Shown here: positions 1-64,000 of the stretch, in pieces
Layout of the letters: each line of letters begins with the position of its first letter
Position numbering within the stretch: position 1 is the first letter of the stretch
Origin: Hymenobacter yonginensis
GTDB taxonomy: Bacteria; Bacteroidota; Bacteroidia; Cytophagales; Hymenobacteraceae
Assembly: GCF_027625995.1 (NCBI RefSeq)
Contig: NZ_CP115397.1
Coordinates: forward strand, 62,001-126,000
Direction of reading: 5' to 3'
Length of the DNA: 64,000 nt
Notes under the pieces: generated by a model
What the model was told of the DNA's origin: nothing
What the model saw: only the letters and a program-made list of their open reading frames with translations
Database searches by the model: none
Translations under genes and position numbers: made by a program

Positions 1-1350
1 CAGTCCCCTGGCGGCGCAGCAGGAGTCTGCGCGCTTACAGCACCTGCGGGAGCACCTGGCCAGCCAGTTGCCCCAAGTCGAACTGGCCGCGCTGCTCCTG
101 GAAGTGGAGGCCTTTACCGGTTTTGCCAGCGCCTTCAGCCATGTGGCCGATGGGCAGACGGCCGCCACCGACCTGCCCCTGAGTATCTGCGCCGTTCTGC
201 TGGCCCAGGCCTGCAACATCGGCCTGAAAACGGTGGCGCGGGCCGACGTACCGGCTCTGACGTTGCCGCGCTTGTCGTGGGTACAGCAAAATTACATGCG
301 GGTCGAAACGCTCACCGCCGCGAATGCCCGGCTCGTGGACGCACAAGCGGGGCTGCCGCTGGCCCAGGCCTGGGGCGGTGGGGAAGTGGCCTCGGCCGAC
401 GGGATGCGCTTCGTCGTGCCCGCCCACCCTGCACGCCGTCTGTAACCGCAAATACTACGGCTCGCAGCGTGGCGTGACCTACTACAACTTCACGGGCGAC
501 CAGTTCACCGGCTTTCACGGCATCGTCATTCCCGGTACGCTGCGCGACTCCCTCTTCATCCTGGCCGGGCTGCTGGAACAGCAAACCAGCCTGGACCCAC
601 GCGAAATTATGGCCGACACCCACGGCTACAGCGACGTGGTTTTCGGCCTGTTCGCGTTGCTGGGCTACCGCTTCAGTCTCCGGCTGGCCGACTTGGCCGA
701 CCAGCGTTTCTGGCGGCTGCAGAAAGACGACGATTACGGGCCGCTGAACGCGTTGAGCCGCCACGTCATCAATGCCCGTCTCCTTATCGAGCACTGGGAC
801 GATATGCTACGGCTGGCCGGCTCACTTAAAGTGGGCAAGGTCAAGGCCCCGGCCGTGATGCGCACCCTGCAACGGGCCGGAGCCTTATCGGGCCTGGGCC
901 GGGCCGTGGCCGAATTAGGGAGGGTGGAGAAAACGCGCTACCTGCTGGCCTACGTCCACGATGAGGCCTACCGGCGGCGCATCCTGGTGCAACTCAACCG
1001 GGGTGAAGGGCGGCATGCGCTGGCCCGCGCCGTCTTTCACGGCAAGAAAGGCGAGTTGCGCCAGCGCTACCGCGAGGGTATTGGAGGACCAGTTAGGAGC
1101 CCTGGGTTTGGTGGTGAATGCGCTGGTGCTATGGAACACGCGTTATTTACAGCAAGCGCTGGTGCAACACCAAGAAACGGGTGGGGAAGTACTGGAGGAG
1201 GACATTACCCGGCTTTCGCCGTTGTTGTATGAGCACGTCAACATGCTGGGACGCTACGATTTTACGTTGTCCGAAAGCCTTGCTGCGGGGCAATTGTGGC
1301 CGTTGCGGGACCCGGCCGGTTGGGAAGAACAACTTGCGCAAATTCCTTAG
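1..1350 (+). pseudogene. tnpA: Tn3-family transposase (TnpA), 3' part, frameshifted
   Basis: This is the C-terminal part of a Tn3-family DDE transposase, which would cut and join transposon ends. It is open from base 2, so the 5' part lies outside the window. The frame breaks near 420-430, before the conserved stretch with NRKYYGSQRG, and again near 1085, after the segment ending QRYREG. The last frame runs to the TAG at 1348-1350. Recognisable family blocks are GVTYYNFTGDQFTGFHG, DPREIMADTHGYSDVVFGLF and DLADQRFWR. The stop codon lies inside the terminal inverted repeat, as is usual when tnpA is the last gene. Two frameshifts make it almost certainly inactive, although sequencing error at one site cannot be excluded. 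Confidence 0.9.
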
Positions 1351-1383
1351 CGTTGGTTTCCGTTCTTACTCTTGTGCTACCCC
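1346..1383 (-). repeat. 38-bp terminal inverted repeat of the Tn3-family element
   Basis: Read on the minus strand this begins GGGGTAGCAC and ends ACGCTAAG. It is exactly 38 bp long and shows the GGGG start and ACGyTAAG end that mark Tn3-family ends. It overlaps the tnpA stop codon, so the transposon ends at 1383. The other end lies outside the window. Confidence 0.8.
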
Positions 1384-1471
1384 TAAAGAGCGGGGATGAG
1401 GTATAGGCAGTACGAGGTTCCTCCCGGAGGCTGGTCAACCACGGCACCTGTGCTTGGGTCTGGCTACCCAC

Positions 1472-2554
1472 TTAGGATTCCAGCTCCGGCAGGTTCAGGG
1501 TAGCCCGCAGCACCTTGATGATGAGTTCAGCGCCCCGGTCGGCGTTGGTGAACAGCACAAGGCCGCGGCGGGTCCGCGGATGCAGTACAATCAGGGTGAA
1601 CAGCCCCTCGTCCCGACCAGAGTGCAACAGCAGATACCCCTGATCAGGCTGGCTGGTGATGGTGCGGACTTCCCACCCTAAGCCCATGGCCTGGTTAGGC
1701 TGCCCGGTAGGAGTGAGGGGGGCCACCATCGCCTGCCACACGCTGTCCGGTTTGCTGGTCTGCCGGATAACCCACGCGCCGAATCGAGAGTAGTCCTGCA
1801 CCGTGGTAACCAGGCCATCAGCGGCGTTGGGGGCCGCGGGCTTGGGGGTGCGCAGCACCGCCCCGCGCGCGTCGTGCCCGACGGCCAGGCGGGTGGAGTC
1901 CAGCAGCCGGTCATCGGCCCAGCTGTAGCGGGTATCCCGCAGCCGCAGCGGCCGCAGCAACACGGAGTCGGAGAGCTGCTGCAAAGAGCAGCCGAATTTG
2001 CGCTCCAGGGCGCGGCGAAGGTATTCGAAGCCCTCTCCGGAATAGCCGTAAGCCGAGCCGGGCGCGTGCAGGAAGGCCAGTTTGCCTCCGGGCAGCTGGT
2101 AGCGCCAGTTTGGCAAGCCGGACCGGTGGCTGAGTACTAGGCGCGTGGTAAGTTGGGACAGGCGTGGGTCGGCGGCCAGATCCGGGTCGGTCCAGTAGTG
2201 CACCAGCGGCTCATCCAGGTTCCACTGGCCCTGCCGCACCAGCTGCAGCACCGTCAGCGACACAACGGGCTTGGTCAGCGACGCCACGGGAAATAGCGTC
2301 TCGCGTGGCGCCGGCTTACCGGGGGCCAGTTCGCCGTACACGCGCACGGTTCGCACCCGGCCCCGCTTGATAAGCCCGATTCCCACCGTGGGTACGTGGC
2401 TACCCTGCATCCACCGGTGCAGGCTGTCTGGTGAGGGCAGCCGAAAGCTGCGGGCAGATTGTGCCGCTACGGGCTGCGCACTCAGCAGGCACCCACCACA
2501 GGTGAGCAGCAGTGCTGCAAGGACTTTACTTCGTAGGGGGGATTTAGTGACCAT
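1472..2554 (-). CDS. serine hydrolase, beta-lactamase class C family
   Basis: This 360-residue exported protein has the penicillin-binding/class C beta-lactamase fold. A hydrophobic signal sequence covers about residues 11-32, ending near AQPVAAQ. The nucleophile motif SxxK is at 92-95 (ASLTK), the second motif is YSG at 171-173, and a late HSG triad sits near the C terminus in LLLHSGRDEG. In this family the HxG variant is typical of esterase or D-aminopeptidase-like members, so antibiotic resistance should not be assumed. The gene overlaps the upstream DUF4440-like gene by 11 bp on the same strand, which suggests co-transcription. Confidence 0.85.
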   Translation of the reverse strand: MVTKSPLRSKVLAALLLTCGGCLLSAQPVAAQSARSFRLPSPDSLHRWMQGSHVPTVGIGLIKRGRVRTVRVYGELAPGKPAPRETLFPVASLTKPVVSLTVLQLVRQGQWNLDEPLVHYWTDPDLAADPRLSQLTTRLVLSHRSGLPNWRYQLPGGKLAFLHAPGSAYGYSGEGFEYLRRALERKFGCSLQQLSDSVLLRPLRLRDTRYSWADDRLLDSTRLAVGHDARGAVLRTPKPAAPNAADGLVTTVQDYSRFGAWVIRQTSKPDSVWQAMVAPLTPTGQPNQAMGLGWEVRTITSQPDQGYLLLHSGRDEGLFTLIVLHPRTRRGLVLFTNADRGAELIIKVLRATLNLPELES

Positions 2555-3047
2555 AGCTAACCACGCGGGTGATTTTCCAGCCCGTGGGCTGCTGCTGCCA
2601 AACCATCATAAACCGAAACACGCCGCAGTCTGGCTGGCCGTTTTCCTGGTGGCAGAAACGGTGTGCCCCCACCTGAATAGCCCCGTAGCCTTTGATAGGG
2701 TACACCTCCAGGCTACCTGCCACCAGCTCCCGGCGGATGTCGGGCGTACGTGCAAACATACCGGCGAAGCCCTGCCGGGTCTGGGCAAAGTTGCTCAGGC
2801 CTCCCAGGTCGTGGTAAAATTCCACATCGGGCGAGAAAAACGACATCAGCCGGTCCGCGTCGTGGGCGTTGAAGGCGGCAAACGCCTGGGCATCGAGCCG
2901 GGCAATCTGGGTCCGCAGGCTATCCGCCAGAGCTGGTTTGGTCACGGCGGCCGGAGCAGAATTGGTCGGCCGGGCCGGGCGGGTGGTCTGGCCGGTGACC
3001 CAGAGGCTGGCGCAGGTCAGCAGACCCGTCAGTAGAAATCGGTGCAT
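2544..3047 (-). CDS. exported NTF2-like (DUF4440/SnoaL-type) protein
   Basis: This 167-residue protein has an N-terminal signal sequence (about residues 1-20). Its single small domain carries the hallmark pattern of DUF4440/SnoaL-like NTF2-fold proteins: a helix with FAAFNAHDADRLMSFFSPDVEFY, then beta strands ending in WKITRVVSYGH. Such proteins form cone-shaped pockets and often lack an assignable reaction. It is the first gene of a two-gene unit with the overlapping serine hydrolase, so the two may act on the same periplasmic substrate; this is inference from gene order only. Confidence 0.75.
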   Translation of the reverse strand: MHRFLLTGLLTCASLWVTGQTTRPARPTNSAPAAVTKPALADSLRTQIARLDAQAFAAFNAHDADRLMSFFSPDVEFYHDLGGLSNFAQTRQGFAGMFARTPDIRRELVAGSLEVYPIKGYGAIQVGAHRFCHQENGQPDCGVFRFMMVWQQQPTGWKITRVVSYGH

Positions 3048-3177
3048 GCAGGAAGTGTGTGTGTATTGAGGGTGGCTTTCACTCCTGCCGGGTGGGCCCG
3101 GTAGCCGGCCGCCGGCAAAGGAGTTGATGCAAACCTACCGCCGCGCCTGGCCACGGGGCTTGTAAAAAAGCGAATCC

Positions 3178-4008
3178 TCAATAGCCGGTGCCCGTGAGCG
3201 GCAGCAGGTAGGCTTCCACATTGAACCGGCCGGGCGAAAGCTGTACCATGCGGCGAAATGCGTGGATGAAATGCGCCTGATCGTAGAAGCCGTGGGCCAG
3301 GGCCACCTGCGCCAGCGGCAGGGGCGGACCGGGTGCCTGCAGGGTATCCACCACGCCCCGCACCCGCAGCACCGTCGTAAACTCCTTAGGTGTCAGCCCC
3401 AGTCCCTGCCGGAAGTGTTTTTCCAGGGTGCGGGGTGAGCACTGCAGCTCCTGGGCCAGCTCGGCTATTGCCAGGCAGCCCTGCACCTGCTGCAGGCGTT
3501 GACAGGCCCGCTGCAGCAGCGGAGCCGGCTCCGTTGGCCGGACCAAAGTGGGCAATACCGAGCTGATATGCTCCACCACGGCCGCTTCTCCAGCCGGACC
3601 CGATGCCAGCTGGTAGGACGGCATTAGCAACGGGGACAGCTCCGGCAGAAACTCAGCCAACGGGATGATTCCATCCGCCGAATCCGCCAGCGACTGCTCC
3701 GTCAGGCTGGCCAGCGCCCAGGGATGCACCTGCACCATGGTCACGAGGGTACGCGGCTGAATAACCACGTCGACGCTGGCGCGGGCCTGTGCGCAGAAGT
3801 ACGTGGTGGTCGGCATGGCCAGCTCCCCCCGCCGGTTGCGGATAAGCAGTCCCTGCCCGGTCACGTACGCTAGGTTAAAGCAGCTGTTGGGCAGCACGTT
3901 CTTGTTGTGAACCGGCTGATCGTTCCGGGCATTATCCAGCACCCAGAACTTTCGAACCCAAGTGCTCAGTGAAGGCCCAGTGTACTGCTCGCGGTAAGCA
4001 AATGGCAT
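3178..4008 (-). CDS. AraC-family transcriptional regulator
   Basis: The last third (about residues 175-265) is an AraC-type double helix-turn-helix: CLAIAELAQELQCSPRTLEKHFRQ, then LAQVALAHGFYDQAHFIHAFRR and LSPGRFN. The N-terminal region (YREQYTGPSLSTWVRKFWVL) resembles the small ligand-binding domain of Bacteroidota AraC proteins that begin with YxxY-P-type sequences. The reading frame stays open upstream to 4353, but the extra 115 residues are low-complexity and lack family similarity, so I place the start at the ATG at 4008 (MPFAYREQY). No target operator could be recognised. It may control the adjacent hydrolase pair, which is transcribed in the same direction. Confidence 0.8.
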   Translation of the reverse strand: MPFAYREQYTGPSLSTWVRKFWVLDNARNDQPVHNKNVLPNSCFNLAYVTGQGLLIRNRRGELAMPTTTYFCAQARASVDVVIQPRTLVTMVQVHPWALASLTEQSLADSADGIIPLAEFLPELSPLLMPSYQLASGPAGEAAVVEHISSVLPTLVRPTEPAPLLQRACQRLQQVQGCLAIAELAQELQCSPRTLEKHFRQGLGLTPKEFTTVLRVRGVVDTLQAPGPPLPLAQVALAHGFYDQAHFIHAFRRMVQLSPGRFNVEAYLLPLTGTGY

Positions 4009-4433
4009 AGCAAACGGAGGGTGATGTAGAAGACCGCGCCACGGGTAGGTTGTGGTAGATGGCTCCCAATAATAATGCATCCCGCCAGAAGGCTGGTGTG
4101 GCCTGTCCAGCGTGGGCATAGCAAGGTAGCGGCGAACCGACCGTGCACTGTGGAACTCGGTGCTCTGAATTCTGTGCATGAACGCGGCAAGACCAGCCAG
4201 CGCATGTGGGTCTACACCAAACGGTTTACGAGTGGTTTCGACGCTGATCGGCTGACGGTACGTTTGAGTGGGTGTTAGCCGCTTTGCGTCTAGGCCACGA
4301 CAAGGTGCGAGGCTTGGACACATGACTGGTGACCTCGTCCAGGTAGCGCGCATTTAACGCATTTTGCAGCGCTACTTTTCAGACTCAGCGCATTTTTTGA
4401 GAGCAGTGTAGAACCCAATTTGCCGGTGAAGGG

Positions 4434-4441
4434 TATATTTG
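4434..4441 (+). promoter_or_regulatory. Bacteroidota-type -7 promoter box
   Basis: TATATTTG matches the Bacteroidota -7 consensus TAnnTTTG and sits 23 bases before the ATG at 4465. The expected upstream TTG at about -33 is not clearly placed; a TTTG lies only 11 bases upstream of the box. The position supports a start at 4465 for the small basic protein. Confidence 0.45.
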
Positions 4442-4464
4442 GGCAGTCCATAACTTTCTCTTTT

Positions 4465-4602
4465 ATGTCGAAGAAGACCACCAAAACCGAAAACACTCCC
4501 GCCGCTGCTCAGCAGCCGCTAACCGCTCTTGAGATCATCCACCGCCGCGTAAAGAAGGCGCAAGAGCGTCGCCGCAACAAGCTCAAGCACGTGAACCCCT
4601 AG
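4465..4602 (+). CDS. small basic protein, 45 residues
   Basis: A 45-residue protein starting MSKKTTKTEN and ending in a strongly basic amphipathic helix (IIHRRVKKAQERRRNKLKHVNP). It has its own promoter-like box and is followed 21 bp later by a strong terminator, so it looks like an independently transcribed, highly expressed gene. The charge suggests nucleic-acid or ribosome binding, but I do not recognise the family. The frame is open to an upstream ATG at 4420, but that would place the start before the -7 box, so the ATG at 4465 is preferred. Confidence 0.6.
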   Translation: MSKKTTKTENTPAAAQQPLTALEIIHRRVKKAQERRRNKLKHVNP

Positions 4603-4623
4603 TCTCGGGTCAAGCGTATAGTG

Positions 4624-4660
4624 AAAAGCCCTTGCTACTTACAAGTAGCAAGGGCTTTTT
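4624..4660 (+). terminator. intrinsic terminator, 17-bp perfect stem
   Basis: A perfect 17-bp inverted repeat (4624-4640 and 4643-4659, arm AAAAGCCCTTGCTACTT) ends in a run of T. The A-tract on the left and T-tract on the right make it potentially bidirectional. It would terminate the small basic gene and also any transcription leaving the rep gene from the other side. Confidence 0.85.
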
Positions 4661-4662
4661 AG

Positions 4663-5029
4663 TAATCAACCTTTCTCTGAACACCTCTTCTACGCTGCTG
4701 ACCAATCTATTTAGTCACTTTACTCAGGCGATAGGTTGATAGAGTTTTGAGCACCCTGCCGTTACCGGCTTATACTCAGAGATCAGGCCAGTAATCAGCG
4801 CCGGCGATGCGTCAGTTCGCCGCATATTGTACAGAAGAGTAGTTTAATTTTCTTTTCACTGGGATGCGATTTTACCTCCTGATGATGATGTGTGTGATGT
4901 GTGTTGTTTGTGGCCTCCTCCCATAAAAGCGGACCGGGCCAGCAATTGGGGGGAGGTCAACTACAGTAAGCTTAGGATAACTTTCTTTCCTCGTACTGTT
5001 AGGTAGACTGTTTTATATGCCTGTAATAA
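4663..5029. other. intergenic stretch between terminator and rep
   Basis: No gene is supported here. The only notable feature is a short GT-rich run around 4881-4910 (alternating gatgatgatg and tgtgtg). It lies downstream of the rep stop codon. Confidence 0.5.
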
Positions 5030-6247
5030 CTAGCCCTTTTTCTCTGTTTCATGCCGATATAATGCTGGAAAGGCAGTTTTAAGCATATTCAACGCGGTGG
5101 CGCCAATGTTTTCGTAGTGCTTGCTTTTGGTTTCGTGCTCCACTAACAAAGGGTGCGTCACCTTTAACAATTTCTGCTGGTCTTTCTCGTCAGGCAACAC
5201 CTGGAGCACCTTGACTATCTGGGCCTCGGTGAGCTGCAGTTTGCGCAGGCGGGTGGCCACGCGCTCCTGCTGGGGAGAGGCCGGGTCCGGTTTTGTCTTG
5301 GCCGGCAGTATCGCCCCGCCGAGTTGCAACTTAAGCTGCTTGGGCTGCAGCTTGCCGCCACCCGTGTAGTTGATGTGAAACTGTACCGAGTTAACGCTCC
5401 GGCCTACCTTGTTCTCTGTTATGGAGATGTCGAAATTGAGGTTGTTCAACTCCTGCAGCGAAGGCTTGAGCACGTTCTTGCGGTACTCAGAGTATTGCGG
5501 GTACGCTACGTCTCCAGTGGTTAGGCGCCGTAGCTCTTCCACAGCCACCGTGTGCGGGCTCTTGAACTTCCACATTTGCATCAGCCAGTAATAGCGGTGC
5601 GTGTTGACGCTACGGATGCTGAGCAGGTCAGCCACCTGACCTAGTGTGAAATTGTCGACTAGATTCGTTAGGTACGGCATCACGTCGGCCGAGAAGTAGC
5701 CGGATACCGTGCCCGCGCCGCTATCCAGCTTCAGTGAGTGGGCTAGCGGTACCTTGTGGTAGTCATTCTGCTTATTGGGCATGGGTAAGTCGATGCGGAT
5801 GGCATCTAAGCCATCGAGCGCAGCGTGCAACAGCTTGTAGCCGCGCCCCCCGATGGGCTGCTCACCCACCAAGTCGGCCAGCGGCACCACGATCCGGGAG
5901 GTGCCGGGGTCGTCGCGGCGTAGACCTCGAAGCATGAGCACGAACAGACGGGCCTCCAATAGCGTCATGGCCCAGGGGCTGTCGATAAGTACGTTACTCT
6001 GCGCGATGGTATGGGTTTGGCGACGCTCCGCAGAATCCGTGAGATAGGAGGGAAGTACCTCTGAAAGTATCTCACTCTGCTCCGGGCTCAGCACCGTTTC
6101 TGCCTTGGCCTTTGTCACTGCCTCGTAGGCCTCCAACTGGGAGTCGAAGTAGCCAAGGCTTTTGGTCACGCCGTTCTTACGGTATTGTCCTTTCCATTTT
6201 CCACGCCTTTTGTCGAAGGTCGTTCCAGGTAGATGATCGTCGGGCAT
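5030..6247 (-). CDS. rep: plasmid replication initiator, AP2-like domain fused to Rep_3
   Basis: This 405-residue protein should bind the adjacent iterons and start plasmid replication. Residues about 7-50 (TTFDKRRGKWKGQYRKNG, then SLGYFDSQLEAYEAVTKA) look like a single AP2 DNA-binding domain. Residues about 85-310 are Rep_3-type winged helices: SPWAMTLLEARLFVLMLRGL, then HRYYWLMQMWKFK, and SEYRKNVLKPSLQELNNLNFDISITE, which is the classic second winged-helix block. The C-terminal about 90 residues are helical and charged. Five direct 22-bp iterons and inverted half-copies lie immediately upstream, as expected for an iteron plasmid with initiator autoregulation. The AP2 fusion is unusual for this family. 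The start codon (ATG at 6247) is preceded by AT-rich DNA. Confidence 0.9.
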   Translation of the reverse strand: MPDDHLPGTTFDKRRGKWKGQYRKNGVTKSLGYFDSQLEAYEAVTKAKAETVLSPEQSEILSEVLPSYLTDSAERRQTHTIAQSNVLIDSPWAMTLLEARLFVLMLRGLRRDDPGTSRIVVPLADLVGEQPIGGRGYKLLHAALDGLDAIRIDLPMPNKQNDYHKVPLAHSLKLDSGAGTVSGYFSADVMPYLTNLVDNFTLGQVADLLSIRSVNTHRYYWLMQMWKFKSPHTVAVEELRRLTTGDVAYPQYSEYRKNVLKPSLQELNNLNFDISITENKVGRSVNSVQFHINYTGGGKLQPKQLKLQLGGAILPAKTKPDPASPQQERVATRLRKLQLTEAQIVKVLQVLPDEKDQQKLLKVTHPLLVEHETKSKHYENIGATALNMLKTAFPALYRHETEKKG

Positions 6248-6285
6248 AAGTCATGTATTTGGTAGCCGCTAAGCTAACTTATTTT

Positions 6286-6304
6286 TGAGATAGTAAATGA
6301 GATA
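6286..6304 (-). promoter_or_regulatory. inverted partial iterons in the rep promoter region
   Basis: TGAGATAG at 6286-6293 and TGAGATA at 6298-6304 are the reverse complement of the iteron core CTATCTCA. They lie 39-57 bp before the rep start codon. In Rep_3 plasmids inverted iteron fragments of this kind are operators where initiator dimers repress rep, so the same role is inferred here. Confidence 0.6.
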
Positions 6305-6314
6305 ATGTGTATAA

Positions 6315-6424
6315 CTATCTCAGAGGTACTTTACTCCTATCTCAAGGGTACTACGTGCCTATCTCAGAGGTACTTCAGGCCTATCTCAAAGGTACTTTGT
6401 ACCTATCTCAGAGGTACTTTACAC
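6315..6424 (+). repeat. five 22-bp iterons of the replication origin
   Basis: Five direct repeats start at 6315, 6337, 6359, 6381 and 6403, with an exact 22-bp period (two helical turns). Each begins CTATCTCA, followed by RRGGTACT in nearly all copies and a less conserved tail. The exact period and the position next to a Rep_3 initiator gene make this an iteron array where Rep monomers load side by side. A 61-codon open frame runs through the array, but it is a by-product of the repeat. Confidence 0.92.
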
Positions 6425-6545
6425 CTGGTGGCACTTCATATAAATTTGATAATCAAGATGTTAAAGAGGTGCTAATAGTTAATGAACAATAAGAATAATA
6501 ATTGAATAAGGATTCAGGTCTCTTTATTGAGTTTAAACTGAGTAC
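6425..6545. other. AT-rich segment of the putative oriV
   Basis: About 120 bp of strongly AT-rich DNA follows the iterons on the side away from rep, including runs such as ATAAATTTGATAATC and AACAATAAGAATAATAATTG. In iteron plasmids such a segment next to the repeats is the DNA unwinding element. No DnaA box was identified with confidence. The following 200 bp, up to the IS remnant, hold nothing I can name. Confidence 0.5.
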
Positions 6546-6754
6546 GTAGTCGTTTGGTAAGCTGATTGCTGCCATTCTATGAGGCAATTTCGACTCGTAT
6601 CAAATCGGGACTAAAAGAGCGGACGAGTAGCTTATAGGTGTCTTGCGGACGCGATAGGCGAGCCCCATATCCTAAAGCTCCGCAAGCTGGCTGACTGATG
6701 TATGTACACTTAATGAGTAATCTCTTAATTACATACTAAGTCAAACTTATCAGT

Positions 6755-7791
6755 AAGTTAGGAGTAACGTAGCTGCCGTTTGGAGCAGGTAAGTAGGGTG
6801 GACTAAATAGAAGGGAATGGGGCTGCGGATCGGTATTTTTTGGCCTCATACCAGCTACGGCCGGTTTGTTGGCGCGGCACTTCCAGCCATAGAAAGGCCC
6901 GTAGCGCACAGCTGATGTGGTTGCGTTGAGCGCGGGCGGCGCGCACTTGGGCTTTTTCCACGCCACAGCCTTGCTTCAGCCCCCGATAGTAGTGTTGGAT
7001 GCCCTAGGCCAGGTCCGCCAGCGGCTTTCACTCGGCTCCGGCTCGCTGCTAGCTCAGTAGTGGGCGCCGTCTGGGGCCGCAAACCGGAACACGCGAATCA
7101 AGCCATAGCCTTTGAGACAGACGCGGGCTCCCTCGGCAGGAATGAGGCACGTGCTGAGGGGGCACAGTTGCTGCCCGTCCGGGTTGACTAGCCGGTGCTT
7201 GTGCAGGCGTGTGTGCCAGCACCAGCCGCAAGCGCGCACCTTCTTCAGATTCGATAAACCCGCGAACCAACTCTCGAATAAGACACAGCCTGGCTGGAGT
7301 CCACGCTGCTGAGTGGCCTGCACCAAAGGCTGAAAATGGTGGTTTTTCGTGAGTTGGTCGTTAGGCTTATCGTAGAGACGGTAGTCAAGTGGCACTGGGT
7401 GCTAGCCGTCGCTCCAGAGCACCGTGAGCAGGTTGATGCCCTGCACCAGGGCGTGGTGCTTGCCCGACCAGTGGCGCGTGACCAGCCTCATCTTGTGGGC
7501 GTAGGGCTTGTCCAGAGTCGCATCCTTAAGCACCAGCACACCGGTCTTGGGCGCAATCAGCCCCTGCGCTTCCTGCTAGAGCATGGCCGCGTCCGGCTCG
7601 AGGCGGTGCAGCAGGCGGGTAAACGAATCATGGGCCACCAGCCTGCCGGTTGCCGGCTGCACACGGGCGGCTTCTGTGCGGCTCACCGTGGTTGGGCTAG
7701 CCACTAGAAACTGGATGTAGTCCTCGGCGACAACGTTTGGCGCGTTCATACCTTAAAATACGAAAACCCCAACTGCGTAGCTTCTAAACTT
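6755..7791 (-). mobile_element. decayed insertion sequence (IS701/IS4-like), about 1.04 kb
   Basis: The transposase remnant is bracketed by imperfect terminal inverted repeats. The left end AAGTTAGGAGTAACGTAGCT at 6755 resembles the reverse complement of the right end at 7791, AAGTTTAGAAGCTACGCAGT. The size of about 1,037 bp suits an element with one transposase of about 330 residues. No clear target-site duplication is visible. The exact ends are inferred from repeat similarity. Confidence 0.55.
6765..7749 (-). pseudogene. IS701/IS4-like DDE transposase, degenerate
   Basis: Starting at the ATG at 7749 (MNAPNVVAEDYIQFLVAS), the frame reads a DDE transposase with several stop codons and at least one frame change. 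Recognisable blocks are FTRLLHRLEPDAAML, GVLVLKDATLDKPYAHKM, RHWSGKHHALVQGINLLTVLW, PLDYRLYDKPNDQLTKN, HYYRGLKQGCGVEKAQVRAA and RNHISCAL. These include the LxLDDTxxxKP-like first catalytic block, where the aspartate pair now reads KD, and the YxxxLKQ-type third block. Stops fall inside conserved blocks, so it is not functional. The 3' end is approximate. Confidence 0.8.
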
Positions 7792-7866
7792 ATTCCGGGG
7801 CAAGACACAGCACATAGCCGGACGGGACACACACGTTTTGGGTGTTCTCGATTTCGGCCCAGGACG

Positions 7867-8511
7867 CTATTCCTCGGAACGGGACATACTCGGTATCAGC
7901 TCCATTTCGGAAAGTTCGGCCAGCATCTTGTTGGGAAATACTGTGCCGCGCTTAGTCTGGTAAAAGGCATGGTGGCGGGCAATGGCATCTCTGATAAAGT
8001 CGGTGGTGCTGGTTTCGTACTTGGTATCCTCTAACATAAAACTGACGGATCGAACCGCACGGTATTGCACGGTATTCAATGATTGCTGCGTAGAGGTTTT
8101 GGCTTTCTTTTTGGCCGGGTCGTTTTGCGTTTCGGTCGAATTTTCAGCAGTCGGGTCTTCGGAAGCCGGCGGTTGGGCTATGAGCGGGTTGGGGTGAAGG
8201 CGAAGTAAAAGAAGGGACCCAGGTCGCTGATGGAAGCTGGCCGAAACAGAGTAACGTTGTTCCGAACAACAAGTATTTACACACCCGCAGACCGAAAAAG
8301 AGTGGGCTTCTAAAAAAGCACGAAGCTGATTCGGAAGCCCACGGTAAACAACTTGGAAGACCGGATGAGGAGGCGTTGGTCGAAACAGGGACCAGGGTTT
8401 TAGTGGTGGCTCAGTAGGGCTGGAGGGGTATGGCAGGCGATGGAAATGAGAGACGGCTTTTCGGGGTTTTCGCAGAAATGGTAAAAACAGCCGCCCTAGA
8501 AAACCAACCAT
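7867..8511 (-). CDS. hypothetical protein, possible ribbon-helix-helix C-terminal part
   Basis: The frame is open for 214 codons, but only the last 75 or so look like protein. The segment RAVRSVSFMLEDTKYETSTT followed by DFIRDAIARHH has the strand-helix-helix layout of small CopG/ribbon-helix-helix DNA-binding proteins. It is followed by a charged tail. The first 100 residues are Pro/Leu/His-rich and look like translated non-coding DNA, so the true start may be a GTG in front of QYRAVRSV. It lies between the rep and mob genes, where copy-control or partition regulators are common. Family not identified. Confidence 0.35.
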   Translation of the reverse strand: MVGFLGRLFLPFLRKPRKAVSHFHRLPYPSSPTEPPLKPWSLFRPTPPHPVFQVVYRGLPNQLRAFLEAHSFSVCGCVNTCCSEQRYSVSASFHQRPGSLLLLRLHPNPLIAQPPASEDPTAENSTETQNDPAKKKAKTSTQQSLNTVQYRAVRSVSFMLEDTKYETSTTDFIRDAIARHHAFYQTKRGTVFPNKMLAELSEMELIPSMSRSEE

Positions 8512-9225
8512 TTTAGATTTGAATACTGGGCCGGATGCGGGCAGAATTGGAGCGGGCCAGGGAGAATGAAGCGGGGGGCAGGCTCCATTATGGTTTGCTC
8601 GCGTATTCTTTTTTTTGCGGAAGGTTTGTGTTTGAGGAGCAGCTATTGTGGACCGGGGCAGGGACAGCTTTTGCTCGGAAGGTACCGGCTCCAGGCACTG
8701 AGAAAGAAAGCCCAGCTAGCATACTTCTCTTTTCTCCACAGCCTGGTTTCTCTACTTAGGGATGTAGACTTTTGCAGACCCAGCGGAGAATTGGATGGGC
8801 TGCTTCTGGGCTGTGACGCTGATGTAAGGCGGACGGAATGCTTAAGAATCCGGGCAGCTTGTGGAAGAAGCTTAGGGAGAATTTCGGCAGAGGAGGAATG
8901 AAGCAATAGGTCACTTTTTGCGACGGGATGAAGCGATGGATTCTGACAAGTAGGCTTGAACTTAAGTTAGCATTCTTTGAATGCAGGGTATCGTCAATGG
9001 AATCGGACAAGCCAACTTTTTCTGATTTTTCGCGAGCTGGCTGGGGTTGCTTTTTTGCTGAGCGGTGATGGGTACAGGGTGGGTACTTTCGATAGGAACT
9101 GGAAAAAGAAGATAGGCCGCAACAAGCAGATTGAAGTTTTAAGTAGATGGAGGTTTTGAGATTCAGTAGCGATATGGGCAGCTTGAGATTTTATAGCTAC
9201 CGGAAATTTTTAACGCCACGATTCA

Positions 9226-9237
9226 GGGGGGGGGGGG
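9226..9237 (+). repeat. homopolymer of 12 G
   Basis: Twelve consecutive G residues in the gene-poor region upstream of mobC. Such tracts slip during replication and sequencing, so its length may be inaccurate. Confidence 0.9.
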
Positions 9238-9268
9238 CGAGCGTTGGGTGAAAGCGGGCAGCGTTGAT

Positions 9269-9362
9269 TTGGCGGATGAGGACTTTAGGGAACTCGGGTA
9301 ATGCTGGCCAATGGGGGGCTTTGGCAGATGAGGGCTTTAGGGAACTCGGATGATGCTGGCCG
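9269..9362 (+). repeat. imperfect tandem repeat, two copies, 52-bp period
   Basis: The segments at 9269-9310 and 9321-9362 match at all but a few of 42 positions. Both carry GCTGGCC near the end and CTTTAGGGAACTCGG in the middle. They begin 52 bp apart, in the region preceding mobC. Confidence 0.8.
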
Positions 9363-9707
9363 ATTCTATAAAGTGCCAGTAGTCTGACAGAGATAAGATA
9401 GGCAGAGTATCGAGGATTTGATGCTTGAGAGAAGGACAGTTGTTGGGAAATCTTGGTAGGGTAGAATTCCAGAGTAGTGTAGGGGGGCTGAAAATAGCGC
9501 ACAGAGGGAGCTAGGGTAAGGCAGTGATAGTAGTAGGAAGTAGAGCCTGGTTATCTTAGATTGGGGACGACATAGGGTTCCTAAAACGAAGCCCTAATTA
9601 TAGCTTTTAGCCAGACGTGTTAACCCTGCGAAATAACCGTTTTTCAGACTCTGCTAACTGCTCAAATTCATCTCGTTTCCATTCCTGAGTAAATGCGTTA
9701 ATGTCCC

Positions 9708-10172
9708 ATGCAAATCATCAATGAAGAACACGATAGCGAACTGCAGGCCAGCGCATCTTCATCGGTCTCAGCCCGCAAAGCAGCGCGCAAAGCAGCGCGT
9801 ACTGCGGAGGGCAAGGGGGATAAGCCTGACCGAGGAGGCCGATTAAAGGGTTGGGCGGGGGAGCCCCGCAAACCAGTTACGGTTCACCTGACGCCAGCTC
9901 GGTTTGACTGGCTTCAACAAGGTGCGGCAATTGTCGGGATGAAAACATCCGCTTTCGCTGCCCATTTGCTAGAAGTCCGGGCCAAAGGTTACCGGCCGCC
10001 AAAAGCGCGGCTCACCAACGAACAGGAAACCCAAATCCAGCGGGTTGCGGAGATGAGTAACGACTTGCGTCAGGTAAAGACAAAGCTGGAGGTGGCGGGC
10101 CTACTCAAAGCCGCAGAAGACATAGGGAGACTCGTTCGCCAGTTGCAGATCGTGCTTAATGATGTCAGCTAA
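9708..10172 (+). CDS. mobC: MobC-like relaxosome accessory protein
   Basis: This 154-residue protein precedes the relaxase by 11 bp. The N-terminal 50 residues are basic and Ala/Lys-rich (AARKAARKAARTAEG). The central block PVTVHLTPARFDWLQQGAAI, then GMKTSAFAAHLLEVRAKG, is the ribbon-helix-helix core seen in MobC/MbpB-type proteins. The C-terminal half (NDLRQVKTKLEVAGLLKAAEDIGRLVRQLQIVL) is the helical tail typical of MobC. It should bind near oriT and help the relaxase open the nick site. The tight spacing suggests a two-gene mobilisation operon. Confidence 0.8.
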   Translation: MQIINEEHDSELQASASSSVSARKAARKAARTAEGKGDKPDRGGRLKGWAGEPRKPVTVHLTPARFDWLQQGAAIVGMKTSAFAAHLLEVRAKGYRPPKARLTNEQETQIQRVAEMSNDLRQVKTKLEVAGLLKAAEDIGRLVRQLQIVLNDVS

Positions 10173-10183
10173 TTACGCTTCCG

Positions 10184-12289
10184 ATGGTAAGTAAAACCAA
10201 GATGGGTAGCAGCTTTGCGGGAGCCGTCAAGTACCAGTTTACAGGCTACCAGGATGCCCCGACCGACAAGAAATGCGAAGTGCTTTTCACCCAAGGTATC
10301 CGCGACTCTAGTCAGGAGAATATGATAGCCGATTTCAAACGGGGGAGTTCTCGTAACCTGGACCTGGGCCTACCAGTCTGGCACACTAGCCTGGGCTTTA
10401 ATCCGGCGGATGCGGAAAAATTAGACTCGACGAAAATGCTGGAAGTAGGCTTGGCGTGGGCGAAGGGAATGGGGCTGGACAAGACGCAACTGCTCATCGT
10501 GCGCCACCATGACCGCGAGGATAATCAGCACCTGCACCTCTTGGCGAGCCGCGTGAATTTTGACGGCAGAACGATTAAGGACGGCAACGTACGGATGCGT
10601 TCCAAGGAATTGAACGCTACCATCGAGAAACAATTCGGGTTAACCACTTCCGTCAAAAGTAGTCAACCTGAATTGCAACACCCGGAGCGCGTGAGCGGAC
10701 CGGATCGGGAAAAAGCCGAAATCCGCCAAGCCCTCGGCTACGCGGAACGGGGTGCGGCCACCCTGTCGGAGTTGTGGACTGGGCTCAAGGAGCGTGATGC
10801 GGACGTCGAGGTACGCGAGCGTCGAGACGCAAAAGGGACCTTGGTGGGTGTCAGCTTTTCCAAGAACGGGCGTGTTTTCACCGGTTCGGAAATCGGGCGG
10901 GCCTGGAGCAGCAAGGCCATTGAAGAGAAATTGGAAATGAACCGCGAGGACCGGGCGGCTGCCGAGCAGCAAACGCGCGCGGCCAGCGCCGGAGCTAAGG
11001 TATCGGTGCCGGTCGCGCCACCAATTGCTCCTAAAGGGATGGGCCCGGTAGAGGAAGCGAAGCAAAATCCGGTCTCTGTGCCCGCATTCAGCCAGGCAAG
11101 TCCGACCCCCGCCGAGGCGCGGGGACTGGCACCAACTGAGGCTTCGGAATCGGCTGCGCCAACCACAACGGATGCCCTCGTGCCAGACGCTGGACTGCTG
11201 CGGGAACAGATTCCTACGGCTGAGAACGCAGGTAAAGCAAACGATCCGGCACGAGCAGATGAACATGGGCTGTCGTCACCTGCTGCCGCCCCACCCACCG
11301 AATTCGAGGCCGCCCCGGCTGCTCATGTACATTCTACATCGAGCTTTGAAGAGAAATTAGCCCGCTGGGAAGCCCAGCAACTGGCGGATGCCGAGGACGA
11401 ACGACTGGCAGTACTGTACTACGACTGGCTGCAACTCCAGAAGCAAGTGCAGCAGCAGGTGGCGGCCGCGACGCACGAGGCGTTGTCCACTGGTGAGGGC
11501 TTCTCCACCCTGCTGGACCGGCAAGGGTTGGCGCTGCTCCCGGCCACCGACGACGCGCCCATCTGCGTGCAGCACCGGGCCAGCGGGGAGTCCTTCTCGG
11601 CTGAGGAAGTCCCCCTTCCCTCATCACTGCTGACCCCAGCTAGTCAAGCGTCAGTTCAGTATGGGGTAGTACAGATGGGCAATACAGATCTGCAAAAAGC
11701 GCCGGATCGACTGGCGAAGGTGCGCGAGCACCTGCTGGAGGTGGGGCTGACTGTCGGGTTTATCGAGCCGGCAACGGCTCACAAGCCTGCCCAACTGAAC
11801 TGGGCCTTCAACCCGCTCCAGCCGGAAATAGATCTGACTTTGGTTATGGCAAAGCTTGACGCCGTGCAGGCTTCGCGCAACGCGTGGATACTGGAGGCTC
11901 CCCACGCGTGGCACCCAAGTCCCGGAAAAGCATACGGCCGCGCTGAGCCCCAGCTCTACTGGGATAACCGGGCAGGACAATTCAATGAGGCACGTCTGGA
12001 ACTACATACAGTGGACCAACGCTCGGCCGGCCGGGTTGACCGAGTACGGCAGGCTATGAGCAAGCGGGGGGTGGGACTGGGTCCGGTGCAGACAGATGCG
12101 CAGGGTCGCCTGAGCTTTACGTTTCGCTACCATACCCTGGCGCCAAAAATCGATGACATCGATACGCTGCTAATCCAGGTGCGTAATTCCGGGTTCGACC
12201 TGCAAGAGAGCGAGCAGCAGCAACGGGCCCGCGCTCAAGGGATACCAGTCGTAGCTGCACGGGACGCGGGTATGGAGTATTCCCGATAG
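10184..12289 (+). CDS. relaxase / mobilization nuclease
   Basis: This 701-residue protein should nick one strand at oriT and stay attached to the 5' end during conjugative transfer. The relaxase domain occupies about residues 1-170. It opens with SFAGAVKYQFTG and holds the metal-binding three-histidine motif HHDREDNQHLHLLASRVN near residue 108, as in MobP/MOBP-MOBV-like Bacteroidota relaxases. Residues about 170-260 are linked to it (GYAERGAATLSELWTGLKER). The remainder is an Ala/Pro-rich linker (260-370) and a second folded half (380-690) that I do not recognise. No conjugation coupling or T4SS gene is visible nearby, so the replicon looks mobilizable rather than self-transmissible. Confidence 0.85.
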   Translation: MVSKTKMGSSFAGAVKYQFTGYQDAPTDKKCEVLFTQGIRDSSQENMIADFKRGSSRNLDLGLPVWHTSLGFNPADAEKLDSTKMLEVGLAWAKGMGLDKTQLLIVRHHDREDNQHLHLLASRVNFDGRTIKDGNVRMRSKELNATIEKQFGLTTSVKSSQPELQHPERVSGPDREKAEIRQALGYAERGAATLSELWTGLKERDADVEVRERRDAKGTLVGVSFSKNGRVFTGSEIGRAWSSKAIEEKLEMNREDRAAAEQQTRAASAGAKVSVPVAPPIAPKGMGPVEEAKQNPVSVPAFSQASPTPAEARGLAPTEASESAAPTTTDALVPDAGLLREQIPTAENAGKANDPARADEHGLSSPAAAPPTEFEAAPAAHVHSTSSFEEKLARWEAQQLADAEDERLAVLYYDWLQLQKQVQQQVAAATHEALSTGEGFSTLLDRQGLALLPATDDAPICVQHRASGESFSAEEVPLPSSLLTPASQASVQYGVVQMGNTDLQKAPDRLAKVREHLLEVGLTVGFIEPATAHKPAQLNWAFNPLQPEIDLTLVMAKLDAVQASRNAWILEAPHAWHPSPGKAYGRAEPQLYWDNRAGQFNEARLELHTVDQRSAGRVDRVRQAMSKRGVGLGPVQTDAQGRLSFTFRYHTLAPKIDDIDTLLIQVRNSGFDLQESEQQQRARAQGIPVVAARDAGMEYSR

Positions 12290-12665
12290 CAGCAGCATAC
12301 TTGCTCGCCCCAAATAGTGGCGTGAGGTTGAGCAGCAATCGGGTGAAGTAGCTACTAGTTGGCTGGCGCTTCACTGGTTGGGAAACGCAGCACGGGCAGC
12401 GGCTGGAAGTCGCGCTCGTCCGGTGGTCATTTCCGCTCAGGCTGAACCGCCGCGTCCGGCCCATGAATAGGCATGTCCACGTCGCTGATTCAGGACGGGT
12501 CGAGAGTTTTCAGGACTTGGGCCGTCCTGTGTTCAGCGACTGCGTTTTAATAAATGCGTAGGCGCACGGTGGCCGCCTGGTCGGGCTGCGTAGCAGGGCG
12601 CAAGCGGCGGGAGCGGGTGATTGCCTGGGTCAGTAGGGAATAGATCAGCAGCCCCATTGGCCGGT
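12290..12665. other. intergenic stretch after the relaxase
   Basis: I see no supportable gene, repeat or regulatory site here. A 115-codon frame on the minus strand overlaps the relaxase 3' end and has no protein-like features. Confidence 0.4.
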
Positions 12666-13175
12666 TCAATCCCCAAAGTCAGCTGCTGCCTGCGGGTCAT
12701 GGGCCACTGCTTGGGACCGGGTTTCCCGCCGTACGCGCTCAACGACGCTGTTGCCAATTGCCAGGCGGTCAATTAAAGAATCCAGATGCAAGGTATTCAG
12801 TGGTGCGCCGGCCTGCATTTCGGCCCGTAACTCAACGGCCACGAGGTGAAAGTAGTGCAGGACGCCGGCCAGGTAACGCACATCGGCGCAGTAAACGGGC
12901 GGGTCCAGTTCCGGCACGAGCGGCGAGTGGGCCAGCCGCTGGGTTAGGCGGGCCAAGTCAGCGTAGTCGAGCCAGAGGTCGTTGCCGTCTTCCCACAAAT
13001 CGGGCTGAAACGCGTGGAAAGCCTGCGCGAAGTCGGTCACGGACAAGGTAGGGAAATGGTCGTGGAGGTGCTCGGCGACCCAGAGCACGGCCTGAGCATG
13101 TTGGCCGGGCGTAGCCCAGCGGTAGGGGATGGTGTGGCTTTCGGGGCACGCGTGAGTAATAGTGGTGGGTTGCAT
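12666..13175 (-). CDS. hypothetical protein, 169 residues
   Basis: Starts MQPTTITHACPESHTI and is acidic and helical (LWVAEHLHDHFPTLSVTDFAQAF, then LWLDYADLARLTQRLAH). There is no signal peptide, membrane segment or catalytic motif I recognise. Codon use matches the high-GC neighbourhood, which supports real coding. It lies 46 bp downstream of the lipoprotein gene on the same strand and may be co-transcribed with it. Confidence 0.55.
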   Translation of the reverse strand: MQPTTITHACPESHTIPYRWATPGQHAQAVLWVAEHLHDHFPTLSVTDFAQAFHAFQPDLWEDGNDLWLDYADLARLTQRLAHSPLVPELDPPVYCADVRYLAGVLHYFHLVAVELRAEMQAGAPLNTLHLDSLIDRLAIGNSVVERVRRETRSQAVAHDPQAAADFGD

Positions 13176-13221
13176 GACGACTTCAGGAGAAGGGTGAGGA
13201 ATGGGGCTATTTACTAGCGCT

Positions 13222-13827
13222 CTATTGGGCGTTGTCGGCTTTAAGTTGCGCTTGTTGCTTGGCCGCCAGGGCGGCTTCCATTGTTTTGCTCAGCACGTCC
13301 AGGCGGCCTTCACGGCCGAAGCCAACGGCTTTTTCGGCGTACACGGCCCGGGCTTTGGCCCCCTCCCAGAAGAGTTGGTAGGCACCCTGCGCTTGGCCGG
13401 GGCCTAGCAGGTAAGTAGCTTCCGGCCGCAGTATGGTCGGATCGCCGATGGCCATGAAGGCATAGAACTTGCCGTCGAGAAAGGTATAGAGCTGGCTGGG
13501 TACCTGTGCCCGGTGCTTGCCAAACCAGCCTTTAGTCCCCTCGTAGGTGTAGGTCTGCGTCGGGCCGACTGGCACGCCCGGGGTGGGGGGCAGTAGTCGC
13601 AGGTCGGTAAAAGCACTCAGGGGCTCTCCAAAGGCGTGGCCAGCAATGCCGTTGAGCGAATCCACTTTGCCGCCGAATGGAAACGCGGGTGGTGGGGTAT
13701 TGGAGGTTTGCGCGGCGTCGGCAGCGGGTGGGGCGGTCGAACTCGGGGACGAGCAGCCGGCGAGTAGCCACCCGCCAGCAAGCAGCAGCAGGGTGGCGGG
13801 CGTGAGGAAGGAATGAAGAGCGGGCAT
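13222..13827 (-). CDS. lipoprotein of unknown function
   Basis: A 201-residue protein with a signal sequence ending in the lipobox LLAGC (Cys about residue 25), followed by a Ser/Pro/Ala-rich linker, so it should be lipid-anchored. The mature domain (IAGHAFGEPLSAFTDLRLL, then LYTFLDGKFYAFMAI) has the pattern of Bacteroidota lipoproteins that begin by comparing a short ligand-like segment. I cannot name the family. The C terminus is a helix rich in Ala and Gln (MEAALAAKQQAQLKA). Probably an operon with the downstream hypothetical gene. Confidence 0.7.
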   Translation of the reverse strand: MPALHSFLTPATLLLLAGGWLLAGCSSPSSTAPPAADAAQTSNTPPPAFPFGGKVDSLNGIAGHAFGEPLSAFTDLRLLPPTPGVPVGPTQTYTYEGTKGWFGKHRAQVPSQLYTFLDGKFYAFMAIGDPTILRPEATYLLGPGQAQGAYQLFWEGAKARAVYAEKAVGFGREGRLDVLSKTMEAALAAKQQAQLKADNAQ

Positions 13828-14189
13828 ATACGAAACAAGAATTAAGAAGGGGGTAAAAGGGGCAAGGTCACTGACCCTAAGCAGGCGGCTTACGGGCTGT
13901 CAAGCCTGGGCCATGGGATAAGGGCGTAGGGAAAGGAGGATTATGAATGCCTTGGGCTATGCAGGAGCAGATCGGCGGAGAGAGGAAGCAATACAGTAGC
14001 AGGCGTAGCAAACCAGCAGCCCCCGCTGAAAAGGAGTTTGCCGGGTTTGGCAGTGCGATGGCAAGGCAAACAAGCGAATCACGGAGCAACGCGAGGCGAA
14101 TGCAATATGCAGCATGTTAGCCGAATGATGTATGTTATAATAGCTTATTATTCACTAATAATGCAGTAAAATACAGATTTTCAGCTGGC

Positions 14190-14197
14190 TAGTTTTG
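14190..14197 (+). promoter_or_regulatory. Bacteroidota-type -7 box of the XRE gene
   Basis: TAGTTTTG fits the -7 consensus TAnnTTTG and lies 20 bases before the ATG at 14218, within an otherwise AT-rich segment (14115-14190). It supports the choice of the 14218 start over an upstream alternative at 14197, which would overlap the box. Confidence 0.45.
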
Positions 14198-14217
14198 TGT
14201 GCTTTACACGCACGGCT

Positions 14218-14607
14218 ATGTATTTTGCTAAAAACTTGCGCTTTTTACGGCGTCGAGCCGAACTCTCCCAATCTGAGCTGGCCGACCAACTCGCCACCGA
14301 CTACAACACGATTAGCCGCTATGAGAACGGCAAATCAACCCCCAAACTCGAAGCACTCACCAAACTGAGCCAGGTCTTTCACGTCAGCCTCGACGCGCTG
14401 CGCAACCAAGACCTGAGCCAGTCACCGGGGCCCGTGCTGGAGTCGGGCCGGGTGCAGCCCGGGGGCCGGCGGGAAGGAGAAGTCCCCGCCAAACCCGCTA
14501 AGTACCCGTTGCTAGTGTCGGTGGAGTTGGATGGCACCGCCACCAGCCTGGAACGCGCCGTCGCGCGGCTGACGGCGATTAACGAAGTCGTTGCTGGCAC
14601 GACTTAA
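14218..14607 (+). CDS. XRE-family transcriptional regulator
   Basis: A 129-residue protein. Residues 4-60 form a helix-turn-helix of the Cro/CI type: LRFLRRRAELSQSELADQLA, then YNTISRYENGKSTPKLEALTKLSQVFHVSLDAL. The rest is a Gly/Pro-rich linker and a short tail (LLVSVELDGTATSLERAVARLTAINEVV) that could form a small oligomerisation element. It has its own -7 box in AT-rich DNA. Targets are unknown; single-domain XRE proteins on plasmids often repress nearby genes. Confidence 0.8.
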   Translation: MYFAKNLRFLRRRAELSQSELADQLATDYNTISRYENGKSTPKLEALTKLSQVFHVSLDALRNQDLSQSPGPVLESGRVQPGGRREGEVPAKPAKYPLLVSVELDGTATSLERAVARLTAINEVVAGTT

Positions 14608-14701
14608 CCAGAACGCTTGCCAACGGGGGCACGTGCTTCTGGTAATTCAGGTCCTGATTGTCTTCATGATAACCGGTCCGGCCAAGTAGCACTAGGGTTG
14701 T

Positions 14702-14721
14702 GGGGGAAAGTTGGTTCCCCC
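14702..14721 (+). terminator. short hairpin after the XRE gene
   Basis: GGGGGAA at 14702-14708 pairs with TTCCCCC at 14715-14721 across a 6-base loop, 95 bp after the stop codon. There is no T run behind it, so terminator function is only a possibility. Confidence 0.3.
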
Positions 14722-14824
14722 ATGCTATTGCGGGCCGTTAAGCGTCTACCGTTGTTGAATTAGCATGGCTTGCTGAAGGCGAAGCCGATGAGCGCTCAAG
14801 GCTTTAGGAGTCGCTGGCTAAGTG

Positions 14825-15468
14825 CTAGCCAGAGTTAGACTGTTTCTCTTTAGCCCGCAGCGACTCGGATTCTTGCCAGTCCTGGCGCAGTTGGCGGGCT
14901 TCGGTTTTCAGGGCCTGACGACGGTCACGCAGGATCTCGCGGAGCGTGTTCGACGACCTGCGCCCCAGCAGGTCGCTCAACGGCCACGGGCAGTGTCTGG
15001 GTGGTGGTATAGCGTGATGCTGCGGGAGAGGGCATTGTCATTGGTGGCGTCCAGGCCCGTCAGCCGGTAGGCGCGCCCGAAATCACCGGTGTAGGCGTGC
15101 AGGGATGACGAAGCGGCCTAGGGCCATGCGCTGGCTGCCTTCCGGTTGGAGAAGGTGCGGGCGGGGAAGCCGCTGCTGCCCTGCCTGTGCATCACGCGGG
15201 TGCGCGGCAGGCACCGGCTCGTGCGCAGGTCGTATACCGCCAGCTGGGGCTCCTGGGCGGCGCGGCGCGGCGCGGCGCCTATCCACCAGCACTGCGTGCC
15301 GCGGGTTGAAGAATAGGTGGCCCTTGGTCATGGCCCTGGCCGCGGCCAGCCGACCAAGGCCCGGCGGAACGGTCGCGAAGTGCTGGAGGCAGTAACACCA
15401 TGCGGGATAGACCTCGATGTAGCAGGTCAGCAGCAGCCCTAGCAGGGCCGCTGGCAGCAACCAGCGCT
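14825..15468 (-). pseudogene. L,D-transpeptidase-like (YkuD_2 family) gene, frameshifted
   Basis: Read in three alternating frames the minus strand gives a recognisable murein L,D-transpeptidase-like catalytic region. The pieces in order are KGHLFFNPRHAVLVD, QLAVYDLRTSRCL, RTRVMHRQGSSGFPARTFSNR and HAYTGDFGRAYRLTGLDATN followed by DNALSRSITLYHH. This is the layout of the YkuD_2 group, which occurs in periplasmic proteins of Bacteroidota. A hydrophobic N-terminal stretch (LLPAALLGLLLTCYIEVYP) would have been the signal. At least two frameshifts and an in-frame stop inside conserved blocks mark it as dead. Residues encoded between 14825 and 14985 form a helical charged tail that may or may not belong to it. 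Confidence 0.65.
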
Positions 15469-15640
15469 ATGGTCACCGGAACGGGAAGGTAGGGGTGTTC
15501 ATTGCGGGAAATAGCAAGCTGACCGGATCTGGATAGGATAACTGCTAGAAATGGCGGAGGCAATGACACAGGTTTTGGCCAGCGTTGTGCCTGCCGTTGC
15601 CGATATTGAACTCCGTTATCAGTTCTGTTCCCGTATCGTT

Positions 15641-16078
15641 ATGACTTCCCTCGTGGCCCAATGGATTCTGCAGCCCGCCGGGCAGCCCCTTATCGAATGG
15701 CTGTGCGGCGACTGCGGTGACTTCCGCCTGTTCGAGGTGAACAATGTGGACACGCGCTACAGTGGGTTGGGCGTGCGCCTCATGACCTGCACGCATTGCG
15801 GGGCGCCTGATATGCTGTCCACGGTCGGGCTGGCCGAGCCGCCGTCCGGCTACGCGCTGTACCGGGTGGAGTGGCGGACGGCGCGCTACCGCCCGCCCGC
15901 CTCACCCGCCGAGCCAGCGTTCCTACGGCGTACTGACGCAGACTTGGTTCCGCAGGCCGTACACGTGGTGGCCGCCTCGCGGATCCAGGCCCACCGGCAG
16001 GCGACGGCGCGCCGGGTCGACGACCTGAGCGGGTTCGAGTGCCTGATCGACGGGGAACCGCACTTGCCCGAGGACTGA
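15641..16078 (+). CDS. hypothetical protein with two CxxC pairs
   Basis: A 145-residue protein starting MTSLVAQWILQPAGQP. Two cysteine pairs, CGDCGD at about residues 22-25 and CTHCGA at about 50-53, suggest a zinc ribbon or rubredoxin-like knuckle. The rest is Arg-rich and not recognised. The frame extends 30 codons further upstream, but the downstream ATG fits the compact domain better. It precedes two small membrane-protein genes at 34 bp, which may form one unit. Confidence 0.5.
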   Translation: MTSLVAQWILQPAGQPLIEWLCGDCGDFRLFEVNNVDTRYSGLGVRLMTCTHCGAPDMLSTVGLAEPPSGYALYRVEWRTARYRPPASPAEPAFLRRTDADLVPQAVHVVAASRIQAHRQATARRVDDLSGFECLIDGEPHLPED

Positions 16079-16112
16079 AGGCATCTTTTTCCTGAACTAC
16101 TCTGTCCGTCCG

Positions 16113-16490
16113 ATGCTGCCCGCCTTCCGCCCGCTTCTGCTCACCTTCCTGCTGGCGTTTCTGCCGCTGCTGGTGGGCGTCTCCGTCAACTCTGCTGCCC
16201 CGCACCCGCCCACGGCCGCCCGAGTGGTAACCCGCTGTACCCGCTACTGCCACGACCATGCCTGCCCGCACGCCACGCCGGCCAACAGCCCGGCCTACTA
16301 TCGGCTGCGCCCGCTCTACGAACTAATTATCCGGGCGCTGGCAGCCGGTGGGAGCGGGGCCGCTTACGTGCTGGCCAACCTGCTCGTGTTCCTAGTGGGC
16401 ATTCCGCTGCTGCTGCTACGCCTGACCTATGTCGTGCTGCGCGACGCCCGCGCCATCCGCCGCCTGAAAACCCTTTCAGTTCATGAGTAG
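16113..16490 (+). CDS. small membrane protein, 125 residues
   Basis: Two hydrophobic segments: residues about 7-25 (LLLTFLLAFLPLLVGVSV) and about 84-108 (AYVLANLLVFLVGIPLLLL). Between them lies an exported loop with Cys and His residues (CTRYCHDHACPH). The first segment could be a signal peptide. The cysteine/histidine loop suggests metal or disulfide chemistry, but I do not know the family. It overlaps the next gene by 8 bp, so translation is probably coupled. Confidence 0.55.
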   Translation: MLPAFRPLLLTFLLAFLPLLVGVSVNSAAPHPPTAARVVTRCTRYCHDHACPHATPANSPAYYRLRPLYELIIRALAAGGSGAAYVLANLLVFLVGIPLLLLRLTYVVLRDARAIRRLKTLSVHE

Positions 16491-16695
16491 CGCCGGCTTT
16501 ACCCAGCTGCTGCTGGGCCTAGGCCGGCAGGCCTACTGGTACTGCGTCGATTTCATGGTGAACCTGGCCAATCTCACCGATACGAGCTATCCTGAAGCCA
16601 ATACCTGGATTCTGCTACTTCTGATTCCGGGGCTGCTGGTTTCGCTGGCACTGGTGCGCGTCTGGCAGCGCCGCCGGCTGAGGACAGGGAAGTAG
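16483..16695 (+). CDS. small single-span membrane protein, 70 residues
   Basis: One clear membrane helix near the C terminus (residues about 42-60, WILLLLIPGLLVSLALVRVW) followed by a basic cytoplasmic tail (RRRLRTGK). The N-terminal half is amphipathic. It overlaps the preceding membrane gene by 8 bp, and the two are probably partners. No family recognised. Confidence 0.55.
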   Translation: MSSAGFTQLLLGLGRQAYWYCVDFMVNLANLTDTSYPEANTWILLLLIPGLLVSLALVRVWQRRRLRTGK

Positions 16696-16818
16696 GCTAC
16701 TATCGTTGACCATGGCCGGGGTGGTGCCACGGGTGCGTAAGCCGCCGCGCTGTGCCGAGCATACTTTTAAGGCGGTAATGGGGCTGGTAGGTAACGGGAA
16801 GCGTGTAGCTTCGCAGCT

Positions 16819-17604
16819 ATGAAACAAGGGCAACGCCTATGGACGCGGGATGAGCTGCTGCTGGCAATCAACCTGTACTGCAAGCTGCCTTTCGGACAGC
16901 TGCACAAAGATAATCCCGCTATTATTCAACTGGCGGGACTGCTGGGGCGCACGCCCAGTTCAGTGGCCTTGAAGCTGGTGAACTTCGCCAGCCTGGACCC
17001 GAGCCTGGATCGGGCGGGCATGAGCAACGCCAGCCACTTGGACCGGCAGGTGTGGGCAGAGTTCTACGCCGACTGGGGTGGGCGGGCGCTGGAAAGCGAG
17101 CAGCGGCTGGCCGAAGCGCAGCACCTGACGCTGGAAGAAGTGGCGGCGGAGTACGAGCCGCTGCCGCCGGTACCGGTGGGCCGGGTGCGGGAGCAGCTGG
17201 TGCAGGTGCGGGTGAATCAGCAGTTTTTCCGGCGCACGGTGCTGGCGGCCTATGATAATACGTGCTGCGTAACGGGGCTGCGGCAGCCGGCGCTGCTGGT
17301 GGCGGGCCACATCCGGCCTTGGGCAGTGGACGAGGCCAACCGGCTAAATCCGCGAAACGGTCTGGCCTTGAATGCCCTGCACGACCGGGCTTTTGAGCTG
17401 GGGCTGTTCACGATTCGGCCCGAGGATTACGTGATTGAGGTGGCGCCGGCGGTGCGGGCGGGTAACCGGCCCGATGCCCAGGCGGCCGGCGGGCTGCTGG
17501 GGCAGTACCATGGGCAGCCGTTACGGCTGCCGGCGCGGCGGCGGTTTCTGCCTGATCCGGATTTTTTGGACTGGCACCGGGCAAAGTGGCGCAAAGTGGC
17601 ATGA
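16819..17604 (+). CDS. HNH endonuclease
   Basis: A 261-residue protein. Residues 5-60 carry a conserved DNA-contact region (WTRDELLLAINLYCKLPFGQ, then LLGRTPSSVALKLVNFASLDPS), seen in a widespread group of predicted restriction HNH proteins. The C-terminal nuclease reads CCVTGL, then VAGHIRPW and NPRNGLALNALHDRAFELG, with the His-Asn-His pattern intact (H in AGHI, N in NPRNG, H in LHDRAF). It should cut double-stranded DNA, possibly foreign or modified. It is monocistronic, with no methyltransferase beside it. Confidence 0.8.
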   Translation: MKQGQRLWTRDELLLAINLYCKLPFGQLHKDNPAIIQLAGLLGRTPSSVALKLVNFASLDPSLDRAGMSNASHLDRQVWAEFYADWGGRALESEQRLAEAQHLTLEEVAAEYEPLPPVPVGRVREQLVQVRVNQQFFRRTVLAAYDNTCCVTGLRQPALLVAGHIRPWAVDEANRLNPRNGLALNALHDRAFELGLFTIRPEDYVIEVAPAVRAGNRPDAQAAGGLLGQYHGQPLRLPARRRFLPDPDFLDWHRAKWRKVA

Positions 17605-17903
17605 TGGGTAAGGAAAGGAGAAAACAGGCAGCCTTTGCCGCAACAGGTTGAGCGTGAGTTGTATAGAGATGATTTATAGCAAAATATCTATTTAGTTGGA
17701 GGAAATAATGTTTAGCTGAATTATAACGACCGGATCATCTTCCATGATCTGCAGCTTAGTCCCGCAACCGTTCACGCGGTTGGTTCCGTAGCCTGACTCC
17801 CACATTACGCGGCCTGGTCACGCCGGCTCAGTTACCGGCTCCCTTACTTCAAGTTGAAGCAGCCAGTTCCTGCTCAAGCAAGCTATTGCGGCAGTGTTGC
17901 CAC

Positions 17904-20798
17904 TTACGCGTGTTGGACAGGGTCGTGGGAGCGGATCCACTCCCGGTAATCGCAGCCGAAGGTATAATTGGTGCAGCCGTAGAAGGCCCACTGCTTGCCG
18001 TTGGTCGTGCCACTGCGTTTCACCATACCGGCTGTAATGCACACCGGACATTTTTTGGAGCTTAGCTGGGTGCTTTTGCCTTCCAGCTCCAGGATGAACT
18101 TGGACTTGGCGGCCGGGTCGGTGATGAGCACAACGTGCTCTTTGGCCCGGGTGAGGGCCACGTAGAATAGCCGGCGCTCCTCGCTGTTTTCAAACTGATC
18201 GGCTTCGCTCAGCAGCAGGCTCAGCACCGGGTCGTCGGACATTTCCGAGGGGAAGCCGAACCGGCCGGCGTTGCAGTTGAGCACCAGGACGATATCCGCT
18301 TCCAGGCCCTTGGACTTGTGGACGGTGAGGAAGGGGATGCGCAGGGTAACGGGCTGGCCCTGGCCGTCGTGGTAGGCGTAGTGGATGGTGTCGTCGGCGT
18401 CGATGTGGAAGGGGCCGCCGGCGTTGCGGAGGCGCCGCAGGTCGAAGGAGTAGCGACCCAGCACGAGGATTTCCTTGCGGGCGATATCCGGCGTGGTGGC
18501 AATGAGCTCGTTGAGCACCTGCTGGAGCACAGCGGTGTCGTTCTGCTCCTCTGACTGGCCGTAGACGATGCGGTAGGTGGTCTGCTTGCCGGCGCTGCCG
18601 CTTTTTAGGGCCTTGGACACCTGGCTGGGGTTGCGCATGATGAACTGCGACGATTCCGTGATGAGGGGCTCGTGGAAGCGGTAGGTCCGTTCAATCTTGG
18701 ACTGGAGCGTGAACCCGAAATAGCGGCTGAAGTCTTTGAACAGGGAAAGGTCGCTGCCAGCAAAGCGGTAAATGGACTGCCAGTCGTCGCCCACGCAGAA
18801 AAGCCGGCAGTGCGGATTCTGGTCTTTGAGGGCGCGGATCAGCTGGTAGCGGCTCTGTGAAAGGTCCTGGAACTCGTCGATGATGATGTAATCGAAGCGG
18901 TGCTGGTAGGCGCCCGAGCGGACGTGGGAGGTGGCCAGGCTGATCAGGTCGCTGAAGTCAATCTCCCGGCGGGTGGCCAGCTCCTGCTGGTAGCGGGTGT
19001 ACAGGGGCGCTACCAGGTCCAGAAACAGCAGGTTGCGCTGCTGGACCCGCGCCGGGGTGCCCTCGTTTTTCCGGCGCACGTCCTCTAGGGAGTCGTTGTT
19101 GGACTTCATCAGGGTGATGAAGGTTTGCAGCAGCGTCTGGAAGCTGGTCACCTCGTAGGTGGCGGCTTGGGAGATGATGGCCCAGATTTCGGCGGGCGTT
19201 TTGGGGCGCAGCACGATGCCGTGTCGGGTCAGATTGGCAGTCAGATTATCGAAGAGTGAGTCCTCTTGCATCTCGTAGCTGAAGGTTTCTACCAGCGCCG
19301 TGCCGTACTGCCGGCTGGTTTGCCGGGCCCATTCGATTTTGCGCCAATAGATGGCGCGGGCTTCCTCCAGTGACTGGCCGGGCTTGGCGAAGAAGGCCGG
19401 CACGTTGCCGTCCCGGTCAACGCCGAAATGCTCGAGATACACCCGGACGTCGCCCTGGGTGATGGTGAAATCGGGCTTCCACTGGGCGTGGTCCGGAGAG
19501 GCAGTATCGTACTCGTAGGGGTACTCATACTGGTACTCCACGCCGTGGAAAAGCAGGAAGTTGGCAATGCGGCACTCCTCCACGCTTTTCACGATTTCCT
19601 GCCGGTAGGTCTTCTTGCCCTGGCGGCTGCCTTCCAGGCGCTTGTACGAGCGGAAGTTGTTGTCCTTGAGGAACTGGATGTACTCGCCCTGGTTCTGAAA
19701 CTCGGCGGCGGGCTTGGCCGGCTTGAGGTGGTGGACGAAATACGTGGTGACTTTCTCGGCGTAGGCCGGATCGAGCATGAGCTGCTGGAAGGCCGCCAGG
19801 ATAAACCGGCCGAACTGGCTTTCGTCGTAGAGGGAAGGCTGCTTACCCTGCACGGCGCCGATGATGTCTTTGCCGAACTTGTGGAAGGTGCGCGGCTGCA
19901 GCCCCTCGATGCTGATACGGGCGGAAAGGGTGGCGGCTGACTTATTGGTGAAGGAGATGAGCAGGATGTTGTCCGGGCTGGTGCCGTACCGGTCCATTAC
20001 GTACTGGACCTTGCCGATGATTGTGGTGGTTTTGCCGGAGCCCGCGCCGGCCACGACCAGGGAGTTATCCTCGTCGCTGACGATGGCCGTGCGCTGCTGC
20101 ACGTCGAGGCTGCGGCCCTCCACCTGGCTGAAGAGGTGGTCGTACTTCACCATTTCCTGGGGGATGAAGGCGGCGTTGTGGGCCAGTCGCAGGTCGTTGC
20201 CCTGCTGGTGGTAGCTAAGGAAGTCGTGGACGGCAGCTTTCTCCAGCGCGGTCAGGTTGCTGCGCTGGTACCCGGCCTGACTGATCGTGGTGTACAGGTG
20301 GTAGTACCGGGTCTGCCAGGTGGTGAGCTGATAGTTGCTGAAATAGCCGGCTGTAGGGGCCGTGTGGACTTTGAACGCTTGGGCCGCGGGCTCCATTTCC
20401 ACCAGCCACATCCGCAGCTGGGTGGTGAGCTCGTTACGCGTACTCGCGGCCGCGTGCCGCCGGTAGCCCAGAAACCCAACCAGCAACACCAGCATGCCCC
20501 CTATGGCATAGCCCAGTAAGGGGGGCTGCTCGGCGGTAGCATGGACGCTGTCGCAGCTTGCCAGGCGGCAGGCCCGACGGCCCAGCTTGCGCGCGGCGGC
20601 AGCTGTGGTTTCGGTTAACGAAGTGGAGCAGTTGTTGAGCCCGGTGCAGTCGCTGTTCAGATGGAATACCTTGCTGCGGTTACCATCGCAGAGGTAGACG
20701 GTGGTTGTCTTGGTGAGGGTAGTGCCGGTGGCCTGAACCAGAGCCGGTGGCACGGGAGTGCTCAGGAGCAGCGCCACTCCCAGGATAATAGAACGCAT
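17904..20798 (-). CDS. membrane-anchored UvrD/HelD-like SF1 helicase with exported Cys-rich domain
   Basis: A 964-residue protein of unusual layout. Residues 1-23 are a signal-like segment. Residues 34-85 form a six-cysteine domain of the type found in small exported Bacteroidota proteins (VYLCDGNRSKVFHLNSDC, then LNNC, ACRLASC). A membrane helix follows at 94-112 (LLGYAIGGMLVLLVGFLGY), then a linker. The SF1A helicase core starts with Walker A AGAGSGKT at 250-257; Walker B IIIDEFQD, GDDWQSIYRF, TVHKSKGLEADIV and VALTRAKEHV follow. A nuclease-like insertion (KPDFTI, then VYLEHFGV) sits between helicase motifs. A topoisomerase-type zinc ribbon (CPVC, then CTNYTFGC) ends the protein. The layout implies sensing outside the membrane coupled to DNA unwinding inside. 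Confidence 0.85.
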   Translation of the reverse strand: MRSIILGVALLLSTPVPPALVQATGTTLTKTTTVYLCDGNRSKVFHLNSDCTGLNNCSTSLTETTAAAARKLGRRACRLASCDSVHATAEQPPLLGYAIGGMLVLLVGFLGYRRHAAASTRNELTTQLRMWLVEMEPAAQAFKVHTAPTAGYFSNYQLTTWQTRYYHLYTTISQAGYQRSNLTALEKAAVHDFLSYHQQGNDLRLAHNAAFIPQEMVKYDHLFSQVEGRSLDVQQRTAIVSDEDNSLVVAGAGSGKTTTIIGKVQYVMDRYGTSPDNILLISFTNKSAATLSARISIEGLQPRTFHKFGKDIIGAVQGKQPSLYDESQFGRFILAAFQQLMLDPAYAEKVTTYFVHHLKPAKPAAEFQNQGEYIQFLKDNNFRSYKRLEGSRQGKKTYRQEIVKSVEECRIANFLLFHGVEYQYEYPYEYDTASPDHAQWKPDFTITQGDVRVYLEHFGVDRDGNVPAFFAKPGQSLEEARAIYWRKIEWARQTSRQYGTALVETFSYEMQEDSLFDNLTANLTRHGIVLRPKTPAEIWAIISQAATYEVTSFQTLLQTFITLMKSNNDSLEDVRRKNEGTPARVQQRNLLFLDLVAPLYTRYQQELATRREIDFSDLISLATSHVRSGAYQHRFDYIIIDEFQDLSQSRYQLIRALKDQNPHCRLFCVGDDWQSIYRFAGSDLSLFKDFSRYFGFTLQSKIERTYRFHEPLITESSQFIMRNPSQVSKALKSGSAGKQTTYRIVYGQSEEQNDTAVLQQVLNELIATTPDIARKEILVLGRYSFDLRRLRNAGGPFHIDADDTIHYAYHDGQGQPVTLRIPFLTVHKSKGLEADIVLVLNCNAGRFGFPSEMSDDPVLSLLLSEADQFENSEERRLFYVALTRAKEHVVLITDPAAKSKFILELEGKSTQLSSKKCPVCITAGMVKRSGTTNGKQWAFYGCTNYTFGCDYREWIRSHDPVQHA

Positions 20799-21436
20799 GT
20801 AAGCGGGTAGTGAAACAGGTAGGCGGACGGCAGCCGGGGGCTGGTCCAGGATAAAGGTTGTCAGACATGCATGCCCATCCCTCTTACATGAGGGACTGAC
20901 ATAGGGGATTTGCTAAACTGACTAATGTTGAGTTAGCTCAAAGATGGAGGATGAGTAGCAACTCATCCACGTTACGCTCCCGCGGGTATCCGCAAATGCG
21001 GCGTAAATCTACTGCGCTATCCCGTGGCTATTGCTAAACAAGACTGGGAGGTTGTTTAAAAACACTGGCCTTGGTTACAGTCAATAATGCATTCCGACTT
21101 GATGAAAGGTAGTGCACGGTGTAACGATGTGTTCGGAAGGCAGTGTGGGGTTTTTGTTAGCAGGTCAGGCACGCTAACTACCACCATGGAGCAATGCACC
21201 CTGGCAAGATGTGTAGGGTCAGCATCCTGGCTTGTGGCTGGTGAAATAGCACGTGATTGATAAGAGGGCTTTAATAGTCAATCCTGGACTCAACTTAGTA
21301 CCGATAATACTTACTTATCGGTACTAAGAAAGAAGAAAAACTCCGCAAGATGACTGATTATAAAATGTATCACAAAGATTTATATATATGAAGTGAGCTA
21401 AAGGATTGTTGCAAAAATTGTAATGCTAATAGTTGA
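20799..21436. other. intergenic region between helicase and metallopeptidase genes
   Basis: No supportable gene in about 640 bp. GC content falls toward the right, where the AT-rich peptidase/nuclease pair begins. The region holds the 14-bp perfect palindrome at 21294-21328, annotated separately. Nothing else was recognised. Confidence 0.5.
21294..21328. repeat. 14-bp perfect inverted repeat with 7-bp spacer, core CCGATAA
   Basis: Arms CTTAGTACCGATAA (21294-21307) and TTATCGGTACTAAG (21315-21328) flank the 7-bp spacer TACTTAC. It shares the core CCGATAA-N7-TTATCGG with the palindrome at 47567-47591, beside the integrase gene. It could be a recombination site at the left border of the defence island. 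Alternatively it is a terminator hairpin 109 bp beyond the peptidase stop codon, but no T run follows it on that strand. Confidence 0.6.
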
Positions 21437-22888
21437 TCATTTGTATATTATTCCAAGTATATTTTCTACTACTAAGACAAAGCAGTCATATTCTTTATTG
21501 TTGTGTTTCCAACTGCATACCGTAGACCATTTTTGCCCTGCATTAGGGCACCTAAGCGGGATTCCATATTTTAAAGGGCAGTCAAGGCGCTTATTTAGTA
21601 GAAGCTGTTTTATGATCGCATGGGCGGTTAATGTATCGAGCTTAAAGAAGAATTCTCCCAACGGCTTTTTGTCAGCTATAGAATAAAAAGTTGCGTCTTT
21701 ATATATTAAGTCAAGGAGATCCCAAATAGAATCACTTCTTATTATTTTGCTAAAGAAATGATAGGGATCATCACGTCTTGCTTTCAAAAGAGCAACATGC
21801 ATTCTAAATGCATACCCCATAAGAGTTTCATCTGATGTGGTCTTGTATATATTTTCTGCACGTTCATGTGCCATAAAAGCCATTTGCTCAGGTGGCGGGA
21901 TTTTCATTTTATCACAGATGTTGCTGTAGAACTGTTTAACATCATTGAAAGATTCAAAGCTACAATCTAGGGCTTCATTGCAAGCATTAAAGAAAATCAT
22001 TCCAGGATATTCATCTGCTATGCCATCTGTGTTATTATTCACTAGTGTATTGATATTAAAAAGTATAAAAGGATCATACATTAATGCTATATCTATGCAG
22101 ATCATTAAGGGTATTATAGAATTAAATTTTAGCATTCCTATTTTAGCGGCATATGCTATAAGGCTCGTGTATTCGGCTTCTTCAGGTACAATACCTAAGA
22201 TAAATAAAAGATCAACTTCTTGATTAAAAGCGTTTCCGATATTGTTTGCTTCTGCTAGCACAGCAAAAGCCTCCATTAGTATCGCTGCCGTTACGATTAC
22301 ATCTACGACCCTTCCTTTTTCGTAATATAGTAAGTGTGGTAAATATTTTGAGGTAATATTATTATTTAAATAAAGTGATATTCTATTTATATTATCTTCT
22401 GAAATAACTGTATTGTGAAATGGATTCCACAGCTCCAGCCATAAGATTGGAAGCTCATTATGAGTAATACTATGCGTTGTTTTTTTATGTATTGACAACT
22501 GGTCAATACATTCTAGGTAGAAGAGATAACGACTTAAATCTTCGTAATTAGATGTCTCTGATGCAAAATTGTTATTTATGACAGGGATTGATGTGCGTTT
22601 GCTTTTAGAAAGTCGATTTAAAGTAATTATAGTACTGCGAATACATCGTAAACCGAATGATGTTGATAGGTATTGCATTAAGTGCGCGTATTCATGTATA
22701 AAAGACATTGACTTTCCTAACATCTCAATAGACTCATGGGTATAAGGTTGGGCTATTGGATACCGCTGTAAAGCGTCTTCAAATTCATCGAATTCGCCAT
22801 CCAGGCCAATGGCATAACTAAATGGATGAAATACACCTCGTCTTTTTGAGCTAAGTCTTATGACTTCGAGGGCTTCAGTCTTATTCAT
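21437..22888 (-). CDS. predicted zinc metallopeptidase (HEYAH), partner of a nuclease
   Basis: A 483-residue cytosolic protein with the zincin motif HEYAH at residues 65-69 in MSFIHEYAHLMQYLSTSFGL. A glutamate-containing helix LMEAFAVLAEANN at about 205-215 could provide the third zinc ligand, as in gluzincins. The rest is predicted helical and has no family I recognise. A Cys-rich tail (CPLKYGIPLRC, then CSW) could bind metal. The start overlaps the stop of the upstream nuclease gene by 4 bp (ATGA), implying translational coupling. Base composition is far more AT-rich than the flanking helicase and ssp genes, which suggests separate acquisition. A protease tied to a nuclease suggests a defence module in which cleavage activates or releases the nuclease, but this is inference. 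Confidence 0.7.
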   Translation of the reverse strand: MNKTEALEVIRLSSKRRGVFHPFSYAIGLDGEFDEFEDALQRYPIAQPYTHESIEMLGKSMSFIHEYAHLMQYLSTSFGLRCIRSTIITLNRLSKSKRTSIPVINNNFASETSNYEDLSRYLFYLECIDQLSIHKKTTHSITHNELPILWLELWNPFHNTVISEDNINRISLYLNNNITSKYLPHLLYYEKGRVVDVIVTAAILMEAFAVLAEANNIGNAFNQEVDLLFILGIVPEEAEYTSLIAYAAKIGMLKFNSIIPLMICIDIALMYDPFILFNINTLVNNNTDGIADEYPGMIFFNACNEALDCSFESFNDVKQFYSNICDKMKIPPPEQMAFMAHERAENIYKTTSDETLMGYAFRMHVALLKARRDDPYHFFSKIIRSDSIWDLLDLIYKDATFYSIADKKPLGEFFFKLDTLTAHAIIKQLLLNKRLDCPLKYGIPLRCPNAGQKWSTVCSWKHNNKEYDCFVLVVENILGIIYK

Positions 22889-23403
22889 AGTAAAAGTAAG
22901 TTGTTGACTACACTATCTGCAGTTTGAATAATGCACTTATCATCAGAAATCAAAAAACCATACTCGATTATATTTTCATCGAAAAACATTCCATCAAAAA
23001 AAGTGTGTACGCTTTCCTCGCTATTACCGCTCCTTGCCAATACTACATCTAACGATTTATTCCTGCATACGACTAATGATATACCTTCACAGCTTGCTAT
23101 CTTAAAAGACCCTTTTTGAAAATTATTTGAAGAAACCATAATCCCCTTATTAGCTCCTATATCCCCAATTCTATATGCGAATGCCATGACCCTATCAAGA
23201 GATACAGCCGAAGTATATTCCTTGCACTCTCCAAGTAATAGAAAGTTGGTGCCTGCTATTTGTCCTTCAAATGAAAAATCAATTTGATGTGTATGGCCCG
23301 ATTTTTTGCCTAAATATTTTTTATTGTGGAAAGAATTAAATGATGGTAGTTGAGAAGAAAATAAATCATTTGCAATTTTTTCAAAATCTATGTGGCTTGA
23401 CAT
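22885..23403 (-). CDS. Mrr-like PD-(D/E)XK nuclease
   Basis: A 172-residue protein with the Mrr-type restriction endonuclease core: HTHQIDFSFEGQ (Asp 42), then LLLGECKEY with the catalytic E59-x-K61, and the helix VSLDRVMAFAYRIGDIGANK, then GIMVSSNNFQKGSFKIASCEG. The QKG...A block is the usual Mrr helix. It should cleave DNA. The C-terminal about 60 residues (SEESVHTFFDGMFFDEN...) do not belong to the nuclease fold and could be the target or partner surface for the downstream metallopeptidase. First gene of an AT-rich two-gene operon, starting 130 bp beyond the sspH stop codon. Confidence 0.8.
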   Translation of the reverse strand: MSSHIDFEKIANDLFSSQLPSFNSFHNKKYLGKKSGHTHQIDFSFEGQIAGTNFLLLGECKEYTSAVSLDRVMAFAYRIGDIGANKGIMVSSNNFQKGSFKIASCEGISLVVCRNKSLDVVLARSGNSEESVHTFFDGMFFDENIIEYGFLISDDKCIIQTADSVVNNLLLL

Positions 23404-23532
23404 ATATGTGTATTATTGTTTTTATATTTTTTTTGGTAAAAAACATGTTATACTTGTGAGCAGCTTAGTGTGCGATTTTGATCAAAATTGACGAAAAGCA
23501 GACTATATCTCATAAGTAATTGCCAGTTCAAA

Positions 23533-26500
23533 TCATTCAATATTATTTGTTATAGTGACAATCTGGTCAATTACTTGCTCTTCAATGAACGGTACTTGGC
23601 CAAATATCAAATCGGATTCTCCTTCCAGTTTGGCCAACAAATGCCCCTTACCCAAGAGGCGTTCAGCACCTTTTTGACTTAAAGCAATTTCGGAAGTCCC
23701 CTCGGAGTCAACTTTTAGAATAAGCCGGTTCCCCAGGTTTGTGCGTAATTGCATGGGCATTACATTCGCATCGGGACGTTGCGCGGCAAAGACCAGATAG
23801 ATGCCTGCCGCCCGCGCTTTTACGCCCAGGCGAGATACTACGCTGGTTACTTGCTGCTTGTATTCATCCACCTGCATCCAGTCGGCGAACTCATCGTGAA
23901 TGAGCCAGATGACTGGCAAGCGCTTTCCTTCTTCTACCTTTTTGTTATAGGCGGTGATGTTCGCTGCGCGAGCCTCCCGGAACAGTTTGTAGCGGGCTTC
24001 CATTTCGTCAACCAGCGCCAGCAGCTCTTCCAACGCTTGTTCCTGCTCAACGATGATGCTGCCTCCCTTGATGTGAGGTAGTGGCTCCAAGGCAAAATAG
24101 TCCACCCCCAGCTTTGGGTCGATGATGATCATCTGCGCTTGCTCGGGCGTGTTGGTGGCCGCAATACACAGGATGATGTTCTGCACCAGCACGGATTTGC
24201 CGCTGCCAGTGGTACCGGCAATTAGCGTGTGCGGGGCGTTGCGCTGAGGCGAAAGGGTTAGAATTTCACCGTTGTCTTCGCGAATGGCAATGGCAAGCGT
24301 TTGGTTGCCATGAGTAGAGCCCGGGTGCCACCGACTCCAAATATCTTCCAGTCGAACCACTTGACGCTGGGGCCGCTCAATGGCAAGCGAAATGGCCCCG
24401 GACTCCGGGCGTACGGATACGACGCTCAAGCCGTAGGTTGTTTTGAACTCTACCTGCCGCTTTACCACTTGGTCAACCGTAAGATTGGCGTTGCCCTGGA
24501 AAGTAAGTAGCGCGGCATTCGGCGTGAGTTTGCTTTGCTGCAGCTTCGCATGCAGGTTAAAACCCTGCAAGGCGGCTTTCGTGCGCAGTGCGGTTGCGTT
24601 CAGCCATTCCAAGTCAGCCAGGGCTTCGGGCTGCACTTGGTCAGATTGGGGGAGCAGCTGTTCAATAGCTGGGTAAGCCCAGCGCGGATTCATAGTCGGT
24701 AAAACAACTACATCAGTGGGTGTACTGACAACCGTCGGTGGCACGGCGGGCGGAACAGGAGCTTGAGGAGGGGAGGACGGGCCGTTCCCCGGTAACGATG
24801 CTTCACTACCACCCGCGGCTGCAGTAACCGTTACGGAGGTAGCACCGGCTGCGGGCTGCACAAACGTTTGGCTGGCCCAAATGCTGGCATCCCCGTTGGC
24901 CGCGCGCACGGGCATGGGATCCTGTTCCGTGCGGTAACAATGGACCAGCTCTCGCACTTGGTCAAGTGAGAAGATTTCCTGGTAGGCGTTTTCCGCTTCG
25001 GTAATCTGGCTGAAGTCAGCATCGCTCGGCTCATTCTCCGGGCCAGAGATGAAGACGTGCGAATACCCCCGGACGCTGATGTGGCACTTACCTTGGCGAA
25101 TAGCCAAGCGCCAGTCCGCAAGGTTGATGCCTGCGCCGGCCGGAAACTGCACCCCGTCCAGTATCAGATCGGATAAGCGGGCCAGCCATAATGCTCGGTC
25201 CAACCGCTCCGGGGCACCAAACAATGCCTCATTGATGCGTTTGAGGGTGTCCCGTAGCTGGTTGCGTGAAGTGCGCGCCCCGGCAATCAGGCCGCCACGG
25301 TCGATAAACTTGGCTTCACCGACGATAATGGTCAAGCGCAGCTCCCCATTTTCACCCCGGCTGGGGCTTAGCATCAGGATGTCGGCGAGCTGCTCTTCGC
25401 GCTGACCCAACCATTCGGCGTAGTCGTCGAGGAAGTACCAGCCGAAGTGGCCTTTTTCGCCGCCCAAGTAGGTATGCATTTCCTGCCGGATCAAAAAGCA
25501 GCTGAGTACCACGCCCATCAGTTCGCTGGCGCTGCGTCCGCGGCGGGCGGCCCGCAGCACGATGTCACCGGAAATCTTGTTGGCTTCGGCAATGAAGCGC
25601 TCAGTCAAGCTCTGTTGGGCCGGCTTATCCAGGCCTAAATCCAGGCTGGCGATGCGTCGTTGCACCATGGATTGTAACAACCCTAGGGAGGCCGTCGATG
25701 ACACGATCAGGCTGCGTCCCTGGGTAGACGACTGCTTATAGCGGATAACGCGCACCTTGCGGTCGACCAACTGGCGGCGGTCCAGCAACTCATCGTAATT
25801 AACGACCCAATGCCCCAGGTTATGCGTTTCCTCGAAGATGTGGCTCATCTTCTGGTCCTGGAAATCCAGTTGGCGCGCGGGCAGCAAACGCCGAGTGGCA
25901 TCCTGATCCCAGTTGCCTTTCACGAACGTAGTGATAGCCGTTAGATAGGCCCAGCCTTCCCGGGTTTGCGCCGGGCAGCATAAGTACACCACGGACTTCA
26001 TGTCCCCGGTGGGGGCCGGTCGGCGACGCGACCAGTGCGCGGGCACTAGCTCCATTAGGGGGACTACGTGCGCATTTTCCTTGTACCAGTCGACCGTGGC
26101 GTGGCGAGCAATGACGTCCTGCAGGAATACGATGTCGTTGGGCGGCCCCTCGTGCTCGTTTGGGGCGGGCGCTTGGTCGGCTGAGATGCCAATGCGCAGG
26201 CGCGCCATGAAGTCCCGGGTGGCTTCGCTGGTGCTGTACGCGTCCGGGTCGGAGTCGGAGGCCTCCACAATGCGCTCGTAGAGGGGATGCAGCTTCTTGG
26301 GGTCGTGGTGACGCAATACGATTTGACACCGCACGTCTTCCTCTTCCTCGTGCATGGCGCCGATCCGATCCACCACTGCCTGAGGTAAGCGCGCGGAATC
26401 GCAATCATAGAGCACCACCGATAAGTTGGCGCTCTCGTGCGGTTGCAGGGCCAGGTAGCGAGCTACCAGCTCGGCTACCCGCTTCGACGACTCGGTAGGG

Positions 26501-28848
26501 TTGTCACTGGTCTCGGTATCCGTGGCCACGGGCGATTCGTGCAGGGTGTAGTCGCCGCAGGTATCGCTCAGGGCCAATAACTCGGGCTTGCTATCGTACC
26601 GCCCCAGCACTACCTCCGGGTAAAACGGATGGGCCAGTTCCTCGCGCAGATCTTTGAAGAATAACCGCCCGGCATCGCCAAACCGAACTTCTTCTTCCGT
26701 CAGATAGGCTTTGAGTAGGTCCCGTACCCGGCGGGCTTTCACGTATAGGGAAACCATCCGCAAGGGGTGCCAGGGCGTGATGATTTCGGTGGGGGCATCG
26801 CCCAATACGGAAACCGAACCGATGCGCAGCAGGGGTTGCAGCAGCAGTGTGCGGTTACGGTCGCCGACGGCTTTCTCACACACTGCCAGCAGCAATTCGG
26901 CGTACCGTTCTGCTTGTTCGCGCAGGGCTTCGGCTGCCAGCCCTTGCTGGATGAACCCTTCAATGGCTCCCGTGTAAGCCGTTTTAAAGCTGCGCCACAG
27001 CTCTTTAAGCTCTTTTTCGACCGCTGATGATACCAGCTCTTCAGCCAGGGCCAGCTTCAGGTTGGTTTCCCAACGGGTGGCAAGGTTGTTGGCGGCTTTG
27101 TAAGTGCCCACGAAGGACCCCCGGTTTTGCCCAAAGGCGGGCACCAGGGTACGCACGTCGTTGATGTTGACCGATTGAAAGCGGCCTTTGGCGCTAACGG
27201 CTTCTCGCCACGCGGTGCATAGGACCAGGGGGTGCTCCCGCAGACGCCCCCAGTCCGCGGCAAACTCCCGCGTGACTTTGATGGGATTGAAAGTCCAGAT
27301 TAGTTGCGTGGCGGATGCCGTGGAACCGCTGGCCTGACCTTGGGTCACCGAGTCCATTTGCAGCTCCAGCGTAAACTTGAGTTGCAAGGCCGCTTTCGCC
27401 TCCGAGCGGTTGCGTGAATACTTGGGGGATTTGCGCCATTCCTCCAGCAGGGCTGGGAAGTTCAGCAGCTCGCCAACTTCCCATTCCACTTGGCTGCCCA
27501 GCAGCTCCCGCAGGCCGTTGTAGCGGGTAGCAAAGTATAGGCCGGCCTCGGTATTCAGCTTCTTAAGATCGCCCTTGCTTTTGGCATCCAGCCGAATTTT
27601 CAACCGGCGGTTGGTGCTGTAGTCTTCCACAGTAAGACGCTCCAAGCACAGCGCCAGCCCCGTTAGGAAATCCTCGTTTTCGTGGGGCCTTCCGAAGGCG
27701 AACTTGTCCCACCCGGCTTTCAAATGCCGGCTTTCACCAATTTGATGCCGGTGCAGGTCGTAAAAAAGCCGGTCTTCGTCGGTGGCCGTGGAAGGATTGC
27801 GCTCCGCGAGCCCTTTCAGGTACTCCCGCTCGTCGTTGGAGAGCAGGTCGTCGTCTTTGTCGTCGAAGAAATTCTGCGTGAGCTTGCCTAAGTTGAGTTT
27901 CTCGCGGCGCAGGCCATCAAAGAGGGGCCTTACCTGCTCCCATTCAATTTCAGCCAACGCCTTAGCCGCTTCATTCCACTGGCTATCGGCCGCGATGAAA
28001 GCCTCAATCACGGGGTAATGCGCCTCGGGCATGCCTTCGCGGACTTTTGCAAAGGCGGCGCGTAGGTTCGCCGAGGTGAGCAGGGTCTGGGCCGGGGTCT
28101 GTTTCCGGAGATAGGGAGCACGTTTCTTGTGCGCGTCCAGAAAGAAGAGCTTCCACCGGGAAACGTGCCGGTGGAATTTTTCGGGCAGCCCGATAAACAT
28201 GCTGGTGTCGCGCGGCATGGCCAGCGCGGGCAAAGCCGCGCCCAGGGCCGCGAGCAACGGAGCCCCCTCTTCCACTTCGCGTCGTGTGCGCAGTACGTAC
28301 TCGGCCACGTGAGGTAGGGAACGAATGCTGAGCTCCATGAGAGCCCGTAGCACCCGGCCCCACACGTCGATTTGCTCGTCGGCCAGCTCCAGGCCGGTGG
28401 CCGCTACTTGTACCCACAGTTCCGCTTGCGCCAACAGGACGGCTGAGCCGATGGGCTCAATCAGATTTAGGGACTGCGCTTCGTCATCCCCGGTATTGGC
28501 CAGTAGCAGCGCGGGCCGCTCACAATCCGCATTGCGGAGATAGGTGGCCCGCTGCGTGGTGAGAATGTGCTCGGGTAAGTTGTATTCGGATATGTAAGGC
28601 AGCAATTGCGCCTGTGGAAGCTGGATTTCCACCAGGTCCACCAGCGGCCCGTGGTCCAAAATGGCCCGGGCAATGGCGGCCATCTGCTCCCCCTTTAGCT
28701 GATCCAGAATAAAACGCGCGGTGCCCGTTTCTCCTTCACTGCCCTGAATGCGTTGGGACAGGTAGAGGGTCGCCACCTGGCCGATGAGGGTAGCAGTCGT
28801 AAAGGTGGTTGCTTCCGACGGACCGGCGCTGAGCGTACTCGTTTCCAT
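23533..28848 (-). CDS. sspH: phosphorothioation-linked restriction protein, SspH/DptH-like HerA-FtsK ATPase
   Basis: A 1,771-residue protein and last gene of the leftward ssp operon. The C-terminal third carries an FtsK/HerA-type motor: Walker A GTTGSGKSVLV at about 1545, Walker B MIIIDPKLGVDYF and a second acidic block VIWLIHDEFADWM, then FAAQRPDANVMP and LRTNLGNRLILK. The preceding 1,400 residues are mostly helical, with a nuclease-like or sensor middle that I do not resolve (LTIIVGEAKFIDRGG at about 1190 resembles a PD-(D/E)XK strand). Length and position after two smaller ATPase/partner genes match DptH/SspH. In the described systems these proteins damage DNA lacking backbone sulfur. The stop is 12 bases before sspG-side spacing ends, so genes are nearly contiguous. 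Confidence 0.85.
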   Translation of the reverse strand: METSTLSAGPSEATTFTTATLIGQVATLYLSQRIQGSEGETGTARFILDQLKGEQMAAIARAILDHGPLVDLVEIQLPQAQLLPYISEYNLPEHILTTQRATYLRNADCERPALLLANTGDDEAQSLNLIEPIGSAVLLAQAELWVQVAATGLELADEQIDVWGRVLRALMELSIRSLPHVAEYVLRTRREVEEGAPLLAALGAALPALAMPRDTSMFIGLPEKFHRHVSRWKLFFLDAHKKRAPYLRKQTPAQTLLTSANLRAAFAKVREGMPEAHYPVIEAFIAADSQWNEAAKALAEIEWEQVRPLFDGLRREKLNLGKLTQNFFDDKDDDLLSNDEREYLKGLAERNPSTATDEDRLFYDLHRHQIGESRHLKAGWDKFAFGRPHENEDFLTGLALCLERLTVEDYSTNRRLKIRLDAKSKGDLKKLNTEAGLYFATRYNGLRELLGSQVEWEVGELLNFPALLEEWRKSPKYSRNRSEAKAALQLKFTLELQMDSVTQGQASGSTASATQLIWTFNPIKVTREFAADWGRLREHPLVLCTAWREAVSAKGRFQSVNINDVRTLVPAFGQNRGSFVGTYKAANNLATRWETNLKLALAEELVSSAVEKELKELWRSFKTAYTGAIEGFIQQGLAAEALREQAERYAELLLAVCEKAVGDRNRTLLLQPLLRIGSVSVLGDAPTEIITPWHPLRMVSLYVKARRVRDLLKAYLTEEEVRFGDAGRLFFKDLREELAHPFYPEVVLGRYDSKPELLALSDTCGDYTLHESPVATDTETSDNPTESSKRVAELVARYLALQPHESANLSVVLYDCDSARLPQAVVDRIGAMHEEEEDVRCQIVLRHHDPKKLHPLYERIVEASDSDPDAYSTSEATRDFMARLRIGISADQAPAPNEHEGPPNDIVFLQDVIARHATVDWYKENAHVVPLMELVPAHWSRRRPAPTGDMKSVVYLCCPAQTREGWAYLTAITTFVKGNWDQDATRRLLPARQLDFQDQKMSHIFEETHNLGHWVVNYDELLDRRQLVDRKVRVIRYKQSSTQGRSLIVSSTASLGLLQSMVQRRIASLDLGLDKPAQQSLTERFIAEANKISGDIVLRAARRGRSASELMGVVLSCFLIRQEMHTYLGGEKGHFGWYFLDDYAEWLGQREEQLADILMLSPSRGENGELRLTIIVGEAKFIDRGGLIAGARTSRNQLRDTLKRINEALFGAPERLDRALWLARLSDLILDGVQFPAGAGINLADWRLAIRQGKCHISVRGYSHVFISGPENEPSDADFSQITEAENAYQEIFSLDQVRELVHCYRTEQDPMPVRAANGDASIWASQTFVQPAAGATSVTVTAAAGGSEASLPGNGPSSPPQAPVPPAVPPTVVSTPTDVVVLPTMNPRWAYPAIEQLLPQSDQVQPEALADLEWLNATALRTKAALQGFNLHAKLQQSKLTPNAALLTFQGNANLTVDQVVKRQVEFKTTYGLSVVSVRPESGAISLAIERPQRQVVRLEDIWSRWHPGSTHGNQTLAIAIREDNGEILTLSPQRNAPHTLIAGTTGSGKSVLVQNIILCIAATNTPEQAQMIIIDPKLGVDYFALEPLPHIKGGSIIVEQEQALEELLALVDEMEARYKLFREARAANITAYNKKVEEGKRLPVIWLIHDEFADWMQVDEYKQQVTSVVSRLGVKARAAGIYLVFAAQRPDANVMPMQLRTNLGNRLILKVDSEGTSEIALSQKGAERLLGKGHLLAKLEGESDLIFGQVPFIEEQVIDQIVTITNNIE

Positions 28849-28860
28849 AATACGTACTAA

Positions 28861-30429
28861 TTAAGCGTGGCCCTGGGATACGTGGCCATTGGGATTAATC
28901 ACGTAGGCGCAACCGTCCGACAAGCGGCGCAACAGGCCCAAACTATTTAAGCGCGATTCTAAGCGGGCAGCGTTCGCGGCGAAGGGTTTTGGATCGTATT
29001 CCTCTTCGGCAATTACCAACGCCGCTTCCCGCTCACTGAAGACGAGGCCGTAGCGCGAGTAGAGCACTTGGAAGAATTCCTTAAGCTCCATGCGATGCGG
29101 CACGTTGGCGAAAATCAAGGTCTTGAGTAGGCCGTCGGTCGGGGCGTAGCGGTATTTATTAGTGCCACGCCGGGATACCAAGCCAATCAGGCGCCCCAGG
29201 GTGCGGTGAACTTCTCCGGCGTGCTGCTGATGGCGAACCTGCGCCTTTTCCCGCAAGTAATCCAGCAGTTCATCCGGGTCGTGGCTACGGTCGTAATCGG
29301 CCGCATCGTCCCACCAAATCTCTTTTTGAAGCACCTGCTGACAAGCGTCAAATATATCCGCCGGCGTATGCAGTTGCAAGGCTTGCTGCCAAGCCTCCGA
29401 TTGCTGAATGCGGGTGATGTAGGCCTGGACCGCGTCGCCGGACAGCCCGTTGTTTTCCTGGAAATTGATGATGGAAACTTCTCGAACAAGCGTCTTTTTT
29501 GGCGCTACCACCTCACACAGGAACGTGAGGCGTTCGGCTTTGCCGGTCCACTCGGCGGCTACGTGTAACTGGTACAACAGCACGTGAAAAGCCCCCAGCG
29601 TAACCAAGTGGTTGAGCACATCAAAGTTGGGTAACCCCAGTTGGAAAAGGTTAAGCCAGTCCTCCCCCAGCGCATTAAAGCATGGATGCTGCTTATAAGG
29701 CAAATAGCTGTGTTTGCGCTCTTCATCGCCTTTTTCCGGCTCCCGCTCCAGCACCGTCAGCAGCTGATTCCACTCGTTGTCACCCTTGAGGAAGTCGTGC
29801 AGGTAAGGTCGTAGGGAGTCCGCGGCGTCGCTGCGGCACAGCATCAGATAAAGCAACTCCCCGGTTCGGGTGAAGTTGTTAAAGTCCCGGTCCCCTTTGA
29901 GGTCCTGGTCCTCGTAGATGGCGTTGGCCCCAAAGGGAAAGAGAAAACGGGACGTCCACCGCTTGTTGCTCTCGCTTTCCACCGAGGCATCCCGCAACAT
30001 GCCCACTAGAAAGGCAAAGTCACTGAAGCGTTCGAAGCGGCCTTTCAAATAAGAAAAGTCGGTATCGGTCACGTGCATGGCATTTTCTTTCATCCACTCT
30101 AGCCACTTGTTCCACGTAGTGTTGGAATCCAGCTTCTCGTCTTCTAGGCTTTTAATCAGCTCGTTGTTCCAGAGAATGTTGCGCAGCCGCATGCGCCGGC
30201 GTGGCTGGTATACCAACGCGGGGTAGGAGGCCGGTTCCTGCAGCAAGCTGCCCTCCCGGAAAAAATACTCCGCGACCGTTAGGCATTCCAGGAACATGAG
30301 CCAGGGCGTTTGGGGGTACACCCGGTGCCCCCAGATCTGTTCGTCCAGCCAGAACAGCATGCGGGTGTAGTGCCCTTTGGGCGGTCGGGCAACCAGCAAG
30401 TCGGAATCGGAGAGGAGAGGTAGGGGCAT
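28861..30429 (-). CDS. sspG: phosphorothioation-linked restriction protein, SspG/DptG-like
   Basis: A 522-residue protein between the sspF-like and sspH-like genes, 12 bp from sspH and 62 bp from sspF. It opens MPLPLLSDSDLLVARPPKGH and is largely helical, with a winged-helix-like C terminus (LESRLNSLGLLRRLSDGCAYVINP). No ATPase or nuclease motif is visible. Size, position and helical character fit DptG/SspG, the middle subunit of the restriction triad. Assigned mainly from gene order, so confidence in the exact name is moderate. Confidence 0.7.
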   Translation of the reverse strand: MPLPLLSDSDLLVARPPKGHYTRMLFWLDEQIWGHRVYPQTPWLMFLECLTVAEYFFREGSLLQEPASYPALVYQPRRRMRLRNILWNNELIKSLEDEKLDSNTTWNKWLEWMKENAMHVTDTDFSYLKGRFERFSDFAFLVGMLRDASVESESNKRWTSRFLFPFGANAIYEDQDLKGDRDFNNFTRTGELLYLMLCRSDAADSLRPYLHDFLKGDNEWNQLLTVLEREPEKGDEERKHSYLPYKQHPCFNALGEDWLNLFQLGLPNFDVLNHLVTLGAFHVLLYQLHVAAEWTGKAERLTFLCEVVAPKKTLVREVSIINFQENNGLSGDAVQAYITRIQQSEAWQQALQLHTPADIFDACQQVLQKEIWWDDAADYDRSHDPDELLDYLREKAQVRHQQHAGEVHRTLGRLIGLVSRRGTNKYRYAPTDGLLKTLIFANVPHRMELKEFFQVLYSRYGLVFSEREAALVIAEEEYDPKPFAANAARLESRLNSLGLLRRLSDGCAYVINPNGHVSQGHA

Positions 30430-30491
30430 AGGCAGTAATGATAGAGGGGCATAGTGCCCCGAACAGGGAGGCTCGAGGGCTGATAAAAAGG

Positions 30492-32408
30492 TTAGGTAGT
30501 GGCCGGCAGGTTCAGCTGAATGGTGCGGTGCTCCGGGTTGCCGTTCTCGTCCAGCCGCAGTCGCTGGAAGCTAAGTATGAACTCGTCCCCTTCCACTGCT
30601 TCCGCTTTGCGGCGCTTTTTGAGGGCCGTAAGCAGGCGACTTTTGAACGATAGAACGTCCTCGTAGCATTCCTTTGAAAAGCTGCTGGGCAGGGCCCCCT
30701 CAGCCACGCGGGAGAGGAACTCGTAGCGCACCAAATTCAAGGGAAACACTTCGCTGATTTGCTCGCTGAGCGTCACCTGCAGCGCGGGCTTATTTCCCTG
30801 CCAGACAATTTCCACCCGTTCGCCCTTGCTGGGGACTACGGAGATGGAATCCTCGTAAATCCGGGACACCTTGGCGCCAGTGGACTGCAGGCTCGTGCCC
30901 AGGCATAGCTTGCGGTCATCGTTGATGAGCATGCCCACAATCACCCGGTTCAGGCCCCGGACCAACCGGCTGACGATGTGCCGGTCCACCCGCCCTTTGA
31001 GGCTGGGGTGAACGGTGCGCACTACTTTCTCCAAGTATTCGCCCGCGAAGCGGAAGACCGTCAGGTCCCACAGGTGCAGGTCAGTGGCCTCGTTGGCGGG
31101 TATTTTAAAGAATAGGGCGCGGCGCTGCACCACCAGCATCTCCAAAAAACGACTGTTAATCAGGTCTTCATCGGCGGATTCAACGTAGTCGCTTTGGGCC
31201 TTGCGGTAACTGGCGTCTGCCCCGTAGAAGGTGTCGCTGCCCAAGTATTGATCGTAGTAGGGTTGGAGTGCCTCATCGGCTTCCCCAAAGATCAGAATGG
31301 AGTCGATGCGGTTGGTCGTTTCATGCCCCAGCCGGAAGCGGTCCAGGTAGTTGAAGACGCCGATGCTTTCCCGGCGGCTTTCGCGCAGGTTGCCGCCAAT
31401 CAAGTTGTTGTAGATGCTGGCTTTGGCCACGGAGCCCTCCGCAACGATGCGAGTCACATCCGCCGGCACCATCAGATGGTCTTTGCACGTGTTCCCCGAA
31501 TAACCCAGCACGGCGTTCACCAGCAACGCTAGAATCTCCCGGATGGGAATGTGCAGGTCATTGTAATCACAGAGTTCCAGCAAGTCCCGCAGGCGCTGCT
31601 GCAGCAGCGGAGTTTGCAGCAACTCGTAGTTTCGCCGAATGGGTGATTTCGGTCCAAACGCCACGGATTCACCGTTCTCCCCCTCAAAGCACAGCTTCCA
31701 GCCCGGGTGATTCAAGAATGCATCTACGGCACAGTCAAAGAGCTGCGCAGAGGAACCGCGCGACAAGTTGAAAAACCGGAGGCCCACGCCGGGCTGCTCC
31801 TCCTGATCTTCCACCAGGAGCTGCTCAAACAAAGCACGGGCCCTGTTGACGGCGGGTGAATCCGGTAACCGGCGCCAAGTTTCAATCAACTGGCCGTCGT
31901 TGGCGGCGATGAGGAAGTAGTCGGACGTCTGAGCGGAGAACAGGCCATCGGAAAACTGCTCCAGCAAGTTGCGAGCGTCGGGCTCCCACTCCGCCCCTTG
32001 GGGCGGAACCCAGGCGCTCAAATCTCGAATCACGTGCAGGGTGGTGCCCGAGGGGAGCGTCAGGTTGATATAGGGATTGTTGGAGGCCCACACGCCTGCT
32101 TCGCCTTGTAGGTGTTCCCAGATCTTACTGCACAGGTGCGTTTTACCGTCGCCGGCCGTACCGGTTAAAATCACGGAGACCAGCAACTCCCCGGTTAGGC
32201 AAGCGAGTACCTCGGCGAAGCGGGGGTGGGGAAAGGAGATGGGAGTGACACCCGCCCGCTTGGCAGCGCGGCCGGTATGCTCTTCAAAAGCAGAGTCGTT
32301 GGCCGGGATAGGGCCGTATTTGCGCACGAAGCGAACCCAATTGGTCGCTGCATCCTTAAGTCGACCTGCGGTCGGCAGGCTGGTTATTCCCGTATCCGGA
32401 TGGGCCAC
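30492..32408 (-). CDS. sspF: phosphorothioation-linked restriction protein, SspF/DptF-like ATPase
   Basis: A 638-residue P-loop ATPase. Walker A GTAGDGKT lies at residues 83-90, with a conserved arginine-rich entry (AFEEHTGRAAKRAG) before it and a sensor-like FLIAANDGQLIETWR at about 160. The C-terminal half ends in a beta-rich segment (RLRLDENGNPEHRTIQLNLP). It matches DptF/SspF in motif, length and position directly after the sulfur-transfer gene. The start is a GTG 24 bp after the sspD stop codon; no ATG is available in frame upstream. Together with SspG and SspH it should form the restriction part of the system. Confidence 0.8.
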   Translation of the reverse strand: MAHPDTGITSLPTAGRLKDAATNWVRFVRKYGPIPANDSAFEEHTGRAAKRAGVTPISFPHPRFAEVLACLTGELLVSVILTGTAGDGKTHLCSKIWEHLQGEAGVWASNNPYINLTLPSGTTLHVIRDLSAWVPPQGAEWEPDARNLLEQFSDGLFSAQTSDYFLIAANDGQLIETWRRLPDSPAVNRARALFEQLLVEDQEEQPGVGLRFFNLSRGSSAQLFDCAVDAFLNHPGWKLCFEGENGESVAFGPKSPIRRNYELLQTPLLQQRLRDLLELCDYNDLHIPIREILALLVNAVLGYSGNTCKDHLMVPADVTRIVAEGSVAKASIYNNLIGGNLRESRRESIGVFNYLDRFRLGHETTNRIDSILIFGEADEALQPYYDQYLGSDTFYGADASYRKAQSDYVESADEDLINSRFLEMLVVQRRALFFKIPANEATDLHLWDLTVFRFAGEYLEKVVRTVHPSLKGRVDRHIVSRLVRGLNRVIVGMLINDDRKLCLGTSLQSTGAKVSRIYEDSISVVPSKGERVEIVWQGNKPALQVTLSEQISEVFPLNLVRYEFLSRVAEGALPSSFSKECYEDVLSFKSRLLTALKKRRKAEAVEGDEFILSFQRLRLDENGNPEHRTIQLNLPATT

Positions 32409-32432
32409 GTCGATAGAAAATAGGATGAAAAA

Positions 32433-33251
32433 CTATAATTGGCAAATTAAGCAGCCGTTCCGCTCTTCGTAGTCATCAACGCCCCCCAGAATATGTAGCA
32501 GGCTGCGGTTGGTGGCTTTATTGCGGGCCCGCTCCTGTGCGGCGGCATGATCCCGAACGATCTGCGCCATCCGCTCTGGCTTTTCCAGCTCTTCCAGGGG
32601 CTCATCTCCGCACCAGTAGAATACCGTGGTGGCGTTCTTGCCCGGCTTCTCGTACGCTTTCGCTTCCTCGAACAAGTCAGGGTGGGCTTCTTTGAGGCGG
32701 ACCCACTCAATTTTCTGCTGGTAAAAGCAAAAGAAGCAGCCGGAGCGGGTGCGCCCCCAATTGGTATAAGGCGGCATGCCCAGGCCGGACTCTTCCAGGA
32801 TGCGTTCGATGTCAGCCTTAACCAGCCCGTCCTCGATGAAAGGATACAAGGGCTTAATGTTGGGCTTGTGGCTGATATAGCCTTCCCGTTTTTCATCGGC
32901 GCGCAGGCCCACGTAGTTGTAGCAGTTGTCCTTGCCGATAAAGCGCTCGAAGGGCTTGAGCTTCATCATGCGGGTGCACCAGCGGCGGTGATTCGAGGGG
33001 AGCATACCCCCGTAGATTTTCAGCAGCTGATCAAACCCGATGAAATCACCGTTTTCCACGGTGCTCTTGTGGATGGGCTTGCCCAGCAACGCCTCCAGCC
33101 GGCCGAGGTACTCGTACGTTTCGGGCAATTCCTTGCCCGTGTCGTGAAAGACGTACTCCATTTCGGGCACGCGGTCCCGCATGTAAATGGCCAACGCCGC
33201 GCTGTCTTTGCCGCCGGATAAACTTAAAATATGTCGAAAAGGGAGTTCCAC
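32433..33251 (-). CDS. sspD: PAPS-reductase-like sulfurtransferase SspD/DndC-like
   Basis: A 272-residue ATP-pyrophosphatase of the PAPS-reductase family. The PP-loop SGGKDS is at 12-17, and a conserved W-C-T-R-M-M-K stretch with Cys 92 follows. The CFFC pair (172, 175) and the C-terminal CLIC pair (267, 270) could hold an iron-sulfur cluster, as in DndC. It would adenylate the DNA backbone or carry sulfur to it from the desulfurase. The frame is open to an ATG at 33371, but those 40 extra residues overlap sspC and are not protein-like; a GTG at 33251 directly before ELPFRHILSLSGGKDS is preferred. It lies 60 bp after sspC. Confidence 0.85.
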   Translation of the reverse strand: MELPFRHILSLSGGKDSAALAIYMRDRVPEMEYVFHDTGKELPETYEYLGRLEALLGKPIHKSTVENGDFIGFDQLLKIYGGMLPSNHRRWCTRMMKLKPFERFIGKDNCYNYVGLRADEKREGYISHKPNIKPLYPFIEDGLVKADIERILEESGLGMPPYTNWGRTRSGCFFCFYQQKIEWVRLKEAHPDLFEEAKAYEKPGKNATTVFYWCGDEPLEELEKPERMAQIVRDHAAAQERARNKATNRSLLHILGGVDDYEERNGCLICQL

Positions 33252-33310
33252 GGCAATTCTGGTACTATGAGATGACCAATGTAAATGTTTAAACGCTGCA
33301 AAAACAGGGC

Positions 33311-36300
33311 TTAGAAAATTTCCTGTCCGGTTTCCGTAGCCGTTGACTCCGTGGCGGAGAGCAACTGCCACAGTGCCCGCGACGCGGCGGCCATGCCCAC
33401 GAGCCCTTTATCGCGCAGTAGCCCGGCGATGACGTCTTGCAGCTCGTTGGCATCCTTGACTTCCTCCGGCGTGAGGTGGATGACTTTTTTGCGTTCCTGA
33501 CCCGTGGGTTGGGTGAGGGCAATGCGGACCGACTCCCCCTCAACCGTGCCTTTGAACTTGCTGCGGTTGTAGACAATGGCCTCTACGCGGGCGAATTGTG
33601 CGGCCAGGTGATGAATCTCCTGCTCGTACTTGTGCACGTCGGCGTCCTTCCACTTGGCCGGTGGCATGGCGCATACCAAGTTGCCCAGCGATTCCAGCCA
33701 CATCGTTTCGGATAGGTTGGTGTCGGCCAGACGAAGGCAGAAACTCTTCAACCGGGGCTCGGTGACGAAACCTGCCACCGAAGCAGCCCGGGGGGCCAGC
33801 GCCTGCCGGACCTGCTCGAACGTGCCGTGCAATAAAAACTCTTCCTGCAGGCGCTCTTTAATCCAGTGCAGCAAGGCCGGGTGGGCCCCCCGCAGCTCAT
33901 CGATGGCCGTTTTTAAAGCCAGGGCAAACTGTTCAACCGTCTGGTCTTGCTCCCCGGATTCTTCCAGAATGGGGGGCAGGTCACAGGCTTCGGGCAGGGC
34001 ATGAAACAACAGCGTAGCGGGGTCGCGAGCCGTCATCAATAGTGCTCGTACGGCCTTGGTTTGCGGGGCCAGACGCGAAGTCTTCAGTGTATATGCTGGC
34101 AGGCCGGCCACGAAGGTCAGCAGCGGCTTGACCACGTCCAGCAGGTCGACGCGCACGGGCTGCTTGCCTGAAAGCTTCAGGTGCTGGATTAAGCTTTGGA
34201 ACAATCCCGTCCGCACCCCGCTGATGGGATAGAACTGAATGTCAAACGTCTCGGGGGCTTTGGTAAGCCGGAAGAAGTTCGAGCCCGTGATGCGGGGAAT
34301 GAAGGTATCGTCCTCGTAGAAGGCGAGCTCCTGCTCGTTGATCACGCTGAAAATAGCCAGCAACAGGGGGATCATGCCCTCCCGCACGCCATAAGGTGCT
34401 TGCTGCAGGGCGGCGTAGACCTCCGTCGCCGGTACCCGAGCGTCGCTGGACGCGCGCAGAACTTCCCCAATGCGTTGGAAGGCGGGGAGTATACGTAGGT
34501 GGTCATGCTCCGCTGCAGGTAACTGCAAGGACCACGATTGATGCTCTGGATTGAAAACGTGGAGCTGGGCTTCCTTAAGTACGGACAAGTACATGGACAT
34601 TTCCGGCGGCGTTCTCGTCGCATCCATGCCCAAATAGGGTTCCGAAGAAGTTTCGAACAGGTGTTCGCACAACCGCCCCCGCGCCGCCGCGGCCGCCGAG
34701 GAGGGCGACTTGCGGTTCACGAGTTCGTTGTGGATCAGTGGCGCGGAATGGAAGACTTCATCCAACACCGTAGTCAGCAGCGTCATGACCTCCGGGCCCG
34801 ACTTGACGGTGGGCAGCAAAGCCCCCTGGCGGAACCAACGCAGGCCACTTTCGTCCGTCGCGTTGGTCATGCCCACGTAGCGCTGCAAGTGCTCGGCCAG
34901 GCGTTGCTGAGCCAGCGCCAATTGGGTAGCGGTTTCGTCCCGCGCGGGCCCGTCGTGCTGCAGCTCCGGCACGTTACGCTGAATCCACTCCCAGCGCAGT
35001 ACTTCGGCCAGGACGGGCGCCAGGCCCTGCAGGGGCTGGGGCACGGCAATGAGCACCTGGGCCAGGGAGTGGGTGAGTTCCGTCTGCACTAGGGCCAAAG
35101 CGCGGGCTTCCTCTTCCGGCGTCTCGCAGAGCGGCACCAGGATGCGACCGTCAGCCGTCAGTGGCGCGCGCATATGGTCCGCGAGCGTATCGACGGCAAC
35201 GTATACCACCTCAAAGAAGCGCAGCGTGCCGGTGCGGATGTAGTGGCGGCGTGCCACGAGGGGACGCACCTCTAACCGGTCACGCACCAAACCGGCCACC
35301 TTTTGCAAGGATCCAATCTCCCGGGTGGCTTCGCTATACACCGTATCCAGGTTAACGCTGGTGTGGGGCCAGAGGCTGTAGCCGCCTGCGGCTCCGCGGT
35401 AGTACAGCAGGTGTTGGGCTTTGAGGCGTTGAATGGCCGCCTTCACGTCTTCGCTGCCCCGCAGCGCGAGTTCCAGCGCTTCGTTGGTAGCCAGCAAATC
35501 CTCGGCATTCAGCACGTTGAGCAGGCCAATCGTTTTGAGCAGGCCAAGCTCTAGAGGTTCCTCGCCCCGGTAGGAGGAAACAATACCATCGATGGCCTTC
35601 CAGTGGTTGCGAAAGCTCTGCAGGCTCAAGCGCTGGTTAAAGGCTTGCCGGGCGTAATCGTAGAGGTCGGCAATGCGAAAGAAGTCGCGCCCTTCGGTAC
35701 GCTCCACAAAGTCCAGCAGGCCAAAGGGCTCACTGCCGAGCAGAAATGAGAACAACGACCGCTCGTTCTGCCCGAAGGTGGCAAACAGGCGCACCAGCAC
35801 GGGCAGCACCGTGGGGTGCAGCGGGTAGAGACGGGCGGCGATGTTCAACAACGACTTCTGGTGGGAAGCTGTGCCGTACCAGCGCAGGCGCAGCGCGTCC
35901 TGCATGTCCCGCTTGGCGTGCGCCGACGCCTGACGCGGGGCTTCCGTCAGGTCGGTGTTGAGCGCGCTGGAAATGAGCTCGGCTACTTGCTCCAGAGGAT
36001 GATGCCAGCTGAGTTCCTCGTAGCGGCCCGCGATCTTTTCCCATTCCCGCTGCTGGGTCTGCGTTAAGTTCTCGGCGTAACCGCTGATGCCTTGGTGCAT
36101 TAGCACCACGATCATCAGGGGCGCCGGTCCGCTGCGGGCCGCCAGCTCCGCCAGCCCTTGCAGCAGGTAAATATCCTGGCGCTCGGGGTGCAACGCTGCG
36201 AACTCCAAAAACTTGCCTACCTCATCGAGCACTAGCAGCAGGCCCTGAGCGAGCCCGCTTTCGAGCATTAGCGCGTGAACTGCTTGCACCCATTTAATGA

Positions 36301-36787
36301 CCTGCGCGTCGGAAACGAGACCTTTTGCTACGGCAGCGTGGAGCTTGGCCACCAGCTTCGTTGGCGGTTCCGGCAATGCTAGCAGCAACTCGTGTAGACC
36401 GCGTACGATGGCTAGACCTAGCGGCTCCCGGGAGCCCGTCACCAGGACCGGCCATAAGGGCAGGGACGCGGCGTCCACACTTTGCAGGGCAGGCGCTATG
36501 GCCGCTTGTAAAGCCGCAGGTAACTGCTGACGTCGGTGGGAAAGTATATTGGCTAGTAGCAGGGCAAATGAGGATTTGCCTGACCCGTAATCCCCCGTGA
36601 TGCGCCAGGCGCGTAGCCCGGAGGTAGGGGTTAAGCCCGCCGTAAGGCGCGCCGTACTCTGCTTGGCGTGTTGGGTTACGACGTAATCCTGCAGCGCGAC
36701 CGGGTCGTGCCAGTCGCGTTCAATGTGGGTGGAGCGCAGAAAACGCCCCTGAATATTTAAAAGCTGCGCTTGTTCGACTTCATGCAT
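33311..36787 (-). CDS. sspC: large P-loop ATPase SspC-like
   Basis: A 1,158-residue protein with an N-terminal P-loop domain: Walker A GDYGSGKS at 65-72, then LLLVLDEVGKFLEF (Walker B, aspartate-glutamate pair) at about 200 and a sensor-like LMIVVLMHQGISGYAENL. The middle and C-terminal parts are long helical arrays and a winged-helix-like region (LNIAARLYPLHPTVLPVLVRL). Gene order between the DUF4007 gene and the PAPS-reductase gene fits SspC, the ATPase of single-strand phosphorothioation. The ATG at 36787 (MHEVEQAQLLN) overlaps the sspB stop by 8 bp; an upstream start at 36817 is less likely. It also resembles BrxC-type ATPases. Confidence 0.8.
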   Translation of the reverse strand: MHEVEQAQLLNIQGRFLRSTHIERDWHDPVALQDYVVTQHAKQSTARLTAGLTPTSGLRAWRITGDYGSGKSSFALLLANILSHRRQQLPAALQAAIAPALQSVDAASLPLWPVLVTGSREPLGLAIVRGLHELLLALPEPPTKLVAKLHAAVAKGLVSDAQVIKWVQAVHALMLESGLAQGLLLVLDEVGKFLEFAALHPERQDIYLLQGLAELAARSGPAPLMIVVLMHQGISGYAENLTQTQQREWEKIAGRYEELSWHHPLEQVAELISSALNTDLTEAPRQASAHAKRDMQDALRLRWYGTASHQKSLLNIAARLYPLHPTVLPVLVRLFATFGQNERSLFSFLLGSEPFGLLDFVERTEGRDFFRIADLYDYARQAFNQRLSLQSFRNHWKAIDGIVSSYRGEEPLELGLLKTIGLLNVLNAEDLLATNEALELALRGSEDVKAAIQRLKAQHLLYYRGAAGGYSLWPHTSVNLDTVYSEATREIGSLQKVAGLVRDRLEVRPLVARRHYIRTGTLRFFEVVYVAVDTLADHMRAPLTADGRILVPLCETPEEEARALALVQTELTHSLAQVLIAVPQPLQGLAPVLAEVLRWEWIQRNVPELQHDGPARDETATQLALAQQRLAEHLQRYVGMTNATDESGLRWFRQGALLPTVKSGPEVMTLLTTVLDEVFHSAPLIHNELVNRKSPSSAAAAARGRLCEHLFETSSEPYLGMDATRTPPEMSMYLSVLKEAQLHVFNPEHQSWSLQLPAAEHDHLRILPAFQRIGEVLRASSDARVPATEVYAALQQAPYGVREGMIPLLLAIFSVINEQELAFYEDDTFIPRITGSNFFRLTKAPETFDIQFYPISGVRTGLFQSLIQHLKLSGKQPVRVDLLDVVKPLLTFVAGLPAYTLKTSRLAPQTKAVRALLMTARDPATLLFHALPEACDLPPILEESGEQDQTVEQFALALKTAIDELRGAHPALLHWIKERLQEEFLLHGTFEQVRQALAPRAASVAGFVTEPRLKSFCLRLADTNLSETMWLESLGNLVCAMPPAKWKDADVHKYEQEIHHLAAQFARVEAIVYNRSKFKGTVEGESVRIALTQPTGQERKKVIHLTPEEVKDANELQDVIAGLLRDKGLVGMAAASRALWQLLSATESTATETGQEIF

Positions 36788-37766
36788 GGTCAACCACCTC
36801 TTCCGACTGTGCGGCAATGTTAATTGGGGCAGGACGCTGGTAGACGCTGGCTAGCAAACGCGTTTCTACCTCCTCGCTCCACTCGAATGATTTAAGTACT
36901 CGGGGCAACGCTGCCGAAATACGGTATTCTAATAAGCCCTGCGAATCCGATCGTAAGTTCTCCAACCGGTCCTCCAGATCCTTTTCGGTCAATTTGAAGA
37001 CTTGCCCAACGCTACCTGGTGCTCTGGTTACCTCCCGAAAGGTTAATGACTGCTCATGGGGCCGGTTCCGGCGCCAAAAGTCATGCAGGCAATACGCAAG
37101 TAGCGGACCGGTGATTTCGGGCTTGTGGTCCCAGCGGAAGGTGAACACGGCCTCCCGTCGGCGGCCATCGGTCGACTCTGCCATTCGTTCTCCGGCGGGT
37201 ACCAGCAAATTGAGCTCGGTTAGGGGGCAGTCCAGATTGTCTTCCAGCACTTCCCCTTTGCGTCCTCGGGCCGGGATGTAGGTGTGCAGAAAAATGTCCA
37301 GGTGCTGGCTGAGGGTTGCTTCGGAGAGGGGCCGGTCTTGCTTGGCGGCCTCCAGTTTAAAATTGCGCAGCAGCTCACTGCGGGACAGCTCGGGTTCCGA
37401 CCACTGGTTGAACAGGAAATACCAAGCAAACATGGGTTCCTCCACGTGCGCGCAGAATTTCCAGTGAATCAGCCACAGGGTGCGCACGTCTTCCAAGTAG
37501 GGGTCGTAGCCGGTTTGCGGGTGGAAAAGCGCGTGCCCAAAGGCGGTAATTTGGTAGCCGGGCTCGGTGGGGTGCGGCTCCGCAATGCCCGCTAGCTGCA
37601 CCCAAAAGCGGATGGCACGCACCATGTTCTTGCCCACCCCCAAGCGCACCATGGCTTCGTTTTCCTCGCTGAAAAGCGCCGGATTGCTGGCTAGATGAAG
37701 GTAGGCCTTGGGTAACCAAGTATAGCGGCACGGAAAACTTTCGTGCCCAGAAAATCGAAAACGCAT
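36780..37766 (-). CDS. sspB: DUF4007 protein, SspB-like nickase
   Basis: A 328-residue protein with the N-terminal signature of DUF4007: FSGHESFPCRYTWLPKAYLHL followed by MVRLGVGKNMVRAIRFWVQLAGI. The family is linked to DNA phosphorothioation loci, and SspB has been described as the DNA-nicking component; I make that link from memory of the family. The middle and C-terminal parts are helical with no classical nuclease motif visible. First gene of the leftward sspB-C-D-F-G-H operon, with 136 bp to the divergent sspA start, so the promoters for both directions should lie at 37767-37902. Confidence 0.8.
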   Translation of the reverse strand: MRFRFSGHESFPCRYTWLPKAYLHLASNPALFSEENEAMVRLGVGKNMVRAIRFWVQLAGIAEPHPTEPGYQITAFGHALFHPQTGYDPYLEDVRTLWLIHWKFCAHVEEPMFAWYFLFNQWSEPELSRSELLRNFKLEAAKQDRPLSEATLSQHLDIFLHTYIPARGRKGEVLEDNLDCPLTELNLLVPAGERMAESTDGRRREAVFTFRWDHKPEITGPLLAYCLHDFWRRNRPHEQSLTFREVTRAPGSVGQVFKLTEKDLEDRLENLRSDSQGLLEYRISAALPRVLKSFEWSEEVETRLLASVYQRPAPINIAAQSEEVVDHA

Positions 37767-37902
37767 AGCGTGCGGTAAGGTAGAAAAGGACGAGAGAGCA
37801 GGCCAAGCTGAAAAAAAGCCAGCAAAGCTTTACGGCGGCCCATCCCATCTTCAAAAGTAAGCGAATCAATCACGAGTTTTGCAGACTATTTACCCCGCTG
37901 CA

Positions 37903-39057
37903 ATGATTTACCTAGACAACCACGCCACAACTGCTTGTGACCCACGAGTAGTAGAAGCCATGCTGCCTTATTGGCTTACGGCCTATGGTAACCCCGCCAG
38001 CCCGCATGAGCTGGGGCGGCAGGCGGCCCGGGCCATGGAGCACAGCCGGCAGCAGGTCGCCGGCTTGCTGGGCGCGCAGGCAGCCGAGATTGTGTTTACT
38101 TCCGGGGCTACGGAAGCCAACAACCTGGCCTTGTTGGGGGCGGCCCGGCAGCATGAGCGCGCTGGGGGGCACCGCCGGCGCCTCGTGACCACCGCCATCG
38201 AGCACAAGTCGGTATTAGAGCCGTGCGAGTGGCTGGCTGCCCAGGGCTGGGAGGTGGTGGTACTGCCCGTGGACGCACAGGGAACGGTGCAGTGGGCTGC
38301 AGCCGAAGAGCTCATCACCGACGAGACCTTGCTTGTGTCCGTCCAGGCAGCCAACTCCGAAATCGGCACGCTGCAGGACGTGGCCCGGCTGGCAGCCCTG
38401 GCCCACGCCCACGGGGCGTTACTGCACTGCGATGCGGCGCAAGCAGTAGGCAAGGTTGTGGTAGACGTGCAGGCCTGGGAGGTTGATTTGCTTTCCCTGA
38501 GCGCCCACAAACTCTACGGGCCCAAAGGCGTCGGGGCACTGTATGTGCGGGGCGGTAGCCAGCAGGAGCCGCTGGTGCCCTTGATGCGGGGCGGTAGCCA
38601 AGAATTTGGGTTACGCCCCGGGACGGTTCCAGTACCGCTGGTCGTGGGGCTGGGATGGGCCGCTCAGCTGTGCGCCGAGGAGCTGCTGACGGAAAGTCAA
38701 CGCCTGGCTGGCTTGCGCGACCAATTGGAGCAGGAGCTGCTGCGCAGCCTGCCGCAGGTGCAGGTTAACGGCAACACCGACCGGCGCCTACCCCACAACA
38801 GCAGCCTGACGTTCGTGGGCGTGGAAGCTGAAGCTCTAATGGCCAATTTGTCGGAGCTGATGCTCAGTACCGGGGCAGCGTGCGAGGCGGGAAGCCCGGA
38901 GCCGTCGCGGGTGCTCTCGGCCATTGGCCTGTCCTACGAGGATGCTTTTTGCACGGTCCGCCTGGGTTTGGGCCGGTTCACGACCGAAGAGCAGGTAAGG
39001 GAGGCGACAGAAAGCATCCGGGAGGCCGTAACCTTGCTGGAGGCCTTGCTGCGTTGA
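37903..39057 (+). CDS. sspA: cysteine desulfurase, SspA/DndA/IscS-like
   Basis: A 384-residue class V aminotransferase-fold enzyme that takes sulfur from cysteine and holds it as a persulfide. The PLP lysine lies in SLSAHKLYGPKG (K203) and the catalytic cysteine in LSTGAACEAGSPEPSRVL (C327), both intact; EIVFTSGATEANN and HCDAAQAVGK are conserved cofactor blocks. Start at MIYLDNHATT (37903); the frame is open 8 codons further up. Divergent from sspB. It should feed sulfur to the SspD-like protein. A housekeeping IscS-like role is possible, but the position argues for the modification system. Confidence 0.88.
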   Translation: MIYLDNHATTACDPRVVEAMLPYWLTAYGNPASPHELGRQAARAMEHSRQQVAGLLGAQAAEIVFTSGATEANNLALLGAARQHERAGGHRRRLVTTAIEHKSVLEPCEWLAAQGWEVVVLPVDAQGTVQWAAAEELITDETLLVSVQAANSEIGTLQDVARLAALAHAHGALLHCDAAQAVGKVVVDVQAWEVDLLSLSAHKLYGPKGVGALYVRGGSQQEPLVPLMRGGSQEFGLRPGTVPVPLVVGLGWAAQLCAEELLTESQRLAGLRDQLEQELLRSLPQVQVNGNTDRRLPHNSSLTFVGVEAEALMANLSELMLSTGAACEAGSPEPSRVLSAIGLSYEDAFCTVRLGLGRFTTEEQVREATESIREAVTLLEALLR

Positions 39058-39083
39058 TGCGTGGAAGGGCCGCCGTTGCGCGG

Positions 39084-40184
39084 CTATGTAATACCGCGGT
39101 ACACGAAGGGATAAGAAAACCCTAGGTTTTGCGCAATCTGAAGCTGCGGTGCTAGTTGCCCGTGTAAATAATCGCGGAAGCTGGAATAGGACAGCTCACG
39201 TAACGCCGCGATATCCCGGGCGAACAACAAGTGGTAGTCTTCCAGCAGCGCATAGTGCTCCTGATCAGCGTGGAACTGAAACGCGCTGTATTGCAGGGCG
39301 GCGAAGGGCTCGAAATACTGCGGAAAGGACGGTAACCAATCGTTCTTGGTTGAGTTAACCGTTTTGGGGGTTGGAATGATATTCCACAGCTGATCGTGCG
39401 CCACGAACGACCAGGGAAGAAAATGGTCTAGGCTTAGGCTCTTAAGGATGATGGGTTGTCCGGAATAGATGCACGTGAGTGCTGGGTGGGCCGTTAGATA
39501 GTGCTTCCAAAAGTGGCTAGCGGTCTTTAAATCTCGCTGGCTGGGCTTGTCTAGTTTTTCGGTTAAGCCGGTAACGTTGGGATTGTTCTTCTGCAGGAAT
39601 CGAACCAAATGCCATTGGATAAAGCCCCGCAGAATAGCTTGGTGTTGCTGCAGGTATTCGATCCACTCTTCGTGCAGCACCAAGTCTTTGCCATCAAACC
39701 GGTAAGGGGCCCGATTGCCAGCGTTTGCAAGGGCGATAATGAGCGCGTTTACCTTCGGGTCATGCAGGGCCCGCGTTTCTTCGGCGAACATGGGCCGAAT
39801 AAAGCGGTAGGGTACCCAGTTGGTGAGCTTGCGGACCCACGCTTGCAGCAGCTGCTGCTCAGCCGTGGGCATGGCCCGAAGCTGGGTAAACAAGGGGGGC
39901 GCCGTTGGGCTGTTATCGACGACTACGTGCTGCGTAATAAAAGCAGCGATTGGTTTAAAGGTGTCTCGGCGGCCGAAAGAGAGCTTAAAGTAATCCAGAG
40001 GGTACCACACGCTGCCCAGCATGCGCAGCGCCAAGTCGTGCATGGCTACGCGCGCGGTGCCCGTGTCTCGTAAGTGGTCCAGAATGGCGAGAAACCAGTA
40101 AAATTTGTAGGCGTTGGTCGTATCCGCAAACACAGCGGACAAGGCTGCGATGTTGAGACGAGAGCCAGAAGGCAGCTGTGTCAC
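39084..40184 (-). CDS. HNH endonuclease next to sspA
   Basis: A 366-residue protein with a compact HNH site in its second half: CIYSGQPIILKSLSLDHFLP, then WSFVAHDQLWN and NSTKNDWLP. The DH pair is D253-H254, with H263, N268, N277 and K280 as further candidate active residues. It resembles the HNH module of Cas9-like and McrA-like nucleases by the DHFLPWSF pattern. The N-terminal about 230 residues are helical with no recognised domain and may read DNA or the sulfur modification. It ends 27 bp from sspA, convergently. Starts with GTG. Role in the phosphorothioation system is inferred from position only. Confidence 0.75.
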   Translation of the reverse strand: MTQLPSGSRLNIAALSAVFADTTNAYKFYWFLAILDHLRDTGTARVAMHDLALRMLGSVWYPLDYFKLSFGRRDTFKPIAAFITQHVVVDNSPTAPPLFTQLRAMPTAEQQLLQAWVRKLTNWVPYRFIRPMFAEETRALHDPKVNALIIALANAGNRAPYRFDGKDLVLHEEWIEYLQQHQAILRGFIQWHLVRFLQKNNPNVTGLTEKLDKPSQRDLKTASHFWKHYLTAHPALTCIYSGQPIILKSLSLDHFLPWSFVAHDQLWNIIPTPKTVNSTKNDWLPSFPQYFEPFAALQYSAFQFHADQEHYALLEDYHLLFARDIAALRELSYSSFRDYLHGQLAPQLQIAQNLGFSYPFVYRGIT

Positions 40185-40347
40185 CTGATTTGCTTAATGA
40201 GTAGTAAGGCAGCGGATTATGAATTTATTCAAAGCCCTGTCTGGCTAGGCCCTGATGCGCTGATGCTGTGTTGTTCGTGAACGTATGTTCGCACGCTATT
40301 ACGTGCTTGTTAGAACGTTGCACGAAAAGCCGTATGCTGGCTCAACT

Positions 40348-40677
40348 CTACTGGTTAGCGAGATCAAGTATCATCAGCATGTTGCTGAATGGGTCCCGAA
40401 GAGTGGCTGTTTTTCCCTCCTCGTAGCCATGATTAATGCCTAACACATCCCCTGGGTCCGTCATCAACCTGGCGAGCCGTTGGCGCGCCTGCTCCATGAA
40501 TGGCAACCGCAAGCCAAAGGGGCTTATATTCCCCGAAGGGCTGAGAACGAAGGACTCGCCGTCAAGCTGGTAGCGCAATCCATAGGGCTTTTCAGTAGGT
40601 GAAAAGTCGAATAGGGAGGTATACCAACGGTTCGCCATAGCTATGTTATCGGCAAGAACGTGCTGAACTGGTTCCAT
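40348..40677 (-). CDS. VOC/glyoxalase-fold protein
   Basis: A 109-residue single-domain protein. The start (MEPVQHVLADNIAMANRWYTSLFDFSP) and the end (LRDPFSNMLMILDL) match the paired beta-alpha-beta-beta-beta modules of the vicinal oxygen chelate superfamily. Members bind metals or small molecules, or work as resistance proteins. No substrate can be named. It stands alone in the island between the HNH and RES genes. Confidence 0.7.
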   Translation of the reverse strand: MEPVQHVLADNIAMANRWYTSLFDFSPTEKPYGLRYQLDGESFVLSPSGNISPFGLRLPFMEQARQRLARLMTDPGDVLGINHGYEEGKTATLRDPFSNMLMILDLANQ

Positions 40678-40762
40678 AGGAGAATGCCTAAAAGGTGTAT
40701 CAGTACCCTATCATTAAGTACTATTTCATAACCGGTAGCGACAGAAGCAACAGGATAAAGAT

Positions 40763-40915
40763 ATGATCGTCAGGGATGAGAAAATCATAACCGGTGCCAA
40801 TAAGCGCGCTCGTTCGGATAATTCGGTGAAGGGCCATAAGAAGTTTGCGAAAGAGGAGCCAGCGGAGGCAGCTCAGATGCTAGATTGCATCATTAAAATA
40901 CCTATCGGACCCTGA
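40763..40915 (+). CDS. possible small protein, 50 residues
   Basis: A basic frame beginning MIVRDEKIITGANKRARSDN and ending MLDCIIKIPIGP. It is a plausible protein in composition but short, unrecognised and without a visible promoter. The surrounding 500 bp (40678-41175) contain no other gene, only three AGAAAC repeats near 40963-40980 and the hairpin at 41049. Confidence 0.25.
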   Translation: MIVRDEKIITGANKRARSDNSVKGHKKFAKEEPAEAAQMLDCIIKIPIGP

Positions 40916-41048
40916 TGACTCGTGGCATGAATGGGTGCTACGTGTATACCGATGCAGATGCAGAAACAGAAACAGAAACATATTTCCGGAAGCAGCTTGC
41001 TACCTGAAATCCCAATTAAGGGCTCAAGTACTTTCTCTCATACCATAT

Positions 41049-41087
41049 GAGCCTCCGGTCGCAGAGTATACCTGCGGCCGGAGGCTC
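41049..41087. terminator. strong 16-bp hairpin, possible terminator
   Basis: GAGCCTCCGGTCGCAG (41049-41064) pairs with CTGCGGCCGGAGGCTC (41072-41087) across a 7-base loop, with a single G-T wobble. It lies 89 bp downstream of the RES gene stop codon on that gene's strand. The flanks have no long T run, so the function is uncertain. Confidence 0.5.
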
Positions 41088-41175
41088 TTGATTGAACAGA
41101 CTCAACTGGACTGGTAGGTTCGGCTTACTGCAAAGCTACTGTTTAGGGTTCTTCTCTCTACCGCAATGTGATTTC

Positions 41176-42354
41176 CTAGGGCATCACTAAGCGGTCGAGA
41201 TGACGGTACTTAAGTAGTAATTCAAGATAGCCGAATGCCGAGTTGAAGTAAGACCTCCGAACTCCCTCAACTAGTTCAAGGTCCTTACTACTGTTAAATG
41301 CTTCCGCAACATCTGCGGGGCTTGACGTTTTCAGGTCGGAATAAGACATGAGCCTTTCCAGCTCAAGAGAGGTCGGGGCTGTAAGCGAAAACAGCTTCAC
41401 TAGCTCACGGCAGTAACCGCTGCTTCTGGACTTTTTAACGGGAAAAACATAGTTGTAAGCGGATATCCCATCAATCTTACTGTAGTCCACTCTGGTAGAG
41501 GGGAATTTGATTCCTGCTACGCCTTTCGCAGCCGTTACATACTGGAGTAGCAACTGGGGAAGAATATACTCAGGCTTAAACGTGTCGCCGTCTGTCCTGG
41601 TCTTTATAGAGCAGGCAATACAAAGCGGGAAAACAGTCAGGTAACGCACAAGGAAGAAAAGGTGCTTACCACGAGTGGCACCGTCTCTAGGTGCCTCTAT
41701 ATCTGCTAGAAAGTCTTGTATCCGCTCAATCTTGACCACTTTCGCTGTATCCATGTTTTGGAAGCGGCTGAAGTACAAATTGTCTATTCTACTCTGTCTG
41801 GTCTCTTCCCAACACACATATACCGAATCACCCAGATAAAGCGCTGGTAAACCGGGAATGCTGTATCGACTGGTAGATACCCGGCCACGATTCTCAAAGG
41901 GATTGTGAAAAAGGTCTTCTCTAGTGAAGTGCTGTTCGCCAGGGTGGCGAGTGCGGGAGCGGTAGAAGGTGACTCCTTCAGGTAGGCTCTTAGCTGTTAA
42001 TAGATAAATGGCTTGAATATCGTCTAAGACATTTTTGAAAGTCTCAGCAGCCTGTATTACTCGGCCATTGTAATAGTGTTCTATCGTTTGAATTAAGCCA
42101 TTAGAGAGCGTGCAAATGGTTTTATGAAGGGGAGTATGCAGTATAGGTACGTTCATTTCAGACCCTTCGCCAAACGGCATTCCGTCTTCGGTCTCAATCA
42201 AGGGTCTGAGGACCTGGTTATAGTACGCGTTGTACTTGTTGAGTTGCTCTGCTAGATAGTTAGGGTAGTCAGCGTCAGAAAGTGCCTGGGCGCGGGGGAT
42301 CTCAAATTCACTGAAGTCTAAAGCAGCTCTGACTTGATCGTAACGTTCAGCCAA
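41176..42354 (-). CDS. RES-domain protein (NAD-degrading toxin family)
   Basis: A 392-residue protein. Residues about 130-330 show the RES core: FYRSRTR (R132), NPFENRGRVSTSRYSIPGLP, ALYLGDSVYVCWEETR (E183) and a long following helical part. RES toxins break NAD+ and are normally paired with a Xre-like antitoxin, but none is next to this gene. The N-terminal about 125 residues and C-terminal tail make it larger than classic RES toxins of about 150-230 residues, as in the longer stand-alone forms. It starts with a TTG; no ATG is available in frame upstream. Possible abortive-infection effector. Confidence 0.75.
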   Translation of the reverse strand: MAERYDQVRAALDFSEFEIPRAQALSDADYPNYLAEQLNKYNAYYNQVLRPLIETEDGMPFGEGSEMNVPILHTPLHKTICTLSNGLIQTIEHYYNGRVIQAAETFKNVLDDIQAIYLLTAKSLPEGVTFYRSRTRHPGEQHFTREDLFHNPFENRGRVSTSRYSIPGLPALYLGDSVYVCWEETRQSRIDNLYFSRFQNMDTAKVVKIERIQDFLADIEAPRDGATRGKHLFFLVRYLTVFPLCIACSIKTRTDGDTFKPEYILPQLLLQYVTAAKGVAGIKFPSTRVDYSKIDGISAYNYVFPVKKSRSSGYCRELVKLFSLTAPTSLELERLMSYSDLKTSSPADVAEAFNSSKDLELVEGVRRSYFNSAFGYLELLLKYRHLDRLVMP

Positions 42355-42588
42355 GGAAGGAGAAGTTTTGGCATATAAAACCTGGGATTTGATAATTAGC
42401 TTAATAGTACAGAAGGCTATCAGCTGAATAAGGGAAGTTGTTGAGACTTACTAATTGGGTGTTTTTTATGAAAGCTGTCAAGCCTGATACTTAAGAACTT
42501 ATTCTTGACGCTTTGCAATATTTCCGAGGCACTTGAATTTATAAGTAGATTCTTCAACGGTGTAGCCGGGATAAGCGGGCTAATCATC

Positions 42589-42993
42589 TCAAGTCAAGCA
42601 ACATCGATTATCAATTAGTTTAACGGTGTAACCCAAGCGAGAGGCAATTTCCTTCATCTTTTAAGAGGTTTTGAAAGCGTATTAGATTTCTTTACAATAC
42701 ATAGCGTTCTTGTCTCCCATAAGAAGCAGTTTACCAATAATACTTTGCAGCGTACTAAAATCTTCAGGTACGGTCGGGCCCTCGCTTCGTTTGACCTGGA
42801 TGAGCCAGTGTGTGTTCCCGCTATTGATGAACAATACATCAATGCCTCGGTCGCTAGGTCCGCCCATATGCTTCACCTCACAGTGAGTATAGCTTGCACT
42901 GATAATGTCAGCAACTAAGTGTTCGAGCCTATTAGAAGTTATACTATTCAAGTGGTGAGGGTAGCGAATGATGTATTTGGCGGGAGTGGGCAT
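42589..42993 (-). pseudogene. Mrr-like restriction nuclease, frameshifted
   Basis: The first part, from ATG 42993 (MPTPAKYIIRYPHHL), has LEHLVADIISASY, then RGIDVLFINSGNTHWLIQVKRSEG with the expected D and QxK catalytic residues. The frame breaks after KNAMYCKEI. The missing end is readable in another frame as KEIASRLGYTVKLIDNRC, matching the normal ending of this family (GYTVKLID). A frameshift near 42660-42690 therefore disables it. It sits directly upstream of the RES gene. Confidence 0.6.
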
Positions 42994-43202
42994 AATACAA
43001 TAGCTTATTGAATTCACTCTGTTTCACGCTCGTGACAAATAGCTTACCATTGGCCCAAATTATATCGGAACTTCATGATTCAGTGGACCTGTGTAAAGTT
43101 GATCCTGATATTAGATACCTGCATACACAGAAAGCCCCAAGATTTGGGCACAAGTGGGTAGCTCGGGAAGCAGGAAAGCTTCCCTGTCAATTGAGGTCAT
43201 AA

Positions 43203-45503
43203 CTAGTTAGCAATATCCTTGTTAACGCTTTTCATGCTTTCTATATCGTTAACATTATTCTCAATTCCTTGCTCCCTGTACTCGGAGGCAATGTTTACTT
43301 GAACCACCTCTCTCTCATCTCCCCAATATATTACACTCGAAAATACAATAGCTAGTTGCACTTTCAAATCATTAGTATCAGGAGCATCTTCTAAATTCCA
43401 TCTATTTTTAATGTGCGAGTTTTCATTTTTATTTATATCCAATACAGAAGAATACACTTGAAGATCTTTGTCAATTAACACAAGGTTTAATTCTGTTATC
43501 GTACTCTCATCAATATTTTTGTGTTCGATTACAGGTAGGTCAGATTCAGCAACAATAAACAAAGCATCCTGTACATCATACTCAGTAGATGGTATATATC
43601 TGGTCATATCCCTAAAGTGGCTATTATCAAGAATTTGTTTAACTTCATGCCTGACTTCTACGCCAACAATAACAATGTCTTTGGCGCCATTAATTATCCT
43701 ATCTATTCCCAAAAGAAAATTATCTTTATTCAGAAGATAACGCTTGGTTTTAGAAACAGAAAACGATTTTGGAATCAATCTTTCGATATTTTGTGATGCA
43801 ATTTGCCCAGCAAAGAATGTGTCAAAATTTAAACTAGGTATATCATCTTCTACAAAGGAAGATTTTGACATAAGAACTATTCCGCCACTAATAGGAATTT
43901 TTACTTTATTTTTTTCTTGGTTTATATCTTTTGAAGTAAACACAGAATTGTACTTTGAAAAAGATTTTCTTATGATATTAGCTGAATTTATATAAAACGA
44001 CGCTATTTTTTCATCAGACAATTCTGTGCTAATTTTTTTATCAGCTATATTTTTATTAATAGCCGATTTAAGGCGATCCACAAATAATAAAAATTCGATT
44101 GATTTTTCTTGGGCTATATTATATAATTCAAGTTCATTCAACAGAACATCATTACTTATTATTTTGCGTAGAATATTTTCAAAATAAGAAACTGTATCAA
44201 GCCAATTATTTAATTCAACTACTTCATTCGGAAGAACAGGTAAAGCTGTAAAATTTTGGAAGGTGTAATATTGCCGCAAAGTATACTGACGCATAAACAA
44301 AACGACAAGATATTTGCATATCCAATGGTTTACTTGACTTCTGCTTCCAAGATTATCCAGCTCAGGAAACGAGTATTTTATATCTATAGGTAATTTTGTA
44401 TTCTTAAAGTCATTACGAAAATGCTCAAACCAGTTAAAAATTTCTGTCATTGATTGAGGAAGTAAAACATATTGCGGGGGTTGTGATTGAGAGTATTCAA
44501 AAATATATTTTAACACGTCATACCTATTCCTATATAACATTAAGCCACCAAGAGCATAGTGTAATTCAAGGAATGAATTGCGCTCTTGCTGCCTTACTGC
44601 AATTGCTGCCTCATTGGCAATACTGCCTTTTTCATAATCAGCATGAATCATTTTCAAGTTATATGTGAAATACTGATTTGAATTAGACCAAAACATTTTC
44701 ACAAATCGAGGATTATCACAAAATATATATATATTTCTCCACAACCAGTTGTATGTATCATCAGATATATTTATTTCTTCAAAATCTTCCCCAAGTAGCC
44801 AGACCCCGCTTACAGCCCTATGTTCTATTGCTTTAAGCTTCTTATTATCAGTATTTACAATTTCCACATTCAGCTTATTAACTAAGAAATACAGATCAAT
44901 AGGATATACTAAAGGCTTATTTTTATCATGATTTTTACGAATTTTAGCAAAAACTTTATAATAAAAATCTAATAATGTTTCCTGCAAATGCTCATCTTGT
45001 TTCTCAATAGCATAAAAAGTTAATTCGTTAATAGCTTTTAAATGATACTGACTAGCTTCAGGACTACCCTTCAATAGTTCATATTTTTTAATAATATGGG
45101 TTAGCAACGACGTGGACTTTCCATTGAAAAGGACAACTTTGTCTAGCCAAATAAAGAATGAAACTGTAAACAGAAGTGATAATGCTAAGACTAAAAATTT
45201 TGCTGAATCATTTACAAACCAGTTATCCCAGCCAAATAATGGGGGGATTTTAAATATCATAAATATTAATGATGATATTGTAAAATACATAATAAATTTA
45301 AAAAATGAAATTCTATAATTATTTTTGTTTATAGTAATAGACAACGACTTTTGAGGAAATTCGCTATCAAATAGCACTGGAATATATTGAGAGTTATATT
45401 TATCTCCTATATTGGAAATTTTATCAACTATAATTGGATAAGCAATGCCTAATATTGCAATATCAATTGCTACACATATTTCAATTATGTATTCTGGAGT
45501 CAT
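43203..45503 (-). CDS. large AT-rich membrane protein, unknown
   Basis: A 766-residue protein with three membrane helices near the N terminus: residues about 3-26 (PEYIIEICVAIDIAILGIAYPII), about 67-88 (FFKFIMYFTISSLIFMIFKIP) and about 104-123 (FLVLALSLLFTVSFFIWLD). A long cytoplasmic domain of about 640 residues follows. No catalytic motif was recognised. The DNA is strikingly AT-rich next to 58-60 % GC neighbours, which indicates recent acquisition. The ATG at 45503 (MTPEYIIEI) is preferred over a TTG at 45548. The form, membrane anchor plus large cytosolic part in a defence island, resembles abortive-infection proteins, but I cannot name it. Confidence 0.7.
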   Translation of the reverse strand: MTPEYIIEICVAIDIAILGIAYPIIVDKISNIGDKYNSQYIPVLFDSEFPQKSLSITINKNNYRISFFKFIMYFTISSLIFMIFKIPPLFGWDNWFVNDSAKFLVLALSLLFTVSFFIWLDKVVLFNGKSTSLLTHIIKKYELLKGSPEASQYHLKAINELTFYAIEKQDEHLQETLLDFYYKVFAKIRKNHDKNKPLVYPIDLYFLVNKLNVEIVNTDNKKLKAIEHRAVSGVWLLGEDFEEINISDDTYNWLWRNIYIFCDNPRFVKMFWSNSNQYFTYNLKMIHADYEKGSIANEAAIAVRQQERNSFLELHYALGGLMLYRNRYDVLKYIFEYSQSQPPQYVLLPQSMTEIFNWFEHFRNDFKNTKLPIDIKYSFPELDNLGSRSQVNHWICKYLVVLFMRQYTLRQYYTFQNFTALPVLPNEVVELNNWLDTVSYFENILRKIISNDVLLNELELYNIAQEKSIEFLLFVDRLKSAINKNIADKKISTELSDEKIASFYINSANIIRKSFSKYNSVFTSKDINQEKNKVKIPISGGIVLMSKSSFVEDDIPSLNFDTFFAGQIASQNIERLIPKSFSVSKTKRYLLNKDNFLLGIDRIINGAKDIVIVGVEVRHEVKQILDNSHFRDMTRYIPSTEYDVQDALFIVAESDLPVIEHKNIDESTITELNLVLIDKDLQVYSSVLDINKNENSHIKNRWNLEDAPDTNDLKVQLAIVFSSVIYWGDEREVVQVNIASEYREQGIENNVNDIESMKSVNKDIAN

Positions 45504-45629
45504 CAGAGTAAATTTTTTAAGATTTTTTTCAGAAGTTGACCTTGCCAAGGCAACTTAAGTGTGCAATATAACAGCGGGTAGCAATCCTTATCGGTTCACT
45601 ACCCGTCGCTATGTTCAAGCCTTAAGCTT

Positions 45630-46370
45630 CTACGGCTGCCTGACGACCCCTACCGGTGCCTGCTGGCTTGAGAAGTCGAAGTGCTGGGTTATTTCCTTGG
45701 TGTGCCAGGAGGCGTAGTCATAGTACATATTAGTTTTGCTCATCGGGCCCATGTTCTCGGCTTTCTGCGACTTGGTGCCAATGGCCGAGAGGCTGTGCAT
45801 GAAAGAGAGCTGGGCGCCGGGGAAGGCTGGGGCCGTGTTGTAGGGCATGGCTGAGAAGCTGGGTGTGAACAGGCGTAGGTAGACGTCTTCTTGGTCTCAG
45901 ACTATCGTGAGGGGCTGGCCGGTGGTCTGCAGGGTGAGCCAATAGAAGTTAGAGTAGTAGCCCTTGAACTCGGGGTACTCGAAGCCGCGGGTGCCTCCTA
46001 TTTCGCCGGTGCTGGTGTTGCAGGATTTGGTCTACACACCCAGGTTGGTGCCCTTCAGGCGGTCTGTCCAGAAGCGGTAGGGGCCCTCGCCGTGCCACCA
46101 GGCGCCGCGCACCTCATCCTCGGTGTAGTTGAAGCTCAGGCCGGCCAGGCGAAGTCGTAGTCTTCAGGAAATACTTGGCGGTCATTTTCACTCAGCCTGA
46201 GGGAAACACCGTCCACTGCAGTGACAGTTAGTGGCTCTTCTTGGCAAACTTGGCTTTGACAAAGACGTGCTGGCCGTCTTGGCGCTGGCTCAGGTCCTCG
46301 AAGGCGGTTTCATCCTCGGCCAGCACGCGGCCGTTGGTGAGCAGGATGACGCCCTTAACGTTGCTTATTT
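45630..46370 (-). pseudogene. C-terminal fragment of a GH2 beta-galactosidase
   Basis: The minus strand in shifting frames reads GRVLAEDETAFEDLSQRQDG, WTVFPSG (then a stop) VKMTAKYFLK, GEGPYRFWTDRLKGTNLGV, EYPEFKGYYSNFYWLTL, QEDVYLRLFTPSF and FPGAQLSFMHSLSAIGTKSQ. This is the C-terminal half of glycoside hydrolase family 2 (the small-chain fold). Three or more stops and frame changes make it dead. It has no neighbours of similar function and is probably a relic of the integration site or an earlier insertion. Confidence 0.75.
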
Positions 46371-46495
46371 GTTAGCATGATCAGGCCTAATTAAGTCATA
46401 CTCTAAGTAGGTATTATGGTGTGACCATAATTACATGTGCTAATCAATGAGTGTCTTAGCCATACAGGTTCCTACGGAAACTTTTAACTATTTAT

Positions 46496-46530
46496 AGAAT
46501 AGAATAGAATAGAATAGAATAGAATAGAAT
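46496..46530 (+). repeat. pentanucleotide microsatellite AGAAT x 7
   Basis: Seven exact tandem copies of AGAAT end 10 bp before the integrase stop codon. It is a slippage-prone tract; no function is implied. Confidence 0.95.
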
Positions 46531-46540
46531 GAATACTCTA

Positions 46541-47503
46541 CTATAATCCCAATTTTTGGGCCGCATTGTGTTGTCGCACATCATCTAATCGGGTATATCG
46601 ACGGATCATTGTGGACGTCTTATGCTTGGTCTGGTTCATAATTTCACTATCATCAGCTCCAGCTAGTTTTGCAACCGTTACAAAGGACGCCCTGAGTGAG
46701 TGTGCGGAATATGTCGGACCGAGGTATTTCTGAACGATAATATTGATACTCTTGTCCGATAACCGAGCCTGGGTCAGCCGCTGGCCCATACGCATCCCAA
46801 CGAAAACCGGCCCGGTTTCCCGCTTCAACGCTCGTAGCCAAGCCTGCAAAGAACGGATAGGGCAGACCTTGGCTTCCGGCGAATAGAAAATAGCCTTTTC
46901 CTCGTATTCACCTAGTTGGTTGGTTTTGCTCTTCGCCAGTGAAACAATCAGGCAATCCTCAGTGAAGCGCAAGTCCTGTACGTTCAAAGCCGACAGCTCT
47001 GAACGGCGGAAGGCTCCAGTAAATCCCAACAATAAAATAGCCCGATCCCGTAGTCCTGTCACCATTTGGGTATCGATAGCGCGCACCAAACGCTTGAGTT
47101 GAACAAGCGAAAAGGCCGGTGCTTGCTTTTGCCGCACGCCGTGCACGCGGCGGATACCGTCGAGCAGCACCTGAAACTGCTTGTTGTCCGTGGGGCAATC
47201 CAGCCCGCGCAACACGTGTGCTTTGCTGATGGCCGAAAGATGGCGGTGAATAGTCGCGACCTTTTTGCGCGCGTCGGCCAAGTAGGTCACGTAGCCGGCG
47301 AGCGTATCCACTGTCGCCGGCACCGGCTCGACTTGGTTGGCCTGGCACCAGTGGGTGAAGTGCCGCAGGTCCGAGGCGTAAGCCCGGGCCGTGTTGGGTG
47401 CACCTTGCAAACCAGCCTCGACGTACCGCGCCGTCTGCTCCGATAGGCTCGCAAGCGAGTCGGTAGTCTTGGGCGTGGTCATCAGCCGAGCGTCGGTTTT
47501 CAT
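46541..47503 (-). CDS. int: tyrosine recombinase / integrase
   Basis: A 320-residue site-specific recombinase. The N-terminal about 115 residues are a SAM-like core-binding domain (NTARAYASDLRHFTHWCQ, then GYVTYLADARKKVATIHRHLSAI). The catalytic domain has Arg in TGAFRRSELSAL, the HxxR pair in AHSLRASFV, His in QTKHKTSTM and the tyrosine nucleophile in IRRYTRLDD. All look intact. An inverted repeat with a 7-bp spacer lies 64 bp upstream, as expected of a core recombination site. It could integrate the neighbouring island or resolve plasmid dimers. Confidence 0.88.
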   Translation of the reverse strand: MKTDARLMTTPKTTDSLASLSEQTARYVEAGLQGAPNTARAYASDLRHFTHWCQANQVEPVPATVDTLAGYVTYLADARKKVATIHRHLSAISKAHVLRGLDCPTDNKQFQVLLDGIRRVHGVRQKQAPAFSLVQLKRLVRAIDTQMVTGLRDRAILLLGFTGAFRRSELSALNVQDLRFTEDCLIVSLAKSKTNQLGEYEEKAIFYSPEAKVCPIRSLQAWLRALKRETGPVFVGMRMGQRLTQARLSDKSINIIVQKYLGPTYSAHSLRASFVTVAKLAGADDSEIMNQTKHKTSTMIRRYTRLDDVRQHNAAQKLGL

Positions 47504-47566
47504 GTAGCCTATATATAAAGGAGTAGCCGGGCGAAAAATGGCTCGAAAAGCAAATATACGTACAGA

Positions 47567-47591
47567 TTCCGATAATTAAAAGTTATCGGAA
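47567..47591. repeat. 9-bp inverted repeat with 7-bp spacer, core CCGATAA
   Basis: TTCCGATAA (47567-47575) and TTATCGGAA (47583-47591) flank the spacer TTAAAAG, 64 bp upstream of the integrase start codon. Arm length and spacer length suit a tyrosine recombinase core site. It shares the core CCGATAA-N7-TTATCGG with the palindrome at 21294-21328. Confidence 0.6.
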
Positions 47592-47817
47592 CCTATAGGT
47601 TCGGCGATAGGGAACATCAAGTAAACCTTATCAGTCCTTATAATTTTAATTCAGCGCTATGCGGCACTCCTACATATGGCTACTCGCCTCATAAAAATGA
47701 TTTTCAATTTGCAAATCGAAAATCAATGTAGTGATGATGCGGCAGCGCAACGGAATGCGGCCCTAGGGTGTAGCAGTCCTGCCGAAGGCTATTTTACTGG
47801 AAGGTGCTGCCTAGCAA

Positions 47818-47952
47818 AGTAAGGAATTGGCGCAGGCCTTATTTCTGAGTCCAACCGAAATTCCCTTTAGTTTAAAGCGGCGCCAGTATGTCCAGCTGCT
47901 GGATAACTCGAGCCGGCATGTGGCCCGGCGGACTTTTCTGGAGTATTTATAA
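47818..47952 (+). pseudogene. fragment of a small helix-turn-helix protein
   Basis: The frame reads SKELAQALFLSPTEIPFSLK, then RRQYVQLLDNSSRHVARRTFLEYL before a stop. This resembles the DNA-binding core of small Bacteroidota helix-turn-helix proteins. An in-frame TAG precedes it by two codons, and no start codon exists, so only a relic remains. The rest of the 47504-48088 interval holds the palindrome and no gene. Confidence 0.45.
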
Positions 47953-48088
47953 TAAGGCTTCGTACAACCTGCTTCGCAACCGTCAAAACTACATTTGAGT
48001 AGATGCAGTTGGCACCCGGCAGACGCCTTGGCGGCCCCGACGCGGCGTGCGGCGGCGCGGGCTCATTTTCCCACCTTTACTTCATCCC

Positions 48089-48730
48089 ATGCAGTCTGAT
48101 TTATTCCCGGACGCCCAACCCGAGGCTACGCAGCCATCCGACGGTTCGCGCCGCACGTTCATGCAGCAGGCCGGGGGCATCCTGGGCTTTGCCCTGGCTT
48201 CGCCCATCGCCAGCCAGGCCGAAACTCTGGCCCAGAAGCTCGCCCCGGTCAACCCGGTGGTGTCGGGCGCCAGCCCCATGCAGCTGCGCATCAACGGCCA
48301 GGTGAAGAACCTGACCCTGGAGCCCCGCACCACCCTGCTCGACGCCCTGCGCGAGTACCTCGACCTGACCGGCACCAAGAAGGGCTGCGACCATGGCCAG
48401 TGCGGCGCCTGCACCGTGCACGTGGATGGCCAGCGCATCAACTCCTGTCTCACCTTGGCCGTGATGCAGCAGGGTAAGGAAATCACCACCATCGAAGGCC
48501 TGGCTAAGGGCGACGAGCTGCACCCGATGCAGGAGGCGTTCCTCAAGCACGACGGTTTCCAGTGCGGCTACTGCACCCCTGGCCAGATTATGAGCGGTGT
48601 TGCCTGCGTAAAAGAAGGCCACGCCACCACCGACGGCCAGGCCCGCGAGTGGATGAGCGGCAACATCTGCCGCTGCGGCGCCTACCCCAACATTCTGGCC
48701 GCCGTGCGCGAAGTAGCAGGTAGGGCTTAG
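48089..48730 (+). CDS. paoA: aldehyde oxidoreductase iron-sulfur subunit, PaoA-like
   Basis: This subunit of a xanthine-oxidase-family molybdoenzyme passes electrons between the Mo site and FAD. It has a Tat signal (SRRTFMQQAGGILGFALAS) near residues 20-40, so the complex should be periplasmic. The plant-type [2Fe-2S] cysteines lie in CDHGQCGACTVHVDGQRINSC, and the second cluster in CGYCTPGQIM plus CRCGAYPNI. The start at 48089 (MQSDLFPDAQ) is preferred over an in-frame ATG at 48047. First gene of a three-gene operon in FeS-FAD-Mo order, as in PaoABC. Confidence 0.85.
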   Translation: MQSDLFPDAQPEATQPSDGSRRTFMQQAGGILGFALASPIASQAETLAQKLAPVNPVVSGASPMQLRINGQVKNLTLEPRTTLLDALREYLDLTGTKKGCDHGQCGACTVHVDGQRINSCLTLAVMQQGKEITTIEGLAKGDELHPMQEAFLKHDGFQCGYCTPGQIMSGVACVKEGHATTDGQAREWMSGNICRCGAYPNILAAVREVAGRA

Positions 48731-48825
48731 GGACTTAGGTTTTAGGGCTTAGTATGCTCCGTCAGTGGGGGCTGCTTGGCCGTATTCCAAAATCAATCCT
48801 AAATCCTAAGCCCCTAATCCCTAAG
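48726..48825. repeat. imperfect inverted repeat of CTTAGGG units between paoA and paoB
   Basis: CTTAGGGACTTAGG and neighbouring TTTAGGGCTTAG at 48726-48752 are mirrored by CCTAAATCCTAAGCCCCTAA and TCCCTAAG at 48798-48825. The transcript could fold into a long imperfect stem in the 104-bp spacer of the operon. It overlaps the last codons of paoA. Confidence 0.6.
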
Positions 48826-48834
48826 ACCTGACCC

Positions 48835-49818
48835 ATGAACAACTTTAGCTACACCCAGGCCACTACGGCTAAGGAGGCCACCGGCCGCACCAAAGACCAG
48901 CCCCAGGCGGCCTACATTGCCGGCGGCACTACCCTGCTAGACCTGATGAAGGCCAACTTGCAGGAGCCCCCGCAGCTGGTTGACATCAATCAACTCCCAT
49001 TTAAAGGAATTGAGCAGACCAAGGACGGGCTGCGCATCGGGGCCATGGAGCGCATGAACGCCGTGGGCGAGCATCCGCTGGTAAAGGCCCAGTTTCCGGC
49101 CATTTCCGAGTCGCTGCTGCTGGCGGCCTCGCCGCAGTTGCGCAACATGGCCAGCATCGGGGGCAACATTCTGCAGCGCACCCGCTGCGGCTACTTCCGC
49201 GACGCGGCGTTTCCGTGCAACAAGCGCGTGCCCGGCTCCGGCTGCCCCGCTCTGGAAGGCGACAACCACAACCTGGCTGTGCTGGGCACCTCCGACAGCT
49301 GCATTGCCACTGCCTACCCCGGCGACCTGAGCGTGGCCCTGGCCGCCTTCGATGCCGTGCTGACCCTGGAAAACGCCAAGGGTAAACAGCGCCAGGTGCC
49401 CGTAACGGATTTTTATCTGCTGCCCGGCAGCACGCCCCAGAAGGAAACTGTGCTGGAGCCCGGTGAGCTGCTAGTGGCCGTGACCATCCCGGCCGCCGCC
49501 CACGCCCGCCGCTCCACTTACCTGAAGGTGCGCGAGCGGAGCAGCTACGCTTACGCCCTGGCCTCGGCCGCCGTGGGCCTCGATGTGCAGGGCGGCACCA
49601 TCCGCTCGGCCCGCGTGGCGCTGGGCGGCGTGGGCACCCGCCCCTGGCGCTCCCTGGAAGCCGAAAAGGCACTGGTAGGCCAGCCGGCCACCGAGGCCAC
49701 CTTTAAGGCCGCCGCTGCCGCCGCGCTGCAGGGGGCCAAGCCCCGCAGCGAAAACGCCTTTAAAGTGGAGTTGGCCCAGAACACGCTGGTACGCGCCTTG
49801 GAAGCGGTTAGCGCCTAG
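48835..49818 (+). CDS. paoB: aldehyde oxidoreductase FAD-binding subunit, PaoB-like
   Basis: A 327-residue protein of the CO-dehydrogenase flavoprotein family. The FAD-contact block AAYIAGGTTLLDLMK is near residue 26 and ASIGGNILQRTRCGYFRD near 107. The cysteine-rich insertion (CGYFRDAAFPCNK, then GSGCPALEG) can hold an extra iron-sulfur cluster, as in PaoB. The C-terminal domain is of the CO_deh_flav_C type (YLKVRERSSYAYALASAAV). Middle gene of the operon. Confidence 0.85.
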   Translation: MNNFSYTQATTAKEATGRTKDQPQAAYIAGGTTLLDLMKANLQEPPQLVDINQLPFKGIEQTKDGLRIGAMERMNAVGEHPLVKAQFPAISESLLLAASPQLRNMASIGGNILQRTRCGYFRDAAFPCNKRVPGSGCPALEGDNHNLAVLGTSDSCIATAYPGDLSVALAAFDAVLTLENAKGKQRQVPVTDFYLLPGSTPQKETVLEPGELLVAVTIPAAAHARRSTYLKVRERSSYAYALASAAVGLDVQGGTIRSARVALGGVGTRPWRSLEAEKALVGQPATEATFKAAAAAALQGAKPRSENAFKVELAQNTLVRALEAVSA

Positions 49819-49903
49819 CCGTTCGCCCTCGCCCCGCAAGCCACCCCGACAATTTCCCACCACAAAGCCCGTAGCCAACGGCTATAAGCGAACAGCCCGA
49901 ATC

Positions 49904-52246
49904 ATGGATACCGAATCCGCCTTCTTTGAAACTCCTCCCCAAACGGTCGCCGTCGGCCAGCCACTAAGCCGCGTGGATGGCAGGGCCAAGGTCACGGGCG
50001 CGGCCAAATACTCGGCCGAGTACAACCACCTGCCGGGTATGGTGCACGCCGTCATCAAAACCAGCGACGTGGCCAAGGGCCGCGTGGCCGGCTTCGACCT
50101 CAGCGCGGCTCAGCGCGAGCCGGGCGTGCTGGCCATCCTCACCCACCAGAACCTGCCCAAACCGGCCCTGACGGCCGAAACCCAGGAAGGCAAGGAGGCC
50201 ATCGGCTATGCGGTGCAGATGACCTTCATGCCACTGCAGTCGGACCAGATATTCTACGCAGGCCAGCCGGTGGCCATTGTGGTGGCCGACACGCTGGAGC
50301 ACGCCCAGCAGGCCGCCGCCAAGCTGCGCGTGAGCATAACCGCGGAAGCCCCCGTAGCCTCGTACCAGGATAAGAAAGCGCCGCGCTACAATCCCGGCGG
50401 CAAGCCCGATGCCGACGCTGAGGGCACCAAGCGCCGCGGCAAGGCCGCCGAGGCCTTCGCCGCCGCGCCGGCTCAGGTGACGGCCACCTACACCCACGCC
50501 ACCAACCACCACAGCCCGATGGAGCCCAGCGCCACCATCGCCCACTGGGAAGCTGCCGACCGCCTCACCGTGTACGACGCGACGCAGGGCGTCTCGTGGC
50601 AGCAGCGCGCGTTGAGCGCTATTCTGGGCTTGCCCATGGAGCAGGTGCGCGTCATCACCAAGTACCTCGGCGGCGGCTTTGGCTGCAAAGGCCCCATCTG
50701 GCCCCACAGCGTGCTGACGGCCCTCACGGCTAAGGCCGTGGGCCGGCCGGTGAAGCTGGTGCTCACGCGTCCGCAGATGTTTACCAGCGTCGGCCACCGC
50801 GAAGACCAGGAGCAGACCCTGCGGCTGGGCGCCACCAAGCAAGGCAAGCTGCTGGCCCTGCTGCACGAGAAGACCTCGACCACCTCGCCCTGGGACGACT
50901 ACGCTGAAACCAACAGCAAATTCATGGGCATGCTCTACCAGTGCCCCAATTTCGAAGCCACCACCAAGCTGGTGAAAGGCAACGTGATGACGCCCACCTG
51001 GATGCGCGCCCCCGGCGAAGCGCCCGGCTCGTTTGCCCTGGAAAGCTCGCTGGATGATTTGGCCTACCAGCTCGGCCTCGACCCCGTGCATATTCGGCTG
51101 GTCAACCACGCCGACAAGGACCCCGCCACCGGGCAGCCCTGGAGCAGCAAAAGCCTGAAGCAGTGCTATCAGCGCGGCGCCGAGCTCTTTGGCTGGAGCA
51201 AGCGTAACCCCAAAAACGGATTGACCCGCGACGGCAAATACCTCGTGGGCTGGGGCATGGCCACGGCCACCTACCCGGTGAACGACTCGCAGGGCAACGC
51301 CCGCGTGCGCCTCTTCGCCGACGGCCACGCCGTGGTGCAGGTGGCGGCCACCGACCTGGGCACGGGCACCTACACCGTCATTACGCAGGTGGCGGCCGAC
51401 TGCCTGGGTATCGCGCCCGACAAGGTGCGCTTCGAGCTGGGCGACTCGGCGCTGCCGACCACCAACATTTCGGGCGGCTCGATGGGGGCCGGCACCTTCG
51501 CCTCGTCAGTGTACACCGCCGCGCAGGACTTGTGGCAGAAGCTCACCAAAATGGCCGTGACGGACGCCAAGTCGCCGCTGTTCCGCGCTAAGCCGGCGGA
51601 GGTGGAAGTGGTGAAAGGCCGTCTGCAGCTGAAAGCCAATCCGGCCAAAGGCGAGGAGTTTGCGGGCGTGATGAAGCGCGCCAGCCTGACCGACCTCGAA
51701 GGCTTCGGCCAGGGCAAGTACGGCGCGGGCTACGAAGCGGCCCAGGCCGGCGCTGCCAAGCCGGACGAGGCCGGCAAGGAAAGCGGCCACGCCATGTACT
51801 CGTTCGGGGCGCACTTCTGCGAGGTGCGCGTCGACCCGGAGCTGGGCACCGTGCGCATCACCAAGTGGGTGAGTGTGGTGGCCGGCGGCCGCATTCTGAA
51901 CCCCAAAACCGCCCGCTCGCAGGTGCTGGGCGGGGCCACGATGGGCATTGGGGCGGCCCTGATGGAGCAGACTGTGCGTGACCCCAACCTGGCCCGCTAC
52001 ACCAACGCTACCCTGGCCGACTACCACGTGCCCGTCAACGCCGACATTCCGGACATGACCGTGGAGTTCATTGACGAGCACGACCCCTACATCAACGCCA
52101 TGGGCGTAAAGGGCATCGGCGAAATTGCCATCGTGGGCACTGCTGCGGCCGTGGGCAACGCCATTTTCCACGCCACCGGCCGCCGCCTCCGCTCCCTACC
52201 CATGACGCCCGACAAGGTGCTGGAAGCCATGCGCCAGCCGGTGTAA
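49904..52246 (+). CDS. paoC: aldehyde oxidoreductase molybdenum-binding subunit, PaoC-like
   Basis: A 780-residue catalytic subunit of the xanthine dehydrogenase family that oxidises aldehydes or N-heterocycles. Family blocks are VDGRAKVTGAAKYSAEY at the start, NHHSPMEPSATIAHWE, GGGFGCKG at the Mo cofactor, WMRAPGEAPGSFALESSLDD and the active-site glutamate in GVKGIGEIAIVG near residue 740. Length is normal. The MocA/XdhC-type maturation proteins needed for the cofactor are not in the window. Last gene of the operon. Confidence 0.88.
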   Translation: MDTESAFFETPPQTVAVGQPLSRVDGRAKVTGAAKYSAEYNHLPGMVHAVIKTSDVAKGRVAGFDLSAAQREPGVLAILTHQNLPKPALTAETQEGKEAIGYAVQMTFMPLQSDQIFYAGQPVAIVVADTLEHAQQAAAKLRVSITAEAPVASYQDKKAPRYNPGGKPDADAEGTKRRGKAAEAFAAAPAQVTATYTHATNHHSPMEPSATIAHWEAADRLTVYDATQGVSWQQRALSAILGLPMEQVRVITKYLGGGFGCKGPIWPHSVLTALTAKAVGRPVKLVLTRPQMFTSVGHREDQEQTLRLGATKQGKLLALLHEKTSTTSPWDDYAETNSKFMGMLYQCPNFEATTKLVKGNVMTPTWMRAPGEAPGSFALESSLDDLAYQLGLDPVHIRLVNHADKDPATGQPWSSKSLKQCYQRGAELFGWSKRNPKNGLTRDGKYLVGWGMATATYPVNDSQGNARVRLFADGHAVVQVAATDLGTGTYTVITQVAADCLGIAPDKVRFELGDSALPTTNISGGSMGAGTFASSVYTAAQDLWQKLTKMAVTDAKSPLFRAKPAEVEVVKGRLQLKANPAKGEEFAGVMKRASLTDLEGFGQGKYGAGYEAAQAGAAKPDEAGKESGHAMYSFGAHFCEVRVDPELGTVRITKWVSVVAGGRILNPKTARSQVLGGATMGIGAALMEQTVRDPNLARYTNATLADYHVPVNADIPDMTVEFIDEHDPYINAMGVKGIGEIAIVGTAAAVGNAIFHATGRRLRSLPMTPDKVLEAMRQPV

Positions 52247-52308
52247 GCAGGTTTTTTCCGCTGGTGCGTGGCTTACGAGTCCGCCGCATCACTGATTTCC
52301 TGGAAGTC

Positions 52309-52761
52309 ATGAAACGTCCATGCCTGCTGGTGCTATTCTTGATTCTGGTTGGGGCCAGCGTGTGCAAAAGCGACGCGCCCGGCCCCAACCCGGCCACCCT
52401 ACTCACTATGAGCACGAAACTCCATATCCGCATCGGCGCCGATACGTTCACGGCTACGTTGCTGGACAACCCGACGACCACCGCCTTCGTGGCCCTGCTG
52501 CCCCTCACCATCTCGATGACTGAGTTGAACAGCAACGAGAAATACCACGACCTGCCGGCCAGCCTGCCCACCAACGCCGTCAGTCCCGGCTCCATTCAGG
52601 CGGGTGATTTGCTGCTTTACGGGGCCAATACGCTGGTTTTGTTTTACCAGCCGCTGTCTACGTCCTATCGCTACACCCGTATGGGCCGGGTCGATAGCCC
52701 GGCCGGGCTGTCCGCGGCGCTGGGCCGGGGCAGCGCCACGGTCAAGTTTGAGGTGCAGTAA
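52309..52761 (+). CDS. exported cyclophilin-like-fold protein
   Basis: A 150-residue protein. Residues 1-17 are a signal sequence (PCLLVLFLILVGASVC, possibly a lipobox at VGASVC). The domain shows the cyclophilin-like fold pattern: LHIRIGADTFTATLLDNPTT, AFVALLPLTISMTELNSNEK, GDLLLYGANTLVLFY, TSYRYTRMGRVD and a final LGRGSATVKFEV. Members have no prolyl isomerase proof. It follows paoC by 62 bp on the same strand and could be a readthrough member of that operon. Confidence 0.75.
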   Translation: MKRPCLLVLFLILVGASVCKSDAPGPNPATLLTMSTKLHIRIGADTFTATLLDNPTTTAFVALLPLTISMTELNSNEKYHDLPASLPTNAVSPGSIQAGDLLLYGANTLVLFYQPLSTSYRYTRMGRVDSPAGLSAALGRGSATVKFEVQ

Positions 52762-52808
52762 GCCGCGCACAAACGTCTGTTTGATAGGCAAAAAGCCTCC
52801 TGCAATAA

Positions 52809-53230
52809 AGGGTGTTGTTAAACAGATAGGATAAAACCTCCGACTCGGCCCAATGCCGGTTTGCCTAGAGGTTGCCAGGCGGCAATCAGGGCCATGTCAA
52901 ACGGAGCCTCGGCCGGCAGGGGTTGGTCGGAGAAGTCAGATTTGCCATGCAGGTTCAGGTGGCGGTAAGAAGGCACTGCGAAGGACGTGCACGTGGCCAA
53001 CGGCAAGCCGGGGGGGGCAGCCGTTGATGTACAATGCCGATTACGTGCGCATTCTGCCCCTGCACGCGCTGAACATGCCGTTGGCCACCATCTTCGATGG
53101 GTATAGCTGAAGTACGGCAAGTGCCATTCCTAAAGAACTGTCTGGTCAAGCTATAGCGCCACCCGAGCCGGAACGCTGCCCACTAACCAGATAAGTCGGA
53201 GATTTTACCCTATCTGTTTAATAACACCCT
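52809..53230. mobile_element. non-autonomous inverted-repeat element, about 422 bp
   Basis: The ends are near-perfect inverted repeats of about 36 bp. The left starts AGGGTGTTGTTAAACAGATA (52809), and the right reads AGGGTGTTATTAAACAGATA on the minus strand (53230 inward). No transposase is inside. The interior holds a frame ending QPLMYNADYVRILPLHALN that looks like a captured gene fragment. The end sequence resembles IS5-family elements, so an IS5-type transposase may move it in trans. Confidence 0.7.
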
Positions 53231-53259
53231 ACATTGGCCAACCCGTTCACTCGTTTCCC

Positions 53260-53735
53260 ATGCGCCTGCCCCCTTCCGGTTCCTACGTCTACTTTGCCTT
53301 GAAAGGGGAGCACTTTGACCCCGCCACGTTACGGCCCAACTGGGTGTTGCCCCCACCCAGACGTGGCAGAAAGGCGACCCCACCCCCAACGGCTACCGTC
53401 GGCGGCAATACAGCGCCTGGGAGCTGTCCACGGCCACAGGCACCGAACCGCTAGACATCGACCGCCTAGTGACCGAAATCGTCGACCAACTCCACGACCA
53501 CGCTGGGGCTATTGCGGCGGTCAAGGAGCGCTTCGACTTGGAATCGGTGCTGGAGATTGTGCTCTACGTCGACGTGAACGAGGAAGCCCCCACCCCGGCA
53601 CTGGAGCACGACCTGCGGACTATCGACTTTCTGTACCACACCCGCACGATTACCGATGTTGACATCTACCGCTACAATTCGGGCAACCAGGGCTACCTGG
53701 GCGATTCTTCGTTTACCCCAGCAGATGATGACTAA
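53260..53735 (+). pseudogene. DUF4279-like protein, frameshifted
   Basis: Starts MRLPPSGSYVYFALKGEHFD at 53260. A single base is missing near 53330-53340, after which the frame continues as AQLGVAPTQTWQKGDPTPNG and later VLEIVLYVDVNEEAPTPALE. This is the order expected of DUF4279, a small group often found in conflict loci and beside toxins. Only the shift separates it from an intact 158-residue gene, so it may be a sequencing error. Confidence 0.65.
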
Positions 53736-53844
53736 GTCGCTATCGTTTTGCTGAACGTTCGCATATTCCTTGCGGGTTCTCACCCAGAACGGGGCGCGCC
53801 TCACGTGTTCGCTCCGGCAGGCGCCATGGGATGTGAGCCAACCG

Positions 53845-54069
53845 CTAGTAGCCCGTGCCCTTGCCGTGTTCCGCGGCGCGTTTGCCCCGCCGCATGCCTG
53901 CCCGCAAAAGGGCTAACAGGGCGACGTTGGCCAGAGTCATCACGACCAAGCCACGGTTGGTGGCCGCGGGGATGTTGTGTCCGCTCCCGTAGTAGCTGAG
54001 CCAGAGAAACCCTACCCCCAGCAGCTAGAGCCACAGCAACCCTATCAACACATACCTGACCGCTCGCAT
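53845..54069 (-). pseudogene. small two-helix membrane protein with internal stop
   Basis: A 75-codon frame from ATG 54069 (MRAVRYVLIGLLWL) has a stop at codon 15, then continues with LLGVGFLWLSYY and VVMTLANVALLALLRAGM before a basic tail. It has the form of a small integral membrane protein; only one stop interrupts it. Family unknown. Confidence 0.45.
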
Positions 54070-54165
54070 ACTGTTTTGCTGTAAGCTCGTTTTATTGTCT
54101 AAATAACGCTCGTTTAACCATTCAGTCTCGTCTTGCTGAATCCACTTGGCAGTTTAGCAACGGCC

Positions 54166-54612
54166 CTAATCGTAACGGAGGGATATACCACTACTGCCAC
54201 CTTTTGCGTCATATACAACCTCCACGGTGCCCCATGGGAAATGCCCTTCTTGTCCTAGCTCGTCGCGTACCCATTGCTCATACTCCCCTAGTCGCTGCCG
54301 CTCGGCGCTTTCCGACCACGTATCCCAACTGCTGGATAATTCGAGCCGAGTGGGCGAAAACCCCAAAATGACTTGCCTTAAGCGGTTGTTATAAAAAGCA
54401 AACCCGATAGAGAAGTACTGACTTCCCCTGCGCACGTTCTGAGTCCTCAACCATGTCCACCCGGTGCCCATCTCCTGCACCTGATGGCCCTCGCCTAGCG
54501 CAAGAGAGGCAACCGTTTCTAGCTGATCGCCGACGCAGACACGCACCGACGGGGCAAAAATCAAGTCTCCGGTTGAGCGGTCAATCATGCCAGTAAAGAA
54601 ACACTCCTCCAA
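54166..54612 (-). CDS. hypothetical protein, 148 residues
   Basis: A cytosolic protein with beta-rich pattern (SQYFSIGFAFYNNRLRQVILGF) and a charged C-terminal helix (SAERQRLGEYEQWVRDEL). No motif recognised. It starts with TTG; an ATG 8 codons later (MIDRSTGDLIF) is an alternative. Small proteins of this look between decayed genes are often immunity-type, but nothing here proves it. Confidence 0.5.
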   Translation of the reverse strand: MEECFFTGMIDRSTGDLIFAPSVRVCVGDQLETVASLALGEGHQVQEMGTGWTWLRTQNVRRGSQYFSIGFAFYNNRLRQVILGFSPTRLELSSSWDTWSESAERQRLGEYEQWVRDELGQEGHFPWGTVEVVYDAKGGSSGISLRYD

Positions 54613-54683
54613 CTTAACAGCGCGCGTTCAAGCTAGGACCGTTTTGGTGAACATCCTTGTCCCAGCGTTGCTAGCTTTGAAGC

Positions 54684-55214
54684 ATGGCTATCCGACTGTG
54701 CTTGCTTGTCCTGTGCTGCTGCTGGCTTCTACGCCCTAGTTTGGTCGGTGCGCAACCTAGTATAGAGTGGCCACGGCACCCTATCTCGGGTAACATCGTC
54801 TTTGACGGCCTACTCCCCTGGCCCGTAGCCGGGGCCACGCCCGCGCAACAACGCGCCTGGGCCCGACGCTGGTACGCCGCGAATCTGACATCAGAAAAGT
54901 CTGCGAGCCCGGCCACGTCCGATACCACCTTTGCGAGCCTGTCCGAGTGGGCATACATGGATTCCGTGTCATATCCCTCCGCTGTGCCTAGGGGCGAGGA
55001 CTCTGTTTACTACCGGGTAATATGGCGACTATTGTACAAAGTCAACCTAACGCCCACCTCGGCCGGATTGACGTACCACCTCTCCGAATTTGAATGTGCG
55101 GAAGTTGTGTTTGATGCAAGCGTCAGTGAACCGTTGGAAGTGCTGCTTGGCCGTTACGCCTCACAGATGGCCGTGTTTCACCGGCGCTTGCGCAGGGGCT
55201 TAGCCCATTGGTAG
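54684..55214 (+). CDS. exported hypothetical protein, 176 residues
   Basis: A clear signal peptide (residues 1-23, MAIRLCLLVLCCCWLLRPSL, cleavage after VGA) precedes a domain with the pattern IVFDGLLPWP, then WARRWYAANL and VIWRLLYKVNLTPTSAGLTY. This resembles exported Bacteroidota proteins with DUF4468-like content. No function can be given. It stands alone between a hypothetical gene on the other strand and the MoxR operon. Confidence 0.6.
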   Translation: MAIRLCLLVLCCCWLLRPSLVGAQPSIEWPRHPISGNIVFDGLLPWPVAGATPAQQRAWARRWYAANLTSEKSASPATSDTTFASLSEWAYMDSVSYPSAVPRGEDSVYYRVIWRLLYKVNLTPTSAGLTYHLSEFECAEVVFDASVSEPLEVLLGRYASQMAVFHRRLRRGLAHW

Positions 55215-55335
55215 GCCAACAGCCACGTGAACATGAATTCACTGATTTTTAAAGAACTTGTGCGGCTTTGCATTACCCACAGTAATCGCCTCAAAAAAAT
55301 TAAAAGTTCTGGAAAGATTCTGTGTTGCTTGAGTT

Positions 55336-55965
55336 ATGCTCCTATCCGTTTTTTTGCATGAGTTGCTAACTACCGGTTGTACCGTGCTGACCGGCCAGCC
55401 GGATTCGTTCGAGCCGGCCGACCTGCACGCCGCCGAGAACCTATTACGCGACTACCATGCCGAAGACGCCACTGAGTTGCCCCATACGGCTCCCTCTTTC
55501 AATGTTGAGGCAGCACTGTGGGCTGCGACTTACCTCTACCAAGCCGTGAAACTGGCGCTGGTGCGTGAACTAGACGAAACTGTTGTGCACAAAAAGCTGC
55601 GCGACTTCTCCGGCGATAAAACCCCGGCTGCCATCTATTCAGCGGACCTTACTTTTCGCTACCTGCCCGATTTGCTGCTAATAGCAAAAGGGCTAGCCCC
55701 CGGCGATGCGCTAGTGGTTCGCTTACAGGCGACGGCCCGGCAATGGCCGTTTTCGTCTGTGGGCACAGATTGCGTTGGAGCCGAAGCTGATACCGCTATG
55801 CTGGCGCACTCGGCCCTGCGACAGGCCTACGTCGACCGCATCATCCGGGCGCAGGACAGGGTGCGGGCTAGCCAGAAGCACTGGGCTCCGCTGGTACACG
55901 CGGCACTGGGTGGCCACGCCGCCACTTTATGGCCCGATTTTGCGGCCTTTATGCTACCTGTTTAA
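55336..55965 (+). CDS. first gene of the MoxR operon, bpX-like helical protein
   Basis: A 209-residue helical protein (AALWAATYLYQAVKLALVRE, then YLPDLLLIAKGLAPGDALVV). Its stop codon is followed directly by the ATG of the MoxR gene, so translation is coupled. Small proteins with this layout accompany the predicted MoxR-vWA-beta-propeller systems, where they are thought to act as adaptors. I cannot name the exact family. Confidence 0.6.
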   Translation: MLLSVFLHELLTTGCTVLTGQPDSFEPADLHAAENLLRDYHAEDATELPHTAPSFNVEAALWAATYLYQAVKLALVRELDETVVHKKLRDFSGDKTPAAIYSADLTFRYLPDLLLIAKGLAPGDALVVRLQATARQWPFSSVGTDCVGAEADTAMLAHSALRQAYVDRIIRAQDRVRASQKHWAPLVHAALGGHAATLWPDFAAFMLPV

Positions 55966-57114
55966 ATGGAAAAATTACTAACCGAAGAATGGCTTCTGGT
56001 TGAGCAGCTCAACCGCGTGGCAGGTCACCTCAAGGCTACGTTTGTGGGCAAGGACGATATCATCGATTTGATGTGCCTTTGCCTGGTAGGCCGCGAAAAC
56101 CTGTTTTTGCTGGGCCCGCCCGGCACGGCTAAAAGCGCGTTGGTGCGTGCCCTGGCCCAGCGGCTGCAAGGCAAAACCTTCGAGTACCTGCTTACCCGCT
56201 TCACGGAGCCGAACGAACTGTTCGGGCCCTTCGACATTCGTCAGCTGCGGGAGGGCAACCTAGTGACCAATACCGATGGCATGCTACCCGAAGCCCACCT
56301 CGTGTTCCTCGACGAGCTGCTGAACGCCAACAGCGCCATCCTCAATAGCTTGCTGATGGTGCTGAACGAGCGAGTGTTCCGGCGTGGCCGTGAAACCCGT
56401 GCCCTGCCCGCCCTGCTCATGGTGGGAGCCAGCAACCACCTGCCTGAGGACGACGCCCTGCAAGCCTTATTCGACCGGTTCCTGGTGCGCGTGCATTGCG
56501 ACTACGTGGCCCCCGATGCCTTGGCCGAGGTACTGGAAGCCGGCTGGAACCTGGAACGCCCTGGTGCGGAGGAAGCCCCCACGATTGCTGCCGAAGACAT
56601 TCTGCGCCTGCAGGCTGCCCTGCCGCTGGTCGACTTGCGCCCCGTGCGTGCGCTCTACACCGACCTTATTCGCAAGCTGCGGCTGGCTGGCGTGGCCGTG
56701 TCCGACCGTCGCGCCGTGAAATTGCAGCGGCTGCTGGCCGCCAGTGCCCTGCTCTGCCGCCGCACCACAGTCATTGCCTCCGACATGTGGGTGCTGCGTT
56801 ACATCTGGGATACCGACGAGCAGCGCGAAGTGGTGGGCAGCATCGTTGATGCCGTGGTGCATGCCGACGACCAGCCCGCCCAGCATCCCCGCGCTGCCGG
56901 CCACGACGCCCCGGATGCCGATGCCCTCCTGCGTGAAATCGGCACCCTCACTGCCCAGTGGGACCTGCCCGAAACCTCACCCGCCGAGCGCACCGCCATC
57001 AAGGACCAGTTGCGCTACCTGCACGGCCGCGCCCAGTGGCTGGGCAACGACGAGCAGCGTGCCTTCGTGCAGGAGCCGTTGGACGCGCTCTGGCAAAAAG
57101 TGTTACAGGCGTGA
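55966..57114 (+). CDS. MoxR-family AAA+ ATPase
   Basis: A 382-residue AAA+ protein. Walker A GPPGTAKS is at 50-57, Walker B LVFLDELL at 112-119 and the sensor 1 region in LMVGASNHLPEDDALQALFDRFLVRV; the lid domain follows (IRKLRLAGVAVSDRRAVKLQRLL). MoxR ATPases remodel partner proteins, usually through a vWA-domain cofactor. The start abuts the previous stop, and the next gene overlaps it by 4 bp. In the predicted ternary systems it supplies the ATP-driven switch for the beta-propeller effectors. Confidence 0.85.
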   Translation: MEKLLTEEWLLVEQLNRVAGHLKATFVGKDDIIDLMCLCLVGRENLFLLGPPGTAKSALVRALAQRLQGKTFEYLLTRFTEPNELFGPFDIRQLREGNLVTNTDGMLPEAHLVFLDELLNANSAILNSLLMVLNERVFRRGRETRALPALLMVGASNHLPEDDALQALFDRFLVRVHCDYVAPDALAEVLEAGWNLERPGAEEAPTIAAEDILRLQAALPLVDLRPVRALYTDLIRKLRLAGVAVSDRRAVKLQRLLAASALLCRRTTVIASDMWVLRYIWDTDEQREVVGSIVDAVVHADDQPAQHPRAAGHDAPDADALLREIGTLTAQWDLPETSPAERTAIKDQLRYLHGRAQWLGNDEQRAFVQEPLDALWQKVLQA

Positions 57115-57833
57115 TAACCGGGCGCGTCTTCATGCTGGCCGCTACTGACCGCGAAACCCTCGGCAGCGTGCGTCATCTGCCCGGCTTGCAAGCGGCCGAA
57201 ATCGCCGGCCAGCTTTGGCTGGGTGGACTGCCCGCCGTCGGCGAGTTGCCGCTGCCCGTGCGCGGCCTGCCGGCCGAGGCCATCTACGGGCTCGATGCCG
57301 AGGGCCGGCTGTTTCCAAACGGGCAGCGCACGCCTACTGCCCGGCTGCCCGTTGGGTTGGCTTGGCAGCCCCTCCGTGTTTTCGTGCCGCTGGAGTTGCC
57401 CACGGCGGCGCTGCCCGCCCAGGGTATCCCGTCTTACCGCGTGCGTTTGCGTCCTTCGGCCAGTGCCGTGGCCGCTGCCGGATTACTCACCACCCTGGCT
57501 GCCTGGCATGCCTACGCTGAAACGGCTCCGGAAGTCCGCCTCCATTGTCTGCGTTTCGCCGTGGCGGCCGACGCGCGGGTGCTACTGCTGGGCACGCCCC
57601 TGCCGCCCCTGCCCGGCCAGGAACTGTGGCTGCGTGAGGGCCTGCTGCTGCCCGCCGGCTTCGATTTCGAAGCGCCGCTGCTGGCGCCCTTACTGCGGCA
57701 GAAACTGCAGTCGTCCCCCGATGATGTGCTGCTCTTCGCCGCCGATGGCAGTTGGGAGCGGATGCCGAATGCGGCTATTCTACCCGTTACGCGCAGTGCG
57801 GTGCGGCTCACGGTTGAGGACTTTGGGCGATGA
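57111..57833 (+). CDS. bpX-like protein of the MoxR operon
   Basis: A 240-residue protein starting with a GTG that overlaps the MoxR stop by 4 bp (GTGA); an ATG at 57132 is an alternative. It is rich in Leu, Pro and Ala with short beta strands (VRLHCLRFAVAADARVLLLG), and ends VRLTVEDFGR. No catalytic motif is visible. Such proteins are beta-propeller or adaptor components in MoxR-type loci. Family assignment rests on position. Confidence 0.6.
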   Translation: MITGRVFMLAATDRETLGSVRHLPGLQAAEIAGQLWLGGLPAVGELPLPVRGLPAEAIYGLDAEGRLFPNGQRTPTARLPVGLAWQPLRVFVPLELPTAALPAQGIPSYRVRLRPSASAVAAAGLLTTLAAWHAYAETAPEVRLHCLRFAVAADARVLLLGTPLPPLPGQELWLREGLLLPAGFDFEAPLLAPLLRQKLQSSPDDVLLFAADGSWERMPNAAILPVTRSAVRLTVEDFGR

Positions 57834-60289
57834 GTGAACAGGACATCAAGGTGAAACCGGCACGGGAGTTGGCACCAGGCTATTTCCGTAATCCCAGGGA
57901 CTCATTCTGGCGGTGGGTAGAAAAAGGCAAAATAGTGGAATGGCGCAGTGGGGATACCCTGTGCTACCGCGAGGAATTGGCCCGAGTGCTGCGGGGCTTG
58001 ACCGAATCCGGCCTGCCCCCGCTTGCTTCGGTGCTCCTGTTGCTGGCGGCCTGTGCGGATAGCTGGTCAGAGCCTAATGACAATATCTCGGTCATAAAAC
58101 ACTCTTGGCAACAATTGCCGGTTGAGTCCGACGACCCGAGCGAAGCGGCATTGGAATGGCAAACCCAGCATGTGCTGCAGTTCTTGGGGGTGGTCAGCGC
58201 GCTGCCTGCAAACTTGCGAACGGGGGAGCCCAAGCTGCATCTGTTCCGCGAAGTTTTTAGCGCGCAAGCGCCGCAGATTAGCGCGGAAATGGCATCAGCC
58301 CTGCTGGACGAATGGAATAGCGGCCTTTCAGATTCGGTGCTGCATTTCAGCCGTAGCGCGGTTACCCGTCGGGTGTTCTCGAACGAGCTGACTTGTCTGG
58401 CCCAATCGCTCAACCGCTTTCCTACCACCGAAGCCCTGGCGCTGCACCTGCGCACCGGCCTCGACAAGCTGCCCGAGCCGCTGCCCGCGCCCGTCCTGCC
58501 CGAGCCCACGTCGGTTGCGCCGGAATCTGCCGACCTGCTCGACCAGTTGGCCCGGGACCCGCGCACGGCCGGCTTGGCCCGCCTCACTCAGCAGCTGGTA
58601 GCGGCGCTGCGCATTCCGCTGCACGCCCGGGGCGCCAGCGACCAGCCCATCGGTGGCGTTTCTGACGTGACTAACCGCGGTAACCTGGACCGCTTGCTGC
58701 TCAGCGAGCTGGCCCACGACGACGACGTCCTGTTAGCCCGCCTCGTGAACAACGAGGCCCTGTATATGCGCCGCGAAGCCCCACCCCGGCCCGACGTGAA
58801 GCCCCGCACCGTGTTGCTCGATACGACCCTGCGCATGTGGGGCGTGCCGCGGGTGTTTGGCCTGGCTGCCGCGCTGGCCTGGGCCCGCAACTCGCGGCAG
58901 TCGCAGCAGCCGGTCCCGGTGGCAGCTTTTGCCCTCGGTGGCCAGTTCGCCACGCCCCTCAACTTGGATACCTTCGATGGCGTGGTGGCGGCCCTGGGTC
59001 AGCTCGACCCGGCCCCGCACGCGGGCCCGGCCCTGCTGGAATTCGGGCGTACCCTGCCGGCTGCCGGCGACTGCCTGCTCATCACCGATGCGCAGTTGCT
59101 GCATCAAGCGGCATTTGCCCGGCAATTGGCCGAAGCGGCCCCGGCGCTGCGCTTTCTGCTCACGGTGGAGCGCAGCGGCGAATTGCAGCTCTACGAGTAC
59201 CAGAACGGCCACCGCACGCTGGCCAGTACCGCCCGCTACGATTTGGAGGCACTGCTATTCACAGCCGCGCCGCGCCAACCACTGCTGTTTCGGACGCCCA
59301 CCGATGGGCCCGCCTTCCTGCAGCAGGTGCCGGCTCCACTATACTACCCCGTGACGGGTCTGCGAGTCTCCATTAATAATACGTTCTACGCGGCAAAAGT
59401 CGGCGTGCTGAGCATCACGGATCGGCAGCGCGTATTGTTCTGGCCCAGCAAGGACACCGGGGCGCGGGAATTGCTGCCGGAGATTGAATCCGGCGCTTAT
59501 CATTTCGGGAGCGATGGATTCGGCACCGTGTACGTCCTCGTCAGCGCGCGCCAGCTGCTGCGGATTTATGCCTTTATAACGGCTACGGGTGAGGTTGAAA
59601 TGGTGGATTTGACGGCGGAGGTCGCGCCGCTTAAAGATGCCCTGCCAGTGGTGTTTAAAGACGGGTGTTACCATGTGCAGTGCGCCGAGGGTACGTTGGT
59701 GTTTGATTGCCGGCGCTGGGAAATCCGGGACCGCCGCAGTTCTATTTTTCCTGCGCAGACTGCTTCTGCTTTTCGCCCCAATTTCAGCCACGTCAAACGC
59801 CACATTAACTCAGGTTTCAACGTGCTGCACCGGGTGAACTATCTGGGGGTGCTCAACCGAAATGCGCTGGTAATTGAGGGGCACGCACTGTTGCTGGTCA
59901 GCAATCCGAGCACGCTGACGCACGAGCTACAGCTGATGAGCAAGAATATCAGCACCGTCAGCGACGAGGTGTTGCGCCATGTAATTCAGGTTGACCCGAA
60001 GGGCTTCCCGCTCCTGGCGAACGAGCAGTTGCTTTTCCGGCGCTTCGCCTGGCCCGACGGGAGCGGGGGATTGTTGGACCCCCGCGGCCTGTTGCACCTG
60101 CGCAGTGCCGACGCCACCGTGCCGGAAATCACGCTGGTGCTCGTGCTGGGCCAGCCCACCGCCGCCTGGGCCGCCGATGGCGCCGTGTGCGGTTCCCCGT
60201 ACTTCACCGGTCCGAATCCGGCGCGGCACCTTTCCGTGCTGGAATTTGACCGGCAGTATCTTCAACGCTTCATCGCTCACCTTGGCTAG
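57830..60289 (+). CDS. vWA-like and beta-propeller protein of the MoxR operon
   Basis: An 819-residue protein starting with a 4-bp overlap with the previous gene (ATGA). The first about 220 residues are helical. Residues about 315-480 resemble a vWA fold in which the metal site is altered to DTTLRMWG (RTVLLDTTLRMWGVPRVFGL, then GDCLLITDAQLLHQ). From about 490 on, repeated short strands (VGVLSITDRQRVLFWPSK, then GTVYVLVSARQLLRIYAF and YHVQCAEGTLVFDCRRWEIR) look like a beta-propeller. This is the vWA-propeller component expected of a MoxR-vWA-beta-propeller system. Confidence 0.65.
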   Translation: MSEQDIKVKPARELAPGYFRNPRDSFWRWVEKGKIVEWRSGDTLCYREELARVLRGLTESGLPPLASVLLLLAACADSWSEPNDNISVIKHSWQQLPVESDDPSEAALEWQTQHVLQFLGVVSALPANLRTGEPKLHLFREVFSAQAPQISAEMASALLDEWNSGLSDSVLHFSRSAVTRRVFSNELTCLAQSLNRFPTTEALALHLRTGLDKLPEPLPAPVLPEPTSVAPESADLLDQLARDPRTAGLARLTQQLVAALRIPLHARGASDQPIGGVSDVTNRGNLDRLLLSELAHDDDVLLARLVNNEALYMRREAPPRPDVKPRTVLLDTTLRMWGVPRVFGLAAALAWARNSRQSQQPVPVAAFALGGQFATPLNLDTFDGVVAALGQLDPAPHAGPALLEFGRTLPAAGDCLLITDAQLLHQAAFARQLAEAAPALRFLLTVERSGELQLYEYQNGHRTLASTARYDLEALLFTAAPRQPLLFRTPTDGPAFLQQVPAPLYYPVTGLRVSINNTFYAAKVGVLSITDRQRVLFWPSKDTGARELLPEIESGAYHFGSDGFGTVYVLVSARQLLRIYAFITATGEVEMVDLTAEVAPLKDALPVVFKDGCYHVQCAEGTLVFDCRRWEIRDRRSSIFPAQTASAFRPNFSHVKRHINSGFNVLHRVNYLGVLNRNALVIEGHALLLVSNPSTLTHELQLMSKNISTVSDEVLRHVIQVDPKGFPLLANEQLLFRRFAWPDGSGGLLDPRGLLHLRSADATVPEITLVLVLGQPTAAWAADGAVCGSPYFTGPNPARHLSVLEFDRQYLQRFIAHLG

Positions 60290-60292
60290 TTT

Positions 60293-63172
60293 ATGCTCCT
60301 CACGCTCAGTTATCACGAAACGGCGCAGCGCCCAGCCAGCGCGGCCTTCCTGCGGGGCTCCGACCCAGCGGCGTGGCTGCGCGAGCTAAGCCGCTGGAAC
60401 CTGCCCATCCACCAATTGGCCTGCTACCTCGTGCCCGAGTCCATCCGCTCGGTGCAGGTGGCCGGCTTGTTCGTGGTAGCCGCGGCCCCACTGCCCGCCG
60501 ATGTGCTGGAACCCTACGGCGCCGAAGCAGACGGGCGGCTTTTCGTGCCCGTGCAAGCTACTCTCTGGCCCGCCACCGCCCCCGACGAATTGGCTGCCGC
60601 CCTACTCTGGCCCCGGCAGCTGCTACACCCGAGCATCGGCCTGGTTGGCTTCGACACGGAGGACGAGCTGAGCCTGGTTACGCTGCTCGATTGTACCGCG
60701 CCGCGCGCCACCGACTGGAGCCGCGCCCGGCCGGGTATTGTGCCCAAGCCCCGGTTGCAGCAGGTGCGGGTACTGGCTCCCACTGTGGCCGAAGTGCTGG
60801 AATCGTTTCAGTCAGACGTGGGCACCGTGCCGCTGGCGCAGCTGCCAGGACTAGCCAAGAACCAGCCCGGTTCCGTGCGGAAAGCCTTTAACAGTCTGCG
60901 TCACCGCCTGCTGACAGCGGTACTGGCCATGATCCGGTGGCTACCGGGCTTGCCGGCAGCGCCCGTCGTGGGAGTGCTGGGCATGGTGCTGCTGGTGGTC
61001 ATGGCGTTTGCCCTTCTGGCTAGCGTAGTCTCGCAACTTGGTCAGGGTAGTCTTGGTGGTCTGATTGTGCCACTGACACTGCTAATCGTACGGATTTGGC
61101 GCAGCTTTTCAAATAAAGACGCGAACCAAACTATCCCCACCCGGCCCGTCACGTCGGCCCGGCCGGGCATATTTCAACGCCTGGAGAACTGGTTGGGAGG
61201 CCGCATTGACAACCTGGAGCAAAAGCGACAGAACGAGATTGAGCGGCTGCTGCGCCTGTTCAGCGAGAATACGGAGGAAGCCCTGAAATATGCCATTCCA
61301 CTGGGTGGCCCCTACCAGGACCGTGGCACCGCGCCGCAATCGGCCCGGCTGGGCCTCCGGTCTACCAATTTCAACCTCGGCGGCCTGGGCGGGGGCGGCC
61401 GGGTGGATACCTGGAACCTCGATGCCTACCGCCACAACCTGGGACTGCAGTATGGCGCCGCCGCCACCCGGGAAATCGCGGCCGGCCGGTTCAAAAAAGC
61501 AGCCTACATCTATGCCCACCTGCTCGGCGACTACCAGAACGCGGCCAATGCCTTGGAACAGGGCGGGTTCTATCGCGAAGCCGCCGCCCTCCACAAAGAC
61601 CACCTTCGAAACCTTCCGGCTGCCGCTAAGTGCCTGGAGCACGGCGGCCTGCTGCTCGAAGCCGCCGAAATCTACACTGAGCTCAGGGAGCACGAAAAAG
61701 CCGGCGACCTGTACCAGCTACTCGGCCAAACCGAACTGGCCGCCCGCCATTACGAGCGTGGGGTGAGCCTGTTTCTCGGTAACCAGGACCACCCCGCGGC
61801 TGCTCGCCTGCTGGCCGATAAGCTGGCCGATGCCTGCCGGGCGCAGACTGTTTTGCTTGATGGCTGGGCCAGTTCTAAGCAGCCCGAAGTGTGCCTGCGG
61901 CAGTATTTCGACGTGCTGGCCGCCCAGTCAGCAGCGAACCTGAGTGCGCACGTTCAACAGGTTTTTCAGCAGCATACTTCCGCTGCTCAGCGGATACCGC
62001 TATTGCAGGTGCTGGCCACCGTCAACGAAAAGCATCCGGCCCCGGAGCTGCTCACCGCCTCCCGCGACATTGCCTATGAGGTGGTGGGCACTGAAGCCAC
62101 TGCTGGCAACATGGCGTATCTGCCCCTGCTGCGCCATTTCCTGCCCGATGACCGGCTGATTTCGGCCGATTGCAGCCGCTTCGCCAGCCGCCAGCCGCCA
62201 CGCCCACTGGCTACTTCTAAGCTGTTATCCTCCTCATCGGCTCCGCAGTTGGATGCCACCATTGAGTGGATAAGTGCGGTGACGCACGGCCACCAGTGGG
62301 TCGCTATAGGCACGCGCGACAACCGGCTGCACTTAGCGCGCGGCAACTGGTACGGCCATGTGGAATACCATTCCTGGCTGGCGGACATGAGCGGGGTATA
62401 CGTGTTGCTCATAGCCGATGAACAGCACGGCAACACCATTCTGCTGCGCACATCGGAGGCGGTTGTTTTGGAAACCAAGCGGTTACCTAGAAATAAGTAT
62501 TTCTCCGTTGCTCTCACCGTGGAGTGCCCGAGTTGGCTTCCCCCCTGGCCTGCTCGGGTTTGTTTGCTGCCCGGTGGCATGACAGCCACGGCGCACCTGC
62601 AGGCAGCTACCATTACCGTGCAACGGTACCTGGCAGGGGGCCAAGGACTGCCTCCCTTTTATGCCCAACTAGCAGTTTCCATTGATGCTGGTGAGCAGGA
62701 ATGGCCCGACGAGTTGCTCTATCGGGACGGATACTACTACAGTTGCTGGGGTAACTACGCAGTGCGGTGGGCTGAAAAAGGCATCAGCCAAGTGCATGAA
62801 GTAGCCGAGGATTCCCAGGCTTTTCAGATGGCGTGGTCTTCTTACACGCCGAAGCTGCAACTAGCGGTGTTTACACCATTCAACCTGCTGCTTTGGGAAC
62901 CTCACCAACGAATTAGCAAGGAACCGCTACCCGTTTACTCCCCCAACTTCATGGTCACTGGTGACATGCAGTTCGTGAGCGCAGAACACTTGGTTATGCT
63001 TGATGATTCGACCGCCGTGCTGCTTCGGATGCAGGAACAGCGATACGAGCAGATCCGGCTTATTGAATTGGAACACATACCCGTCGCCGTGCTGCGCACC
63101 ATCAACCGCCAGCAGTTTGCGCTGCTGGAAACCACGGGCCGCATCACACTGCATCAGATAGGAGATGAATAG
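60293..63172 (+). CDS. membrane TPR/beta-propeller protein of the MoxR operon
   Basis: A 959-residue protein starting 4 bases after the previous stop. Residues 1-190 are an adaptor-like domain (LVPESIRSVQVAGLFVV). Two membrane helices lie at about 225-262 (VVGVLGMVLLVVMAFALLAS, then LGGLIVPLTLLIVRIW). TPR-like repeats follow at 400-500 (AGRFKKAAYIYAHLLGDYQN, FYREAAALHKDHL, LLLEAAEIYTELREHEKAGD). The last 320 residues are beta-propeller-like (WVAIGTRDNRLHLARGNWYG and later YYYSCWGNYAVRWAEKG). It could be the membrane effector of the operon. Confidence 0.65.
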   Translation: MLLTLSYHETAQRPASAAFLRGSDPAAWLRELSRWNLPIHQLACYLVPESIRSVQVAGLFVVAAAPLPADVLEPYGAEADGRLFVPVQATLWPATAPDELAAALLWPRQLLHPSIGLVGFDTEDELSLVTLLDCTAPRATDWSRARPGIVPKPRLQQVRVLAPTVAEVLESFQSDVGTVPLAQLPGLAKNQPGSVRKAFNSLRHRLLTAVLAMIRWLPGLPAAPVVGVLGMVLLVVMAFALLASVVSQLGQGSLGGLIVPLTLLIVRIWRSFSNKDANQTIPTRPVTSARPGIFQRLENWLGGRIDNLEQKRQNEIERLLRLFSENTEEALKYAIPLGGPYQDRGTAPQSARLGLRSTNFNLGGLGGGGRVDTWNLDAYRHNLGLQYGAAATREIAAGRFKKAAYIYAHLLGDYQNAANALEQGGFYREAAALHKDHLRNLPAAAKCLEHGGLLLEAAEIYTELREHEKAGDLYQLLGQTELAARHYERGVSLFLGNQDHPAAARLLADKLADACRAQTVLLDGWASSKQPEVCLRQYFDVLAAQSAANLSAHVQQVFQQHTSAAQRIPLLQVLATVNEKHPAPELLTASRDIAYEVVGTEATAGNMAYLPLLRHFLPDDRLISADCSRFASRQPPRPLATSKLLSSSSAPQLDATIEWISAVTHGHQWVAIGTRDNRLHLARGNWYGHVEYHSWLADMSGVYVLLIADEQHGNTILLRTSEAVVLETKRLPRNKYFSVALTVECPSWLPPWPARVCLLPGGMTATAHLQAATITVQRYLAGGQGLPPFYAQLAVSIDAGEQEWPDELLYRDGYYYSCWGNYAVRWAEKGISQVHEVAEDSQAFQMAWSSYTPKLQLAVFTPFNLLLWEPHQRISKEPLPVYSPNFMVTGDMQFVSAEHLVMLDDSTAVLLRMQEQRYEQIRLIELEHIPVAVLRTINRQQFALLETTGRITLHQIGDE

Positions 63173-63334
63173 GCTGTTTATTCCACCACCGCTTCTCTGC
63201 TGGTCGAGTGCAGCCTTTGGAGGGATTCATTTGTAAACTTTAGCTTGAACTACTTCTCTCATTTAGTTTGCGTGTAGATGAGTGTGTTGGCTAGGTCAAG
63301 TCTGACTACTTAGTCGACGAGTGAGCCGGTTTGA

Positions 63335-63835
63335 TCAGCGCCGAATGAGCAGAAGATGATGAAACGTGCCGGATGAGACGACAATGCGGACGGTGTACGT
63401 AGCAGATGCCCATGTAGCCACCGGTACAGTGAGTTGGCTAGCCGAAGATGCACCTTGCCATACATTCCGGCTCACTGCGTCAAAAACAGTCACGATAAGC
63501 CCGGATGTGGCTGCACTACCGGCTCGTACCGTCACCACGCCGGTGGCTGGCACCGGGAAAATGCTCGGCTCTATCGTAGCTGGTATTCCTGGGTTTAGGA
63601 GCGTGCCAGGCAAACCTGCCGGGGCTGCTCCCGTCAGGCCGGGCACCAGTAGGCAAGACACGCCCTCGGTAAGCGGGACGCCGGTTAGCGGATCCAGGGC
63701 GGCGGAGCCGACTAGCAAGCGCCCGGTAGGGTGAATAGAGATGAACGACACTTCCGGGTGAACCCGCACAGCGTCAGTAAATGTGTTGCCTAGGGCCCGT
63801 GCCCCCTTAGCGTCCAGCCACACTTTCAGAACCAC
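63335..63835 (-). pseudogene. orphan T9SS C-terminal sorting domain
   Basis: The last about 80 residues are a type IX secretion sorting domain: SIFPVPATGVVTVRAG, then LIVTVFDAVSRNVWQGAS and ATYTVRIVVSSGTFHHLLLIRR. The frame has no ATG and no signal peptide, and an in-frame stop lies 8 codons before the GTG start, so the N-terminal body has been lost. T9SS is a marker of Bacteroidota. Confidence 0.65.
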
Positions 63836-63868
63836 GACCGCGCCACGCTTAGCATCGAGCTACCCCAT

Positions 63869-64000
63869 ATGGTTTCCCTCGACGTGTGGAAAGACTTTGC
63901 CAGCCAGGGACTTTATATATTCGATTTGCAGCCCCACGCGGGACCTTATCGAAAGATGAAACAGTCAGAAGGCGAAATACCATCAGCCCTGCAACACGAC
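63869..64000 (+). CDS. partial open frame at the window edge
   Basis: Starts MVSLDVWKDFASQGLYIFDL and stays open to the last base. The protein is not recognised and the end is outside the window. Confidence 0.25.
   Translation, partial: MVSLDVWKDFASQGLYIFDLQPHAGPYRKMKQSEGEIPSALQHD

What the first reader, a model, noticed from the sequence alone, without database searches (positions are those of the whole stretch)
21437..23403. Undescribed metallopeptidase/Mrr-like nuclease pair
An intact HEYAH zincin and an intact E-x-K nuclease are coupled by a 4-bp overlap in AT-rich DNA at the edge of a phosphorothioation locus. Protease plus nuclease pairs are a recurring defence theme (cleavage releases or activates the killer), but I do not know this combination.
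Basis: partly seen in the sequence, partly recalled or inferred. Interest (0 to 1): 0.7.

Follow-up and report, generated by a model that had tools for sequence, protein, structure and literature searches.

The report
Coupled DNA-cutter and zinc-protease genes
On a bacterial mobile element, beside a known virus-defence locus, sits a joined pair of genes for a DNA-cutting enzyme and a zinc protease; the protease belongs to a rare, unnamed protein family seen beside other defence genes in several genomes, so the pair is probably a small defence module, but nothing has been tested and the exact pairing was seen only once elsewhere.

Summary
A 172-aa Mrr-type nuclease (D42, E59-x-K61) and a 483-aa HEYAH protein share an ATGA overlap, in 34.5% GC DNA directly after SspH of an Ssp phosphorothioate locus on a mobile element. 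The nuclease is an ordinary Mrr_cat domain. The second protein belongs to a rare zincin family: 0 of 38 members match a Pfam peptidase, and a profile built without the window protein still finds it (6.8e-10). Beyond the HEYxH motif, which my search pattern imposed, 38 of 38 rows share a distal Glu (E206, presumed third zinc ligand) and nearly all share a four-cysteine tail. A model of a typical member is confident (pLDDT 92.7) yet has no Foldseek match in PDB. Defence- or toxin-type neighbours turned up at 12 different family loci (52 mapped, not all scanned). The exact pairing is rare: an Mrr-type gene lies directly upstream in 2 of 52 (window, Spirosoma plasmid). It is not a standard Ssp part (0 of 5 SspH relatives), and 12 of 42 family genes with sequence on both sides have no close co-directional neighbour. 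I read it as a separately acquired defence cassette whose protease probably controls or complements the nuclease. Defence is inferred; the mechanism is a guess.

The parts
22885..23403 (-). Mrr-type nuclease, 172 aa, first gene of the pair
   Evidence: Pfam Mrr_cat E 4.2e-6, above the gathering score; PADLOC and NCBIfam none
23278..23280 (-). nuclease D42 codon (catalytic Asp, by motif)
   Evidence: Asp in 7 of 7 aligned Mrr_cat proteins
23221..23229 (-). nuclease E59-C60-K61 codons (E-x-K)
   Evidence: Lys in 7 of 7 rows; Glu in 5 and Asp in 2 of 7 at position 59
22885..22888 (-). ATGA overlap: nuclease stop, zincin start
   Evidence: sequence; junction printed
21437..22888 (-). zincin of an undescribed family, 483 aa, second gene of the pair
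   Evidence: held-out family profile E 6.8e-10; no match above a curated cut-off in Pfam or NCBIfam, none in PHROGs or PADLOC
22653..22696 (-). HEYAHLMQYLSTSFG motif (zinc-binding H65, H69 and catalytic E66 inferred)
   Evidence: one pattern match in the window, none in 100 shuffles; the pattern was drawn with this sequence in hand
22271..22273 (-). E206 codon, presumed third zinc ligand
   Evidence: invariant in 38 of 38 family rows, not part of the search pattern
21482..21580 (-). C-terminal four-cysteine module C437-C447-C458-C469
   Evidence: C437, C447, C469 invariant in 37 of 37 rows, C458 in 90% or more
23404..23532 (.). 129-nt spacer to the SspH gene, 27.9% GC

Best explanation
The pair is a small mobile defence cassette, acquired independently of the Ssp operon it now follows. 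Gene 1 is a minimal Mrr-type DNase with a short tail. Gene 2 is a gluzincin-type protease: H65, H69 and E206 would hold the zinc, E66 would activate water, and the Cys4 tail would be a second, structural or sensing zinc site. The most likely working mode is that both proteins are made together, the protease is silent until infection or DNA stress is sensed, and its cleavage of one protein (the nuclease tail, a repressor, or a host or phage factor) lets the nuclease attack DNA. Shown here: the two genes, the coupling, the intact motifs, the family membership, and defence-type company of other family members. Inferred: zinc ligation, protease activity, a defence role. Guess: what is cleaved and in which order.
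For: ATGA coupling and a shared low GC unlike both flanks. D-ExK present. Zincin family membership with E206 in 38 of 38 rows and a Cys tail, neither part of the search pattern; 3 members found by profile or tblastn rather than by the pattern also keep the Glu and have 4-5 cysteines in the last 75 residues (a fourth, L063, has a shortened frame and was not checked). Family genes next to defence or toxin genes: PDC-S68 helicase 14 nt upstream on Hymenobacter plasmid pHsw1, PDC-S53 helicase 79 nt upstream in L055, HEPN 5 nt upstream in L029, DarT in L014, Vsr in L024, GmrSD_N 55 nt downstream in L056. An Mrr_cat gene is directly upstream in Spirosoma, fused there to an M78 peptidase. Neighbours match more PADLOC models than same-contig controls, 107 against 53.
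Against: Mrr plus zincin lies side by side in only 2 of 52 mapped loci, and the two nucleases are not especially close (28.5% over 72% of the query). 12 of 42 loci with sequence on both sides have no co-directional ORF within 160 nt. The PADLOC tally is coarse: 25 of the matched models are shown, members cannot be counted apart, models are redundant, and the single most-hit models have more members in the control (4) than among the neighbours (2). Two neighbours that I count as defence- or nuclease-like had no PADLOC hit (L029 HEPN, L024 338 aa), and HEPN_Swt1 of L049 is just under its Pfam cut-off (27.1 against 27.5). Several neighbours are mobile-element genes, so shared islands could explain the company. 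GmrSD joined by an ATGA overlap to a distant zincin-like gene (L064) was not seen again in the 6 relatives looked at. No activity has been measured, and zinc geometry could not be checked.
Confidence: 0.4

Rival explanations
1. The zincin works alone, like the abortive-infection protease Lit (recalled): when triggered it cuts an essential host protein or a phage protein. The Mrr nuclease is an independent restriction enzyme that happens to be co-transcribed.
For: 12 of 42 family loci have no co-directional ORF within 160 nt, and the partners that do occur differ widely.
Against: ATGA coupling in the window and close helicase, HEPN and GmrSD partners elsewhere suggest joint function in at least some members.
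Confidence: 0.25
2. The protease restrains the nuclease: a toxin-antitoxin-like or regulatory pair in which the zincin degrades the nuclease or a repressor, like ImmA/IrrE (COG2856) peptidases that travel with XRE repressors and PIN or RelE toxins.
For: COG2856 zincins are described in such operons (PMC2701414, passages). In Spirosoma the Mrr nuclease upstream of the zincin is itself fused to an M78 peptidase, and the G811 relative has a 141-aa protein upstream that looks to me like an XRE-type regulator (by eye; no Pfam match at 0.01).
Against: I see no repressor gene in the window pair, and the window protein does not match Peptidase_M78.
Confidence: 0.15
3. Two unrelated low-GC genes in a defence island, adjacent by insertion; the zincin may do something other than defence.
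For: Exact pair rare (2 of 52); the window is an island with relaxase, Rep3, integrase, RES, HNH and another Mrr_cat ORF; some family genes sit by transposases, resolvases or integrases.
Against: The ATGA overlap and matching base composition of the two genes are unlike a random junction.
Confidence: 0.2

Closest known systems
Mrr_cat restriction endonucleases (PF04471)
   Same: Domain match above the gathering score; D and E-x-K present.
   Different: 172 aa; the five plasmid relatives aligned are 279 to 477 aa and carry a C-terminal part that is missing here.
COG2856 / ImmA-IrrE (Peptidase_M78) zincins with toxins or nucleases
   Same: Small-operon zincin beside a nucleic-acid-cutting enzyme on mobile elements (PMC2701414, passages); Spirosoma has both kinds of zincin side by side.
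   Different: No M78 match for the window protein; 483 aa, presumed third ligand about 140 residues downstream, Cys4 tail.
PDC-S53 and PDC-S68 candidate systems (PADLOC)
   Same: In two loci the RecD-like helicase of these candidates lies directly upstream of a family zincin.
   Different: The pHsw1 zincin itself has no PADLOC hit; the window pair has no such helicase directly upstream.
M48 metallopeptidase beside RM-DarTG in an EPEC island
   Same: Zincin gene at the edge of a defence island (PMC12255303, passages); family member L014 also neighbours a DarT gene.
   Different: 0 of 38 members here match a Pfam peptidase; that M48 is a Pfam family is recalled.
Lit (abortive-infection zinc protease, recalled)
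   Same: Intracellular HExxH protease in phage defence.
   Different: No Pfam peptidase match; stand-alone action not shown here.
SspABCD-SspFGH phosphorothioate defence
   Same: Directly adjacent in the window.
   Different: Neither gene is near SspH in 5 of 5 relatives inspected.

Membership tests
Mrr_cat nuclease (PF04471) | profile match above gathering score | tested here: met
   27.3 bits against 21
Mrr_cat nuclease (PF04471) | catalytic D and E-x-K | tested here: met
   D42, E59, K61
Mrr_cat nuclease (PF04471) | DNA cleavage | not testable with these tools
   needs protein
HEYxH zincin family (defined here, A2) | significant profile match with the protein held out | tested here: met
   E 6.8e-10; core profile alone 9.6e-7; three-member sub-group profile 1.2e-4
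HEYxH zincin family (defined here, A2) | distal Glu (E206) and C-terminal cysteines | tested here: met
   E206 38 of 38; C437, C447, C469 37 of 37
gluzincin peptidase | HExxH helix plus Glu third ligand in a second helix | tested here: inconclusive
   motif and helices present (helices 51-75 and 201-220 in a model of pLDDT 63); ligand geometry not readable; no Foldseek match with E <= 0.001 for either model in the PDB
Peptidase_M78 (ImmA/IrrE) | PF06114 match | tested here: not met
   no match for the window protein at E 1 and none among 38 members at 0.01
M48 or Lit-type peptidase | Pfam match | tested here: not met
   none among 38 members at 0.01; the only family listed is ER, one member, 0.0038
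Ssp phosphorothioate defence | pair conserved next to SspH | tested here: not met
   0 of 5 relatives by annotation and by profile over 273 ORFs
known anti-phage system with this pair | PADLOC match of either protein | tested here: not met
   0 families for both at 0.1
anti-phage defence system | protection against phage | not testable with these tools
   needs plating assays

The most novel reading that the evidence does not exclude
The zincin is a member of an undescribed class of defence proteases with a fold not yet in the PDB: one conserved protease scaffold with a Cys4 tail that is plugged into many defence operons (Mrr, HEPN, DarT, GmrSD, RecD-like helicases) and serves as their proteolytic trigger.
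Probability: 0.3. Interest if true: 0.75.

Novelty: new variant of a known kind. Interest (0 to 1): 0.5.

Why it matters
A protease family without a Pfam model, spread over several phyla and seen beside defence genes in a number of loci, would give an entry point to a set of defence operons whose trigger step is unknown. If the zincin is the shared trigger, one substrate hunt would inform several candidate systems at once, including PDC-S53 and PDC-S68. If it is a stand-alone killer it would extend the short list of phage-activated proteases.

Tried and rejected
Rejected: 'part of the Ssp system' (neither gene near SspH in 5 of 5 relatives). Rejected: 'ImmA/IrrE or M48 peptidase' (no Pfam match). 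Weakened: 'conserved two-gene system' (2 of 52 loci). The GmrSD-ATGA-zincin junction of L064 looked like a second example of the same design. No GmrSD is annotated beside the 4 plasmid relatives opened (8 records matched; their hypothetical neighbours were not scanned), and none is seen by eye beside the 2 further genome loci with a full gene (L118, L119; L120 matched over 38 residues only). So it stands as an isolated case.

Led nowhere: tblastn of the window zincin in plasmids and phages (none); viral-contig scans with the zincin, A1, P0002, the motif pattern and the nuclease (no relatives); PDB by sequence (for the zincin and the family profile only weak unrelated matches, best 0.0095 and 0.0087; for the nuclease none); Foldseek in PDB and BFVD (no match with E <= 0.001; the window model has pLDDT 63, so its empty result means little); promoter, terminator and repeat scans (promoter-like sites 15 against 11 in shuffles, terminators 1 against 2.2); tblastn in phages and blastn in E. 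coli of the Providencia member (none). Paper searches: nothing on this family in the titles and abstract starts listed (several lists were capped, e.g. 20 of 89, 20 of 72, 10 of 321 and 12 of 45); passages of five papers.

Limits of the survey: the family was collected with one exact DNA pattern, so the motif residues H, E, Y, H, Q, T and G are invariant by construction. From 52 pattern loci, L022, L042 (other HEYGH proteins, by eye) and L036 (spurious ORF) are not members; L007 (broken frame) and L052 (contig end) were not used; ORFs under 350 aa and identical copies were dropped (one search kept 39, Spirosoma included); L013 and L019 (cut by the end of the stretch) were left out of A2; L043, L046, L053 were left out of A4, A5 and the tree. 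L033 dropped out of the neighbour map because the script did not find its motif, leaving 52 loci, the window and five non-pattern loci included; some are near-copies (L009/L017, L015/L037, L049/L057). Genes were called by a simple longest-ORF script, so small overlaps and gaps are approximate. In the Mrr check the profile was built with the window and Spirosoma proteins in it; the only other hit among 445 neighbours is a weak one in L039, opposite strand, 914 nt away; blastp also linked an L013 ORF 4.3 kb away. The PADLOC control used 16 of the mapped loci, those with long contigs; L086 has sequence on one side only, and the control set holds more residues (45,179 against 31,656).

Full report
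OBSERVATION. The two ORFs are exactly as described: a 172-aa nuclease at 22885-23403 (-) and a 483-aa HEYAH protein at 21437-22888 (-). They share ATGA. Their GC is 33.5% and 34.8%, against 58.6% for SspH on one side and 61.5% for a UvrD-type helicase gene on the other; the spacer to SspH is 129 nt at 27.9% GC. The neighbours are SspC, SspD, SspF, SspG and SspH by PADLOC, with a DUF4007 protein and a cysteine desulfurase. A relaxase, a Rep3 replication protein and a phage-type integrase lie in the window, so this is a mobile element; no whole genome is held for it.

NUCLEASE. Pfam Mrr_cat matches at 27.3 bits, above its gathering score of 21. An alignment with the Spirosoma fusion protein and five plasmid proteins keeps D42 and K61 in 7 of 7 rows; position 59 is Glu in 5 and Asp in 2. 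The five plasmid proteins are 279 to 477 aa and carry a C-terminal part that the window protein lacks. tblastn in 72,556 plasmid records finds 48 records, none covering 80% of the query. By itself this is an ordinary Mrr-type domain.

ZINCIN: HOW THE FAMILY WAS FOUND. The window protein had no match in PHROGs or PADLOC, and only matches far below the cut-offs in Pfam (Rad4, 0.17) and NCBIfam (a disulfide isomerase family, 0.0013). It had no relatives in plasmids, phages or viral contigs. The nuclease search led to Spirosoma oryzicola plasmid NZ_CP089543, where an Mrr_cat-Peptidase_M78 fusion is followed by a 458-aa protein with HEYIHFIQ. A DNA pattern for HEYxHxxQxx[ST]T[ST]xG, shared by both proteins, matched 52 stretches in the genome collection. 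By eye, 49 of the 52 look like family members, two of those not usable.

ZINCIN: IS IT REALLY A FAMILY. In the 38-row alignment A2, the residues fixed by the pattern are invariant by construction. E206, Y240 and C437 are also invariant in 38 of 38 and were not in the pattern; in A4 C437, C447 and C469 are invariant in 37 of 37 and C458 in 90% or more. Three members found by profile or tblastn instead keep the Glu and have 4, 5 and 5 cysteines in the last 75 residues. A profile built without the window protein finds it at 6.8e-10, a profile of the core group alone at 9.6e-7, and a profile of L001, L012 and L014 at 1.2e-4; in the first, the best shuffle scores 0.69. A tree places it in a clade (support 100/97, midpoint root) with L001, L012, L014 and L066, but its branch is very long and the placement is unsure. 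None of the 38 members matches a Pfam peptidase at 0.01; one has a weak match to ER. A family profile finds only two weak, unrelated PDB chains (0.0087 and 0.063).

STRUCTURE. The window protein itself models poorly (pLDDT 63.3, pTM 0.76). A more typical member, L028, models well (pLDDT 92.7, pTM 0.92). Foldseek finds no match with E <= 0.001 for it in the PDB (best E 0.39) or in viral models (best 0.52). That hints at an unusual architecture but is no proof; the second aligner was not available and zinc geometry could not be measured.

HOW COMMON. Profile searches found matches in 2 of 204 genomes of the Hymenobacter family (A3, one of them a 115-aa frame), 4 of 395 genomes drawn from the phylum (A2, one of them the distant L064 type) and 6 of 390 of the order (A3, some of them genomes already in hand). 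These samples overlap and include the centre genome. It is rare, of the order of 1%. A scan of viral contigs, capped at 600 candidate stretches, gave five further members with 23-27% identity to L028.

COMPANY. Neighbours with a Pfam or PADLOC name: RecD-like PDC-S68, 14 nt upstream on Hymenobacter swuensis pHsw1, in a row with a DrmD-like helicase, a type III methyltransferase and a type III restriction subunit; PDC-S53, 79 nt upstream in L055; HEPN in L029, DarT in L014 and Vsr in L024; HEPN_Swt1 after L049 and its near-copy L057, 27.1 bits against a cut-off of 27.5; RloA- and RloB-type genes near L011, GmrSD_N after L056, MmeI beside L044 on the other strand; a type II methyltransferase after L043. 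With the window and Spirosoma that makes 12 different loci among 52 mapped. These are loci I chose to annotate after looking at the sequences, not a random sample. With Pfam I scanned 19 neighbours and the L064 zincin-like protein. Of the 19, six gave no family (L024's 338-aa protein, L027, L047, L050 and both of L066) and three gave mobile-element or unclear families (L040, L041, L059). With PADLOC I scanned nine neighbours; two had no hit (L029, L024) and L049 had a weak one.

CONTROL. PADLOC at 1e-10 was run on 115 neighbour proteins from 16 loci and on 116 proteins from 16 other places on the same contigs: 107 against 53 models matched. Only 25 models of each list are visible. For the neighbours these are DNA methyltransferases, AbiLi and AriA, each in 2 members; for the controls mostly kinase-like PD-T4-6 in 2 members and mads models in 2 to 4. 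The direction fits defence, but the models are redundant, the most-hit control models have more members, and the tally cannot be turned into a count of loci.

PARTNERS. In a map of 52 loci, 42 have at least 300 nt on both sides; 24 of the 42 have a co-directional upstream ORF within 160 nt and 12 have none on either side. Clustering of neighbours by blastp, and an Mrr profile over 445 neighbours, show an Mrr-type gene directly upstream only in the window and Spirosoma (other nuclease types would not be seen this way). Related helicases lie directly upstream in pHsw1 and L055. One distant zincin-like gene (L064) follows a GmrSD nuclease with the same ATGA junction, but six relatives looked at do not show that partner. 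So there is no single conserved partner.

LINK TO PHOSPHOROTHIOATION. Five SspH relatives on plasmids, the top four by rank plus a cyanobacterial one, were opened (334 records matched): none has the nuclease or the zincin by annotation, and neither profile hits any of the 273 ORFs in those stretches. In the passages I saw of the SspFGH paper (PMC8092258) the restriction part is a three-gene cassette. I take the adjacency as island clustering.

MECHANISM. Committed reading: a coupled module in which the zincin, silent until infection or DNA stress, cuts one protein and thereby lets the nuclease act. Shown: gene anatomy, intact motifs, family, company. Inferred: zinc site, proteolysis, defence. 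Guess: substrate and order. The strongest counterweight is that many family zincins have no co-directional partner, which fits a stand-alone protease (Lit-like, recalled) as well. A regulatory or antitoxin-like role is suggested by the ImmA/IrrE (COG2856) precedent (PMC2701414, passages) and by the M78 fusion in Spirosoma. An M48 metallopeptidase beside an RM-DarTG island in EPEC is a published parallel in layout only (PMC12255303, passages).

NOVELTY AND SCORE. Proteases beside nucleases or toxins are a known kind. I found no description of this zincin family or of its pairing with an Mrr nuclease in the libraries scanned or in the paper listings and passages seen (passages). Subscription papers and most preprints were not covered. 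I rate it a new variant of a known kind, interest 0.5.

Noticed in passing
window 42682-43017 (-): A 111-aa Mrr_cat ORF (Pfam 4.9e-6) lying between a RES-domain gene and a 781-aa AT-rich gene without a family; possibly a truncated nuclease.
   Followed up: no
window 41176-42354 (-): RES-domain protein (Pfam 3e-6), a toxin-type domain, in the same mobile element.
   Followed up: no
window 17904-20798 (-): 964-aa UvrD-type helicase with a weak, below-cut-off zinc-ribbon match at its C terminus and hits to GajB and DRT helicase models, next gene on the same strand 638 nt after the zincin.
   Followed up: no
window 39084-40184 (-) and 16819-17604 (+): Two HNH endonuclease genes flank the Ssp and pair region.
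   Followed up: no
L070 81-15251 (H. swuensis pHsw1): Row of DrmD-like SNF2 helicase, hypothetical, PDC-S68, zincin, type III methyltransferase and type III restriction subunit; looks like a compound defence operon.
   Followed up: partly
L045 8-kb locus (Ignavibacteriaceae): Two zincin-like genes facing each other; the second has HEYYHYLTN (weak A2 match).
   Followed up: no
L113 383-6221: Operon-like row of a possible PD-(D/E)XK protein (by eye), DEAD-type helicase (by eye), a 307-aa protein and a family zincin in a viral contig.
   Followed up: no
L121, L124 (Pantoea plasmids): Distant zincin-like genes (36.9% and 31.3% to the L064 protein) between hypothetical and annotated capsid genes of what look like phage-plasmids.
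   Followed up: no
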